DNA from: Caenorhabditis elegans
Taxonomy: Eukaryota; Nematoda; Chromadorea; Rhabditida; Rhabditidae
Length of the DNA: 64,000 nucleotides
Assembly: GCF_000002985.6 (NCBI RefSeq)
Contig: NC_003282.8
Coordinates: 1,240,001 to 1,304,000 of the forward strand
Direction: 5' to 3'
The position numbers were made by a program, and so were the translations under genes. The notes below the pieces were generated by a model. That model was not told the DNA's origin and searched no databases. It saw nothing but the letters and a program-made list of their open reading frames with translations. Positions 1-64,000 of the stretch are shown in pieces (the first letter of the stretch is position 1; the number at the start of each line of letters is the position of its first letter).

Positions 1-711
1 TTGTTGAAAATTGCGGAAATCTGTTCAGTTAGAGAGTGATTGTATTAGTTTAAAGATATTTTTTCAATGCCTCAAAACAAATTTAATTTTTTAATTTTTT
101 TTTTTTAATGTATGAGGGTAGCCAAAACCGCGTGAAACAAATTCAAAAAAAATCATTTTCAGATGCTCAGTTTGCTCAGGTAAAACTACCAAAATCAAAG
201 TTTGAATTGGAAAAAGGAACAGGAAGACCGAAAGCTACATGACGAGTGAACTGGTTCCTGATGCAAGGAGCTGCAAAAATGGAGCCGTGCATGTTACTAG
301 GCGATCTGTCACTGAAAAATGATGTTTTTTTCCTGGAAAATTGAAAGAACACACTAGAAAGTTAGACAAAAAGTTCGAAAGAGCACTAAGCCAAATGCAT
401 TTGAAAAAAAATTGAACATCCTTCAGCTAACGTCACCTAAAATCACAGAACTAGTTAGGAATTCGCCTGTTCAAGCCTGGCGATCGCCCCGAAATAAAAC
501 CCCCGGTTTTCAAACTCACAAACCTTTTATTGCGAAAAGCTTTAGAAAAAAACAAGAGTCAAGAAATCCGGTTCGAATCATCATGAAACCGGAAAACATT
601 CTATAAAAAAAAGCTGATCTTCGGAGCCAAGAACAATCAATAAAAAATAAGCTAACCTGGCTAAAAACCAGGGGTCAAAATTCTCAAAAAAATCTCAAAT
701 TCGGCAAATCT
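1..711. other. AT-rich stretch, no gene recognised
   Basis: The opening 711 bases contain only short unconvincing open frames. There is a possible splice acceptor near 170, but no recognisable protein is coded on either strand. It could be intron or flank of a gene lying to the left of the window. Confidence 0.5.
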
Positions 712-1075
712 CTTTTTCCAATATTTGCCGAGCTCGACAGATTCGGCAAATTTACCGTGCTTAACAAACTCCGAAAATTTTGGTATTTTTTATGCTTTTT
801 GGAGCACCAAAACTACTGATTTCTTAACACACATCTGGTTTCAGAATAAGTTCCATGTAGTATGTTTGCTCAAGCATCTAAATAACTCAATTTCGTGTCA
901 TTTTACTAAACTTTCAGCGGCAATCAATAGTTTTGGTCAGAATTGTACTGCAAAGTTTTTGACGTGTGCGGCAAATTTCGAAATTTGCAGAGCTCGGAAA
1001 ATTTGGCAAATCTACTTTTTCGAAATTTGCCGAGCTCGGCAAACGGCAAATTTGCCGCACACCACTGCTAAAAAC
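712..1075 (+). repeat. Dispersed palindromic repeat, copy 1 (TTTGCCGAGCTCGGCAAA type)
   Basis: This copy is rich in TTTGCCGAGCTCGGCAAA-like palindromes at both ends and ends in a GTGCGGCAAATTTGCCGCAC-like hairpin. Its core includes GGAGCACCAAAACTACTG and the phrase CTTAACACACATCTGGTTTC. The same core recurs at 61085-61594 in the same orientation and at 22503-22870 in the opposite one. No coding capacity was seen, so it is most like a non-autonomous DNA element. A 134-codon open frame across it is a by-product of the repeat. Confidence 0.75.
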
Positions 1076-1331
1076 TATAAATCTGGCGCAATGAGCAGCG
1101 AATCAATACGCCGCTTCGAGCAAAACTAGTTTCGCGCCAGCGTCGGACACGAGAAATGCGCTAATCATCTCTGCTTGCGCAATATTTTATACTTGAGTTA
1201 AGATTTGAGGCAGGTATAGATAAAATCAAAGAGAAAACGGGCAAATCCAAAAAGTTTTTGTTATATTAACAATGCTTTATTCTAACATAGTGAAATAAGC
1301 AGTAGGATGACAATTATATGTAATTCATGAC

Positions 1332-3079
1332 TTAGAGCTCAGGCTGCACGGGAGGTGTTGCTGGAATTGGCTCGAACTGAAAATTAAGTGTACTATTGGT
1401 CAGTAGATCAAATTTCTTAGTTTCTCACCCAACAATCTCCGGTCCATCCCAGAAAGTCTAACGCCACTTCTGTCGATTCATTTGTTATATTAATAACAAA
1501 TGAATCGATATCTGTCATATTATAACCTTCCACCAGTTCATGAGTGATGATCGCGTTGTTATCCAAGTAAATAAACGCTTCGGTATAAGAAGAATTTACG
1601 TAAATCTTGAACGTTTCTCCATACGTATACGGACTTTTCTCCGTTTGCACTTTAATCCGTGTGTTACCATTGTATGTGTACATATTAAGCGCTGTCTGGC
1701 CGCTGCCGATGAAATTCCTAACTTCGACATAAAGTGGGTAGAATCTGGTGATCGTATTGTAGAATGAAATGGTGAAGCTGAAAAGGTCATAGAATATTTA
1801 AAGTACCAGTCCAGGCTTTACCGATGTTGAGATGAAGAAATCTGTCCGGTCATGAAGAAAGTGGAGCCGGGCAGGAACTTGGAAGTAAGGTAGTGATAGT
1901 AAGGTTGTGGCTAAAGGAGATTTGTAGATATGTTTTGCGTTAGAGAGTAAAAATAACTTACGACAGTTTTGCTGATTGTTGTCTGAAAAAAAAAAAATGA
2001 CAGATTGCCTCTAGAGCCGTCCAAAAGGACCAATTCGGACTTCCAGAGCCCAAATTTTCTGATGAGTATTTTTCTAGTGCTTGATTGTAACTTACTGCCT
2101 CGGAACTCTGAAACTGCCATGCAAGACGCCTATCTTCAAGGTTGAGGTTTCAAAAACAAGAACTGTATTCTTATGTCGTTTTTGTCATGAGCCTATTCAT
2201 TTTAGGAGTGGTTTTGTTAGAAATCTATTTTTAGATCCGCAAAGAACCCAACAATGATCAACGAGACCTATAGTATACGTCAAAATAGCACAGTAAGTTA
2301 GTAGGTGGGTTCTCAGAAAAACACATCGGAAATAGACCTTGGCTCCTGTTACTGATTGCCTTAAATGCCAAAAAGCAAATTAAACTTGTGTTAATTCCTA
2401 CCCCGTTTATCCGTCCCCACAACTCCACACAAAGCCACCTTACAATTTTTGTGAGCCTAGGAGAGCCCCCAACTGCTCTAGGATTCAGAACTTTTGGAAG
2501 AACCAAAGACGATCGGAACCTCCACTCACATAAGTATCCGGGATATCCTTCAAACAAGTGTATACCCCGTACTGAAATCCCCAAAATGTTCCATTATCCG
2601 TCACAGTTGTTTGAAAGGATGTTGTCCCATCAGTAGTATTAATTCTCACTGCAGCGTCACCAAATAACGGGGGGTCTGGGGAGCTTGGGCACTGTCCTTC
2701 TGGAACCGGAAGCTGAAATTATAGGGTTTTTTTTTTGAAAGTAAAGAAAATGCTCACCTTGAAAGCGACTTTTTCCTTTGATATCCCTTTTTGGTTGGTG
2801 ACTTTTAGATTGTCTTTTATGTAGAAGTACTCACAGCCAACGGGAAGTTTATAGATAAGCTGGAATTGGAAGTTTCAATTAAATATGGAGTAAATCATAG
2901 AAACTAACCACACAATCCCAAGTTTCCCAACATATATCCAGGCAATCCTCCCAATCATCTTTACTTTTGAGTCCTTCTGTAGTTGGTTTTCCGAAAACCA
3001 CAATCATTTTCAGGTGCTTTGTTAGATCTGGGATAAGTGCCGAAGCCACGGCCGAAAATAGCAAAAGGAATAGAAACAT
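1332..3079 (-). CDS. Secreted PAN-like / galectin-like domain protein (gene A)
   Basis: Proposed exons on the minus strand are 3079-2909, 2859-2758, 2712-2530, 1982-1962, 1910-1822, 1777-1429 and 1376-1332. All joins are GT/AG and in frame, giving 319 residues. The start is the ATG at 3079, 18 bases after a TTTTGCAG acceptor that could be a trans-splice site; it begins a signal peptide (MFLFLLLFSAVASA). Residues about 17-91 look like the nematode PAN-like domain: WEDCLDICWETWDCVV, then GCEYFYI and VAFK. Residues about 165-300 resemble a galectin-type beta sandwich (YGETFKIYVNSS, EAFIYLDN), ending in GWTGDCW. Gene B at 7296 has the same exon pattern, including a 21-nt exon. An extra 12-nt exon (2107-2096) is possible. 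The role is unknown; secreted glycan binding is inference, and the galectin assignment is the weaker one. Confidence 0.75.
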
Positions 3080-3412
3080 GACTGCTTCCTGGGCAGATAT
3101 CTGCAAAACTTAATCAATTTGTACTAGAAAACTAGAAAACTACACGAACACGAAAAACGCAAGCTTGCCGCCGTAAACTGGGAGTTTTGTGCAATTCAAC
3201 TATAAACCGGCTCTTCCATGGATACAAGAGTAATAAAAGTTTACTTTTCTATTTTCCGTAAGAAAATAACAAAGTGAAGTTGTAAACGGAGATAGAAGGT
3301 ACAAACTATTAAATTTTTTGCACAACGCTAATGGAAAACATCTATTAAACCAGAGTAACAGTCTTAGTGGGGGTGGGATGTTTAAATATTTTAGTATCAA
3401 CTAGTAATTTGG

Positions 3413-3835
3413 AATATTCACGTGGCGTCAGGCTGTCCCATCGCTCCACTGCACACTAAATGGCGGGAAAATATTATTTGAATATTTGTGACGTCACAGC
3501 ATTTTGAATAAATGTTTATCAGTTTATGCGCCGATTTTTGTCAAATCGTTTTATCATTTTCAAATAAATTTTTCATGTTAATTAAAAACTTGATATTTTC
3601 ACCAAAATTTTGAAAATTCAGCAAGTTAAATAGAGAATATGAAGCAAAATACAATAAAAAACGAATAACGAAAACTTATTTAAAACATTTTTAAAATTTT
3701 TACAAAAGTAGACGTTTATGTAGTTTGGAAACAATTATTCGAAATGCGCTGTGACGCCACAAAGATTCAGAAAATATTTTCCCGCCATCTTGTGTGCAGT
3801 GGAGCGATGGGACAGCCTGATGCCACGTGAATATT
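3413..3835. mobile_element. MITE-like element with long terminal inverted repeats
   Basis: The left end (AATATTCACGTGGC, then AGGCTGTCCCATCGCTCCAC) is repeated inverted at the right end around 3791-3835. Inner inverted matches (GGCGGGAAAATATT, TGTGACG) extend the arms to about 85 bases. The centre is AT-rich and non-coding. This is the pattern of a non-autonomous DNA transposon; the family was not identified. Confidence 0.75.
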
Positions 3836-3995
3836 GAATATATACCGACATTTTCATCTTAACAATTTTTTGAAAAATGAAGAAAAATGTTTATGACTTT
3901 TTGAACAGTATATTGAACAGTATATTTATAATTTGGAGTAAAAAAAGCACACACGGTACTCCACCTTTAAATTGGGTATGCACACAAACAAGTGA

Positions 3996-4076
3996 GCTCG
4001 GAGCTGTACTGGCTGTGCTCGGAGCTGTACTGGCTGTGCTCGGAGCTGTACTGGCTGTGCTCGGAGCTGTACTGGC
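3996..4076 (+). repeat. 21-bp tandem repeat, nearly four copies
   Basis: The unit GCTCGGAGCTGTACTGGCTG plus T is repeated almost perfectly four times, the last copy being truncated. The unit is a multiple of three, so one frame stays open (repeating GAVLAVL), but there is no gene context around it. Confidence 0.9.
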
Positions 4077-4300
4077 GTATTGTTTTATTGAGCTACATTA
4101 ATTATAGTATTATAAACCAAGTCTACATGGATACGCACAAAAAACTACAAAAATGATTCATTTTTTCCAATATTGATTTTGGAGAACAGATTCATCTCGA
4201 GATCATAGTGATCATAATTTATCAGTCAGTAAGCAGCACAAAAACACAATCAAAAACATTTTATTAATGTTACATCTTAAATTTTAAACCAAAAAATTAG

Positions 4301-6872
4301 TTATTCACAATAGGGCAGCCAGTCATTTGGAATTCTGAAATATCATTAATTTTTCATATTGCTCGTTAATATGAGAATAATACACTTATTACCCTGCACA
4401 ATGAATTCTGATCTGTATTATTTGAGGTATACTTGTTGAATAGTTATACTGCAATTTCATAGTGTTAACGCCCAGGTAATACTCGATTGCTCCACCATCA
4501 ATAATACTTCTACTTTCGAAAAAATCCTGTAATCATGAACTTTAAAGTGAAGAGCCTTCAAATCTGAGAAGTTTGTCACATTAAGAGTTTTGACTGAATC
4601 ACACAAAGTTGTATTGTAAAGTACTACACAGAGCGGTTTTTACTACGTGGCCGTAAAATAAGAAAATTCGGTCACCTTCATAACATGGATACGGAACATT
4701 TTCTCAAAAATCGCCACGGTGGAACTATAGAACCCCCTTTTGAGAACAGTCTCGTCAAGTTTCAGAAACATCCCACGTCAAAAATCCCAGATAAATCATT
4801 GGCCGAGTTTTTGATTTTTCTAGGCCACGTAGTAAAAGCCGCTCTGTGACTAGTAATTCAGTATTTAAAATTCAATATCTCACCGTCGAGTTCATTGCCA
4901 AATCACTGCTACCGTTATCCTTACTAAACGATGACAAATCCAATGAATTAAAAGAATCAACAGGCCCTATAACAAATTAAAGTTCTTTGAAAATAGAAAA
5001 TAAAAAAACTCACCATGATCTTGTACCGCTATAGTAGTTATATAAACACCTGAATATGTACCCATCATCGAAGGCAGATTCATGGAGCCTTGCCCGGAGA
5101 CTAGTGGGTTTGCACAGTAACTTGGGTAGGTGGCAGAAAAGTCAGGGAGGTATTTAGTTATCTGTTAAAATACATAGGTTTTCGCAGTTTTATACTAAAC
5201 TAGTTAAGTAAGTTAAGAAAGTACTTCTTCAAAATCCTCATCTTTTCCGCAATTGTTCATTCCATTTGTTTTCGAAGTTAAGTTATAAAGCGCTTTGGAT
5301 CGAGTTCCTCCTGATGGATAAATAGATGTAATTGCATTAACCATTCCATGATGTTGTCGAACAATGGTAACGGTCTTCGAAATATCCGACTCGTTAGGCT
5401 AACGTTTTGAAAAAACCATGCAAACAGCACCGCAGACCGGTATTTCTTTACTGTTGTAGAACTTCTGGAAGTTTTGGTGTGCTTGTAGACCTAATACGCA
5501 AACCTACTTCAATAGTTCTTAAGCTGGAACTTCCTGTCATTGTGTCCCCAAATCCTAACTTTGAATTAGGAAGATGGTCGAGCAAATATGCCGTGGCGTT
5601 TCTGAAGTTTGCAATTAAAATTTACTCGGCAGCGGACTCTGGACTGTGACCATAATTTCTGGGAAGGTGTCTTTTCAATTTTGGGCCAAAGGTTAATAAG
5701 TTGATAAGACTTATAAGCGCATATAATGGGCGACCATTTTAAGTCTACATGAGCAGGCGGAGACGTACGTTTTCTCTGAGTGAGTCATGAAGTTCTCACC
5801 GATCTACTGCTCTCACGTGGTGTCAAAATGCCTATTTTGGTTTGATCTACGTAGATATATGATAATCGCGGTACTTTAGACGAAGATTTCTCAACTGATT
5901 TCGCATGGTTGGTTAAGAGCGTGCTGACGTCACTTTTTTTGGGGAAAAATGCCCGATATTTATAGTACATAGATCAAGCCGTAATGGGACAGCCCGAAAC
6001 CAGGTGTGTTCTGATAAATGTTGGTCCAAAAAATTGACACTCCTAGTGACTTGTAAGTTATGTGGCAGGGTAGGCGATCTAGTCTATCTGGCCAAAATTA
6101 TTACTTGAAATCTGTGAAGTATACGATATCTTCTTCATCACGAACGTCAAATCTTGCAATTGCTATGCCACCGACGTGGAAATTGTTCCATGAATCTTTC
6201 ACAACTTGTGGATCCAAGTCATTAGAGAATGCAAAAAGATATGTCAATGAACCAATTGGTTTGCAAGATGTGTCTTCTGAAACTTATTAAGGTCTGAAAT
6301 GACAAACGGAACTTTTTACCAACCTGTAATAGGGACTTGAGTGGTAGTAACAATTGGAGGTCGGAAAGTTGGTGGAGCAGCAGGATCATAACTGCATACA
6401 AAGAAGTTCTTATCATTTTCTCCAAATGTGCTCCATTTTGAGTTGGCCGAGCTTTCAGCCACATAGTTCTGACCGAGTTGTGTGCCAAAATTTGTATATG
6501 TCACTGGATTTCCGTTATCCCAAACCCAACTAGAAATATTGTTACGGCTCAGACCAATCCAAAAGATTCCGTTGGCAGATCTAAACGCAGTGCGAGCGTA
6601 GGCTATAAAGTATGAAATGTAATTGAATAAGCGTTGAATAGAGTAAGTTACTAACAAGCCAAGAAATTGCTGGTGTACTGATCGGGGACATATGCCAAGT
6701 AAGATGAAATGACTGGATTTTGGTAATGACACCAATTACGAGCATCATTAAATGTCATCTGTTGAGCCACAAACTTGAAGCATAATCCTTTGATATCTAT
6801 GTCTCCACTGTCCAGGCAAGTACTACAGGCATATGATACACATAAAACAAGAGAGAATAGCTGGAGAAACAT
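4301..6872 (-). pseudogene. C-type lectin / VWA-like / CUB-like gene with in-frame TAG (lectin 1)
   Basis: Nine exons on the minus strand are 6872-6656, 6602-6324, 6276-6105, 5601-5508, 5464-5225, 5161-5014, 4966-4884, 4526-4393 and 4334-4301. They match the paralogues in length and phase and would code 466 residues. The parts are a signal peptide (MFLQLFSLVLCVSYACS), a lectin domain (WIGLSRN, KNFFVCSY), a P/T linker, a VWA-like domain and a CUB-like domain ending DWLPYCE. In exon 5 the conserved KRYPN motif reads K-R-TAG-P-N, with the stop at 5401-5399 (codon 276), a C-to-G change from TAC. Splice sites and the other exons remain intact, so the damage looks recent. Exon 5 is 240 nt, so skipping it would keep frame and give a shorter protein. 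A sequence error or a functional truncated lectin is also possible. A GATA site lies 59 bases upstream of the ATG. Confidence 0.65.
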
Positions 6873-6930
6873 TTGAAGTCGAATGGGAAAATCTGTGATA
6901 AGTATTGTCTTTTAAGTCATATTTACCACG

Positions 6931-6939
6931 CTTATCAGT
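6931..6939 (-). promoter_or_regulatory. GATA-type site upstream of lectin 1
   Basis: Minus-strand ACTGATAAG lies about 60 bases before the ATG at 6872. The motif matches the extended GATA site used by intestinal ELT-2 in C. elegans. Equivalent sites lie at similar distances before lectins 4 and 5, which supports a real element; function is inferred. Confidence 0.5.
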
Positions 6940-7051
6940 AAAACCATGGAAGGATTGACATGAATGTATGTGAAATGTTTTCCATAAGACTCCATAAGAC
7001 TATAAGACTCCATAAGACGATTTTCCATAAGACTTAACTACAGAGACATTC

Positions 7052-7059
7052 CTTATCAG
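7052..7059 (-). promoter_or_regulatory. GATA-type site upstream of gene B
   Basis: CTTATCAG (CTGATAAG on the other strand) lies about 240 bases before the ATG at 7296, in the divergent region shared with lectin 1. The function is inferred from the motif only. Confidence 0.35.
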
Positions 7060-7295
7060 AAGTTCTTCTTGATTTCATTTACTTCCAAAAAAAACTAGAA
7101 AGGAGGTATTCAAAAGATCAAGTTTTGGAAATTTGAGCATACAAAAATTGTGAAGCATTTCAAACCAAAAACTTTCATGTAACCAGGTAGAATTTTACTT
7201 CCGCTTTCGACAGGATTTTTGACTCACACGTTACCAAGTAACCCCCTTTAGAAAGTTCCAACTTTTTCAGTTTCCCGTCACTACTTCCGCCAAAA

Positions 7296-9032
7296 ATGGT
7301 TTCTCCACAAATATTTTGCCTACTAATTGTCAAATTTCAAGTCGCATTTGCCCCACGTGCACCTGATCTGACTGAAAATCTAAAAATGGTTGTGATATTC
7401 GGTGAGCCAACGGTCGCCGGAGCCCAAAGTTCTGAAAATTGGGAAAATTGTCTGGAAAAGTGTTGGGATACGTGGAATTGTGTGGTAAGTTTTGCTAATA
7501 AAGTTTTGAAAGCTTCTCGAAAAAAACCTCCTGGAAATTTTTTTTTCTGACGTACTAGAAGCATTTAGAGGTACAAGGAATTCTATAAAAAATTGAAGAA
7601 ATTTTAAAAATGTTTTGGAAAACCACGGGGTTCTGGCCTTCCTCATTGAATTTTTCGCGCTCCATTGACAATCGCCTGCGACACGCAACGCGCCGTAAAT
7701 CTACCCGAAATATGGCCGAGCCAAAATGGCCTAGTTCTCTTCAAACTCTTCCATTCCAATTTATGAGGGAAGCCAGAAATCCGTGGAAAACTCGATAAAT
7801 TTCTGAAAGGAGCAAGAACTTTTTTAGAAGGTTACAGAAAACTTGAAAAACTTCTGGAAGGCTAAAACTATTTTTTTTTGATGACGTCATAGCTCTTGAC
7901 GTCACTGGCAATAACTTCATGATGTACGACGTATCAAGTACCCGGAAACTTTTTATTTATTTTCAGTTAATCTCAAAACTGACCTCTGGCTGTGAGTACT
8001 ACTACATTGGAGATACTGTTTCCGTCGACAAAGTAGAGAAAAACTCCCAAAAACGGGTAGCTTTGAAGGTAATTTCCAAATAAAAAACTATAGGAATTAT
8101 AGTGAAATTCCAGCTTCCGGTAACCCAAGGGCTTTGCTCAATTTCCACGGACGCTCCGTTATTTGGAAGTCCCAGCGCTTCGGTAGTCGCTACAAATGGA
8201 ACAGAGTTCTACTATCAGACGATGGTAACGGATAATGGAACATTTTGTAGTTTTCAATATGGATTATGGACTTGTTTGAAGGATGTTCCGGAGGAATACG
8301 TAAGTTTCAAACAGGTGTTAGGCAATAGTTATAAAAGTTTTCAGGAGTCACTGGAAGGAATGAATGTGAGTTTGAAACAATCACAATTTGAAATTTTAAT
8401 GTTTATTTTTCAATATATAAGTTTCAGTCAAGTGGATATCGTCATTCTTTAAACGGGGCTCCATTTTCACCCGGCGAGACATTTTTCATGAAGGGCAGAA
8501 TCAGTGCAGAAGAAGACCTGTAAGTAGCCTAACCTAGAAAAGCCTATCTCGTGAACACTTTTCAAACGACGAACCAACGACGTGTATTAGAAGTAGAGGA
8601 AGATGTTTTTATATTAATTTTTCAGCTTTTCTATATCATTTCTCGAAGATTCCACCCAAAACTACCCCGTCTACATCAAATTGAACAATAAACGAACCGA
8701 AAATTTCGTAACAACTGAGATTGCCACGTGGAAGGACAGTGACATAATCTATTGGATTGATAATCAAACAAATCCATATTCGATTGGAGATGAGTTCACA
8801 ATTTATGTGAATTCTTCCGAGACACAGGCTTTCATCTATTTGGATAATACGAAAATTGTTTATGATCTACAGGATGGTTTCCCTCTATCTCCAACTACTG
8901 CTTTTGTGATCAATATTAGTGGAGGTACAGTTATAATGTACTTTGTCGGATGGACGGGGGACTGTTGGGTATGGAAGTTTAAATACTCTTTGAAAAACAA
9001 ATTTTCAGTTCGAGCCACTTACTAGTCAATGA
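7296..9032 (+). CDS. Secreted PAN-like / galectin-like domain protein (gene B)
   Basis: Exons 7296-7484, 7967-8068, 8114-8299, 8345-8365, 8428-8519, 8626-8968 and 9009-9032 join in frame to 318 residues. The third boundary is phase 0 and the fifth phase 2, as in gene A. The N-terminus is hydrophobic (FCLLIVKFQVAFA), consistent with a signal peptide. Residues about 24-97 are PAN-like: WENCLEKCWDTWNCVV, GCEYYYIGD, RVALK. Residues about 100-159 form a Cys-containing stretch (TDNGTFCSFQYGLWTC). Residues about 170-305 resemble galectin (GETFFMKGRI, NYPVYIKLN, IGDEFTIYVNSSE, AFIYLDN) and end GWTGDCW. The canonical galectin H...R...W/E sugar-binding set is not evident, so carbohydrate binding is uncertain. 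It lies between two minus-strand lectins. A poly(A) signal AATAAA is near 9134. Confidence 0.8.
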
Positions 9033-9244
9033 AAGGAATTAATGTGCTGCAAAGCTTTGCTAGTGAAAGGACATGGTCAATATAACGTACTACATACAAT
9101 CATACATTTGAGTTTAGATATAAACTAGAACTCAATAAATTCAAGCCTCTAGGAACCTCTCTAATCTTGTTCTTGAATATGAACATGATTTACTATGACA
9201 ACATTATTATTGGATAAAATAAAATCCCATCAATCGATTTATAC

Positions 9245-11340
9245 TCAGTCACAATACGGCAGCCAGTCACGTTGGGCTCTGAAATAAATTCAATTTTACA
9301 GACATGGTCATGATTTACACAATAACTAACCTCACACCGTAAAGCCTTACTTGTATCACCTCGTTTATATTGTTTATATAGTTATACTGCAGCTTCATGC
9401 TATAAGTCTCCGCGTTGAAGGGGAACCAGTTTAGACCAACAAGCCCATAGAGACCCTGAAATGTAGGGATAAGATATTGTATAGTACCTTCTAAATTGAA
9501 TTGATATTGATAAACCGAAAAATTTCAATACGATAATATTCGGGAGCAACTTGCTATACATCTGGGTAGAGAATAGGTTTAAAGGTTGTTCAACGATTCT
9601 GTTTGTATCTGACTGTCATGCTTTTATGAGTATATAAAAGAAGTCTGAAGATGATACAGGTTCTTAGAAATCTGAGTTCTGAAAAGACAAGAATACAAAG
9701 CTCATAGAAATCGCGGGCTTGTGAACAATCCATGCTTTTTAGAACACATGTTAAAATTTCATTGATTTTACTTACTTGTGTGCTGCTAGAATTTAAGGTA
9801 TTGCCCCCGTATTCGCTACTGGACCATGTAAGATTAAACGACTGAAAAGCGTCGAGAGGACCTGAACACGTCTTTGAACATTTTGAACGCTCAAATACCA
9901 ACTCACCATGATCCTGCGTCAACACTGACACCCAATAAGATTCAGAGGATAGAATATCAATTGCAGGCAATTCAATAGTGTTCTGCCCGGAGACCTCTGG
10001 ATTAGCGCAGTAAATTGGTTGCGGGCCATAATTGAAGGAAATCAAGCCTACTAGCTAAAAATTAGTGTTACCCGTCATATTGCAGAACACAAGAGATTAA
10101 CACTTACACGTGGAAATCCATCATCTGTTCCAAAATTGCTCATTCCATTGGTCTTAGACGTTAAGTTATATAGTGCATTGGATGGCGTACCACCCGATGG
10201 ATCAACGGAGGACACCGCATGAACTATTCCATGATGTTCTCTCACAAGTGAAACTGTCCTTGGTAGATTCCAGTCGTCAGGGTAACGCTTGGATAGAATC
10301 ATGCTAATGGCACCACAGACGGGAATTTCTTTACTGTTGTAGAATTTCTTTAAATATCGATAAATTGATGGACGTCTAAAAATTAGCAAAAAACACCTAC
10401 TTCAATAGTTACCAGAGAGTCACTTCCTGTATTATTATCACCAAACCCTAAACTTGAATCAGGAAGATGTGAGTGCAAATATGACGTGGCGCTTCTGAAA
10501 TACAGATTTGAAAGTGACAATCTGTGAAAATGGTGTTTACTCAAAGTCTGTGAAATATGCAATGTCTTCTTCGTCACGCACATCGAACCTTGCAAACGCA
10601 AACCCAGAGAAGGTGGAATACAAATTAATACCGGCCCAGTTCCATGAATTGTTAACAGCTTGCGGATCCAAATCATTTGAGTAGGCGAATAGAAGTGTCA
10701 TTCTATCAACTGGCTGACAAGAATTGCCTTCTGGAAATTATAAGAAAGTTGTGCGCCTATAATATACAAACCCTAATAAACAAACAATATATTGCTAACC
10801 TGTAGTAGGTTCTTGAGTCGTCGAAATAATTGCAGGTGAGAAAGTAGGGTTATAACTGCACACAAAGAAGTTCTTATCTTTTTCCCCGAATGCAGTCCAC
10901 TTTGAGTTCACAATTTTTTCAGCAATATAATTCTGACCAAATTGTGTGTCGAAATTGGTATATGCAACAGGACTTCCATTATCCCAAGCGAATGGACTAG
11001 AAGAACTATTTCGGCTTAAACCGATCCAAAAGTTTCCATAGTTTGTTCCGAATGCGGTGCGGGCGTATGCTGTAAATGGCCAAAGAAGTCGTTTCTACTA
11101 CATTAACTGTAAAGTTGCAATTTTACCTGCCACAAAACTACTGGTGTACTGGTCAGGAACATAAGCCAAATAAGATGAAGTGACTGGATTCTGATAATGA
11201 CACCAGTTACGAGCATCATTAAATGTCAACTGTTGGTTGACAAACTTAAAGCATGCTCCTTTCACTTCCTTGTCATTGTCGAAACAGGCACCACTGGCAT
11301 ATGCAACAAGTGCAATAGGAAGAAGCAATTGAAGTAACAT
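9245..11340 (-). CDS. C-type lectin / VWA-like / CUB-like secreted protein (lectin 2)
   Basis: Minus-strand exons are 11340-11127, 11069-10800, 10730-10541, 10494-10401, 10347-10108, 10054-9907, 9861-9776, 9455-9331 and 9278-9245. They give 466 residues with no stop. The start is set by paralogues: the ATG at 11340 opens a signal peptide (MLLQLLLPIALVAYASG). The lectin domain (about 18-148) has NWCHYQNP, WIGLSRN, WDNGSP and KNFFVCSY. It lacks the EPN/QPD and WND calcium-site motifs, so classical sugar binding is doubtful. Residues about 165-336 look like a VWA fold (LLFAYSNDLD, SKRYPDDWNLPRTVSLVR, NALYNLTSKTNG) without the DxSxS metal site. Residues about 340-466 are CUB-like (PIYCANP, VLTQDHG, YSMKLQYNY, DWLPYCD). 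It is probably an intestinal or secreted lectin of the clec superfamily; the ligand is unknown. Confidence 0.85.
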
Positions 11341-11857
11341 TTGAAGCCAAATATGAAAGAACTCGTGATAAGACGGGTCTTTATAGTTGTGTGTGTGTTG
11401 CCAAAAAATTTTAAGATGGCTTAATGTATTATAGGTAATCTGATACATTTTCCCTTCCTCATTGGAAATTTTGCACAAATGGTCAATGCTTTCTTATATA
11501 AATAAAAAAAAAGATTTTCACACTGGTCTTGATTTATTCAAATGATCGATATTGGTTTGCCTTTTGCAAAAAAATCAATAAATTCTATGAGTGAATGAAG
11601 TGTGGTAAACTATGCGCGTTGGTAGAATCTCAAGAGCTTGAGTTAAAAAAACTATTTGAAATGTGTTTTATCACAGTTCAGCTAACATTGTTTAAATATT
11701 AGTTGAAAATATGAATCCATGCTTCTAGTCCATCTGTGACACAGACGATCAACAACTGCTTTGAAACAACAAGCGCAAAAAGTTTCTAAACTATTATTTT
11801 TGTAACTTTGTCACAATTGATTATGACTTTGTGTTAAAAGAAAATGACTTTCTTCAG
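11341..11857. other. Intergenic stretch between lectin 2 and orphan CUB half
   Basis: This contains the probable promoter of lectin 2 (a TGATAAG GATA core lies about 30 bases upstream of its ATG). A stretch near 11525-11560 faintly resembles the paralogues' exon 3. No lectin or VWA-like exon that could serve as the 5' part of the orphan CUB half is recognisable. Confidence 0.5.
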
Positions 11858-12387
11858 CTAATGAGCTGGGTGCCGCTTCTATACCCGCATCCAATTTATT
11901 GTGCAAATCCTCTGGCAATTGGACAAAACAGCATAGAAATGGCTCCAATGAATGTTCCGTTTGCTGGTCAATATTATATGAACATTGTAGTTCAAGATCA
12001 TGGTTTGTAACCAATTCTCTACTTTCATGCATTGACCATTTTTCAGGACCTCTCAATTTTTTCTTGTCTGCCAATATGTCATGGTCCAACAATAAAGACG
12101 GTGGTGGTTACGTACAATTTGGCAAAAGTGTAAATGAAATGCGCTGTACAGCAATAATCAAACTTAGGAACATTAATTTCAGCAAGTAATTCGTCCTCTC
12201 GGCCGTGGCTGGTACAACTTAAACCCTGTGGTTTATGACATGAAACTAGAGTATAGCTATGCTAACAACGATAACGAACCACTACAAGTCAGATGGTACA
12301 GTGGAAAGTAAGAAAATAATAACATTGTTAATTGGTAACAGTGATCATTTCAGGGCTCCTGTGGATTGGCTACCGTACTGTGACTGA
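11858..12387 (+). pseudogene. Orphan CUB-like 3' half of a lectin gene (F1)
   Basis: Exons 11858-12002, 12047-12129, 12183-12307 and 12354-12387 correspond to exons 6-9 of the lectin paralogues, with the same phases and nearly the same lengths. They would code LMSWVPLL, PIYCANP, VVQDHG, SWSNNKDGGG, MKLEYSYANN and a DWLPYCD C-terminus. There is no stop and the splice sites are intact, although the first donor is GTTTGT rather than GTGAG. The signal peptide, lectin and VWA-like exons are missing upstream. It could be a transcribed fragment, a remnant after deletion, or a CUB-only gene starting at an unseen exon. A decayed lectin first exon lies just downstream at about 12925. Confidence 0.7.
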
Positions 12388-13136
12388 CAGAAAGCTGGCT
12401 GTTCGAGTTTTGTTTTCAACATACTTAAACATAAATAATATCCCTTGGTTTCAATTGTTGATTTATAGTTAGACTCCTAGGTGTGTATGTCAGAAATTAA
12501 ATCTTCTCAAACCTAAGAATCCAAATAAATTTCTCGTTTGCTTGTTCTAACATGTCAGCTTTGAAATGTAGAGTAAATATGCAGAAAATATCACAATACA
12601 CACCCACTATTAACCTGATTTGAACTATGACATAAACCATTCAAAATTAACAGCTATAGTTCAACAAATTTGTGGAGTTTTTGACTTATAATGAAAGTCG
12701 TGTTTGGAGCTGTTCAACTTTTCATTCTTGGAACCAGTTTGAAGGGCTCCAACACAATGTTATCGGAAGATCAGCTAATTGGGGAAAAAATGCGAGGATC
12801 TGAATAATTGAACGCTTGACTACAAATTTTACATTAACTCCATGTGCTGATATTAAAGGCATAGCAACCAACTGTTTTGTTATAGATCTTGATACAATTG
12901 TCTTCATATAATATTTGTTATGACCGTGATGACAAAAGAATTGAAGGATTATGCTGCAAGCTCAATATTGCTCGTTAATGGTGTCAGAATCCAAAAGCAC
13001 AAGTGAAACTTTGAAAATAATTTTTGTGCAAGAATGATTCAAACATAGTTTTATAGTTAAAATAGAAACAATCAAATGAAATAAAGATTATACATATTCG
13101 ATTGAAAGTGTTCACATACGTAGATTAGGCTCGCTT
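12388..13136. other. Gap between orphan CUB half and lectin 3
   Basis: No intact gene is seen. The stretch holds the 3' flank of F1, a lectin first-exon relic (12925-13005) and the 3' flank of lectin 3, including AATAAAG near 13080 on the plus strand. A short open frame beginning ATGAAAGTC near 12690 is unsupported. Confidence 0.5.
12925..13005 (+). pseudogene. Decayed lectin exon-1 relic
   Basis: The segment GACAAAAGAATTGAAGGATT, then ATGCTGCAAG, then GCTCGTTAATGGTGTCAGAA and TCCAAAAGC, follows the order of lectin 4 exon 1 (DKEIGGLCYK...DARKWCHYQSP). About 35 bases of the middle are deleted and an AAA codon has become TAA. Nothing else of this gene copy is recognisable. It is read by eye from one alignment, so boundaries are approximate. 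Confidence 0.55.
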
Positions 13137-15684
13137 TTAGTCACAATAGGGTAGCCAATCGGCATTTGGTCTGAATTGGTTTGCACGAAACACCCTGACT
13201 TGCAATGCTTCTTTATTGTTGTTAGAGTAGCTATACCCTAGTTTCATGCTATAAACCGCAGGGCTAAAGTTGTACCATGAACCCAAGAAGAGAATATCCG
13301 GACTCTGAATTTAGTTTTTTTTGGGCGGGACTGCAAATTTAATTTACAGTTGAGTTAGCTGGCAAGTCATCGCCACCTTCTTTATCATTGGACCATGAAA
13401 GATTGGAAGACACGAAAAAGTCACTCGGTCCTGAAAATTTGAAAAGTGGAGAACTGATTTGAAACTAACCGTGATCTTGCACTACAAGGGTTATCCAATA
13501 TACATCTTCGAATGGAACGGTCATTGGCGGTAATTCTATGATGTTTTGTCCAGATACCACTGGATTTGCACAGTAAATTACATACGAAAGAGAGGACATT
13601 GGTACACGATCTATTAACTGAAATAAATTGGTTTGCTACAGATATCCCAAACAATGGACACCCTTGGTGCGCACACGCCGTGCACACCAAGGGTGTCGGT
13701 TTTGGAAATCGAAAAAATCGAAAAATTGGCTGCCCCGACCAAACTAATTTTTGGTAATTAGAAAATTTTCTTTGTTCAACGTTTGGTTGACTAATTGTTG
13801 CATTACAAGTTGTTTTGGATCGGAATAATGGACTTTCCAAAAATTGAGCTGGAAGTTGGAAAATCGAAAAATCGAAAAAAAAAAAACTAATTCGCCTTCA
13901 AATCGTTCCATAAAAAATGTTTGGGTCGGTATTTTGAGTTAAAACATTTTGAAATGGAGCAATCAGTCACCCAGGTGTACAATAAAAAATAAATTTATAT
14001 TATTAGCTGAATTGTTCAGTTTTGAAAATAGTTCAGTTTTTCGCACTGCGCACGGATTTAGAAAAAAAGCAAAAACGTTAAGTCCACCAAACTCACCTTT
14101 CCAGCATAGTTTTCTGTTCCAAAATTACATATTCCATTAGTTCTAGACGTCAGATTGTATATTGCTTTGGACTGAGTCCCTCCTGATGGATTAATGGAAG
14201 AAACGGCGTAAACGATTCCATGATAATACCGAACAAGTGAAACTGTCTTCGAAATGTCCTCATCATTGGGGTAACGTTTTTCAAGAATAAGGCAAACTGA
14301 TCCACAGACGGGTGCTTCTTGATTGTTGTAGAACTTCTTAAAATGGATAAAATTTATATTTGTATTTTCCAGTCTTAAACTAAGCATACTTCTATAGTTT
14401 TAAAAGAATCACTTCCAGTTGTGTTGTCGCCAAATCCTAAACTGGAATCAGGGAGGTGGGAATACAAATATGACTTTGCAAACCTAAAGTAATGAATTAA
14501 AAATATAATTTTTCGTAACTAATATTACTCGAAAAATAGGAAATATGCAATTGCTTCTTGGTTACGCACATCAAATCTTGCAATCGCAAAACGTGAGTAG
14601 GTGCGGTCATGGAACAGCATGTCCCATGTATTTTTAACCACCTGTGGATCCAAATCATTTGAGTATGCGAAAAGAAGGGTCGCTTGATCTCTTTTTGGTT
14701 TGCAAGAATTATTTTCTGAAAAAATATGAGATTAAGTTTGAAATATTATATAAATTACGCGTCACAGGTACTTCCTGAGTCGTTGAAATAGTTGGAGGTG
14801 CGAAAGTTGGTGGAGCAGCAGGATTATAACTGCACACAAAGAAGTTCTTATCACTCTCTCGAAATGAATTCCATTTTGTGTTTACTATGTCTTCAACTAT
14901 ATAATCCTGGTCCAGTTGAGTAACAAAGTTAGTAAAAGCCACCGGACTTCCGTTATCCCATGTAAAGGAATCTGAGGAACTGTTTCGACTCAAACCAATC
15001 CAAAAACTTCCATCGGTTGTTCCGAAAACAGAGCGGGCGTGTGCTACAAATCAAGATGGACGAGTTTGTTACTTTATTTTCTACTCTGCCCTTATGGCAA
15101 TTAAAATTGATATGCCAGAGCACTTTAATTGCCTAGGACATTCAGATATTGTTATCGTGCATAATAGGGCTTTTATGTAGTTCTTGAAACGCCTTCCTGT
15201 CTGCCGGATTCTCGCCTCAATACGCGCCTTATGCTAAAGTATAGGTGAGATTTTCTTCATTTCTTAATTTGATTCTCAACAAATTGGTAGGAATGAGAAA
15301 ATTTGAAATTTGAAAATTCAAGTCTTTAGAACTTCTATATAACTCCTTGAATCTATCCAGTAAATGATGCAGCTTTTCTATATCAATTACATATTGGAGA
15401 AAAATGATCTATTAACATATCAATATCCTAAAAACTTATGGAAACACGTAAAAGAAAGTTGTAAACTTACATGCCAAAAAACTATTGGTGTGCTGATCAG
15501 GAACATATGCTAAATAAGATGAAGTGACTGGATTCTGATAATGACACCAATTACGAGCATCAGTGAATGTCATCTGTTGGGAAACAAATTTGTAGCATAA
15601 TCCTTTGATTTCCTTATCATCATTGTCAAAGCACACTTTGTCGGTATAAAATAGAAATACAAGCAAAATAAATAATAGACACAT
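13137..15684 (-). CDS. C-type lectin / VWA-like / CUB-like secreted protein (lectin 3)
   Basis: Minus-strand exons are 15684-15471, 15043-14759, 14715-14529, 14483-14390, 14336-14097, 13617-13470, 13430-13348 and 13304-13137, giving 472 residues. The ATG at 15684 matches the paralogues' start and opens a signal peptide (MCLLFILLVFLFYTDKV); an in-frame ATG at 15732 would add 16 residues. The lectin domain carries NWCHYQNP, WIGLSRN and KNFFVCSY. The linker is short (PPTFAPP, STTQEVP). The VWA-like part has KRYPNDEDISKTVSLVR and SRTNGICNFG. The CUB-like part ends ADWLPYCD. Unlike its paralogues, the last two coding exons are fused and a leftover TTCAG is read through as coding. Exon 5 is almost identical to that of lectin 4 on the opposite strand, and part of exons 2-3 has a copy at 20252-20510. 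Confidence 0.85.
13657..13697. repeat. Perfect 13-bp stem-loop in lectin 3 intron 5
   Basis: GACACCCTTGGTG and its reverse complement CACCAAGGGTGTC flank a 15-base GC-rich loop that contains further complementary bases. It lies inside the intron between exons 5 and 6 of lectin 3. It may be the core of a small palindromic repeat; no function is evident. Confidence 0.8.
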
Positions 15685-16968
15685 TTGGGATATAAAAATT
15701 ATAAGCTTAATGAAAAACGATTTTTTAGTCATGTTGGCTGCGCTCTTTAGTAAAACTACTAAAACTAAGGAAAACTTAGCGTATTATTATCTGGTGAAAA
15801 GGCGACACCGCCCAGGACTGTAACCAGCAAAACTTAACTCGACACAAAAAGCAACGAAACTTTTTACTCACACTAAAAATGACGTTTAATGCATTCTAAA
15901 CTATCAACACTTCAAGTAAAGCATTAAGATGGTTTAAGGAAAAAGTAATCGAAATAATTTCAGTTAAATCATTTTCTGATTTATGACTATGTGATTCAAA
16001 AAATCAAAAACGTTATTCATTGAATGTTTCGCAACTTTTCTTGGTTTTGCTGATAAATAAGTCAGGAATGTGTAGTTTAAATTTTAATCCTACAGATACG
16101 TGTGTGAAACATGGAATAAAAATCAACTGATGGTACCACAAATATTTTATCAGAGATCAAATGTTCCTCCAACACCTTGTACAGAGCAGGCTACATTTAT
16201 GCGGAGCACATCTCGCGCGAATGGCATTCGATTGAAAATCTCAAAAATAGTTAAACAGCACAAGTTTTATTTCTAACTTTGTAAGAAACAAAATATATTC
16301 TTTGCGAATATCTGCTTGTGCAACGTTCCAGAATGTGCGCAAGTTGAAAATTTTTTGGGCCGCGGCGAAAAATAGTTTGAGTCGAAAAATTGCGTTTTTT
16401 GTTATCTAAAATTATCATAGAAATGTATGTAGAAAACAGATTGTTTTATCTGAAAATAACATTTACTTCTGTTGAAAAGTTTGAAAAGGACCTCAAATTG
16501 TGTCTGAAAGTGGCCGTTGGCCAAAAAAAGTGCCGATTAAAGTTTTTTCGGCAACCGTAACTTTTCGGCACTATTTGAGGACTTTTTCAAATTTTTTCAA
16601 CAAAAATAAATCTTATTTTCGGATAGAACGAACCTTTTTCTACATTTCTGTCAGACTATCATACTGAAATAAGCTGTTTTAAGTGTTTGCGGATCTCGAG
16701 CCGTATGATAGTTTTTACGGTTAGTTCTTAGTTTCGGACTACACTGTTCCGTTTCAATAAATTAGATCAAAAACTAATAAATCAAAAACGTCCTTTATGT
16801 GCAGGATCTTTGCCGCATTTCATTGAATAATTCCATTATTTCCGTGATATTATCAGATACAGTAACCAGTCACAAACATTTCATTCTACTACATACATTT
16901 CAACTGATAACAGTGACAAACCCAATTTAAAGACCAGCTGTTATCACAACTTTTCATTTTGAGATCAA
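15685..16968. other. Divergent intergenic region between lectins 3 and 4
   Basis: No intact gene is seen. At 16152-16200 the sequence GAGATCAAATGTTCCTCCAA resembles the start of lectin 4 exon 1 (GAGATCAAATGTTTCTTCAA) but soon diverges into stops; it may be a relic of another first exon. The right 170 bases (from about 16800) are a promoter block conserved with lectin 5. Confidence 0.5.
16800..16968 (+). promoter_or_regulatory. Promoter block of lectin 4, conserved with lectin 5
   Basis: About 170 bases before the ATG align closely with 21158-21325 before lectin 5, including ACTGATAACAGTGACAAAC and GAGATCAAATG. ACTGATAA at 16903-16910 is a GATA-type site 59 bases before the start. The alignment shows common descent; enhancer function in intestine is inferred from the motif. 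Confidence 0.6.
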
Positions 16969-19344
16969 ATGTTTCTTCAATTGATTCTTTTTCTTTTATC
17001 AGCTTCTCATGCAGATAGTGATTGTATTGACATTGAGGATAAAGAGATTGGAGGATTATGCTACAAATTCGTGAATTTATCCATGGAATTCTATGATGCT
17101 CGTAAATGGTGTCACTACCAGAGTCCAGTCCCTTCATATTTGGCATATGTTCCTGATCTATCCACTAGTAACTTCTTGGCTAGTAAGTTACTAAATTCTT
17201 TGAGATGAGATAAACACCGACATTATAGCTTACGCCCGTGCTGCATTCGAAACCAATCGTTTTTGGATCGGCTTGAGCAGATTCGATTATTTCGATCCCT
17301 ATTTATGGGATAATGGAAGACCGGTTACTTACACTAACTTTGGTACCGGTACAGGAAATTTTGTCGCTGAACACACGCTTAACGGAAAATGGTATCTCTA
17401 TGGAAATGGTGCAAAGAATGTTTTCGTGTGCAGTTACGATCCTGCTGCTCCACCAACTTTCCCTCCACCATTTATTTTGACGACTCGACAAAGTACTATA
17501 ACAAGTTAGGCTTTATATTACTAAAAATAGTCTTAAACAGGTTTTCAGGCGCAAATTCTTGTCAACCAGGCGGGCCTATAAGTTTTTTATTCGCGTACTC
17601 GAATGATCTGGATCCACAAGTGGTAAAGGATTCATGGGATTTGAGCAATATCGATGATTATTCCGGGTACTCGGTATATGCAATCGCAAAATTCGATGTG
17701 CTTGAAGAAGAGGACATTGTGTACTTTTTGGATAAAAAGTAAGTTAATTGGTCAGTTTTTTTAAACTATAGTACTAATGCTTTAGACTTGCTACGACATA
17801 TGTGCACTCGCATCTCTCAAACTCGAGTCTAGGATTTAACGGCACCACTACAGGTAGCGACAGCTTACGAATCATTGAAGTAGGCAATGTTGAAGGAATT
17901 GAATCTTCTCAGTTTTTGAACTTTCAGAAGTTCTTCAACAATAAAGATGTCACCGTTTGCGGATCAGTTTGCCTTATTCTTGAAAAACGTTACCCCAATG
18001 ATGAGGACATTTCGAAGACAGTTTCACTTGTTCGGTATTATCATGGAATCGTTTACGCCGTTTCTTCCATTAATCCATCAGGAGGGACTCAGTCCAAAGC
18101 AATATACAATCTGACGTCTAGAACTAATGGAATATGTAATTTTGGAACCGATTACTATGCTGGAAAGGTGAGTTTGGTGGACTAAACTAAAATATATCGG
18201 TGGAAAAAATACCTTCATCCTTTCCAAACGATATCCTAACGATATTGATATCTCGAATACCGTGTCACTTGTGAGGCTGAATCATGGAACTGTCAATGCA
18301 GTTTGTTCCACAGATCCGTCAGGAGGCAATCAATCCAAAACCATTTACAATCTGACATCTAAAACTAACGGTCTATGTAATTTTGCAAAGGATAAGGATA
18401 TTGCAGGTGTAAGTTATTTTTGTTCAGTTCAGGTGTGAACAATACATAACGAATAGGCCATAATAATAGTAGCACAGAAAGGTGCGGGCAGAGATGTTCC
18501 GAGGAAATCCCATTTTTCTAATGGGTGTGTCAAAAATTTTTTTTCGGAAAGTTATATCGAAATATAAAAAATATTTGAACTTTCTAAAGATAATTCTACT
18601 TTTATTTAACTGAAAAGTTGCTCAAAAACTTCCTTAAAGTCAAAATGTCGCTTTTGTAAATGTGCTGATTGGCACATAACGCAGGGTGAGGGGTAATCGA
18701 AAATTTCCGGCAATCGGCGACAAAACAACACATTTCACCATATTTATGGCCTACCCTGGGTCTATAGCACAGTTAATCAGTTTTTTTTCCAGTTGGTGAC
18801 TTCGGTGCCAATGTTTTATCCACCATACCCAATTTATTGTGCAAATGTGCTAGTCTCTGGGCAAAACATTACGGAGCTGCCTTCAATGTACGTTCCACAG
18901 TCAATAATGTATTATACGGTGTTTGCGTCGGTGGAAGATCACGGTGAGATTGGGGTTTGAATCTGCTTTCAAGTATCAAAAGATTTCAGGACCTCTTGAT
19001 AATTTCCAGTCATTTGATTTTTCATGGTTCAATAGCGATGAGCCACGCTACATTCAACACTTGCAATCTAACTCGACTGTAAGTAGAAAAAAATGTTCTC
19101 TAAAACGGTTTCCACCCATGATGTTTCAGGTCATGGATGGGGTTACGTCCTCTGGCGTGTACTATATAGCTCCGGAGATCTATACCATGAAAGTACAGTA
19201 TAACTACACAAACAAAATGGAACAAGCAATGCAAGTCAGGGTATACACTTATGACGGAGAGTAAGTAGCATATTATTTTTATTAAGAGTTCACAATAAGT
19301 TTTATTCCAGAAATTCTGCGGATTGGATTCCATACTGTGATTAA
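16969..19344 (+). CDS. C-type lectin / VWA-like / CUB-like secreted protein (lectin 4)
   Basis: Exons 16969-17182, 17229-17504, 17549-17738, 17786-17879, 17928-18167, 18793-18943, 18990-19078, 19130-19260 and 19311-19344 join in frame to 472 residues. The signal peptide is MFLQLILFLLSASHADS. The lectin domain has ARKWCHYQSP, WIGLSRF, WDNGRP and KNVFVCSY, again without EPN and WND. The VWA-like region runs from SFLFAYSNDLDPQVVKDSW to NGICNFGTD. The CUB-like region has PYPIYCANV, VEDHG, YTMKVQYNY and DWIPYCD. Exon 5 from about GGATCAGTTTGCC to past its donor is nearly identical to lectin 3, and the 3' part of an older exon 5 remains in intron 5 (about 18187-18411). The CUB-like exon 6 is one codon longer than in the paralogues. 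Confidence 0.85.
18187..18411 (+). pseudogene. Truncated duplicate of lectin 4 exon 5 inside its intron
   Basis: The segment codes TFILSKRYPNDIDISNTV, then SLVRLNHGTVNAVCSTDPSG and NLTSKTNGLCNFAKDKD, followed by an intact GTAAGT donor. It has no stop, but its 5' end and acceptor are missing. Upstream bases TCGGTGGAAAAAATACC align with the start of the conserved exon. It is best read as the older exon 5, displaced when a lectin-3-like copy replaced or invaded it. Confidence 0.7.
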
Positions 19345-19978
19345 ATGCTTGAATCAGTTCGAACGAATTTAAATGTTATACTGTTGATTTTCAACTTCAT
19401 AAACAATATTCAACCAGTCATTATCATAATTAAGTTATGGCTTGCATTTTATACATTTACACAGGCCACTGTGTCTGAAAATGTAGACAGCGACAATCCG
19501 GCACTCTAAAATTGTCCATCACCAAAAATTCAGAATGAAACATGAAACCGTGGAAATGTGTATGAAGAAACAAAATTCATAAGTACGGTTATATTATAAG
19601 CCGGAGTGAGGAAATGTAGTCCCTCACTTTTCTATAAAAATCATATGTATCACCGAAAATAAATTCTACTACCGGATAGTTAGGTTATTTGTTTTGAGAT
19701 CAGTAGTAAAACCATGAAACCTTCCGGACAGAAATCAGCAAAACAAATAACTTCCCCAAGTGGATTTTGACTGTGGTCAGCTTAAAATACAGATTGTATC
19801 GTAAAATTTTTTTCAATAAACGTAGTTATCCGTGTGGAGTAAACGCGTTGTCCAGCAGGCTATTATCAAAAAGCCAGAACCCCGTGTTCTTACAGGAACT
19901 ACGCTAGTTATCGCCGTTCAACTGTATAGTAATTGATATCATCACATAGAGAATATGTTGTAGAATATTTATACTTAC

Positions 19979-20177
19979 TAGGGCTTCCATCTAGGCGCCG
20001 GTTCGTCGCCTTCGCCGGCCGGTGAGGCGCCTCAAACAGCCTCATGGTCCCACGAACGCTGCAATGCATCCGCAGTGCGGCGCGAACTCTGCATGTGTCG
20101 CCCGCTCCCTAATAACTGCCTTCCGTACTTCGTTGAGCACAATAGGCGCCGCGCCTTGCTCATTTGGAAGGCCTAAT
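19979..20177. mobile_element. GC-rich element with imperfect TAGGGCTTCCA / TGGAAGGCCTA ends
   Basis: The left end reads TAGGGCTTCCATCTAGGCGCC and the right end GGCGCC...TTTGGAAGGCCTA, an imperfect inverted repeat. The interior is GC-rich. Related ends occur at 20511-20961, 44528, 45571 and 45703, so this is a dispersed family. It appears non-coding. Confidence 0.5.
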
Positions 20178-20251
20178 ACATACATACAAGAGCAGTTTTG
20201 CAGTTTTTCAAAGTTTTTTTGGGTCCCAGCCAATTTATGGAGCTTTGAAAA

Positions 20252-20510
20252 AAATCATTTGAGTATGCGAAAAGAAGGGTCGCTTGATCTCTTTTTGGTT
20301 TGCAAGAATTATTTCCTGAAAAATATGAGATTAAGTTTGATTAAAAATATTATATAAATAACGCGTCACAGGTACTTCCTGAGTCGTTGAAATAGTCGGA
20401 GGTGCGAAAGTTGGTGGAGCAGCAGGATTATAACTGCACACAAAGAAGTTCTTATCACTCTCTCGATATGAATTCCATTTTGTGTTTACTATGTCTTCCA
20501 CTATATAATT
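20252..20510 (-). pseudogene. Displaced fragment of lectin 3 (part of exons 2-3 with intron 2)
   Basis: This is nearly identical to 14652-14905: the end of exon 2 (CSYNPAAPPTFAPP, STTQEVP), all of intron 2 and the start of exon 3 (NNSCKPKRDQATLLFAYSND). Because the intron is included, the copy was made at DNA level. Differences are a few substitutions and a small insertion. It has no start or stop and is truncated on both sides. Its right edge abuts the TAGGCCTTCC end of the next element. Confidence 0.85.
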
Positions 20511-20961
20511 AGGCCTTCCACGAAGGCGAGGCGTGAATAGTGTGCACCACGCCCGCCCTACTCCCGCACACCCGCCCTATCGCCCTGCTGTGCAATGTAG
20601 CGTCATATCTCATGTTTGCGTACTTGGCATTTTACTTTACGATAATGAAAATATCACTACTTCCGCCGCGGCCGACACTTCGCGGCTTCCGCGTGACGCT
20701 ATAGTTTGTGTGTGTAGTGGGCGGAGAGATGGTGTATTTTCATCTCTGCTTCGGATCGCTTGTTTCTTGTTAAATCTTGCTAAAAGCAAGTTTCCAAAAG
20801 TCATTTTTTTGATTTTTCACTCTAAAAATTAGAGCTTAACCGATTTTTAAAAGTTTTTTTACAAAACAAAATTTCAGTAGGGCGATGGTGTGAGGGGGGC
20901 GGGAGTGTGGGGCGTGGTGTGGGGCGGGCGGGCGAGAGTGGCGCCTTCGTGGAAGGCCTAC
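20511..20961. mobile_element. MITE-like element with TAGGCCTTCCACGAAGGCG ends
   Basis: The perfect terminal inverted repeat TAGGCCTTCCACGAAGGCG / CGCCTTCGTGGAAGGCCTA spans 19 bases, and each end is itself partly palindromic. GC-rich subterminal blocks (CCCGCCCTACTCCCGCACAC on the left, GGGAGTGTGGGGCGTGG on the right) are inverted relatives. The middle is AT-rich without a transposase. It is adjacent to the displaced lectin 3 fragment. Confidence 0.8.
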
Positions 20962-21157
20962 TTTGAATGATTATCTAACGTGCCCCAAGCGAGAATATGT
21001 AGTAATAACCAATTCTTATACATACATTAAACAAAGATCATATAGTTACCGTGTTATCTTTGTTTTATAAAGGCATTAATTTAAGACCGCATTGTTCCGT
21101 GTTGAGAAAAAATGTTGACAATAATAAATTCAAGAAATCAAAAAATTATCATTTAGT

Positions 21158-21325
21158 TACAGGATCTTCGCCGCATTTCCTTGAATAATTCAACTCTTTC
21201 CATGATTTTCCTGCCATTGTAACAAGTCACAAACATTTTACCTCACTACATACGTTTGCACTGATAACAGTGACAAACTTAATTTAAAGGCCAGCAGTTT
21301 TCACAATTTTTCAATTTGAGATCAA
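21158..21325 (+). promoter_or_regulatory. Promoter block of lectin 5, conserved with lectin 4
   Basis: The block aligns with 16800-16968, sharing the GATA-type site ACTGATAA (21260-21267), CAGTGACAAAC and GAGATCAAATG. The site lies 66 bases before the ATG. Conservation outside the coding region shows that the promoter was duplicated with the gene. Confidence 0.6.
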
Positions 21326-24300
21326 ATGCTTCTCCAATTGTTTCTTCTTGTTTTTTTCGCTTCATATGCGAAGAGTGAGTGTATGGTCAATAGCGATAAA
21401 GAATTCGAAGGATCATGCTTCACGTTCTACAGTCAACAGTTGAATTTCACTGATGCCCGGAATTGGTGTCATAACAAGAATCCGGCGGGTCCATCCTATT
21501 TGGCATATGTTCCTGATCAGATTACCGCCAATTTCTTAGCTAGTGAGTTACTAAACATACTGCGATTAAACACACATTTATTTTATAGCCAGGGCCAGCC
21601 ACGAATATGGACTTGGATTCGGAAGATTTTGGATTGGGCTGAGCCGCAACAGTTCGACCAGTCCATACGCCTGGGACAACGGGAAGCCAGTAACTTATAC
21701 CAATTTCGGCACCACTGAACTGGATCAGAACTACATTTTTGAAGATATGGGCACATCAAGATGGGGTTCATATAAAAACAGTAGCCTAACCTGGTTTGTG
21801 TGCAGTTATGCGGCTACTCCTGCACCAACTATTTCACCAGGTAGGTGGGAATGGGAATACTTGAGAACAGTAAGTTATAGTTCGGATAGCAATTTTTCAT
21901 CAACTTTTTTTTAGTTTGAAGTGCTCCTCTGTTGCTAAATTTTGTGTAGTGTCATTTTTCGAAGGTCCTATTTGATTGATAAGCCATTCATTTATTAACT
22001 CATAGACAAAATAACACAAGAATTAACATTTAAACTTGTGCACGTGTTTTCAGAAGACAACTCGTGCAAACCAGGGAAAAAAGTAACGCTCCTATTCGCT
22101 TACTCAAACGATTTCGATTCGGCAACTGTGAGAAGTACATGGTACCAAGGCTTTTTAACTTTCACTGACGACTATGCAGGTTATGCAATTGTCAGATTTG
22201 ACGTGAACACTGGTCAAGAGGGCATTGCTTACTTTACGGATCTTGAGTAACATTTTTCTTTAATTATTTTTCTAGCCCATTGTATTTCAGTAATGCAACG
22301 TCATATGTGTTCTCCCACCTTCCTGATTCAAACTTGAGATTTGGTGATAACACAACAGGTAGCGACAGCTTGGAAATTATTGAGGTACGGTAAATAATAT
22401 CTCGGCAGTTTGGTTCTCCTTTCTTTCGCACTTCTTCGCCGATTGTTCACCTATATTATCTTGGCGAAGAAGAGCGAAGAATAGGTGAAGAAAGGGTGAA
22501 GAACAGGGGTGTGCGGCAAATTTGCCGAATTTGCCGAATTTGCCGTTTGCCGAGCTCGGCAAATTTCAAAAAAGTAGATTTGCCGAATTTGCCGAGCTCG
22601 GCAAATTTCGAAATTTGCCGCACACGTCAAAAATTTGACAGTAAAATTTTGACTAAAACTGTTGATTTTTTCGGCAAAAATTTAGTAAAATGACAACAAA
22701 TTGAGTTATTTTGATGTTTAAGCAGACACACTACACCTAACCTCGTTCAGAAACCAGAGGTGTGTTAAGAATTCAGTAGTTTTGGTGCTCCAAAAAATAT
22801 CAAAAAATATATAATTTTTCCGAGTTTGTTAAGCACGGCAAATTTGCCGAATTTGCCGAAGAACCAAACTGCCGAGTATATATTATCATACAACGCCATT
22901 AAACTCTAGAAGTTCTATAACAACAACAGTAAACAATATTCTGTCTGTGGATCCAGATGCGTCATTCTTGAAAAGCGCTACTCGAACAGATTGGACATAT
23001 CGAAAACAGTATCAACTGTGAGAAAACATTACGGAATGGTTCATGCATTTTCATCTGTTGATCCGTCAGGAGGAACGCAGTCCAAAGCAATTTACAATCT
23101 CACATCTAAAACAAATGGCGTGTGTAACTTTGGAAAAGACTCGAAATTTGCAGATTTTGTAAGTTAACGAGTTGCCTAGAATAACATAAAACAGTTTTTA
23201 TTTGCTTTATTATATTCGATATTGTTTGAAAACACCCAAATTTTAAAATGAAACTTCTTGAAAAACTCTCAAAAAAATAAGTTGTGGAGACTCAAAAAAT
23301 GCCCAAAAAGTAGTTAAAATTTGATATTTGACGAAAAGAATTTTTTGAAATTTTTTACCAAATCACTTTGTCCATCGACTTTAAAATACCTAAATCAAGT
23401 TGAAAACGCAATACATATAATAAATTAAACGGTGATTTCAAAAAAATTAGTTTCCAGTTGCTGCGACAGTGACAAGTCTGTCAAATTTCAAATTTTCACT
23501 AATTTTATGACATTTTTTAAGCCGCCATAACTATTTTCCGAGAACTTTTCATTATGAAATTCGGTGTCTGGAAGACTATCTTTAATCTAATAAAGCAATA
23601 ATAAATTCAACCACACCACCTTTAAGTCCCTAGTATGGATATATAAGAGGAAAATAATTATTTCTATTGCATTTTGACTTCTAAAACAAGCAAAATAAAA
23701 ATTAATAAATACAACATAATTGATTTATCAGACGGAGGAGTACCAATTCTTCTCTGCTCCATATCCAATGTACTGTGCGAACCCGGTTGTTTCTGGACAA
23801 AACACGGCGGTATTGCCGTCAATGAATGTTAATACTGAATGTTTTCTGTATTGGACACTTGTAACTGTGCAAGATCATGGTTAGTTGTTTTTATTGAATT
23901 TTCTATTCAGCCAAGCTGGTAAGCTATTCTACAAGAAAAGTACACCAAAAAATGAAGAACAATCCCCAATTGTTAGCTTATTTTTTTTTTTTGCAGGTCC
24001 TCCAGATTCATTCCAATCATTCGATCTAAAGTGGTCAAATGAAAAAAGTGGCGGTGACGACTGGTACATCTCCTCGAAGGTAAATCGAATAAAGTTCTCT
24101 GTCAGTGCCCCATACACACTTTTTTCAGAGTCTCTTTGGTGTTCACGGCGACCAATCATACTACTTTGACCTGGGTAGTTATAGCATGCAGCTGCAGTAT
24201 AACTATACTTCTGCTGTAGAGCAAACAATTCAAGTCAGGGTGTACATGAACAGGTACTTGTGTATTATACCCCCGCCATTTTAAAATTTAAACAAAATTC

Positions 24301-24543
24301 CATTAATTTAAACATTTAAATTAAACGTGATACCCATTTTCTTCGTTAGGCTTAGGCATGGTGTTTTCCTAAGCCTAAACGTCCACACGTTTTATTTTAT
24401 AAATTAAAAAATTAGTTTTTAAAATGTCGGGGGTATAATACACAAGTACCCATTAACATGTAAGAACGATTATGAGACTATGTGTTCAGCTTTAATCATT
24501 TTATTCCAGTGCTCCAAAGGATTGGCTGCCGTATTGCGACTAA
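21326..24543 (+). CDS. C-type lectin / VWA-like / CUB-like secreted protein (lectin 5)
   Basis: Exons 21326-21542, 21589-21840, 22054-22246, 22291-22384, 22910-23158, 23732-23879, 23997-24079, 24129-24253 and 24510-24543 join in frame to 464 residues. The signal peptide is MLLQLFLLVFFASYAKS. The lectin domain includes NWCHNKNP, WIGLSRNSST and LTWFVCSYA; the linker is very short (TPAPTISP). The VWA-like domain has LLFAYSNDFD, LEKRYSNRLDISKTVSTVR and SKTNGVCNFGKD, with a three-codon insertion at the start of exon 5 (NNNSKQYS). The CUB-like part has YPMYCANP, TVQDHG, MQLQYNY and DWLPYCD. Intron 4 holds a palindromic repeat (22401-22876), and intron 8 begins exactly with a 196 bp inverted-repeat element that supplies the donor's downstream bases. 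AATAAA follows near 24600. Confidence 0.85.
22401..22876 (-). repeat. Composite palindromic repeat in lectin 5 intron 4
   Basis: Outer arms CTCGGCAGTTTGGTTC (22401-22416) and GAACCAAACTGCCGAG (22861-22876) enclose a partial copy of the TTTGCCGAGCTCGGCAAA repeat starting ACAGGGGTGTGCGGC near 22503. This copy is in the opposite orientation to those at 712 and 61085. One end resembles that of the 61085 copy; the other lacks the CCGCACACCCCTGT end. No coding capacity was seen. Confidence 0.75.
24254..24449. mobile_element. 196-bp inverted-repeat element at a splice donor
   Basis: GTACTTGTGTATTATACCCC at the left is repeated inverted at the right (GGGGTATAATACACAAGTAC), extending to about 33-base arms with one mismatch. 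An inner palindrome surrounds TTAGGCTTAGG...CCTAAGCCTAA. The element begins exactly at the intron 8 donor of lectin 5. Paralogues have GTAG or GTTAG there, so the insertion rebuilt the donor. Confidence 0.8.
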
Positions 24544-25149
24544 CATTTTAATGCCGAATTTTCTTGTTTTTAAATAATTTTGGAACATGGAAAAAGTGAA
24601 TAATAAATTTGTTCCAACACCCAAAGCTTAAGAAATTCCAAAAGCAAGTTAAGTACAATCAACTCATGTGTCAACTCTCAATTTCTTTTGAATTTTCGTG
24701 CTCTCTCCTCTTGTGATCTAAATTTATTTGGTCTATGCATGAGTCCCGTGCCCATGTTCTTTTCTTTCTGTTAATTGATACACTTGACTTATATAATTGT
24801 TGTTTATTCGGAACTGGATATATGTTTGAATATATTTGCTGATGATCGAAATACAAACATGTGACTCTAGTGGCCGACTCGGCTCCTAGAGTGAGTAAGG
24901 ATGACAATCGTGATATTTTTTTTCAATTTAACGTATTCACAAAAAATTCGCCGGTTTCGCTGAACGATTTTATCCATTATTGCATTCCTTAGGTTTTGCT
25001 TGTTTGAAGTATCAATCATGCAATGGTTTCATACAGTTTCAAAGATTTGCGTTCGCCGTTTTCCGAAAATTAAATTCGACGCCATTCCCTGGTCACAATG
25101 AAACCTATGTAGATCATTGCTCACAGGTCACAGCCATTCAGTTTTTCAG
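24544..25149. other. Gap between lectin 5 and orphan CUB half F2
   Basis: No lectin or VWA-like exon is recognisable. The last 150 bases (GCGTTCGCCGTTTTCCGAAA, CTGGTCACAATG) resemble the end of lectin 6 intron 5 near 33000-33090, so the F2 duplication began inside an intron. Confidence 0.55.
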
Positions 25150-25848
25150 TTAATGGGTCATATTCCTATTTATGATCCTCCTTATCCAATTTACTGTGCT
25201 AACCCGATTCTCTCTAGTCAAAACATGATGGAGTTGCCATCAATGAACGTTCCGTTCTCTAGATATTGTTGGGTGACTTTAACAATTCAAGATCACCGTA
25301 GGTTCTTGTTCTTTTACTTTTAAAACATTATTTAATCTTTCAGTTCCCATAGATTCCTTTCGGTCACTCAATCTTTCCATAACCAACGACAACTACAGCG
25401 GCGGTGACTTGAAAGCTTACCCGGCGGTAATTAAAATGACGTATTTCATTAATATCACAAAATTTAGGATTTTAATGGAATCCTTGCCGGTAATTGGTTT
25501 ACTTTTAGCCCGGTGACTTACAGTATGAAACTACAGTATAATTACACGAATGGAGCTGAAGAAGCCACTCGAGTCAGAGTGTACTGTAAAAGGTAGTGCT
25601 TGAAAAAATCAGTTTTTTCTGATCAGATTGTAACGAAATTAAATTGCAATTTTAAAAGTTTTAGGACAAATCCAAATTGAGGCTACTACACCTTTAAACA
25701 TTTTTTAAAAACTGCGTATACACGGAAGTCACAATCATTTTTATCATTTTCAATGTATTTTGCGGATAAAAAGACAAATTAAAAAATCGATTGAACAATT
25801 TTTTGTTATTTCAGTCCTCTTCCATATTGGCTTCCATACTGTGGCTAA
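25150..25848 (+). pseudogene. Orphan CUB-like 3' half (F2), near-copy of the lectin 6 3' end
   Basis: Exons 25150-25297, 25344-25426, 25468-25592 and 25815-25848 equal exons 6-9 of lectin 6 in length (148, 83, 125, 34) and phase. They would code PYPIYCANPILSSQ, QDHLPIDSF, NDNYSGGDL, YSMKLQYNYTN and PYWLPYCG. The 3' flank to about 25980 matches that of lectin 6 (34290-34425) almost base for base. No stop interrupts it, but no signal peptide, lectin or VWA-like exon precedes it. It is probably a partial tandem duplicate, possibly an untranslated relic. Confidence 0.75.
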
Positions 25849-26875
25849 GGCATTTCAAACTCGGCTGATTGGACTCTGATTTAAACAAATTCCAATAAAA
25901 ATTATTTTCGCTCGACATTATTTTATGCATTGTATTAACTAAAATAAACTTAGAAAAATAGCGAATTTCAGCAAAAAAACTCTGATTTGAACAAATTCCG
26001 ATAAGTTATATTCTCTCGACATGTTTTATATATCTCCAAAATGTTACTAGTTTTGGTGCCTGGAAACATTGTTCAATTGTTTTTTTTTTAATTTATAAAA
26101 TACTCAGAAAAGATAAATTGACCCGGAAAATAATACATGAACATGCAATACGAAAGTCAGACGTTTATCATAGAAGTAAACATTAGATCAGAAACTTTTA
26201 AAAAATTGTTTTACAATTACCAACAACCCAAAAATTATGGCAAATAGTCACAAGAAAAAGTATTAAAGTCAGTTTTTTCCTTATCAGTTCAGTTATGGGA
26301 AGAATTGAAGTAATGAATGCAGCGAAAGGAATCGGGAATTAAAAACGGTTTGAACTTTATCAGTGTAAACGAATTTTATCTTGCCAATTGTACAGAGTCG
26401 CCAAAATTCGGTACATAGCGTGTGAATGTTGAAATTTTCTCATTTGACTGATAAACCAGGCCGATTCAACTATTAGGCACTTCAATAAGTTTTGTCGTTT
26501 TTTTTCCCCAAGTTTAATTTTTTCTTAGATATTTTTTTGGTTATATAGAAGACTGTTAGAAATGGTAAGCATAACAAAATACCTAATTTTAAGTCATATC
26601 GGACCATGATAAAGCTCAGAACTGTGAGGACAACTTTTTAATTTCGCCAAAAAGTTTTTTTTTTATCGAAAACTTTTTTTTTCGTCATCACAGTACTGTC
26701 TATCAGATTTAAAATATCAGAAAGTAATCCGATATAGGTGATATTGTTAGGCGTATCACTACTAAAAGTCTTCAATATAACCACATATCTAAGAAAAAAA
26801 AAACAGAAAAACTTATCAAAAGGCCTAATACATAAAAAACCATTTCTTATCAAATGTTTTCTCAGTTGACTTCAA
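25849..26875. other. 3' flank of F2 and upstream region of lectin 6
   Basis: The first 130 bases duplicate the lectin 6 3' flank. The remainder is AT-rich with several GATA-type cores (near 26284, 26358, 26446 and 26844), the last about 30 bases before the lectin 6 ATG. No coding exon was seen. Confidence 0.55.
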
Positions 26876-29800
26876 ATGATACTTCAACTATTTCTTCCCC
26901 TTGTTCTTGCTTCATTTGCACACAGTGCGTGTCTTGACAGTCGAGATAAGGAAATCAAAGGGTTATGTTTCACGTTCGTGTCCCAACAGTTGACATTTAA
27001 TGATGCTCGTAATTGGTGTCATTACCAAAATCCAGTCACTTCTTCTTATTTGGCATATGTTCCTGATCAGTACACCAGCAGTTTTTTGGCCTGTGAGTTG
27101 TTAATCTTATCGAAATTGCACTGTCAAATGATAAAAAGAGCCTCATTCGTATTTCTAGCCTTCAAAAAAAGATTACAAAAAAACCATACTAGTATTAGGA
27201 CAACTGTTGATGTGGTGAATGTAATAGAGACTTTGGGATTGAACCGCTATAAAGTGGTGAAACTTTTTCAAACTCTGAAGAACTTTTTTGTGTCCTTTCT
27301 AAAGGCTTTCAACAGAATATTATTAGAAACAAAACACATCTGAGAAAGTTACATGTGAACACTTTATAATTTTTAGCTGACGCTCGAACGGCATTTGAAA
27401 CAAACAGCGGAAGTTTTTGGATTGGACTGAGTCGAAACAGTTCTTCAAGTCCATTCGCTTGGGATAATGGAAGTCCAGTGACTTACACAAACTTCGGCAC
27501 TCAACTCGGTCAAAATTATTTGGCTCAAAGCGTGGTGAACACAAAATGGAATGCATTTGGAGAGAACGACAAGAACTTGTTTGTGTGCAGTTATAGTCCT
27601 GTTGCTCCACCAACTTTTTCACCTCCGAGCATTTCAACAACTCAACAAATTCCTATAACTTTCGCACCTCCATTAGTTTCTACGACTCAAAAAATTACTC
27701 CAGTTATTTCTACAACTCAGAGAATGCCAGTTACAGGTTAGTAAACGTAAAAAGTTATAATCCAATTGCTCCACCAACTTTTTCACCTCCAGTTATTACT
27801 TCGACTCAAGAACCAATAACAGGTTTGTCAAAAACAAAAATTTTTGGATTTATGAACTTCAAAACCAATAAAAACCAGCACTCTTGATTTAAATTATGAG
27901 CGCTCAATCTTCAATAAAGTAAAAATATAAACAAGGATAAGAAATAAATTTATTTTTCTGAAACTTTGATTATACTATCGGCATTTACCTGCAGCTTCTC
28001 GCACCAACTTTAGCTCTCAGCAGCTTTTTGCACAAATTTTGCCAAAAAAAAGTTTTTTTTTTTTTTTTTCATCCAAGTTTAGACAAAGTCTGACTAAAGG
28101 TAAAGTTTTTAAGTGCAAACTATTTATATATCTTTTTTTTCTAATTAAAAGCACATCCGTAAAAAAAGTATTCCGTTGTGATTAAGTTTGAATTAAAAAA
28201 TTTTGCTCAATTTTTGATAGCTTTGTTGTTTTTCTCATGTAATCAAAAATTTGAACTGCTCGAAAAGTTTTTTTTAAATTACTGACTAGCTGGCTCTCCG
28301 CTTGTTTTAGGGGGTTTTTGCGAGTCGTCTTGAAAGATCGGGGTACGGTAGTTGTACACGAGAGTTATTGTAGACGTAAACCGAGACAACTGGTTTTGCA
28401 CAAAATTTATTCATATTCTGAGTAAAAAAGGATTGTCAGTTGATAGAATTGAACCAACGAGCAAAAATTTCTACAGACATGCGCGGACAACCTTAGATGT
28501 AGAGAAGTGATCACTATAGATGTTTTCCAACTTTATTCCAATCATCCGATATAGTAGCAAATATCCGAAAATTTGGAAATACGCCCGCCTCTGCTTCTAA
28601 ATAGCCAGTCACAGTCGACAACTTTTTAGGCAAAATTAGTACCCCTAATTTGTCAGCTCCCTAAATTGAAATTTCAAAGCCTATCTGTTCAGAAGAAAAT
28701 TCTTGCAAGCCAACTGAAAATGGGACAATACTTTTTGCATTTTCAAATGATTACGGTGCGCAAACTGTGAAAAAAGCGTGGGACGGATATCCTTTTAAAG
28801 TTACCCCATGCTCCGGATATGCAATTGCAAGATTTGATGTGCGTGTAGAAGAAAGCATTGTTTATTTCACGGATTTTGGGTATTTATTTTTATCAAAACT
28901 GTTCATTCTTGAAATCAAAATTTAGAGACGCCCAGTCATATGTGTACTCCCATCTTCCTGATTCCAAATTGGGATTTAGAGACAAAAAGGCAGGGAGTGA
29001 CGCACTTCAAATGGTTGAGGTATGTATTTTTTGTCGGATTACAGGAAATTTCATCCAAAACATTCATTTTACTACTTTAAAGAAATTCTACAACAGTAAC
29101 AAAATTCCTATTTGCGGATCAATTGTCTTAATTCTTTTGAAACGTTATCCAAACGATTGGGATATTTCAAAAACAGTATCACTTGTGAGACAACATCATG
29201 GAATAGTTCATGCACTTTGTTCCGCTGATCCATCAGGCGGAACTCAATCAAAAGCGATTCATAGTCTAACTTCCAAAACGAATGGACTGTATAATATTGG
29301 AAAAGGCAGAGACTTTCATAACGTGAGTGACGATACACATTTTTACATTTTACGTACCTTATAACCGTATTTACGCGAGCAATATTAGAGGTGTCGATGG
29401 ATCGAAAAGGGTCGACCCGGAACCCATTGCATAGTTTGGAAACATGATCGCAATTATATTACAGTGCATTTTTTTTTCCACTTGTACAACTTTAAAGGGG
29501 GCACATTTACGCGGAATGGTCCCGCCATTGGTCTCGCCACGCGCTTCAAAAATCAATGGATAACGCGTGGCGAGACCATTCCGCGTAAATGCGCCCCCTT
29601 TAAAGTTGTAGAAGTGGAAAAAAAATGCACTGTATTACAAAAAATAAATTTTATTTCTTCACATTTTTTTGCCGCGTCCCATTTGGGTCCGACATGCGAA
29701 CCGTCGACCCGACCACGACGGGTCGCGGGTCGAAAAAAAGGACGTCCCCGGTGCATAGAAATCAAATTTGAACAGAACGGATCTTGTTTTAAAAATTTAC

Positions 29801-32800
29801 GTCACATACCAGACCGTGGAAATTGGTCCTAATATCACGTAAAGATGTGTTTTTAGTTTGGGTGATAATGAAAAAGATCAAATTTTGACCCAAAGTAAAA
29901 GGGGACGTCCTGATATTGGGGACAAGGAACATCCCTCGTCCCCCAGTATGGGGACGGGAACGCGTCGCCCCCCCCCCCCCCCCCAAAAAAGGAGCGTCTC
30001 CCAAAAGGGTACGACCCTCATGACTGCCCTATGTTCGGTGGAGCGCGTTTGGACCCATCTAGCAACTGAACACGGTAGCACAGAAACTAGATGGCTTGGT
30101 TCATGATACTCAGTCTGAAAACCTATATTGGCTACTATCTCGAAAACTAACCCCAAATTTTATTTTGCGATGCATATGAAAAATGACCGCAAGAAAATTC
30201 TCTATCTTTTCTATTGAGAAATTTTTTGATTGAAACTTTCCTAACCGGTCAAATTAGGGTTTGTTCGGTAGAGCACGTTTGCACTCATCTAGTTTCTGTA
30301 CCACCATGTGAACCACCGTGTTCAATCACGGTGCTTCAGTTGCTAGATGGGTGCGAACGCGCTCCACCGAACAAACGTGCATAACTTGGTCGGGAAGTAC
30401 AAAATCGAAAATTCATCAACAATAAATATAGATAATTTCATCGCGGTCATTTCTTATACAGTGTGGGAAAGTTCTATAGGACCCCCCCTAATTTGAAGGT
30501 TTGAGGAACTTCCGAAAATTTTTTTGAAAAACTGCTAATGCCATTCGTTTTTAAATTGAAAAAAACCTATATACATTTTTTTCCAGAAGTTTATCTCAAA
30601 AACTGAGGTCGCGCTGGAAAAAACGTCAAAATCCAGTGTGAAACTTCTATAGGACCCCCCGTTTTTTTTCACGATTTTTACTAAAATCAACAGATTTTGG
30701 AATTTTTGACAAAGCTCAAATCAAGTTTGAGTTAGAAATGAGTTCAGATAAGCAGTTTTGACTTTAAAAAATTAATACGAAATGTTCTCGTGGGATCTCC
30801 AGACTGGTTCTGATTCTTCCGATCTTTGATGTTCAAGTCTGTTTCAAGCTTCCTGGTGCTCTCGGTAATGCCAAAACTTGATAAACTCTCTTTAACAAGT
30901 TCCTACTAAAATTCCTAGCACACACACCATAAACATTTTTACGCCATCCCCAAGAAACCAGTCAGAAACAGCGTATTAACAAGTTGCAGTTATTTTTGAT
31001 CAACAACAGAACATTCATATACTAAAATCAAGAAAGGATCAATAGTTAATCGGGTTTCCTTGTGTGCGGATGATCTCAAACAGTCTGTCCTCCATTGATC
31101 TGACCAAACTTTTCAGCTGGTTGTCCGGAATAGACTTCCAAGCGTCGAGAATTCCTTGCTTCAACGATGCAACTGTTGGGTAAGTCTTGTTCTGAGCATA
31201 CACGATACGGACAAGAATCCCCCACAAATTTTCGATTGGATTGAGATCAGGACTTCGAGCTGGCCAATCAAGAAGGTTGATCTTCTTGAGCTTGAAATAG
31301 TCGCGGGTTGAGTTGCTCACATGGATTGTCGCATTATCCTGCTGAAATCTAAAGTCTTTTCTGGAGTAGTGACGAAGATATTTGGAGAGCTCCAGTTCCA
31401 AGACGTTCTGATAGTCAGTGCTGTTCATCTTGCTACTGACGAACTGTATCTCAAGCTTCTTCTTCTCCGTGAACGCTCCCCAAACCATCACCGTTCCTCC
31501 TCCAAAATTACGTCTCGAAAAAACCATTGGTTCCTTGCGCAAATCGCGCCAATAGTAGCGGCAACCGTCAGGCCCATCGAGATTGAATTTCTTTTCATCG
31601 GAGAAGACAACCTAAAACAATGATCCTAATTATTCACTCTTGCTTTTTTAAATTCTCACTTTACTCCAATTCGTTCCCATATTGTTCTTAGCAAATTCCA
31701 ATCGCTTGAGTTTATGGTCTGCAGAGAGTAACGGAGCAGGGCGAAGTTTCTGACGAACGATTACACCAGATCGTTTGATGACATTGAGGATGGTCCTTTT
31801 TGAAGCAGACAATTGAAGCTCATTGCGAATATCTCTTGCCGTCTTACAGGAGTTGGAGGCAGCACGAATCACATTTCGTTCGTCACGCACGGAGAGAGCT
31901 TTGCGACGAGGAGCTCTTTTAGATGTACCGTAGCTCACCGGATCCTTCAGATACTCGCGAATACAGTGTCGAGAACGGGAAATTTTCCTACTCATTTCAT
32001 GCAGGGACACATTGAGCAATTTCATAACATCCAGCTGAGCGCGTTCAGTGTCCGAAAGGGCAGATCCTCGAGGCATTGCAAGTTAGACTGCTTTCGAAGT
32101 AAGCTTTCCAGCCTCTATATGTGTGCCACAACACATGCCACAATTCCACATTTAATAATTCACGCAAAAAATAGTAAATAACATCTGTGAGGGACAATTT
32201 AACTTGAAATATTGGTCCCATGGAACCTTGTAATCAAAGAAAAACGATTTGATTCCTGATAAGCCTTCCATTGTTTCCTGCTGCATATTTTGCCAAATCA
32301 GCTTGACTACACAGTCGAAACATCTAAAGTGCGTGCTAGGAATTTTAGTAGGAACTTGTTAAAGAGAGTTTATCAAGTTTTGGCATTACCGAGAGCACCA
32401 GGAAGCTTGAAACAGACTTGAACATCAAAGATCGGAAGAATCAGAACCAGTCTGGAGATCCCACGAGAACATTTCGTATTAATTTTTTAAAGTCAAAGCT
32501 GCTTATATGAACTCATTTCTAACTCAAACTTGATTTGAGCTTTGTCAAAAATTCCAAAATCTGTTGATTTTAGTAAAAATCGTGAAAAAAAACGGGGGGT
32601 CCTATAGAAGTTTCACACTGGATTTTGACGTTTTTTCCAGCGCGACCTCAGTTTTTGAGATAAACTTCTGGAAAAAAATTTATATAGGTTTTTTTCAATT
32701 TAAAAACGAACGGCATTAGCAGTTTTTCGAAAAAATTTTCGGAAGTTCCTCAAACCTTCAAATTAGGGGGGGTCCTATAGAACTTTCCCACACTGTATGC

Positions 32801-34289
32801 ATCGCAAAATCGATTTTGTGACGGTTTTCGAGATAGTGGCCAATATAGGTTTTCAGACTGAGTATCATGAACCAATCCATCTAGTTTCTGTGCTACCGTG
32901 TAATACGGTAAAAGTGTGCAAGCGCGCTCCATTGCACTTTTCAATTCTCGATTTTCACATCTCTCCCGATTTGAGGCGCTGTGACGCACCCTAACTTTCA
33001 AAGATCTGCGTACGCCGAATTTGCCGTTAGCCGAAAATTCAATTGCAACTAAACAGATCATTGATCGCTGGTCACAATCTTGAGTTTTTCAGCTAATTGA
33101 TTGGTTTCCTATGTATAGTTATAAGCATCCAATTTACTGTGCAAACCCGGTTCTCTCCGGTCAAAAGATAATAGAGTTGCCACCAATGAACGTTCCGTTT
33201 TCAACTTATTACGAAGTGTATGTAACAGTTCAAGATCACAGTAGGTTCTTGTTGTTATACTTATATTGTTTTAGTGTTTACTCTTTCAGTTCCCATTAGT
33301 TCCTTTGTGTCAATGGATCTTATCATGAAAAACGACAACTACAGTGGCGGTAACTTTCAAGTTTACTCGAAGGTAATTGAAATGACGTAAAATATTTCAT
33401 TGATATCACAAAATTTAGGATGTTAGTGGAATTCTTGCCAGTCATTCTAATCATTTTAGCCCGGTGACTTACAGTATGCAACTACAATATGAGTACAAAA
33501 ATTGGGCTGAAGAAGACACTCAAGTCAGGGTATACAGTGACAGGTAGTGCTTGAAAACATTCGTTTGTCGGATCAAATTGTAACACAATGAATGGAAAAT
33601 AGTATCTCGTGTGTGCACAAAACTGTTTTAAACGTGGAGTATGTAACGTCGATGTGCATTTTTCTTTGAACGATAGTTTTGAGGGCAGTTACGGAAGTTT
33701 TGAGCTTCCAGCTTCCCAGAAAACGAAACGTTCATTCTCTTTTATTTTTTTGAATTATAAATGCTATACAGTGCCACGGGGAGGCAAACCTTACGTACAT
33801 ACTAATTTCTACAGTAGTCGCGTTTTTAAATTGGATTTATCTCGAAAACGGCTCAATTTTTTTTGAAAATGATGCATATGAAAAATGTTCTACAGAAAAT
33901 TCTCTATTTAATGACATCAATGAATTTACTGTTGATACCCTCTCACCAGTGGTATGCTCATTGAGCAGTAGAGCGCACTTTCTCGGATGTACCGTTTGCC
34001 TCCCTGTGGTGCATTTTTTCCAACTTCTACGACACTTAAAGGGGGCGCATCTACGCCACCATTGGTCTTGCCACGCGTCCCAAAAATCAATGGGTGGCGC
34101 GTGTCGAGACCATCACGTGTAAATGCGCCCCCTTTAAAGTCGTAGAAGTGGAAAAAAATGCACTGTTTCTGTAGATCAAACTGTTTCTGTAGATCAAACT
34201 GTATTGAGACACGTGCAGATAGAAAATATCGATTAAACATTTTTTGTTATTTCAGGCTCCCTCCATATTGGCTTCCATACTGTGACTAA
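26876..34289 (+). CDS. C-type lectin / VWA-like / CUB-like secreted protein with transposon-filled introns (lectin 6)
   Basis: Exons 26876-27092, 27377-27736, 28693-28879, 28926-29019, 29093-29332, 33093-33240, 33290-33372, 33419-33543 and 34256-34289 join in frame to 495 residues. The signal peptide is MILQLFLPLVLASFAHS. The lectin domain (about 18-150) has NWCHYQNP, WIGLSRNSSS, WDNGSP and KNLFVCSY. The linker is expanded by repeats of the PP...STTQ type. The VWA-like part has ILFAFSNDYG, LKRYPNDWDISKTVSLVR and LTSKTNGLYNIG. The CUB-like part has PIYCANP, TVQDHS, NDNYSGGN, MQLQYEY and PYWLPYCD. Intron 5 is 3760 bases and holds a 17-C run, palindromes and a whole Tc3; intron 8 (712 bases) holds another palindrome. 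If the long intron is not removed, the product would be a lectin/VWA-like protein without the CUB-like part. Confidence 0.75.
27741..27823 (+). repeat. Duplicated linker-coding block in lectin 6 intron 2
   Basis: Just after the exon 2 donor, AGTTATAATCCAATTGCTCC, CACCAACTTTTTCACCTCC and a TCGACTCAAGAACC segment repeat the exon's own linker sequence and end with a second donor-like CAG/GTTTGT. No usable acceptor precedes it, so it is intronic. It looks like unequal exchange in the repetitive linker. Confidence 0.65.
29460..29634. repeat. Palindromic repeat (CCCCCTTTAAAGT type), copy 1
   Basis: ACAGTGCATTTTTTTTTCCA, then CAACTTTAAAGGGGGCACAT on the left return inverted on the right as ATGCGCCCCCTTTAAAGTTG and GTGGAAAAAAAATGCACTGT, separated by a short loop with ATTGGTCTCGCCACGCG. 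The same element, slightly shorter, lies at 34009-34165 in intron 8 of the same gene. It is a non-autonomous foldback element in intron 5 of lectin 6. Confidence 0.85.
29968..29984 (+). repeat. 17-C homopolymer run (poly-G on the minus strand)
   Basis: Seventeen consecutive C bases are followed by six A bases within intron 5 of lectin 6. On the minus strand this is a G tract able to form a quadruplex. In C. elegans such tracts are the known sites of deletion when the DOG-1/FANCJ helicase is lost. Confidence 0.9.
30020..30458. repeat. Left part of a foldback repeat split by Tc3
   Basis: Blocks such as GTTCGGTGGAGCGCGTTTGG, CTAGATGG and GGTTCATGATACTCAGTCTG occur here in direct and inverted form around AT-rich DNA. 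TTGCGATGCATATGAAAAAT at about 30167 has its inverted partner divided between 30441-30458 and 32796-32815, on either side of the transposon. It is one repeat unit interrupted by Tc3. Confidence 0.7.
30459..32795 (-). mobile_element. Complete Tc3 transposon
   Basis: The element is 2337 bases, with ends CAGTGTGGGAAAGTTCTATA and its inverse, and inverted repeats of about 463 bases (30459-30921 and 32333-32795). It is flanked by TA on both sides (30457-30458 and 32796-32797). Size, ends and coding capacity fit C. elegans Tc3, a Tc1/mariner family member. The two terminal repeats look nearly identical, and the single transposase gene is uninterrupted, so the copy may be active or recent. It lies antisense within intron 5 of lectin 6. 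Confidence 0.97.
31039..32076 (-). CDS. tc3a: Tc3 transposase (Tc3A), DD34E family
   Basis: Two exons, 32076-31660 and 31611-31039, are separated by a 48-base intron and give 329 residues, the known Tc3A length. The protein binds the inverted-repeat ends and cuts and pastes the element at TA sites in the nucleus. The N-terminal part (MPRGSALSDTERAQLD and following) is the paired-type helix-turn-helix DNA-binding region, with a second helix-turn-helix around SASKRTILNVIKRSGV. The catalytic triad is visible: D144 in VVFSDEKKF, the second Asp in QQDNATIH, and Glu 34 residues later after it in SPDLNPIENLWG. No stop or frameshift was seen. The gene is transcribed opposite to its host lectin gene. 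Confidence 0.97.
32796..32940. repeat. Right part of the foldback repeat split by Tc3
   Basis: TGCATCGCAAAATCGATTTT and GGTTTTCGAGATAGTGGCCA, followed by TATAGGTTTTCAGACTGAGT, are the inverse of 30100-30180. Joined across the Tc3 site to 30441-30458 they rebuild one arm of the palindrome. Confidence 0.7.
34009..34165. repeat. Palindromic repeat (CCCCCTTTAAAGT type), copy 2
   Basis: GGTGCATTTTTTCCAACTTC and ACTTAAAGGGGGCGCATCTA face GTAAATGCGCCCCCTTTAAA and GTGGAAAAAAATGCACTGT across a loop with ATTGGTCTTGCCACGCG. It lies in intron 8 of lectin 6 and is the same family as 29460-29634. A duplicated CTGTTTCTGTAGATCAAA follows it. Confidence 0.85.
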
Positions 34290-35933
34290 GGCATTTCAAA
34301 CTCGGCTGATTGGAATCTGATTTAAAAAAATTCCAATAAAAATTATTTTCGCTCGACATTATTTTATGCATTGTATTAACTAAAATAAACTTAGAAAAAT
34401 AGCGAATTTCAGCAAAAAAAGGAAGAAAAAACTGCGAAAAATCGATATCATTTTCGGAAAATCGATTCTCGACATTTTTAACGGTGTTTTACTGTTAAAA
34501 AAACCGTATTCTTGGAGAAAAAATCCTATAATTTCGAGTTACGAAAAAATTTAAAAGTATGTCGGGGTACTGTAGCTGAAAAGTTTGTTTCGTGCCAGGA
34601 CATCTATTCGTGTTTTTTATCGTTTTATTTTTCTCTGATTTAGTATTGTATCCGTTATTTCATTCTAAAAATTTGAATTTCCGCCAATTTTCTTCTCCAA
34701 AACTCTCATTTCCATGCAAAGCTTCCATTCCCTCGTGCTTCTCGCCTTGATTTCTCTCGCCTCTCCACTCCCCAACACTCTCTCGTCGCGCTGTCGTTCT
34801 GTCTGCGTCTCTCGGTGTCGTCCTCTCTCGCCCCGCTTCTCTCGATTTTCCCGCATTTTCGGTCAATTTTTTTCGGGATTTCGTAATTTTTAGGCTGAAA
34901 AACAAGGAAAAATCGATATTTCACTACAATTTTCACTGAAAATTGAAGAAATTGCCCTAAAAACCACATGACCACTGGCACTGACGTTTTCAAAAATCGT
35001 TCTTTTATCTTATCAATTTTTGATTTTTACAAGATGATTTTTGAAATTATTTCCTTTTTTCTTCTCGTTCTTTCTTTTTAACCAGTCTTCATACAAAATG
35101 TATATATTTTTTCAGAAAATAAAAAAAAATTACACTAAAAACAGAAAACTAGGGCGGTTTTTGATGTGTTTTTGCGTCATTTTTGTTGATTTTTGATAAT
35201 AAAATTGAGAAGAAAACGTTAGAAACACTAAAAAAAACAATGTTCCCAACGAAAAACCCCATTAAATTCGATTTTACTGAAAAAATTTGCCCGAAAATTC
35301 GCAAGTTTTGCAATTGAATTGAAAAAAATTGAATTTTCACTAATTTTAAGAGAAAATTAGTAAAATTTTCAAAATTTCTGCAAAAATATGATATAAATTG
35401 CCGGGAAGTGCAAATTTTTGAGCCTGATGGCCTAGAAACACAAAACTCGGCCACGTTGTTTAAATTTATTGTGAAAATTTGGAATTTTTGAAAAATACAG
35501 TTAATTTTAAGCTTTCTAGGTGAAATTTTAGTTCCATTCAATTTTTCAAGTTGGTGGCCTAGAAACCCAAAACTAGTCCCTGCTTTCAAATTTTCTGAAT
35601 GTTTTTGGTTTTTTTATTATTTAAATTTCCGTTCTAACAGTTTTAATAAGAATAACTGAAAAAATTTCTGAAAAATCGATAAAATTGTAATTTTTTGACC
35701 TTAATGGCCTAGGAATCCAAAACTAGTTCCCGCTTTCAAATTTTTTATTTCTACGTGTTTTCTCCCCCGAATCACATGATCAAAATTTGCATTTCTCGTG
35801 CCGACTTCCATATTAAATCAGTCGTCGACCGGTTTTTTAGCGCATTTTCTCTAAAAAATCGGCCATTTTTCACATTTTTCACTTGAAAAATTCCAGATTT
35901 TCGCCCAAAAATCGATAAAATCAGTTACAAATC
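34290..35933. other. Upstream region of the TUSC2-like gene
   Basis: After the lectin 6 3' flank (shared with F2 to about 34425) no coding exon is seen. A CT-rich block at 34690-34860 (CTCTCGCCTCTCC, TCTCTCGGTGTCG) is of a type common near C. elegans promoters. From 35500 on, the phrase GGCCTAGAAACCCAAAACTA recurs in diverged form at 35430, 35550 and 35707. Open frames on the minus strand here have no recognisable product. Confidence 0.5.
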
Positions 35934-36903
35934 ATGGGCCTTGGCAGCAGTAAGCGTAAGGAGGAGCCACCACACAAATCTGAGCCAAAAACTGTCGGAA
36001 GGGTGAGTTTGTGTGCATTTTGTCGTGGAGTTTGATGCAAAATTTGAATTTTTGAGTAAAAACCTGGTTTTTCTGCATTTTTCCGTAAAATCCAATAAAA
36101 AGTGAGAAAAATCTGCATTTTGTCGTGAAATTCGGTGTTTGCACAGTCTCGGAGCTACCGTAACCCACATCATATTAACAATTTTTCAGGTAAAACGTGC
36201 CGGCGCGCGGCCTGACGAGATGATTGCGAAATATGCGGAAGTTTTGAAGACACGTGGCATTTTACCCGAATATTTTCTGGTTCACGAGGCGAAAAGGTGC
36301 AGATTATCGATTTTTTGAAGAAAAATTTGAAAAATCCGGAAAAAATCGATAGAAAATCCAAATTTTGTGCATTTTGTCGTGAAATTAAATGTGAAATTCT
36401 AATGTTTCGGTATTTTCTCGTAAAATTTTATGAAATATTTGAATTTTCGCAAATTTTACCGTAAAATTAGATAAAAAATATCGAATTTCTAGTAAAATTT
36501 CATGCAAATTCCGAATTTTCTGAATTTTTACGGAAAAAAACTCGGTGTTTGCACAGATTCGCCGCTACAGTTACCCGAAAACCCAAAAAATTAACGATTT
36601 TTCTTGCAGTTCACAATATATCGACGAGGATGGTGACGTGGCAAACGAGTTTTACCAAGAAACGATGAGCGACGGCGAGAAACGACGATTATGCCGATTA
36701 ATGAAGAATTTGAGGCCAAAAGTATGGGAAAATCGATATTTTTTAGAGTTTTTTAGTTGAAAAATCGAAAATTTTTTAAATTTTCCCACAAAAAAATCGA
36801 TAATTTCCGAAATTTTCAGGGCAAGGAACGCTACGCAATTCCACGACTGAAGCACGACATTCCGGTGGTCATTTGGGAAGTTCAGCAGCCTCAAGAAACA
36901 TAA
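35934..36903 (+). CDS. TUSC2/FUS1-like small protein
   Basis: Four exons (35934-36002, 36190-36296, 36610-36721, 36820-36903) join in frame to 123 residues, close to the 110 of human TUSC2. The N-terminus MGLGSSKRK matches an N-myristoylation signal, as in TUSC2 (MGASGSK). The core motifs YIDEDGDVANEFYQET, KRRLCRLMKNLRPKG and IPVVIWEV align with the conserved TUSC2 core (DEDGDLAHEFYEET and VILYEV). TUSC2 is a mitochondrial calcium-handling protein and tumour suppressor in mammals; the worm role is unknown. A trans-splice-like acceptor (AAAATTCCAG, ending near 35896) precedes the ATG. AATAAA occurs at about 36909. Residues 24-59 (RAGARPDEMIAKYAEVLKTR) are more divergent. Confidence 0.88.
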
Positions 36904-39436
36904 TCTTGAATAAATTTACCGATTTTCACTACAATTTTCTCCATTTTCTCGATCCTCCGTGTGTGCTAACGATTTTTCTGATCTCTTTCGGGTACTTTTT
37001 GATGTAAAATACTTATTTTTCCGCTTTTTTTTCACTCAATAAATGTTTTTTTTCTATGAAAACAGGTTTTTTTCGTTAAAAAAAAACAAAATTTATAAAA
37101 ACTGTGTATTTTTGGGTGGGTTACGGTAGGTTTTACGCAAAAGTGCAGAATTTGAGCGTTTTTCGATTTTCCAGCGGGAAAACAAAAACAAACATTTTTT
37201 CGCAAAAAAACTGTTTTCAGACAGCAAAATTGTATTTTAACCCGGTAAAAATTAAAATTTCTTGCATTTTTTTGCTTAAAAATTGATTGAAAACAGAAAA
37301 ATTCCCGGCGTGGTACAGTAGTTCTCAGATTCTGCATTTTTGCGTGACAATCTGTGCAAACACCGCGCGGGATTTTTTGAATGAATTAATTATTTTTTTC
37401 GCGGTTTTCATCGTTTTCGCCCATTTTCACCCGATTTTCTTGATTTTTTCGACGTTTTTCCTTCAAAAATCGAATTTTCCGGCAATTAAGCTACGCAAAT
37501 AAACAAAGAATAGCTTATAAATCATCGCCGGGCGTGGTGTGTTTTGTTTGAATTGTCACCCACGATTGTTTGTTTGATTTTTCCTCGAATTTCACGGTTT
37601 CTTGCACTTTTGAGTGCCATTTCATGCGACTTATCAACTGATAAAGCATGGAATTGGAGATTATCTCGAAAAATTTAATTTATTTCGAGAAAAATCCGAC
37701 TTTTCAGAGGTTTTTGTCATTTTGGCCCGCATTGTTCAAATTTTTCAGCTTTTCGTTGTGATAAACCGAAATGACTCATGTTCTGAGCACAAGATCTCAA
37801 TTTTCCAAGAAAACAGCACCAAACAGTTGCGAAATCAACCTCTGGAGCTCCTGCGAGCAGTGGCTCACTGCGCAGAGTGAAAGAGGACGGCTTTTCCGTC
37901 ATTTTTCCACTTTTTTGCAGTGTTTGTGCTCTTCCGTACACGAATCAAGCATCGGTTTCGCTCCACTTGTTGTTTTGCCCTCGAAATCATCTATTTTCGA
38001 TGTTTTCGAGTGGTTTTTGGTCATTTTTCCTGTAAATTATGATGTTTTCTCATAATTTTCGAGAAATTCCGCTTGTTTTCAATGTTGTTTCCGGGTGGTC
38101 TTTTCAGAATATTCACTATGAAAATGAGGATTTTTGGTTTAATTTTCGAAATTTCTCAACGTTCTGGCGAGATTTGTTAGACTTTTCCTAATGTTTGTGA
38201 GTTGCCGATCGTTTTCAAGCTTTCCTAGCGTTTTTTCTTTCCCCGGATTTTTAACTTCAAAATTTGAAATTCTTGCAATTTTGAGTGATTTCTGACGGTT
38301 TTGCTGATTTTTTCTGTAAATTCCAGAGAAATCAAGCGTTTTCCTCAGATTTTTGCAGTTTTTACGGATTTTTCACTTCAAAACTCGCATTTTATGCAAT
38401 TTTAAGTGATTTCTGGCGTTTTTGGAATTTTTTTTTGTAAAATCCAGAGCGTTTCCCATAGTTTTCCGGAATTTTCTTTGCAAAACTGGATTTTTCTACA
38501 ATTTCCAGTTTCTGGCAGTTTAAGATTGATTTTCCAGCAAAATTAAAATTTTTCTTTGAATTTTGGCCATTTTCTTGCGTCCAAATGGGTTTCTAGTAGA
38601 ATATGTGATTTTTAACTGGTTTTTAGTACAAAAATCGTGGTTTTTGGATTTATTTGCTCTAATTTTTTCGTAAAATTAAGTAATTTTAGAATTTTCGACA
38701 CCTTCTTCGCGAGTTTTGGAGGTTTTCACAGTATAATCTCGAAAATTGGATAAATTCCATTTTACGCTCAGATTAATCACATTTGCTTCCGGTTTTCACC
38801 TCGAAAACTCGGGTTTTTTGCAATTTCGCGAAGTTTCTGACGATTTTTGGAATTTCCGACACTTTTTCGACGACTTTTCCAGGAATTTTGGAGATTTTCA
38901 CACTCAAAATAGCAACATTTTAACAGTTTAATCTTGAAAATTGTGCAAATTCCCCCAAATTACGGCGTACATCTGCTCATTTTTCAACTAAATAGACGTC
39001 GTTCATGAATTTAAAATTAGTTGTCTCCGCAATTGGTAGAAACTGAGACGGAGGCAAATTAGTCAGTGTCTCTGGGTGTCTCCATCCCATTCCATCTCGG
39101 AGGGTTCGAAACGACGACGATTAACGAGTGAATGAGAAGAGAAGGAGCCAGTCGGTCGACTGGTAGAGTGTGTCCATACACTCCGAGTGGTTTTCCACAT
39201 TGTTTTCACCCTCTCTCTCTGTCTCAGGACAACACTCTACACATTTGAGTACGTCTTCTGGCGTTCATTTTACTTGAGTGACCACTACTGGTTTTTAGTA
39301 GTCTGGGCTCTTTTTTTGGCCATAATTTAGCTATTTTGAGCTTTTGAAGCCTGATTTTCAGTCGTAAAAAAAATTAGAAATTGGCGAATTTCAAGCTCCG
39401 AAATTTAGAATTTTGAAAAACCCAATTTTTTGCAAA
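36904..39436. other. Non-coding AT-rich stretch
   Basis: No exon could be supported. The stretch is mostly TTTTC/GAAAA-rich sequence typical of C. elegans introns and spacers. A more complex block at 39000-39290 contains TCTCTGGGTGTCTCCATCCC and CCCTCTCTCTCTGTCTCAGG and could be a promoter or non-coding first exon of the downstream plastin gene; this is inference. The open frames of 60-100 codons are not conserved-looking. Confidence 0.5.
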
Positions 39437-42340
39437 TCAGTAAATTGCCGGGATTGAAATTTCCGGCAAATCAGCAAATTGCTGGAATTTAGAATTTCTT
39501 GCAAGTCGGCAAATTGCAGGAATTGAAAATATTTGGCGAATCGGCAAATTGGCGGAATTGAAATTTTCGCAAATCGGCGAATTATTTAAAATTCCAGCAA
39601 ATCGGCAAATTGCCGGAATTGAAGTTTCCGGCAAATCGGCAAATTGCCAGAATTGAAGTTTCCGGCAAACCGGCGAATTATTTAAAATTCCAGCAAATCG
39701 GCAAATTGCCGGAATTGAAATTTCCGGCAAATCGGCAAATTGCCAGAATTGAAGTTTCCGGCAAACCGGCGAATTATTTAAAATTCCAGCAAATCGGCAA
39801 ATTGCCGGAATTGAAATTTCCGGCAAATCGGCAAATTGCCAGAATTGAAATTTCCGGCAAACCGGCGAATTATGTAAAATTCCAGCAAATCGGTAAATTG
39901 CCGGACTTGAAATTTCCGGCAAATCGGCAAATTGCCAAAATTGAAATTTCCGGCAAACCGGCGAATTATTTAAAATTCCAGCAAATCGGTAAATTGCCGG
40001 ACTTGAAATTTCCGGCAAATCGGCAAATTGCCAGAATTGAAGTTTCCGGCAAACCGGCGAATTATTTAAAATTCCAGCAAATCGGTAAATTGCCGGACTT
40101 GAAGTTTCCGGCAAATCGGCAAATTGCCAGAATTGAAGTTTCCGGCAAACCGGCGAATTATGTAAAATTCCAGCAAATCGGTAAATTGCCGGACTTGAAA
40201 TTTCCGGCAAATCAGCAAATTGCTGAAATTTAGAATTTCTTGCAAGTCGGCAAATTGCAGGAATTGAAAATATTTGGCGAATCGGCAAATTGGCGGAATT
40301 GAAATTTTCGCAAATCGGCGAATTATTTAAAATTCCAGCAAATCGGCAAATTGCCGGAATTGAAGTTTCCGGCAAATCGGCAAATTGCCAGAATTGAAGT
40401 TTCCGGCAAACCGGCGAATTATTTAAAATTCCAGCAAATCGGCAAATTGCCGGAATTGAAGTTTCCGGCAAATCGGCAAATTGCCAGAATTGAAGTTTCC
40501 GGCAAACCGGCGAATTATTTAAAATTCCAGCAAATCGGCAAATTGCCGGAATTGAAGTTTCCGGCAAATCGGCAAATTGCCAGAATTGAAGTTTCCGGCA
40601 AACCGGCGAATTATGTAAAATTCCAGCAAATCGGTAAATTGCCGGACTTGAAATTTCCGGCAAATCGGCAAATTGCCAGAATTGAAGTTTCCGGCAAACC
40701 GGCGAATTATTTAAAATTCCAGCAAATCGGTAAATTGCCGGACTTGAAATTTCCGGCAAATCGGCAAATTGCCAGAATTGAAGTTTCCGGCAAACCGGCG
40801 AATTATGTAAAATTCCAGCAAATCGGTAAATTGCCGGACTTGAAATTTCCGGCAAATCAGCAAATTGCTGAAATTTAGAATTTCTTGCAAGTCGGCAAAT
40901 TGCAGGAATTGAAAATATTTGGCGAATCGGCAAATTGGCGGAATTGAAATTTTCGCAAATCGGCGAATTATTTAAAATTCCAGCAAATCGGCAAATTGCC
41001 GGAATTGAAGTTTCCGGCAAATCGGCAAATTGCCAGAATTGAAGTTTCCGGCAAACCGGCGAATTATTTAAAATTCCAGCAAATCGGCAAATTGCCGGAA
41101 TTGAAATTTCCGGCAAATCGGCAAATTGCCAGAATTGAAGTTTCCGGCAAACCGGCGAATTATTTAAAATTCCAGCAAATCGGCAAATTGCCGGAATTGA
41201 AGTTTCCGGCAAATCGGCAAATTGCCAGAATTGAAGTTTCCGGCAAACCGGCGAATTATGTAAAATTCCAGCAAATCGGTAAATTGCCGGACTTGAAATT
41301 TCCGGCAAATCGGCAAATTGCCAGAATTGAAGTTTCCGGCAAACCGGCGAATTATTTAAAATTCCAGCAAATCGGTAAATTGCCGGACTTGAAATTTCCG
41401 GCAAATCGGCAAATTGCCAGAATTGAAGTTTCCGGCAAACCGGCGAATTATGTAAAATTCCAGCAAATCGGTAAATTGCCGGACTTGAAATTTCCGGCAA
41501 ATCAGCAAATTGCTGAAATTTAGAATTTCTTGCAAACCGGCAAATTGCCAGAATTGAAGTTTCCGGCAAACCGGCGAATTATTTAAAATTCCAGCAAATC
41601 GGTAAATTGCCGGACTTGAAATTTCCGGCAAATCAGCAAATTGCCAGAATTGAAGTTTCCGGCAAACCGGCGAATTATGTAAAATTCCAGCAAATCGGTA
41701 AATTGCCGGACTTGAAATTTCCGGCAAATCAGCAAATTGCTGAAATTTAGAATTTCTTGCAAACCGGCAAATTGCCAGAATTGAAGTTTCGGGCAAACCG
41801 GCGAATTATTTAAAATTCCAGCAAATCGGTAAATTGCCGGACTTGAAATTTCCGGCAAATCAGCAAATTGCCAGAATTGAAGTTTCCGGCAAACCGGCGA
41901 ATTATGTAAAATTCCAGCAAATCGGTAAATTGCCGGACTTGAAATTTCCGGCAAATCAGCAAATTGCTGAAATTTAGAATTTCTTGCAAACCGGCAAATT
42001 GCCAGAATTGAAGTTTCGGGCAAACCGGCGAATTATTTAAAATTCCAGCAAATCGGTAAATTGCCGGACTTGAAATTTCCGGCAAATCAGCAAATTGCTG
42101 GAATTTAGAATTTTTGCAAATCAGCAAATTGCCGGAATTGAAAATATTTGGCAAATCGGCAAATTGGCGGAAGTTTAAAATTTCCGGCAAATCGGTAAAT
42201 TGCCGGACTTGAAATTTCCGGCACATCAGCAAATTGCTGGAGTTTAGAATTTTTGCAAATCAGCAAATTGCCGGAATTGAAAATATTTGGCAAATCGGCA
42301 AATTGGCGGAAGTTTAAAATTTCCGGCAAAATGCCAGTTT
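39437..42340. repeat. Hierarchical satellite, 96-bp basic unit
   Basis: About 2.9 kb of GCAAATTGCCGGAATTGAAG-like repeats. The basic unit measures 96 bases (CGGCGAATTAT at 39671, 39767, 39863). Units are arranged in higher-order blocks: 645 bases between 40351 and 40996, 741 bases from 39610 to 40351, and 227 bases at 41356, 41583 and 41810. Each larger block carries a spacer with TAGAATTTCTTGCAAGTCGG. Because 96 is a multiple of three, both strands stay open (710 codons minus, about 207, 175 and 175 plus). The predicted proteins are only the repeat translated and lack any start context or splice structure, so I do not call a gene. Confidence 0.95.
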
Positions 42341-44527
42341 GCCGAATTTGCCGGAAAAAAGTTCAAGTCAACTTGAAAACTATCCGAAAATCGTCGATTT
42401 CCTACCTCAAAAAGAGGAAGAAGCCGTGTCGAGTGTCAATTTTGTGTCATCTGATACTTTTTTCCGTGAACACCGTCAATTCTGAAGTACTCGTCAAGTA
42501 CATTGTTCACCTGGAAGCTTCATTTTAGACATTTTTAGTGGAAAAAATCAGATTTTTCAACGCTTTTGACCGTAAAAAGTCAATTTTCAGCCGAAATTCG
42601 ATGGTTTTTCTCGTAAAAAATCAGAATTTCCAGCATAAATAACCCGTTGGATTTTCCAGCAAATCTCCCTCCTGCAGGCTATTTTCAGTGGAAAAATCTG
42701 AAATTTTAAATCAATTTTTGGCCTTAAATCACTGGATTTCCCAGAAAAACCCACGATGTCCCACGTTCAATCTATTGTTTGCATTTGTTTGCACACAAGT
42801 GCCAAGTTTTTTTTTTTTGGCGATTCTCCTCTCATTTCGCGAAGGACAGTTTCCATATCTTTGTCCGGTTCCAGTTTGGTTTTTTGGCATGGTTCCAAGT
42901 TTTTTGACCATAGAGAACTATTGCGGCCAGAACAGTGAGACAGGCATCTCTTCAACTATTCCCCCAGTTGGAACAGTGAAGATTAAGCCGATTTTCGGCA
43001 TATTTTCGAGTATTTACTGTGGAAAACTGACTTTCCTCTGTGGATTTTAGGCTCAAAAAGTGACTTTTTCGAGCTAAAAAAACTACGGAAGTAGCTTTTT
43101 TCAGCCAAGAATATCGCATTTTTGTCGATTTCCGGTTCTGGAGAATGTAATTCCCATATTGTACATTATTCTGTGATTTTCACAGAATTCTGTGATAATT
43201 TTCGAGTTTTCCTGTGAAAAATGGATATTTTTTAGGCTAAACCCCTTAAATTTCCGAATTTTTTCTCAGTTTCACAAGCTTTAGTAGTGGAAAAGTAGAT
43301 TTTCAATACGAAAATCGTTTCTACTGCCATTAAAAAGCTTAAGCTTGACACGAAAACGCTTGAAAAATCATATTTTTCAAGTTTTCGGAGCTTAATGTCC
43401 CTCAGACAACACACTGGCATGAAATTTGGCATAAAATTGCGATTTTAATGCCAAAATTCAGGGAAAAATCCTAAAATTGGGCAACAAAAACAGAACCATC
43501 TCCTCCATACGTAAGTCGTCAATTAAAAACGTTTTTCGAAATGGGAGGGCGACTGAGGAAAAGGATGAGAGTTTTGTACGTTCAACAACTTAAGAAACTG
43601 GTTTTCTTTCCTCTTACTCACTCTGTGTTGACCGATTTGGATTCGGTTTTTGCGTCTTATTTCTCTCTACACCTCTCTGGTCGTTGTTTTTGTTGTCTTG
43701 GAGGCTAATTTTGAGGGTTTCTTTCGTCAAAAATCCGGATTTTTCGCTGAAAAATGAATTTTTGAGGTCAAAAGAGCTTCAAAAAATGAATTTAAGCTTA
43801 ATAAACTTGTATATAAAACATCTTGGCTTTGTGCCAAGTTTTGACCTTCGATAAATCAGAAAATAACGATTTTTCGCAGAAAAATGTTTTCGAATTTTTT
43901 GAGGCCGATTTTGCCCACACAAATGAGTAACTTTTGAGGTTTTCCCGTCAAAATTCGATTTTTTGAGTTTTTTAAAGCTAAAATTAGCCTAAAACTCTCA
44001 AAATTAAGAGTTTTCCGATATTTGGCACGGTGCCAAGTTTCCTGGTCCACACGCATCATTGATCTCGGCATACCTTGTCGCCTGGTTACTGTTTACTTTT
44101 CGCTTCGGATAAAAAAGTTTGAAAAAGTTTGACAAAAACCGTACAAAAGGTGTTCCGCATCGTCGATACGTTGCGAGAAAAATCGCGGGGAAAAAAATTC
44201 GGATCAAATCGGTCAAAATTGATGAAAATCGCAAATTTTTCCCCCAAAAAAAGTGTGAAATTTTCGAATTTTCTGAAAGAACTGTGAAACTACAGTAACC
44301 CGATTTTGGCAAATTCCAAAAAAAAAATCAGGTAGGTTTTAACCTTTAAAAAAATCCAAATTTCACTGTAATTTGGCGACTAAAAAATTTGAAACTCATC
44401 AGAATTCGAAATTTTTGGCAGTTTGCCAGAAAATTTGTGAAATTCTGAATTCAAATCTTACCAGCAAGTTTCAAGCGAAATTCGGATTCTGCCATCTGAT
44501 TATTTTCTAAATTTCAGCCACTCTTCC

Positions 44528-44730
44528 CTAGGCCTTCCATGTAGGCGTTAAAACGCCTACCTGCCTGACCAGGTGACCAGGTGACCTCCGCCTGCCTCTG
44601 GCCTCAATGAGCATCTGAAAATTCACGTCTAAATGCAGAAAATAGGCAAAAGGCCGGCATGAGGCGGGCAAGTTTCAGGCAGGCGTCAGGAAAAAACCTG
44701 AAACCGAGCCTGCCTACCAGGAAGCTTCAC
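44528..44730 (+). repeat. GGCCTTCCATGTAGGCG-type repeat, copy a
   Basis: It starts TAGGCCTTCCATGTAGGCGT followed by an AACGCCTACCTGCCTGACC segment, with AGGTGACC duplicated, and ends in the inverse AGGCAGGCGTCAGG and GAGCCTGCCTACCAGG. Related to 45571, 45703 and the elements near 20 kb. Confidence 0.7.
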
Positions 44731-45702
44731 TTTCCGAAAAAGTTCTGTAAATTACTGTTGTGTGATTTCAGAACTAAAACCCATAACACCAAGAAATTGG
44801 ACTGAAACTGAAAGTTTTAAAATTTTCATTTCAAGTTCCCCGAATTCCAAGTTTTTGGTATTTTTCATCTTAAAAATTTTGTGAAATTCTGAACTTTTCT
44901 GCTATCTGCTTTAAGATGCATTAATCATCACTGCTTCCTCTCAGAGGCTCCTGTGATGATGTAATGACAGAGAACAGTATCGAATAATAATGACTCATCA
45001 TCGAAAAAAAAACGTTGATGTATTTCCCTAAAGAGGCATGGGCAAGGCGATGGAGGAGAGTACTCGCCTATAAAAGAGTATAAAACATGCATTTGTGTGT
45101 GTGTGTTTGTTGCCTTTTTTCCTCCCTCCGTCTCTACTATTTCGACTGTAGTAGTGTGAGAATGTTTGTCTAACGAGCGAAAAAAACCGTTTTTCAACCC
45201 ATTTTTGGAAAAAATGAATTCTTCGAGTTAGTCACCTTTTCAATTTTTGTGTGAAAAGCGGCGCCTACGCTGAGTTTTTCCTGAATTTTTGGGTTAAAAG
45301 CCCGGAAATTTATGATTTCTTCTGGTGATTTTTTGAAGAATTTTGAATTTTCGACTTCCTTGACAGCAGTCCTTAATTTCCCTTTAAACCCAAACTTAAA
45401 GGATTTTCTGAGAGTAAAATCTGCCCAATTTGTCCATTTTCGATAGTTTACTACCCGAAAAAGTGGTGATTTTCTGAAAATTCGGATTTTTAAAAGTATT
45501 ATTTTCGAAAACAACCATTTTTTCCTCCCGCTGCTGAAAATTTGGTTTTTTTTTTGAGTTTTCTGAAATCTAGGACTTCTATATAGGCCTGCCTGCCTGA
45601 CCTCAAGGCGACCTCCGCCTACCTCTCGCCTCATATTCGAAAATGTCCAAATTGTTAAAAATTTGGTGTTTTTGTAAATTGCTGAGTGTTCTTAAATCTA
45701 GG

Positions 45703-45870
45703 GCTTCCACGTAGGCGTTAAACGCCTGCCTGCCTGCCTGCCTGACCTTAAGGCAGCCTCCGCCTGCCTCAATCCCCGTTCCTTATGCTTAATTTGATTT
45801 TTATCAAATTGATAGTAAAAATGCAAAAATAGGCGAAAGGCAGGCCATGAAACTGCGCCTGCCTATCCTA
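45703..45870 (+). repeat. GGCTTCCACGTAGGCG-type repeat, copy b
   Basis: GGGCTTCCACGTAGGCGTTA, an AACGCCTGCCTGCCTGCC tract, then AGGCAGCCTCCGCCTGCC, with AGGCGAAAGGCAGGCC and CGCCTGCCTATCC on the right. A shorter relative lies at 45571-45640 (CTTCTATATAGGCCTGCCTG). Non-coding. Confidence 0.7.
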
Positions 45871-48630
45871 TTTGAAAACTGCCTACTTCCTGAAATATCG
45901 GGTTATTGTGAGTTGCAGAGTTTTCTAAAAAAAAAACTCTACTACTCGAAAATTGCCGATTTACCGAAAATGTCAATTTTTCAAAATCGGTCACTCAAAA
46001 ATGGCGACTTTTCCCCCCGGAAGCTGTGATTTCACAGTAGTTTCTCATCTGCTTAGTTAGTCAGACTTCTCCTCTCGGAAAACATAATCGAAATGGATAG
46101 AAGGAGGATGGAATGAAGATAATTAATCCATCATTGTCCTTCCTTCCTTCCGTCGTCCTTCTCATAAAATTCATCGAAAATGCCGAAAAGCCGCGAGATT
46201 CTTATCGTTTTCATCCCGATTCGTCATATTTTCGGGCTAACGTTAGCATTTATCCGGATTCCCGGCGATTTTTCAATGTTTCAGGACCTGATTGGCACCA
46301 ATTTGAACCTCTAGATTTTGAATCACTGAGGTTACGCCGAAAATCAGCTCGAAATCTCGGATTTCTTGTGAAACCCGATTTTTCAAAATTTCGACTCGAG
46401 ATGGAACACCAAAATTTTGAATTTCGGCAACAAAAAATTCAGAATTTGGTGCAAAAATTGCCGTTTTTCAAATATTTGTTGGAAATTTCCTATATTAGAA
46501 AATTATCGGCAACCGACAAATTGCGGTTTTGAGAACTTTTGAGAATTTCAAGATTTCTGGAATCTTCAAAAAAAAATCCGAATTTTCGTTATCACTGGAA
46601 GGCTAAAGATTGTCGCAGATAAGCGAAAATTCTCAGGATTTTCAATTTCGAAATTTTTGAATTTGACGAAAAAATTCCAAAAATCTGCCATCTGGATGAC
46701 ATACGCCCCGCCAGCCCCCTTCCGAAGGTGTTTCCTTTAAGGAATTGTCCTCTGTGTGAGTGTCTGCGTCTCTTCGGAATCTTCAATCTCTCTGGGCGCC
46801 TCGCACTCTTTCTTCAGTCAGCTAACTGTTTGAATTTCGACTTTTCGCCGTTTTTTTCCCCCGCGTGCCATCATCTTCCTTTCTTTTGACCACGGCGTTA
46901 AGCGGAGAAGCATTTTGTTTGGTTTTTTTGCGAAAAGTTGAGGTTTTAGACTGAAAATTCAACAACTTTTTCCAACAATTTTGACCTGTAGAATGCCGGA
47001 ATTTCGATATTTGTATCTTTTCGGGCAGTTTTCCTGTAAAGTGCGAGAAAAATTCAATTTCTGAAAAAATTACGGATTTTCAAAGTTATTACGCTTGAAA
47101 TTCATATTTCGGAGAGAGATTTCCGAGAAATTAAGACAGAAGCTCACATTTCTGGAAATTTACAAAGATTTCGCAGAAATTTAGCTGAAATTCCGCTAAA
47201 AATGGGTTTTCGAGACCGAAAATTTTCCAAATTTTGGCTGAAAATCGATGGAAATTTCTCAAAAATTTCCGCGCGAAATCTGGAATAATATTCAGGAAAA
47301 AATCGGGAAATTTTTCGAAATGTGGCTGAAATAAAGTTTAAAATAGGCTTTTCTCGGCATCCGGCATTGGCGAAAATTCTCATTTCTGAAAATTTCCCAA
47401 GATTTGGCTTGAACTCAACTGAAAATCGACTTTTCAGCTTTCGATTTGTCGAAAAATCTGGATTTCCAGCACTTATAATATAAGTTGAAATGTTTTGGAA
47501 TTTCGAGAAACTGTCAAAAAACACAGTTTTGTAGAATCAAGCGCTGAAATTGATAATTTTCCGCTGAAACTGCAAAAATGCCCGTTTTTATTATTAAAAA
47601 CCCGAATTTTTCCGATTTTTCGATTAATTCAGTGAGTTCAGTTTCCCTCCGTGATGTGTGTGTGCAAAAGGTGTTAGGCCTCACCTGCCTGCCGGAGCCG
47701 CAGATTTTTTTCCTCCAACGTTCCGATTCTCTTGGACGGAGGAAAGACGGGATGGGAAAAAAAAACTTGGTTTCGGTGTCTTCCCTCAAGTGTTGTTTCG
47801 ACAATTTGTTCGTTCCGGATGGTAATTAGCATCTCTCTGAGACGGTGAGATGACCCCTTTTCTTGTCGAGAAAATGTGATTTCGGGAAAAGTTTGGGAGC
47901 TTTTTTCTACGGAAAATTGGATTTTTCACACGGAAAAGGCTAGAATTATCGATTTTTCGAAGAAAAATCGAATTTTTGAACCGGAAAAGACCTGAAATCC
48001 ATTGGATTTTTAGTTTTTCCACGAAAAAACCATTATATAATCTCCATGATACTGATTTTTTAAACAAAAAGTCAACCTTTTTGGAATTTCCATAATTTTC
48101 TGCGGAAAAATCTGATTTTGAACTTTCGAAACTCTGAATATCCACGATTTTTTACCAAAAATTGCATTTTTCACACGGAAAATTTCTGATTTTTCAATTT
48201 TTCGTTGAAAAATCTGAATTTTGTCCGAAAAAGTCCTGAAATCACCAGGATTCTTAGGTTTTTCCAAGGCAAAAAAATTCTGAAATCTCCAAGATTTTTT
48301 TCTACAAGAAATCGAATTTTTTGGAATTTCCACAAATTTTCCAAAAAAAAAAAGATTTTTCATACGAAAATGCGCAGAAATCTCCAGGATTTTTGGTATT
48401 TTTTCCAATTTTTTGGGAATCTGAACATTTTTGATCCAAACATTTTCTTTTGGTTGAAGTAACCAAGAAATTTGTGGTTTTCTACTGAAAAACAACGTAG
48501 TTTTTAATTTTTTCCTGTCTGAAAAAATCATATATTTGACCCGAAAAAGGTTTGAAATCCGCGGGATTTTTAGAGATTTTTCCATTGAAAACTTGAATTT
48601 TCGACGGAAAATCTTTTAAACCCTCTTGTT

Positions 48631-49340
48631 GTTTCTAGGCCATGGCCGAGGGGCCGACAAGTTTCAGCGGCCATTTATCTTGCTTTGTTTTCCGCCTGTT
48701 TTCTTTCGTTTTTCATCGATTTTTTCCGTTTTTTCTTATCAAAACTGATAAATAAATATTTTTTGCAGATGCTGAAACAATTTCCAAGTAAAAAAAATAA
48801 TGTATTCAGTCGGCAAGCAGCGGTGAAAGTGGGCAATGTAATATGATGGATTACGGGAATACAAAACCTAAACTTTTTCTGAAACATATGATGCTTAGAT
48901 GCTGAAATTACCTAATTTTCATATCAAGACCGCTGAAAAAGTTTTGAGGTTTTCAAAATTCAACTTTTTGTGCGAAAATCTCGACTTTTTCACCAAAAAA
49001 GTTGAATTTTGGAAACCTCAAAACTTTTTCAGCGGTCTCGTTATGAAAATCAGGTAATTTCAGCATCTAAGCATCATATGTATCATGTTTCAGAAAAAGT
49101 TTAGGTTTTGTATTCCCGTAATCCATCATTTTACATTGACCACTTTCACCGCTGCTTGCCCACTGAATACATGATTTTTTTACTTGGAAATTGTTTTAGC
49201 ATCTGCAAAAAATATTTATTTATCAGTTTTATTAAGATAAAACGAAAAAAATCGATGAATAACGAAAGAAAACAGGCGGAAAACAAAGCAAGATAAATGG
49301 CCGCTGAAACTTGTCGGCCCCTCGGCCATGGCCTAGAAAC
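48631..49340. repeat. 710-bp near-perfect palindrome
   Basis: GTTTCTAGGCCATGGCCGAG at the left end returns as CTCGGCCATGGCCTAGAAAC at the right end, and the match continues inward through AAGTTTCAGCGGCCATTTAT, CAGATGCTGAAACAATTTCC and GGATTACGGGAATACAAAAC to a centre near 48985. The arms are about 345 bases each, with a loop of roughly 20 bases and few mismatches. A transcript through it would fold into a long hairpin. The outermost 16 bases contain CCATGG and GGCC palindromes. It lies about 290 bases before the first recognised plastin exon. Confidence 0.9.
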
Positions 49341-49628
49341 CACTTTTCCTCGTCCCTCGTGAGGAAAAAGTTGCAGTGATTTCTAGAAAACTCGATTTTT
49401 TCAGCCAAAAATTACCTGAAAACGTTGATTTTTTTGCCCTAATTGCTCAAGTTTTCGGTAATTTTGACTAAAAATCTGTATTTTCCAGGTTTTCGATGCG
49501 ATTTGGGGGCCAATTTTCACCAAAAAATTCAGTCTAGTTTTCACTATTTTCAATGACAGAAATCCAGATTTTTTCCAATTTTTTCGAGTTTTTTGCTCTA
49601 AAAACTCTGAAAATCCACAAATTTCCAG

Positions 49629-52600
49629 ACTGCTCCGCGACGGTGAAACTCTTGAAGATCTCCGGCGTCTGTCCCCAGAAGAAATTCTCATGAGATGGGT
49701 TAATTATCATTTGGAACGTGCTGGAACTCAACGTCGCCTACACAATTTCACATCAGATATTGTCGATTCAGAGATTTATACTCATTTGCTCCATCAAATT
49801 GCTCCAAATGGCTCCGGTGTCACGTTATCTCCACTCGGAGTCCATGGAAATGTCCCAAGAGCCGGAGCAATGTTAGATGAAGCCGAGAAGCTTGATTGTC
49901 GGGAATTTGTGACAGCAACTGATGTGGCAGCCGGAAATTACAAATTAAACTTGGCTTTTGTTGCCAATTTGTTCAATAAACATCCAAATTTGCCGGATCC
50001 GGGAGCGGATGAAGTTGGTGAGTTTTTGAAAAAGTCGAAAATTGACTGAAAAATAAAAAATTTCAAAATTTCAAAATGACAACTTCCAGCGATTTTAATT
50101 AAAAAAGGTCCGATAAAAAAATAAAAAATAAGATTTTTCATCGAAAATTCACCGACTCACCGAAGTCGACTAGAATTCTGAAAATGACGATTTTTAGCCA
50201 AAAATTTCAAATTTTTTCATTTTTTTGGTGAAAAATTTGAAATTTTTGGCTAAAAATCGTCATTTTCAGAATTTTAGGCGACTTTCGGTGAATTTTCGAT
50301 GAAAAATCTTATTTTTTAGACTGATAATCGCCATTTTTTGAGAAAAATCGGAAATTTTGAACAAAAATCATTTTCTCATTTTCATTTTCAGAATTTTAAG
50401 CGAATTTCAGCGAAAAAATCGGACCTTTTTTAATTAAAATCGCTGGAAGTTGTCATTTTCAAATTTTAAGCGATTTTTGGCGAAAAATTTGAAATTTCTG
50501 GCCGAAAATCGTCTTTTTCAGAATTTTAGGGGCGACTTTTGGCGAAAAATCTAAAATATTTAACTGAAAACCACTAAAACTTGATCAATTTTAACCTTTT
50601 TACTTAAAATCTCTAAAAATCGATTAATTTTCGATTTTTTGATGAAAAGTTCGACATTTTTTACTGAAAATCAATTAAATTTTAAATTTTCAGCGAAAAA
50701 ATGGAGTTTCTTGTAGAAAATCGTTAAAAATTGATCAATTTTTCAAATTTTTACACTAAAAATCGTCATTTTCAAAATTACAGGCAATTTTCGACAAAAA
50801 AATAAAGCTAAAAATTCGATTTTTAATAAAAAATGAATTTTTTTTGCTGGAAATCGACTTTTTCAGATTTTCAAACGATTTTTGAAGAAAAATTCGGAGT
50901 TTTTGACTTCAAATCGCTAAAAATTGGCCAATTGTCGATATTTAATGAAAAATCTGAATTTTTTTTGCTGGAAATCGCTCAAATTCTGAATTTGCAGCGA
51001 AAAAATTGCATTTTTTGTTGAAAATCGCTAAAAATTGAATAATTTGCGTTTTTTTTTTTGGTGAAAAATCTTAATTTTTGACTGAAAATTGTCTGGATTC
51101 AACTGTAAATTTGTGAAAAACTGGAAAAATCGAAAAAATTGATTTTTACATGAAAATCTTGAATTTTTCCGTAAGTTGTGTATTGAAACACGAAAAATTT
51201 CAATTTTTCTCCATATTGCAGCTAAAAATCTGAAAATTTTCTAAAAATCAAATTTTATGAATTTTCAGCCAATTTTCTGGCAAAAATTGAAATTTTTGAG
51301 TAAAAAATTACTTCAAAAAGATGAAAAATTGACTTCTTTTTCGAAAAATTCAATAGAAATTTGAATTTTTAAAACACGAAAAATACCAAAATTCCCCACA
51401 TTTCCGAACAGTTTCTAATCGTTTTTCGGAGGTTTTTCAGTGGAAGACGTCATCGAAGAGACACGTGAAGAGAAAACATATAGAAATTGGATGAATTCAA
51501 TGGGTGTTGATCCATATGTTAATTGGTTGTATGCTGATCTTCAAAATGGTGTCGTCATTTTCCAGGTAAAAATTGGATGAAAACCCCGAGTTTTCCGGCG
51601 AAAAATGGACAAAATTCCGGAAAAACCGATTTTCCCGGCGGAAATTTGACAAAAATCGAAAAAAATCTAATTTTCCGGCGGAAGTTTAACAAAATTCCGG
51701 ATAAATCGATATTTCCGGCGGAAAATCAATAAAAATCCGGAAAAATTGCATTTTCCGGCGAAAAATGGACAAAAATATTCAGAAAAATTGCAAAAGTTGA
51801 GTTTTTCGAGGTATTTTAGCTCAAAACGGATTTATCTAAATTTTTTACTGAAATTTCGCGAAATTTTGACTTTTTTGAAGATTTTTCACATTTTTTGTGA
51901 AAAATCTGCAAATTATTCGATTTTTGCTCTGAAAATTTCAGTTTTTGAGTTTTCCAAGAATTTCAGCCGAAAAACGGATTTTTTCGGTTTTTCTGAAATT
52001 TCTGTGGAAAATCAAAATTTTCAAGACCTTTGTGTAATTTTTCAGCCCGCATTTTTACCGAGAAATCGGCGGAAGTTTAACAAAATTCCGGAAAAATCGA
52101 TATTTCCGGCGGAAAATCAATGGAAATCCGGAAAAATTGCATTTTCCGGCGAAAAATGGACAAAAGTTCAGGAAAAATCAATTTTGCCCTGCGAAAAATC
52201 AATAAATTCAGAAAAACCTCATTTTAACGGCGAAATTTCGGCAAAATTCGGTGTGAATTTGCCCTAAAAAAAGATCTAAAACTTGCCAATTTTTTCGGAA
52301 AATCCGTATTTTTGTACCAAAAATTCAAATTTCACAGTTACAGCATGTGCGCTTCATTGAGAAAATCACTCAAAATTCAAATTTTGAAGATTTTCTCAAT
52401 GGGGCGCACTTTCAATCGATGCGATGTTTAAATTTTTTAAATTTTCAGTCAAAAAAAAATGCCAATTTTGCGAGTTTTTGCAGAAAATTCGCAGTTTTTC
52501 CGCATTTTTCGCTATAATTTTCAAAAAAAGAATTTCAGCTTTACGATATAATCCGACCGGGAATGGTAACATGGAAACGAGTTGTACGGACATTCCATAA

Positions 52601-55600
52601 GCTTCGAGGAATGATGGATCAAATTCAGAATTGCAATTATGCTGTTGAACTTGGAAAACAGCTCAGATTCTCACTTGTCGGAATTCAGGGAAAAGGTTGA
52701 TACTTAAAATTTTTTGGAATTTTTACGGAAAATTATGACAAAAATTTACGAAACCCATGAAAATTTGGCTGATTTTTGGTCTGAAAATGCTGAAATCGGC
52801 AGATTTTTGACTAAAGAATTTGCTGAAAACGGAGAATTCTTTTTTTTTTGTTGAAAATCGCTAAAAATTTAATAATTTCCGTTTTTTTTGGTGAAAAATC
52901 TTAATTTTTTGACTGAAAATTGTCTGGATTGATCAACTGTAAATTTGTGAAAAACTGGAAAAATCGAAAAAAAATTGATTTTTAAATGAAAATCTTGAAT
53001 TTTTCCGTAAGTTCTGTATTAAAACACGAAAAATTTCAATTTTTCTCCATTTTGCAGCTAAAAATCTGAAAATTTTCTAAAAATCAAATTTTATAGTAGA
53101 TACTTAAAATTTTTTGGAATTTTTACGGAAAATTATGACAAAAATTCGAAACCCATGAAAATTTGGCTGATTTTTGGTCTAAAATGCTGAAATCGGCAGA
53201 TTTTTGACTAAAGAATTTGCTGAAAACGGAGAATTATATTCGCTTTATAAATTTTTATTTTCCGAAATAAAAATCAGCAAATCGAAATTTTCATACAACC
53301 CGCCGACTCAAAAAAAAACACAAAAATTTATGGTTTTCATTTAAATTTTCCAACAAAAAAAAACCCAAAAAAATCTAATTTTCCACACAAAAGTTCCCTA
53401 AAAACCTTCCAAACTCTAATGTTATCACAAAAACCCAAAAACTTGGGTGAAATTCATTTTCATTCAGATTTTCCTTTTTTTAAATTCCTAAAAACCTAAT
53501 TTTTCACGCAAAAAACTAGACATTTTCCAAAAAATATTAATTTTCCCCCCGAAAATCTAAAAAGTTCCCAAAAAATTCAAATTTCCACCCTAAAATCCAA
53601 AAATTTCCATCCTAAAACCAAAATTTTTCCAAAAAAAAAAATCGTATTTTTCTCCAAATTTACCCAATTTTTCTTGGAAAACAGCTCAGATTCTCACTTG
53701 TCGGAATTCAGGGAAAAGGTAGAGAGAAATTCTTCAGAAATACCAAGAATTTGGCTGAAAACTGGACAAATTTTGAGATTTTTGGCGTAACTAACTGTAA
53801 AAAGCGTGAAATTTTGAAAGAGAAATCTGGAAAAAATCATAAAAATGATTAGGAAATTACTGAAAATTATAATTTTTTCAAATTGAGATAGATATTTTTT
53901 GCTGAAATAACGAAAAATATGTGCTTTTATTGAAAAAAAATACCAAAAAAAACATGAAGATATGGAATTTTCCAAAAAAAAAAAAATCCACTTTTTCAGA
54001 GAAAAAATTGAATATTTTTACAAATTTCACCCAAAAAACCGATAAAATGCCATAAAAAAGAGCACAATTTTCAATTTTAGGAAATTTCATATTTTTGAAA
54101 TAAAAAATCGCTTAAAAATCCTTTTTTTCTGAAAATGCTCAAAATTCGCAAAAGAGCTCAGCTTGCTCCAAATTATGCTCGAAAAAACAGAAAAATCTCA
54201 GAAATTTGCTACGAAAAGCTCTGAAAACTTCAAAATTGCCAAAATTGCCGAAAATGGGCCAAAATTTTGATGAGAACGAACTTTTTTGACAAAAAAAAAT
54301 TTGTCCAAAAAATCGCATTTTTCTCCAAATTTACCAACATTTTTCGTTACAGATATCTACGACGGCAATCAAACATTGACATTAGCTCTCGTTTGGCAGC
54401 TAATGCGTGCCTATACCCTCTCAGTTCTTGCTCAATGTACTCAATCTGGTGATTCCCTGCCAGCTGATAAGGATATTGTTGCATGGGTTAACGAAAAGCT
54501 CAAAAATTCTGGAAAATCCACATCAATTCGATCGTTCCAAGACCCGGCAATTTCCGATGGAAAAGTTGTATTGGATCTGATTGATGCAATTAAACCAAAC
54601 GTTATTGATCATAGTTTGGTGAAAAGTGGCAAAAGTAATGAGGATAAAATGTCAAATGCAAAATATGCAATCACTTGTGGACGAAAGATTGGAGCAAAGA
54701 TTTACGCGTTGCCAGAGGATATTGTTGAGGTTAATATTACCCCGAAAAATTGAAGAAAAACGGAGAAAAATGACTGAAAATTTGAAATTTTCAGTTGAAA
54801 TTTAATCAAAAACGTGGAAATTTTAAGAAAAATGACTGAAAATCATGAAAAATCAATGATTTCGGAATTTGAAGCAAAAAAATTCCAGAAGTTGGAGATT
54901 TTCGGCTAAAATCTCACTAAAAACTTGAAAAATTGGAGAAAAACGGAGAAAAATGACTGAAAATTCGAGATTTTGGATGGAAATTTGTTTTTTTCCCGGC
55001 AAATACGGCTAATTTTCAATTCTGGCAATTTGCTGATTTGCCGGATTTTTTTTTGGCAAATTGGCGATTTGCCGGTAATATTTATTTTCTGGCAGATTGC
55101 CCATTTGCCGGGAATTTTTATTTTCTGACAAATTGCCGGTTTGCCGGAAATTTTTATTTCCTGGCAAATTGCCGATTTGCCGGAAATTTTTATTCTCTAG
55201 CAAATTGGCGATTTGCCGGAAATATTTATTTTCTGGCAGATTGCCCATTTGCCGGGAATTTTTATTTTCTGACAAATTGCCCATTTGCCGGAAATTTTTA
55301 TTTCCTGGCAAATTGCCGGTTTGCCGGAAATATTTATTTTCTGGCAGATTGGCGATTTGCCGGGAATTTTTATTTTCTGAGAAATTGCCGATTTGACGGA
55401 AATTCTTATTTTCTGAGAAATTGCCCATTTGCCGGGAATTTTTATTTTCTGACAAATTGCCGATTTGCCGGAAATTTTTATATCAAAATGATTGTAAAAC
55501 ACATAATTTCCAGAAAATGTTTGAAAAATCTACAATTTTGCTCTAAAATCTCAAAAAAAAATGCTCCGAAAAGCTCTGAAAATCGTCCAAAACCCCAAAT

Positions 55601-55726
55601 TGTTTTCAGGTGAAGCCAAAAATGGTGTTGACAGTGTTTGCATGTCTAATGGCTCGTGACTATCTTCCCGATATGAAGCAAGGAGCAGCTTCTGCTCCAA
55701 TTGTTCCGATGATTAATGGAAATTAG
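49629..55726 (+). CDS. plst-1: Plastin/fimbrin, C-terminal 387 residues (5' exons not found)
   Basis: Exons 49629-50017, 51441-51565, 52539-52695, 54353-54729 and 55610-55726 are GT/AG joined and in frame. The product matches plastin, an actin-bundling protein of the cortex with two tandem actin-binding domains, each of two calponin-homology (CH) domains. Exon 1 here starts within the linker to CH2 ([41 protein letters not shown]). The next exons give CH3 ([48 protein letters not shown]), and the rest CH4 ([59 protein letters not shown]). The C-terminus has about 18 more residues than mammalian plastins. Acceptor phase shows an upstream coding exon must exist; EF-hands, CH1 and part of CH2 were not recognised upstream. 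The introns are long and repeat-filled. Confidence 0.92.
51782..52070 (+). repeat. Intronic segment duplicated downstream of plst-1
   Basis: About 290 bases (GAAAAATTGCAAAAGTTGAG to CCCGCATTTTTACCGAGAAA) recur nearly unchanged at 56156-56448. Here it lies in plst-1 intron 2; the other copy is past the stop codon. A long open frame across it is without support. Confidence 0.85.
53673..53719 (+). repeat. 47-base copy of a plst-1 exon end
   Basis: The bases match 52650-52696 exactly: the last 46 bases of the third recognised exon plus the first base of its donor, followed by GTAGAG instead of GTTGAT. It codes [15 protein letters not shown] in the right frame but has no good acceptor. It follows duplicated intron blocks (52697-52840 with 53098-53235), so it belongs to an intronic tandem duplication. 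Confidence 0.85.
55016..55482. repeat. 36-bp minisatellite in the last plst-1 intron
   Basis: About 13 units of TTGCCGGAAATTTTTATTTT followed by CTGACAAATTGCCGAT, measuring 36 bases from 55141 to 55177. Variants alternate GACAAATTGCC, GGCAGATTGCC and GGCAAATTGGC. The minus strand reads as a 12-residue repeat ([12 protein letters not shown]). The same repeat is in an intron of the neighbouring DDX46-type gene. Confidence 0.92.
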
Positions 55727-56155
55727 TTCTGCAAAAATTTCGAATTTCTTGAATTTCCCGCCGAAAAAAAATCGCGGAAATACAAATTTTCCTCCATATA
55801 TATATCTCTATTTTCCCGTTTTTCCATCTTTTTTCTCACAAAAATTGCGTCCCGTAAGCTTTAAATGTGATATATTCAATTTCTCCCCACTCATTGCCAC
55901 GTGGCAAATCACTTTTTTCCAATTTTTTTTCACTTTAATTGCTCATTTGCTCCTCCGTTTGTTACTGATTTTTTTCTATTGCATTTAACCCCTCCCGTAT
56001 TTTTTTCGTGTATTTCTACTAATTTTCGCCTTTTTTCTCGGATTTTTGGTGGAAAATTGGCGGTTTTTTTTGAATATTTTTTACCCGAAAAATCGAGTTT
56101 CTAGCCTAAATTTGGAAAAAATTGAGTTTTTCAAATTTTTGGACCCTTTTTACGC

Positions 56156-56448
56156 TGAAAAATTGCAAAAGTTGAGTTTTTCGAGGTATTTTAGCTCAAA
56201 ACGGATTTATCTAAATTTTTTACTGAAATTTCGCGAAATTTTGACTTTTTTGAAGATTTTTCACATTTTTGGTGAAAAATCTGCAAATTTTTCGATTTTT
56301 GCTCTTAAAATTTCAGTTTTTGAGTTTTCCAAGAATTTCAGCCAAAAAACGGATTTTTTCGGTTTTTCTGAAATTTCTCTGGAAAATCAAAATTTCTTTC
56401 AAGACCTTTCTGTAATTTTTCAGCCCGCATTTTTACCGAGAAATCGGC
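56156..56448 (+). repeat. Second copy of the plst-1 intron 2 segment
   Basis: It matches 51782-52070 over about 290 bases with a few substitutions and small insertions (TTTCAAGACCTTTC). The copies are in the same orientation, 4.4 kb apart. Confidence 0.85.
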
Positions 56449-56875
56449 AATTTTTCCGATATTTCAAATCGAAATTTGAATAATTATCGGATTTTTTTAC
56501 TCCAAAAATCTAATTCGGATTTTGGTAGAAATTTCGAAAAAATCCCAAAAAAAATATTTTTTAAAAAAATCCCGAAAACTCGCCGCTTTTTCTCCCAAAA
56601 TCCGAAATCTAACACTCTGTGAACAACTCGTCAAAAATTCAAAATTATCTCTTCTAATCTCTCTTATCTCACTCTTCTCATTTTTCCAGTTATTTGACCA
56701 ATTTCCCCATTGCTGCTGAGCTTCTTCAATCCGAGCCGGCACCCCCCAACAAATTCACTGTGAATTCCCGACCGGTTGTTCGAAGCTTTTCCCAACCTTC
56801 CTGTTATCCATATTATTATTATTATTCAGATGAATTTTCCAAAAATTTTAATAGTTTTTCGGCTTTTGCGCTGCC

Positions 56876-56881
56876 AATAAA
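56876..56881 (+). terminator. Candidate poly(A) signal
   Basis: AATAAA lies 1.15 kb after the plst-1 stop, downstream of a possible acceptor at about 56690. It could serve a long or alternative plst-1 3' end; use is not demonstrated. Confidence 0.35.
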
Positions 56882-57399
56882 ATTTCAAAAAAAAATTAAT
56901 TAGGACAAAATTGAAAATTTTCGGGTTTTTTGACAAAAAATCAAAAAAAAAAAAATGAAGCGTCTCAAAAAGCTAGAATTAGGATTAAAAATTCCAAAAT
57001 GTTTGAAATCGAAATTTCTAATTTTGGAAGGAAAACTATCTATAGTTATAATCAAAGTTCAAAATTTAACATTAAATTTTTTTTCTGAGTTTTTAGTCGA
57101 ATTTCTGGAAATTTTGTACAAAAAGATAATATTTTTGGATAAAATTCAAAAAATTGAGTTTTTCGGCTTTTACGATGATGATAGAACCTATTTTTAAAAT
57201 ATTAGGAAAAAATTGAAAAAACATCAAATCTATCGCTTTTTTTCAACAAAAAGTACAAAAAAAAATGAAAATTTTTCTGAAGTTCTGAAATTTTCATGAG
57301 AACAATCTTGTTAAAAAACGTTAAATTGAGAAAACAAAAAAATCAAAAAATAAATTAATGCACATAGATAGTAGATTCCACGTGGATTTCCTCAATTCT

Positions 57400-60300
57400 T
57401 TACACCTTGTATCTCGCCTGAGTTCCTCCGCGTTGAAGTTGAGCGGTCTGAAAAAAAAATATGAAAAAATTAGATAAATTCGAAAATATTTTTCAGTTAA
57501 AAATTTCAATCTTCCAAAAAAAAACATTATCGCTGAAAATTCTAGAATTGCATCATCTATTTTTTGAATTTTGAGCAGTCCTTACCAATTGCCTGAAAGC
57601 CTCCTTCATAATTCGTATGATCTCCTCTTTTGCCGCCTTCAAATTTCGTTCACTTCTCGCTTCGAGCAACAAATGAAGTCGGCGCTCTCCGTTTTTGGGC
57701 TCTTTTCCGGGCGGTACGTGAACTCCACGGACTGAAATTCCGACTTCGGCGAGCTCTGCCACGTGGCCCACTGACTCTCGGGAGCAAATTTTGTAACGAA
57801 CTTGTTGCGGGAAATCATTGATATCCCATTCCTCTTCGAAATATTCCCACGCTTCTTCTTGCTGTTGAGTTGGAGCTGCTTCTCCTGAAAAAAATGGAAA
57901 AAAATTAGAGATTTTTAGAATTTTCAGCCTAAAATTTCTCTAATTCGGATTTTTCCCCCCAAAAAATCCTGATTTTCAGCCAAATTTCAGCGGAAATAGC
58001 AATTTTTAGGGTAAAAAATTGAAAAAATCTCGAATTTTCAGCAAAAATGCGAGTTTTCAATTTTTTTTCAACGAGAATTGATTTTGGCCGGAATTGCAGT
58101 GCTAAATCCGATTTTTCAGCATTTTTAACCCAAAAATTGAAAATTTGGGCATAGCTTCCGCATCTCCAGTGACAAATGTGCTCTATTGCACCGAATTGTT
58201 GGTTGGAATACGGTATTTATTGCATATTTCAGCCGAGAATACCACTATTCAAACCATCAATTCGGATAGAGAAACACACAAGTCACAGAAATTTGAAATT
58301 CGCAAGTAGATTTTCAATCAAAAAACTACTCATTTTGCACAGAAAAAATTAATTTTCAAATGTTCAAAAAATTTATTGGAATTTTGAGCATTAAATTCGA
58401 ATTCCTCGCCATTTTCTTAGTCTAAACCCAAAATTTCAGCTCAAAATTCAGAAATATGGTGAAATTCGGTGTTTGCGTATTTTTGAGGCTACAGTAACCC
58501 TCGATATTTTTTAAAATTCAGCTAGAAACCGCGAAATCTAAGAAAAAAGGGCGTGAAATCTTCCGATTTTCGTTCAAATGTGAGCAATTTTTGAACAATT
58601 TTTCTAGTTTCAAAATTTTCAGAAATTCTGGAAATTTAGAAAACGATTTCGACGGTTTTAGAGTCAAAAAATATGATTTTTGTTAAATTTTGATGGAAAA
58701 TGCTCCAGTTTTCATAGTTTTCACATTTTCTGCACAATTTCGAGGAATTCGCAAGTTTTAGGTCTGAATTTCTGCGGGTTTTTTCATAAAAAAGAAGGAA
58801 ATTTTATAAATTTTTTTCTGAAAATCAATTTACCATACAAAAAAATTTATATCGAATTTCGCAAATTTTACGCAAAAACTTGAAAACAAAAATTCCGACA
58901 CCACCATTTTGTTGGCTTGGCCCCGAATTTCGCAAATTTTCCATTTTTCTCAAAAGTTTTCTCAACAAAAAAAAATCCCCCCACCTCCCAAATAATTGAG
59001 CTTCTCGTTGAGCCGATTCGCTTTCTCCTTTGCAAGCATCGCAGCACTCATTTGAGCCGGAGCAACTTCTGCTCCACGGAGCACTGCCTCTGCAGTCAAC
59101 TGAGCAGCCGTCTTCTCCACAGGTTGAACAACTTGTGATGCTCCTTTAAGCCGAGTACTCAACTCCTCGGCCTTCAGCTTCGCCTGATCTGCACGTTTTC
59201 CGGCTTCTCTGTCGTTTTTCGCGTTTCCTGATGAGCTGCTGGGCTTCTCGGATTGCGGTTTTCCATGGACTACACGTCGTTTCGTCTTGATCATACTGCT
59301 CAGTTGCTCCTCAAGGTCATCGTCATCGTCTCCGCCGGCTTCCATTCCGTGAACCTGGAAATTTGAAAAAAATTAAGTTTTTAGCCTAAAAATGAAAATT
59401 TGGGCATAGCTTCCGCATCCCCGGTGACAAATGTGCTCTATTGCACCGAATTGTTGGTTGGAATACGGTATTTATTGCATATTTCAGCCGAGAATACCAC
59501 TATTCAAACCATCAATTCGGATAGAGAAACACACAAGTCACAGACAATATACAGGGAAATTTAGTTCAGTTACCGAGTTGCCGTACCAAAATTTTTAGCA
59601 TTTCTCGGCAACTGGATTGGAAAAAACAAGAAAATGTCAGAAAAACATCAAGATTTTGAGAAAAACTAACAGAATCCAAGAAAATTTAAAGTTTTTAACA
59701 AAAAATAAAGTGAATGATTGTTTTACACAAATTATTGAAAATGAAGTACCTTGTTCAAAATTTGAAATTTCATAGTTTTTTTCAAAATTTTTGGGAAAAT
59801 CTGTACTTTCGGTTAAAAAAAATGCATTTTCCGGAAAGTTTTTTTCCTAGTTTTCATAATTTCTAATAAACAATCTGAGTTTACCAGTTGTTCATTAATT
59901 TTCCTTTTTCTGGCAAATTGCCGGTTTGCTGATTTGCCGGAATTTTTTTGGAAAAATTACCGATTTGTCGGAAATTTTTATTTTCTGACAAATTGCCGGT
60001 TTGCCGGAAATATTTATTTCCTGGCAAATTGCCGATTTGCCGGAAATTTTTATTTTCTGACAAATTGCCGGTTTGCCGGAAATTTTTATTTTCTGACAAA
60101 TTGCCCATTTGCCGGAATGCTTTTTTCGGCAAATTGCCGATTTGACTAAAATTTTTATTTTCTGACAAATTGCCGATTTGCCGGAAATTTTTATTATCTA
60201 GCAAATTGCCCATTTGCCGGAAATTGTCAGTTCAGGCAATTTGCCGATCTGCTGATTTGCCGGAAATTTTTTGGGAAAATTGCCGACTTGACTAAAATGT

Positions 60301-63300
60301 TTATTTTCTGACAAATTGCCGATTTGCCGGACTCTTTCAATTCCGGAAATTTGCCGATTTGCCTAAAAAAAATTGTCGGCAATTTGTCGGTATTGATTTA
60401 ATTTTCCAGAAAAATAGCTGAAATTTCTCGATTTCTGCAAAAATTATCTCGGAAATGCGGCAAAATTTCCAAAAAAAGTGCGGGCATTTCCAACAACTAT
60501 ACCGGGATTTTGAGAAAATTCACAAAATTTCCGTCAATTCTCTGAAAATCCTTACCAATCTGGTCATCCTCTTCTTATTGGCATCAGCTTCAGCTTCACC
60601 CTCATCATACTTATAACCGGATCCTTCGAAACCTTTTCCACCCAATTTAACTTCTTTTCCCTCTGCAGCCATCTCACTTTTGAACCGTTCGAACATTGCC
60701 TTCAAATCAGCCGGCGGCTTACATCCAGCTGTCTCAAAAGCCCGGCAAATCTCTCCGGCCATCTTTTCTTGGTCTGAAATATAAAAAATACGAATTTTTG
60801 GGTTTTTTTTTGGCTAAAAAGACAAGGTTTTCGCAAGAATTTTCATGTTTTCAATCGTAAAATTGAAAATTTGGGCATAGCTTCCGCATCTCCAGTGACA
60901 AATGTGCTCTATTGCACAAATTGTCGGTTGGAATACGGTATTTATTGAATATTTCAGCCGAGAATACCACTATTCAAACCATCAATTCGGATAGAGAAAC
61001 ACACAAGTCACAGAAATTTGAAATTCGCAAGTAGATTTTCAATTAAAAACTACTCATTTTGAACAGAAAAAATTAATTTTCAAAACAGGGGTGTGCGGCA
61101 AGTGGAAAAAATTGCCGAGCTCGGCAAATCGGCAATTGCTGGTTTTTCAAAATTTGCCGAGCTCGGCAAATTCGGCAAATTCGGCAAATTTGCCGTGCTT
61201 AACAAACTTGGAAAAATTTGATATTTTTATGTTTTTTGGAGCACCAAAACTACTGAATTCTTAACACACATCTGGTTTCTGAATAAGTTCCGCGTAGTAT
61301 TTCTGTTTAAGCATCAAAATAGCTCAATTTTGTGTCATTTTACTAAATTTTTGGCTAAAAAATCAATAGTTTTAGTCAAAATTGTACTGTCAAATTTTTG
61401 ACGTGTGCGGCAAATTTCGAAATTTGCCGAGCTCGGCAAATTCGGCAAATCTACTTTTCTGAAAATTGCCGAGCACGGCAAATCGGCAATTGCTGGTTTT
61501 TTTAAATTTGCCGAATTCGGCAAATCGGCAAATTTGCCGAGCTCGGCAAGTCGGCAATTTTCGGCAAATCGGCAAATTTGCCGCACACCCCTGTTTCAAA
61601 TGTTCAAAAAAATTGTATTGAAATTTTGAGCATTAAAATCGAATTCCTCGCCATTTTCTTAGTCTTAGGAACCCAAATTTTCAGCTCAAAATTCAGAAAT
61701 CGCGCGAAATTCGGTGTTTGCGTATTTTTGGGCCTAGAGTAATCCTCGATATATCAAATGTGAACAATTTTTGAACGATTTTGAGGAGAAATGAAAATTT
61801 TTGCAACTCGTTTCAAATTCAGAGCGATTTCAAAAGTTTCAGAGCCAAAAAACCTGAATTTTTCACGATTTCCGCTTAAGAAACCGGAATTTTGTTCTGA
61901 AAATCTGATTTCTCCTGATGATTTTTTCCCTTACGTTCAGGAAGTACAAAAGTGTATGCATAACCCTTTCGTCCCGCCCGTCCAGTTCTTCCAACTCGAT
62001 GTACATAGTCTTCATAGTGATTTGGACAGTCGTAATTGACAACGAGAATCAGATTTTTCACGTCAAGACCTCGAGCTGCAACTGATGTTGCTACCTGCAA
62101 AAAATTCAAAAATATAGAAAAAAAATCGAATTTTTTTGACGAATTTTTGGTTGATTTTGTTCAAAAATTAACCAAAAACTCAAAATTTTCGGCCAAATTT
62201 CGATTTAGTTCAGATTTTGCGGAAAAAACGACAAAAATTTCGTTTTTTTAATCGAATCTCGAAAGAAATTTAAAAAATTCGAATTTTTAAAGCTAATTTT
62301 GTCGTCTCAAAAACCTTTAAAACCTTTAACTGTTCACCTAAAATTGAAAATTTTCGCCAAAATTTGAAAAATTAAAAAAAAAAAGTAATTTTGTGCTAAT
62401 TTTTAGCAAAACAATGCTGAGAATTGGATTTTTTCAAGCTAATTTTGAATTTTTGAAAAATTTAGTTCAAATTTTCGGGCTTTAAGCTGAAAATTACTAA
62501 AATAACCTTTATTTTTAAACGAAAATTTCAATTTAAAAAAATTTTATTTTTTAAAGATTAAAAAAAAACACTTTTTTTCAAAAAAAAATCTAGAAAATTA
62601 CGAATTTTCAGCAATTTTTGAGTTAAAATCAAACATTTCATGTGCGAATTTGCTCAAAATCAACATTTCCATCACTTTTTAAGCCAAAAATCGCGCGTTT
62701 TCATCGATTTTTCGATTTTTCAAGTGCAAAACACTCCAAAAAATCCGATTTTCACATGTTTTTCCACCAATTTTTCCACGATTAAAAAGGATTAAAGGAC
62801 GATCCGTTCTTCAAGTGATCTGCACTGCGGATCAGGGATTCAGGTACATTGCCTGGTGGCGCTTCCACTGGTCTATAATTTAAGCCACGTCCTAGCCGGG
62901 GGGACTGTGGCCGATAATTCAGTCGTGGATTGCTCTACTTCCCAATAGAGACTGGGTGAACCTAGGGGTGAGGCCGGACTTGAACTCGTGACCTCCAGAC
63001 TGCTAGCGGCCACCACTACCGACTGAGCTATCTGCAAAAATGAGCTTTAAGAAAACTACTCACCAAAACCTTAATAACACCAGTTTTAAAGTCAGCAATC
63101 GATGAATCTCGATCATGTTGATCAATTCCTCCATGTAATGGAGCAACTGAATTATATCCAGTTCTCATGAGTTGATCTACAATATCATCAGCTTTTTCCT
63201 GTTTATCTACAAATACAATCGAGCTTCCCTCCTCGTAGTACATTCCCAACAGTTCCAGCAATTTCAAAAACTTCTGATGCTCTGCACAAATTACTGCATT

Positions 63301-63530
63301 CTGAGTGATGTCACTACATACGACAGATTTTCCACCGACCTGAAAAATTAGGGAAAAATTAGATTAAAAATCGTTTGAAACGGCATTTTAAGGCGAAAAC
63401 AGTGACTTACCAAAATCTCAACAGGTTTATCCAGAACTTTTCGTGCCAGAGCCTCCATGTGTCGGGGAAACGTGGCAGAGAAGAGTACAGTCTGCTTGTC
63501 GGGACGGATATTGTTCACCACTTTCATGAT
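57400..63530 (-). CDS. ddx-46: DEAD-box RNA helicase of the DDX46/PRP5 type, C-terminal part (continues beyond the window)
   Basis: Minus-strand exons are 63530-63411, 63339-63064, 62094-61935, 60773-60556, 59354-58985, 57884-57586 and 57447-57400; all join in frame. The helicase core shows motif III (LFSATFP), the RecA2 region ([26 protein letters not shown]), motif V ([11 protein letters not shown]) and motif VI ([13 protein letters not shown]). The tail has [16 protein letters not shown], an acidic DDDDD patch, [11 protein letters not shown] and [20 protein letters not shown], and ends GGTQARYKV, as in DDX46 (PPGKEPKEGER and GRYKV). PRP5/DDX46 acts in the U2 snRNP step of spliceosome assembly in the nucleus. 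Motifs Q, I and II lie on exons outside the window to the right. It converges on plst-1. Its introns carry a minisatellite, a threefold repeat and a SINE candidate. The symbol follows orthology. Confidence 0.92.
58136..58515 (+). repeat. Intronic repeat of the DDX46-like gene, copy 1 (uninterrupted)
   Basis: It starts AATTTGGGCATAGCTTCCGC, continues CTCTATTGCACCGAATTGTT, TCAAACCATCAATTCGGATA and GAGAAACACACAAGTCACAG, and extends to CGGTGTTTGCGTATTTTTGA and a CAGTAACCCTCGATA segment. Copy 3 matches it over its whole length except for an insertion. This copy shows the empty target site at 58350-58365. Confidence 0.85.
59391..59544 (+). repeat. Intronic repeat of the DDX46-like gene, copy 2 (short)
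   Basis: This copy matches the first 150 bases of copy 1, ending after GAGAAACACACAAGTCACAG. It lies at the exon-proximal end of a different intron, as the other copies do. Confidence 0.85.
59900..60370. repeat. 36-bp minisatellite in a DDX46-like gene intron
   Basis: The same TTGCCGGAAATTTTTATTTT, CTGACAAATTGCCG unit as at 55016-55482, about a dozen units with more variants (AATGCTTTTTTCGGC, TTTGACTAAAATTTTTATTT). The minus-strand translation ([12 protein letters not shown]) again reflects the 36-base period rather than a protein. Confidence 0.9.
60861..61760 (+). repeat. Intronic repeat of the DDX46-like gene, copy 3 (interrupted)
   Basis: The left part, 60861-61084, and right part, 61595-61760, together match copy 1 at 58136-58515. 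They are separated by a 510-base palindromic element. The right part continues GAATTCCTCGCCATTTTCTT and GGTGTTTGCGTATTTTTGGG. Confidence 0.85.
61085..61594 (+). mobile_element. Palindromic element (TTTGCCGAGCTCGGCAAA type), complete copy with target duplication
   Basis: The ends ACAGGGGTGTGCGGC and GCCGCACACCCCTGT are perfect inverses. TTCAAA flanks both sides (61079-61084 and 61595-61600), whereas the homologous empty site in copy 1 of the host repeat has it once. The interior has many GCCGAGCTCGGC palindromes and the core shared with 712-1075 and 22503-22870. There is no transposase. It fits a non-autonomous DNA transposon of 510 bases. Confidence 0.85.
62780..63033 (-). mobile_element. tRNA-derived SINE-like sequence
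   Basis: Reading the minus strand from 63033, AGATAGCTCAGTCGGTAGTG carries a perfect A box (TAGCTCAGTCG). AGTTCAAGTCC at 62986-62976 matches the B box GGTTCGANTCC in 9 of 11 positions. The boxes start 44 bases apart, as in tRNAs. A further roughly 200 bases of non-tRNA sequence follow (CACCCAGTCTCTATTGGGAA, GGCAATGTACCTGAATCCCT). The tRNA-like part lacks a clean acceptor stem, so it is a SINE or tRNA pseudogene rather than a working tRNA. The 5' end lies 30 bases from a coding exon. The right limit of the body is uncertain. Confidence 0.7.
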
Positions 63531-64000
63531 CTGCAAAAAATTGATCTATTTCAGCGAATTCTGTGTGCTTTCAAGTTTACACTGCTGTGGTTTTTCTGTG
63601 TTTTTTTCGGACAAAATTTTTTTTTTCAAAAATAAAAGTTGTGAGATAAAATTAAATTTTTTACATTTTTTTTTGGATAAATTCGATTTTTTGTGATAGC
63701 TCTGATGCGTAAATAAAGATATAAAAAACGCTAAACCGAAAAAAAAACAAGAAAAAACCGCCAATTTTGGTTAAATTTATCGCTTTTGTTGCGCTTTGGT
63801 CTTTAAAAAAATCCGTTAAAAATTTAGCGAACAACGGTAAAACTTCGGGAAATAGAGTCTGAGCTTTTTCGACCCAAAATCACCTAAAACTACCAAATTT
63901 CGTAGTGAGACACTTTGAAAATTTCTCGAAGAAAAGTTATGGCGATCAAAAATTTTCGAAAAAGTACTTCATTGGACGTTTTAGGTGACAGAAAAACTGG
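63531..64000 (-). other. Intron of the DDX46-like gene running off the window
   Basis: The sequence lies 5' of the motif III exon on the minus strand and is AT-rich without an exon. The end (GCGATCAAAAATTTTCGAAA, AAAGTACTTCATTGGACG) has the look of a dispersed repeat, but no second copy is in the window. Confidence 0.55.

Follow-up and report, generated by a model that had tools for sequence, protein, structure and literature searches.

A copied exon end beside an apparently displaced original in a C-type lectin gene of Caenorhabditis elegans

The window analysed here is a 64,000-bp stretch of the Caenorhabditis elegans genome (positions 1,240,001-1,304,000 of a 17,493,829-bp contig, which we take to be chromosome IV; the genome totals 100,286,401 bp in 7 contigs), and it contains a cluster of genes from a lectin family linked to immunity. 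Two of these, lectin 3 and lectin 4 (hereafter L3 and L4), are head-to-head neighbours with complete reading frames in our exon models. L3 occupies 13137-15684 on the minus strand, with 8 exons and a frame intact to the stop, and L4 occupies 16969-19344 on the plus strand, with 9 exons delimited from splice sites and phase (16969-17182, 17229-17504, 17549-17738, 17786-17879, 17928-18167, 18793-18943, 18990-19078, 19130-19260 and 19311-19344) and an intact frame of 472 amino acids. The L4 protein belongs to the C-type lectins (clec) by its match to the Pfam domain Lectin_C (PF00059, 34.5 bits vs. a cut-off of 22.6), and carries a DUF7154 domain (Pfam) in its C-terminal part; its middle part, encoded partly by exon 5, had no Pfam match above the cut-off. 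Between the two genes lies an imperfect palindrome (16427-16645, 75% identity over 226 columns).

The end of exon 5 is almost identical in the two genes. Positions 17961-18183 of L4 (plus strand), which comprise 207 coding nt and the first 16 nt of the following intron including the splice donor GTGAGT, match the reverse complement of L3 14303-14081 (i.e., 14081-14303 on the minus strand, the end of L3 exon 5 and its donor) at 220 of 223 positions, including a perfect run of 188 bases. The mismatches fall at 18149, 18152 and 18153 and are followed by 30 more identical bases, the next mismatch is at 18184, and similarity between L3 and L4 is gone after 18187. All three differences lie within 5 bases (18149-18153), as if they came from one multi-base mutation. 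The limits of the tract are sharp: inside exon 5, identity rises from 25/33 in the native, uncopied head of the L4 exon (17928-17960, plus strand) to 204/207 in the copied coding part, and the rest of the aligned L3/L4 coding sequence is 64% identical (763/1191). By exon, the identities are 0.70, 0.67, 0.60, 0.64, 0.954 (exon 5), 0.61, 0.64, 0.55 and 0.645, and the best 60-nt window outside the tract reaches 52/60. An initial model-made annotation of these letters (the sequence-only reading) had reported a near-identical exon 5 and intron start on opposite strands, which holds, with coordinates a few bases off; the much greater divergence that it saw in the flanking exons (0.55-0.70 vs. 0.954) and the sharp plateau limited to exon 5 that it expected are both borne out, and high identity in neighbouring exons, which it had named as refuting, does not occur.

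The longest identical run obtained by chance was 50 bases in 10,000 codon permutations, vs. 188 observed (45 in a separate set of 20,000 permutations, in which the last exon of L3 was modelled 2 bases wrong). When the first 100 nt of the tract were searched against the genome, two places were found, both at 100% identity, which are L4 and L3 themselves, and a search of the plasmid collection gave no match. A raised-identity tract with background identity on both sides is what ectopic gene conversion leaves, and because the tract includes intron bases, copying from spliced RNA is ruled out. At a mutation rate of 2.7e-9 per site per generation over 2 x 223 sites, the tract would be about 0.8 million generations old if its differences represent one mutational event, and about 2.5 million if they represent three.

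Downstream of the copied tract, L4 contains the end of another exon 5 (hereafter the relic; 18202-18408, plus strand), 207 nt long and open in frame, which now lies in the predicted intron and is followed by a donor GTAAGT (18409-18414, plus strand) in the context GGT/GTAAGT and at the homologous position. The truncated second exon 5 with an intact donor described in the sequence-only reading is thus present, with the family-like sequence starting at 18202 rather than at 18187 and the coding part ending at 18408; between 18184 and the relic start at 18202, there is no AG that could serve as its acceptor. The relic and the copy start at the same Gly codon and have an equal coding length of 207 nt, and the 33-nt head of L4 exon 5 plus the relic gives 240 nt in frame, which is the length of L3 exon 5, so that the relic corresponds exactly to the copied coding part. 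The relic has the appearance of an older exon-5 end that was displaced, and its open frame and intact donor would fit the expectation for a recent event. Searched against the whole genome, the exon-5 peptide had at least 34 matches, L4 and the relic among them, and among these matches L4 alone has two separate same-strand copies within 1 kb; the remaining close pairs consist of a single broken exon at 1.05 Mb that was matched in overlapping pieces, and of two fragments with stops at 3.95 Mb, 1.3 kb from each other. The relic peptide itself gave 32 genome matches at E 10 or better, including itself, with the best other match at 64%.

Over 189 nt, the relic is 73.0% identical to the 29-kb gene, 70.9% to L3 and 69.8% to a gene on chromosome V, followed by other genes of the window (67.2, 64.0, and 62.4%) and two further genes (56.6 and 55.0%). 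L3 is hence not its closest relative, and a best match to L3, which the sequence-only reading had listed as refuting, does not occur. In the exon-5 tree, the relic is placed beside the chromosome V gene and the 29-kb gene with 48% support and is not tied to L4, and the topology of the flanks is rejected by the exon-5 data (AU 0.023 with the relic as L4, 0.018 with the copy as L4). These weak trees neither prove the relic native to L4 nor exclude it, and add nothing on direction.

The copied tract and the relic are separated by an 18-nt filler, AAACTAAAATATATCGGT (18184-18201, plus strand), with the hexamer GGTGGA at both edges (18176-18181 and 18199-18204). When the filler was aligned locally to both strands of 6 nearby regions, all shuffle p-values were 0.18 or higher. 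Compared with the exon head of the 23-kb gene, the filler matches at 12/18 positions, with shuffle p-values of 0.0036 (best of 27) and 0.013 (profile), and p-values of 0.008 and 0.066 when drawn from 18-mers of the window; with the head of L4's own exon 5 it shares 5/18. The similarity is weak, and whether the filler represents family exon sequence is ambiguous. If this likeness is real, the relic would extend 18 nt further upstream, and would there be unlike L4's own exon head.

To evaluate the direction of copying, we compared the tract and its flanks with the paralogues, the flanks being exons 2, 3, 4, the head of exon 5 and exon 6 (two of the nine genes lacked one block). The L4 copy is 69-73% identical to the four other paralogues in the window (189 nt), and the L4 flanks 58-65% identical to the same genes; the corresponding values for L3 are 70-73% in the tract and 64-72% in the flanks. 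As a whole, the flanking exon parts of L4 are 65.5% identical to L3 and 57-65% to the rest. The relic, at 62-73% to the window paralogues, also lies above the L4 flanks (58-65%), which suggests that exon 5 is probably slightly more conserved in general and makes the identity argument for direction one of degree. In the exon-5 peptide search (at least 34 matches), a second match lies beside L4 and none beside L3. Taken together with the displaced exon in L4, the paralogue identities of tract and flanks point to L3 as the donor and to copying from L3 into L4.

In the gene model, the copied donor (18168-18173, plus strand, phase 0) joins the old acceptor before 18793, which is also in phase 0, and the chimeric frame reads through. 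Splicing from the relic donor in place of the copied one would take translation into an in-frame TAA (18183-18185, plus strand), so that in this model L4 depends on the imported donor. The relic lies within the predicted intron, i.e., former exon sequence would now be spliced out. We also considered the relic as a cryptic exon: there are 8 AG sites in 18184-18408, 6 of which would shift the frame, and the two that would keep it give exon starts at 18391 (18 nt) and 18397 (12 nt), preceded by TTTTGCAAAG and AAAGGATAAG, respectively; this candidate was rejected.

The arrangement is, in our judgement, likely to reflect one-sided homologous copying from L3 into L4, followed by non-homologous rejoining, i.e., an insertion with duplication. 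A break or stalled end would have arisen inside L4 exon 5, at the Cys/Gly codon boundary 17960/17961, and this end would have invaded the homologous spot in the divergently oriented L3, copying ~223 bases that include the end of L3 exon 5, the splice donor and 16 bases of the intron. After release from the template, the extended end would not have annealed back but would have been joined, non-homologously and with an 18-bp filler, to the far side of the break. From then on, L4 would use the copied exon end and the copied donor in phase with its old acceptor, the old exon end staying intact and unused in an intron that grew from 384 to 625 bp; on this reading the net gain of L4 is 241 nt (223 + 18) and no target base was lost. 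A pathway that could produce this outcome is synthesis-dependent strand annealing that fails, with the ends joined by polymerase theta. The left junction lies within continuous homology, and the right junction, where homology is limited to a few bases, contains the filler, with its repeated GGTGGA and no significant local template. A copy and a retained original with a common start correspond to what failed strand annealing plus end joining would leave, with the caveat of the filler. The tract with its sharp limits, the relic with its frame and the in-phase gene model are observed; we infer the direction, a single event, this kind of repair and the splicing of L4 as modelled. The sequence-only reading had proposed ectopic copying between inverted paralogues that landed inside the original exon, which our results support, and had supposed that a new donor was built; instead, the donor is L3's own and was brought in by the copy, along with 16 bp from the start of the L3 intron.

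The tract length of 223 bp is within the conversion range reported for C. elegans. Strict replacing conversion leaves the length of the locus unchanged, whereas here a 207-nt older counterpart is kept and 241 nt are gained; strict "conversion" would be the wrong class because the old L4 sequence appears displaced rather than replaced, an assignment that depends on the relic being L4's own exon end, which the trees left undecided. The weak points of one-sided copying and rejoining are the filler's template, the filler's family likeness, the trees, the three clustered mismatches at 18149-18153, and the rarity in wild-type worms of the duplications described from helq-1 mutants.

Alternatively, the locus could have been built in two steps, one that gave L4 a partly truncated tandem copy of exon 5 (the relic) and a later, ordinary conversion from L3 that extended 16 bp into the intron. 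This would accommodate the weakly family-like filler (12/18 to the exon head of the 23-kb gene) and the failure of the relic and the L4 flanks to group in trees, and a displaced exon-2 end also occurs in another gene of the cluster, where the search for a near-identical source gave none. On the other hand, the truncation of the relic would have to match the left codon of the conversion by chance (~3% by our estimate, if uniform over 240 nt), L4's own exon-5 end would be gone, and the exact 207 nt and frame of the relic would be coincidental, so that we consider two steps unlikely. Similarly unlikely is that the inverted paralogues exchanged templates at a replication fork, a switch mediated by microhomology and requiring no double-strand break. 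It would be favoured by the head-to-head arrangement of L3 and L4 with the imperfect palindrome (16427-16645) between them, and by near-identical short copies of L3 occurring twice in the cluster, but the left junction is in homologous register and not at a short microhomology; from sequence alone, this can hardly be separated from one-sided copying and rejoining.

The reverse direction, with L4 donating to L3, is very improbable: the tract by itself has no direction, but such a transfer would leave the relic in L4 unexplained, and the L3 tract is about as close to the paralogues as the L3 flanks, whereas the L4 tract clearly exceeds the L4 flanks in this respect. An assembly can be misled by inverted blocks that are nearly identical and 3.7 kb apart, yet an artefact is the least probable explanation of all, since the genome is in 7 contigs, as fits a finished reference, the tract is short, and the best other genome match of the relic is only 64%.

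Several known systems share features with this locus. Interlocus conversion is known from neighbouring paralogues of Caenorhabditis, also inverted ones, and can reach into introns, with C. elegans tracts of 12-2,958 bp (mean 117) and conversion into an intron in 15% of the detectable events of a study cited there (PMC3966223). The L4 copy resembles these events in being short and non-reciprocal, in involving neighbouring inverted paralogues, in having a length within the reported range and in reaching the intron, and differs from them in that L4 sequence appears displaced and kept, and in that one junction is non-homologous. When abrogated strand-annealing intermediates are end-joined in C. 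elegans helq-1 mutants, the copied stretch is duplicated, with microhomology and occasional templated insertions at the junctions, and such tandem duplications are rare in wild-type worms (PMC8654963). The common start of the copies, the single scarred junction and sizes from ~100 bp are shared with L4, whereas the L4 template would be a diverged paralogue and not the sister, in no known mutant background. The helq-1 copies are alike because the template is the sister, and L4 would be a chimera because its template is a paralogue that is 64% identical in the rest of the gene.

In class 2 templated sequence insertions of human DNA, a patch copied from elsewhere closes a break (PMC5110952); these are found at seemingly random sites, unlike the L4 insert, which sits at the homologous position of a paralogue. 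As in intronization or intron gain by tandem duplication (PMC3443670), former exon sequence became intron in the L4 model, but no intron was gained and no splice site arose by point mutation: the donor was imported and an existing intron grew. The L4-type layout was not found in the available part of PMC3449122, and among the matches listed for the open-access literature (titles and abstract starts), none described a displaced exon of the L4 kind. Relative to known conversion, it is unusual that a displaced original survives and that a donor was imported.

Ordinary gene conversion erases the prior state, whereas L4 keeps the donor, the copy, the scar and the apparent displaced original together. 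Because all four survive, direction, breakpoints and splicing effect would be readable from one genome, and the locus illustrates a possible route by which part of an exon becomes intron in one step with the reading frame kept. Exchange of parts of genes may matter in the lectin family. It is tempting, if rather doubtful, to speculate that exon ends in this cluster are repeatedly swapped through one-sided repair templated by paralogues, and that the L4 allele may still segregate in the wild. Since an exon end would travel with its own donor, a homologous insertion would then give an instant working chimera and turn the old end into intron, and intact relics would, if this is true, give the age and direction of exchanges that stay hidden in ordinary conversion.

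Elsewhere in the cluster, a second copy of L3 sequence, which is separate from the L4 event and has the same source gene, lies between genes at 20252-20509 (minus strand, same orientation as L3). It derives from 14652-14905 (95.8% over 259 columns), and its 258 bp span parts of exons 2 and 3 and the intron between them. On the right it borders directly on a repeat that has 21 other matches in the genome, and the inverted sequences GGAAGGCCTAAT and ATTAGGCCTTCC flank it. Within 27382-27869, the 29-kb lectin gene has a displaced exon-2 end at 27753-27822 behind a different in-frame exon-2 end, in the same layout as L4 exon 5, with a possible donor GTTTGT after it. This displaced end is closest to the chromosome V paralogue; the segment 27753-27869 is 87.5% identical to the chromosome V gene over 120 columns. 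The search for a source of the intervening new exon-2 end gave nothing near-identical, the best other matches being 88% over 56 nt and 92% over 38 nt. Together, 20252-20509 and 27753-27822 suggest, rather than show, recurrent short templated insertions in the lectin cluster.

A family-wide search for further tracts was made with seeds, given that BLAST pieces of at least 92% identity miss the L4 tract. It returned many high-identity blocks in the clusters at 3.92-3.97 Mb and 4.15-4.16 Mb and on chromosome I, none of which was counted as conversion; the 3.923/3.931 Mb pair, for instance, has four separate blocks of 95 to 98%, which make it look like a recent duplicate. Within the window, exon 5 of the 5-kb lectin gene (5240-5437, minus strand) contains an in-frame TAG, and this gene may be a pseudogene. 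For the 29-kb lectin gene, no match to exon 6 was found in 27000-31500. Downstream of this gene lies an inverted repeat of 470 bp (30456-30925 and 32329-32798, 98.7% identical), and a long run of near-identical direct repeats occupies 39424-42330.
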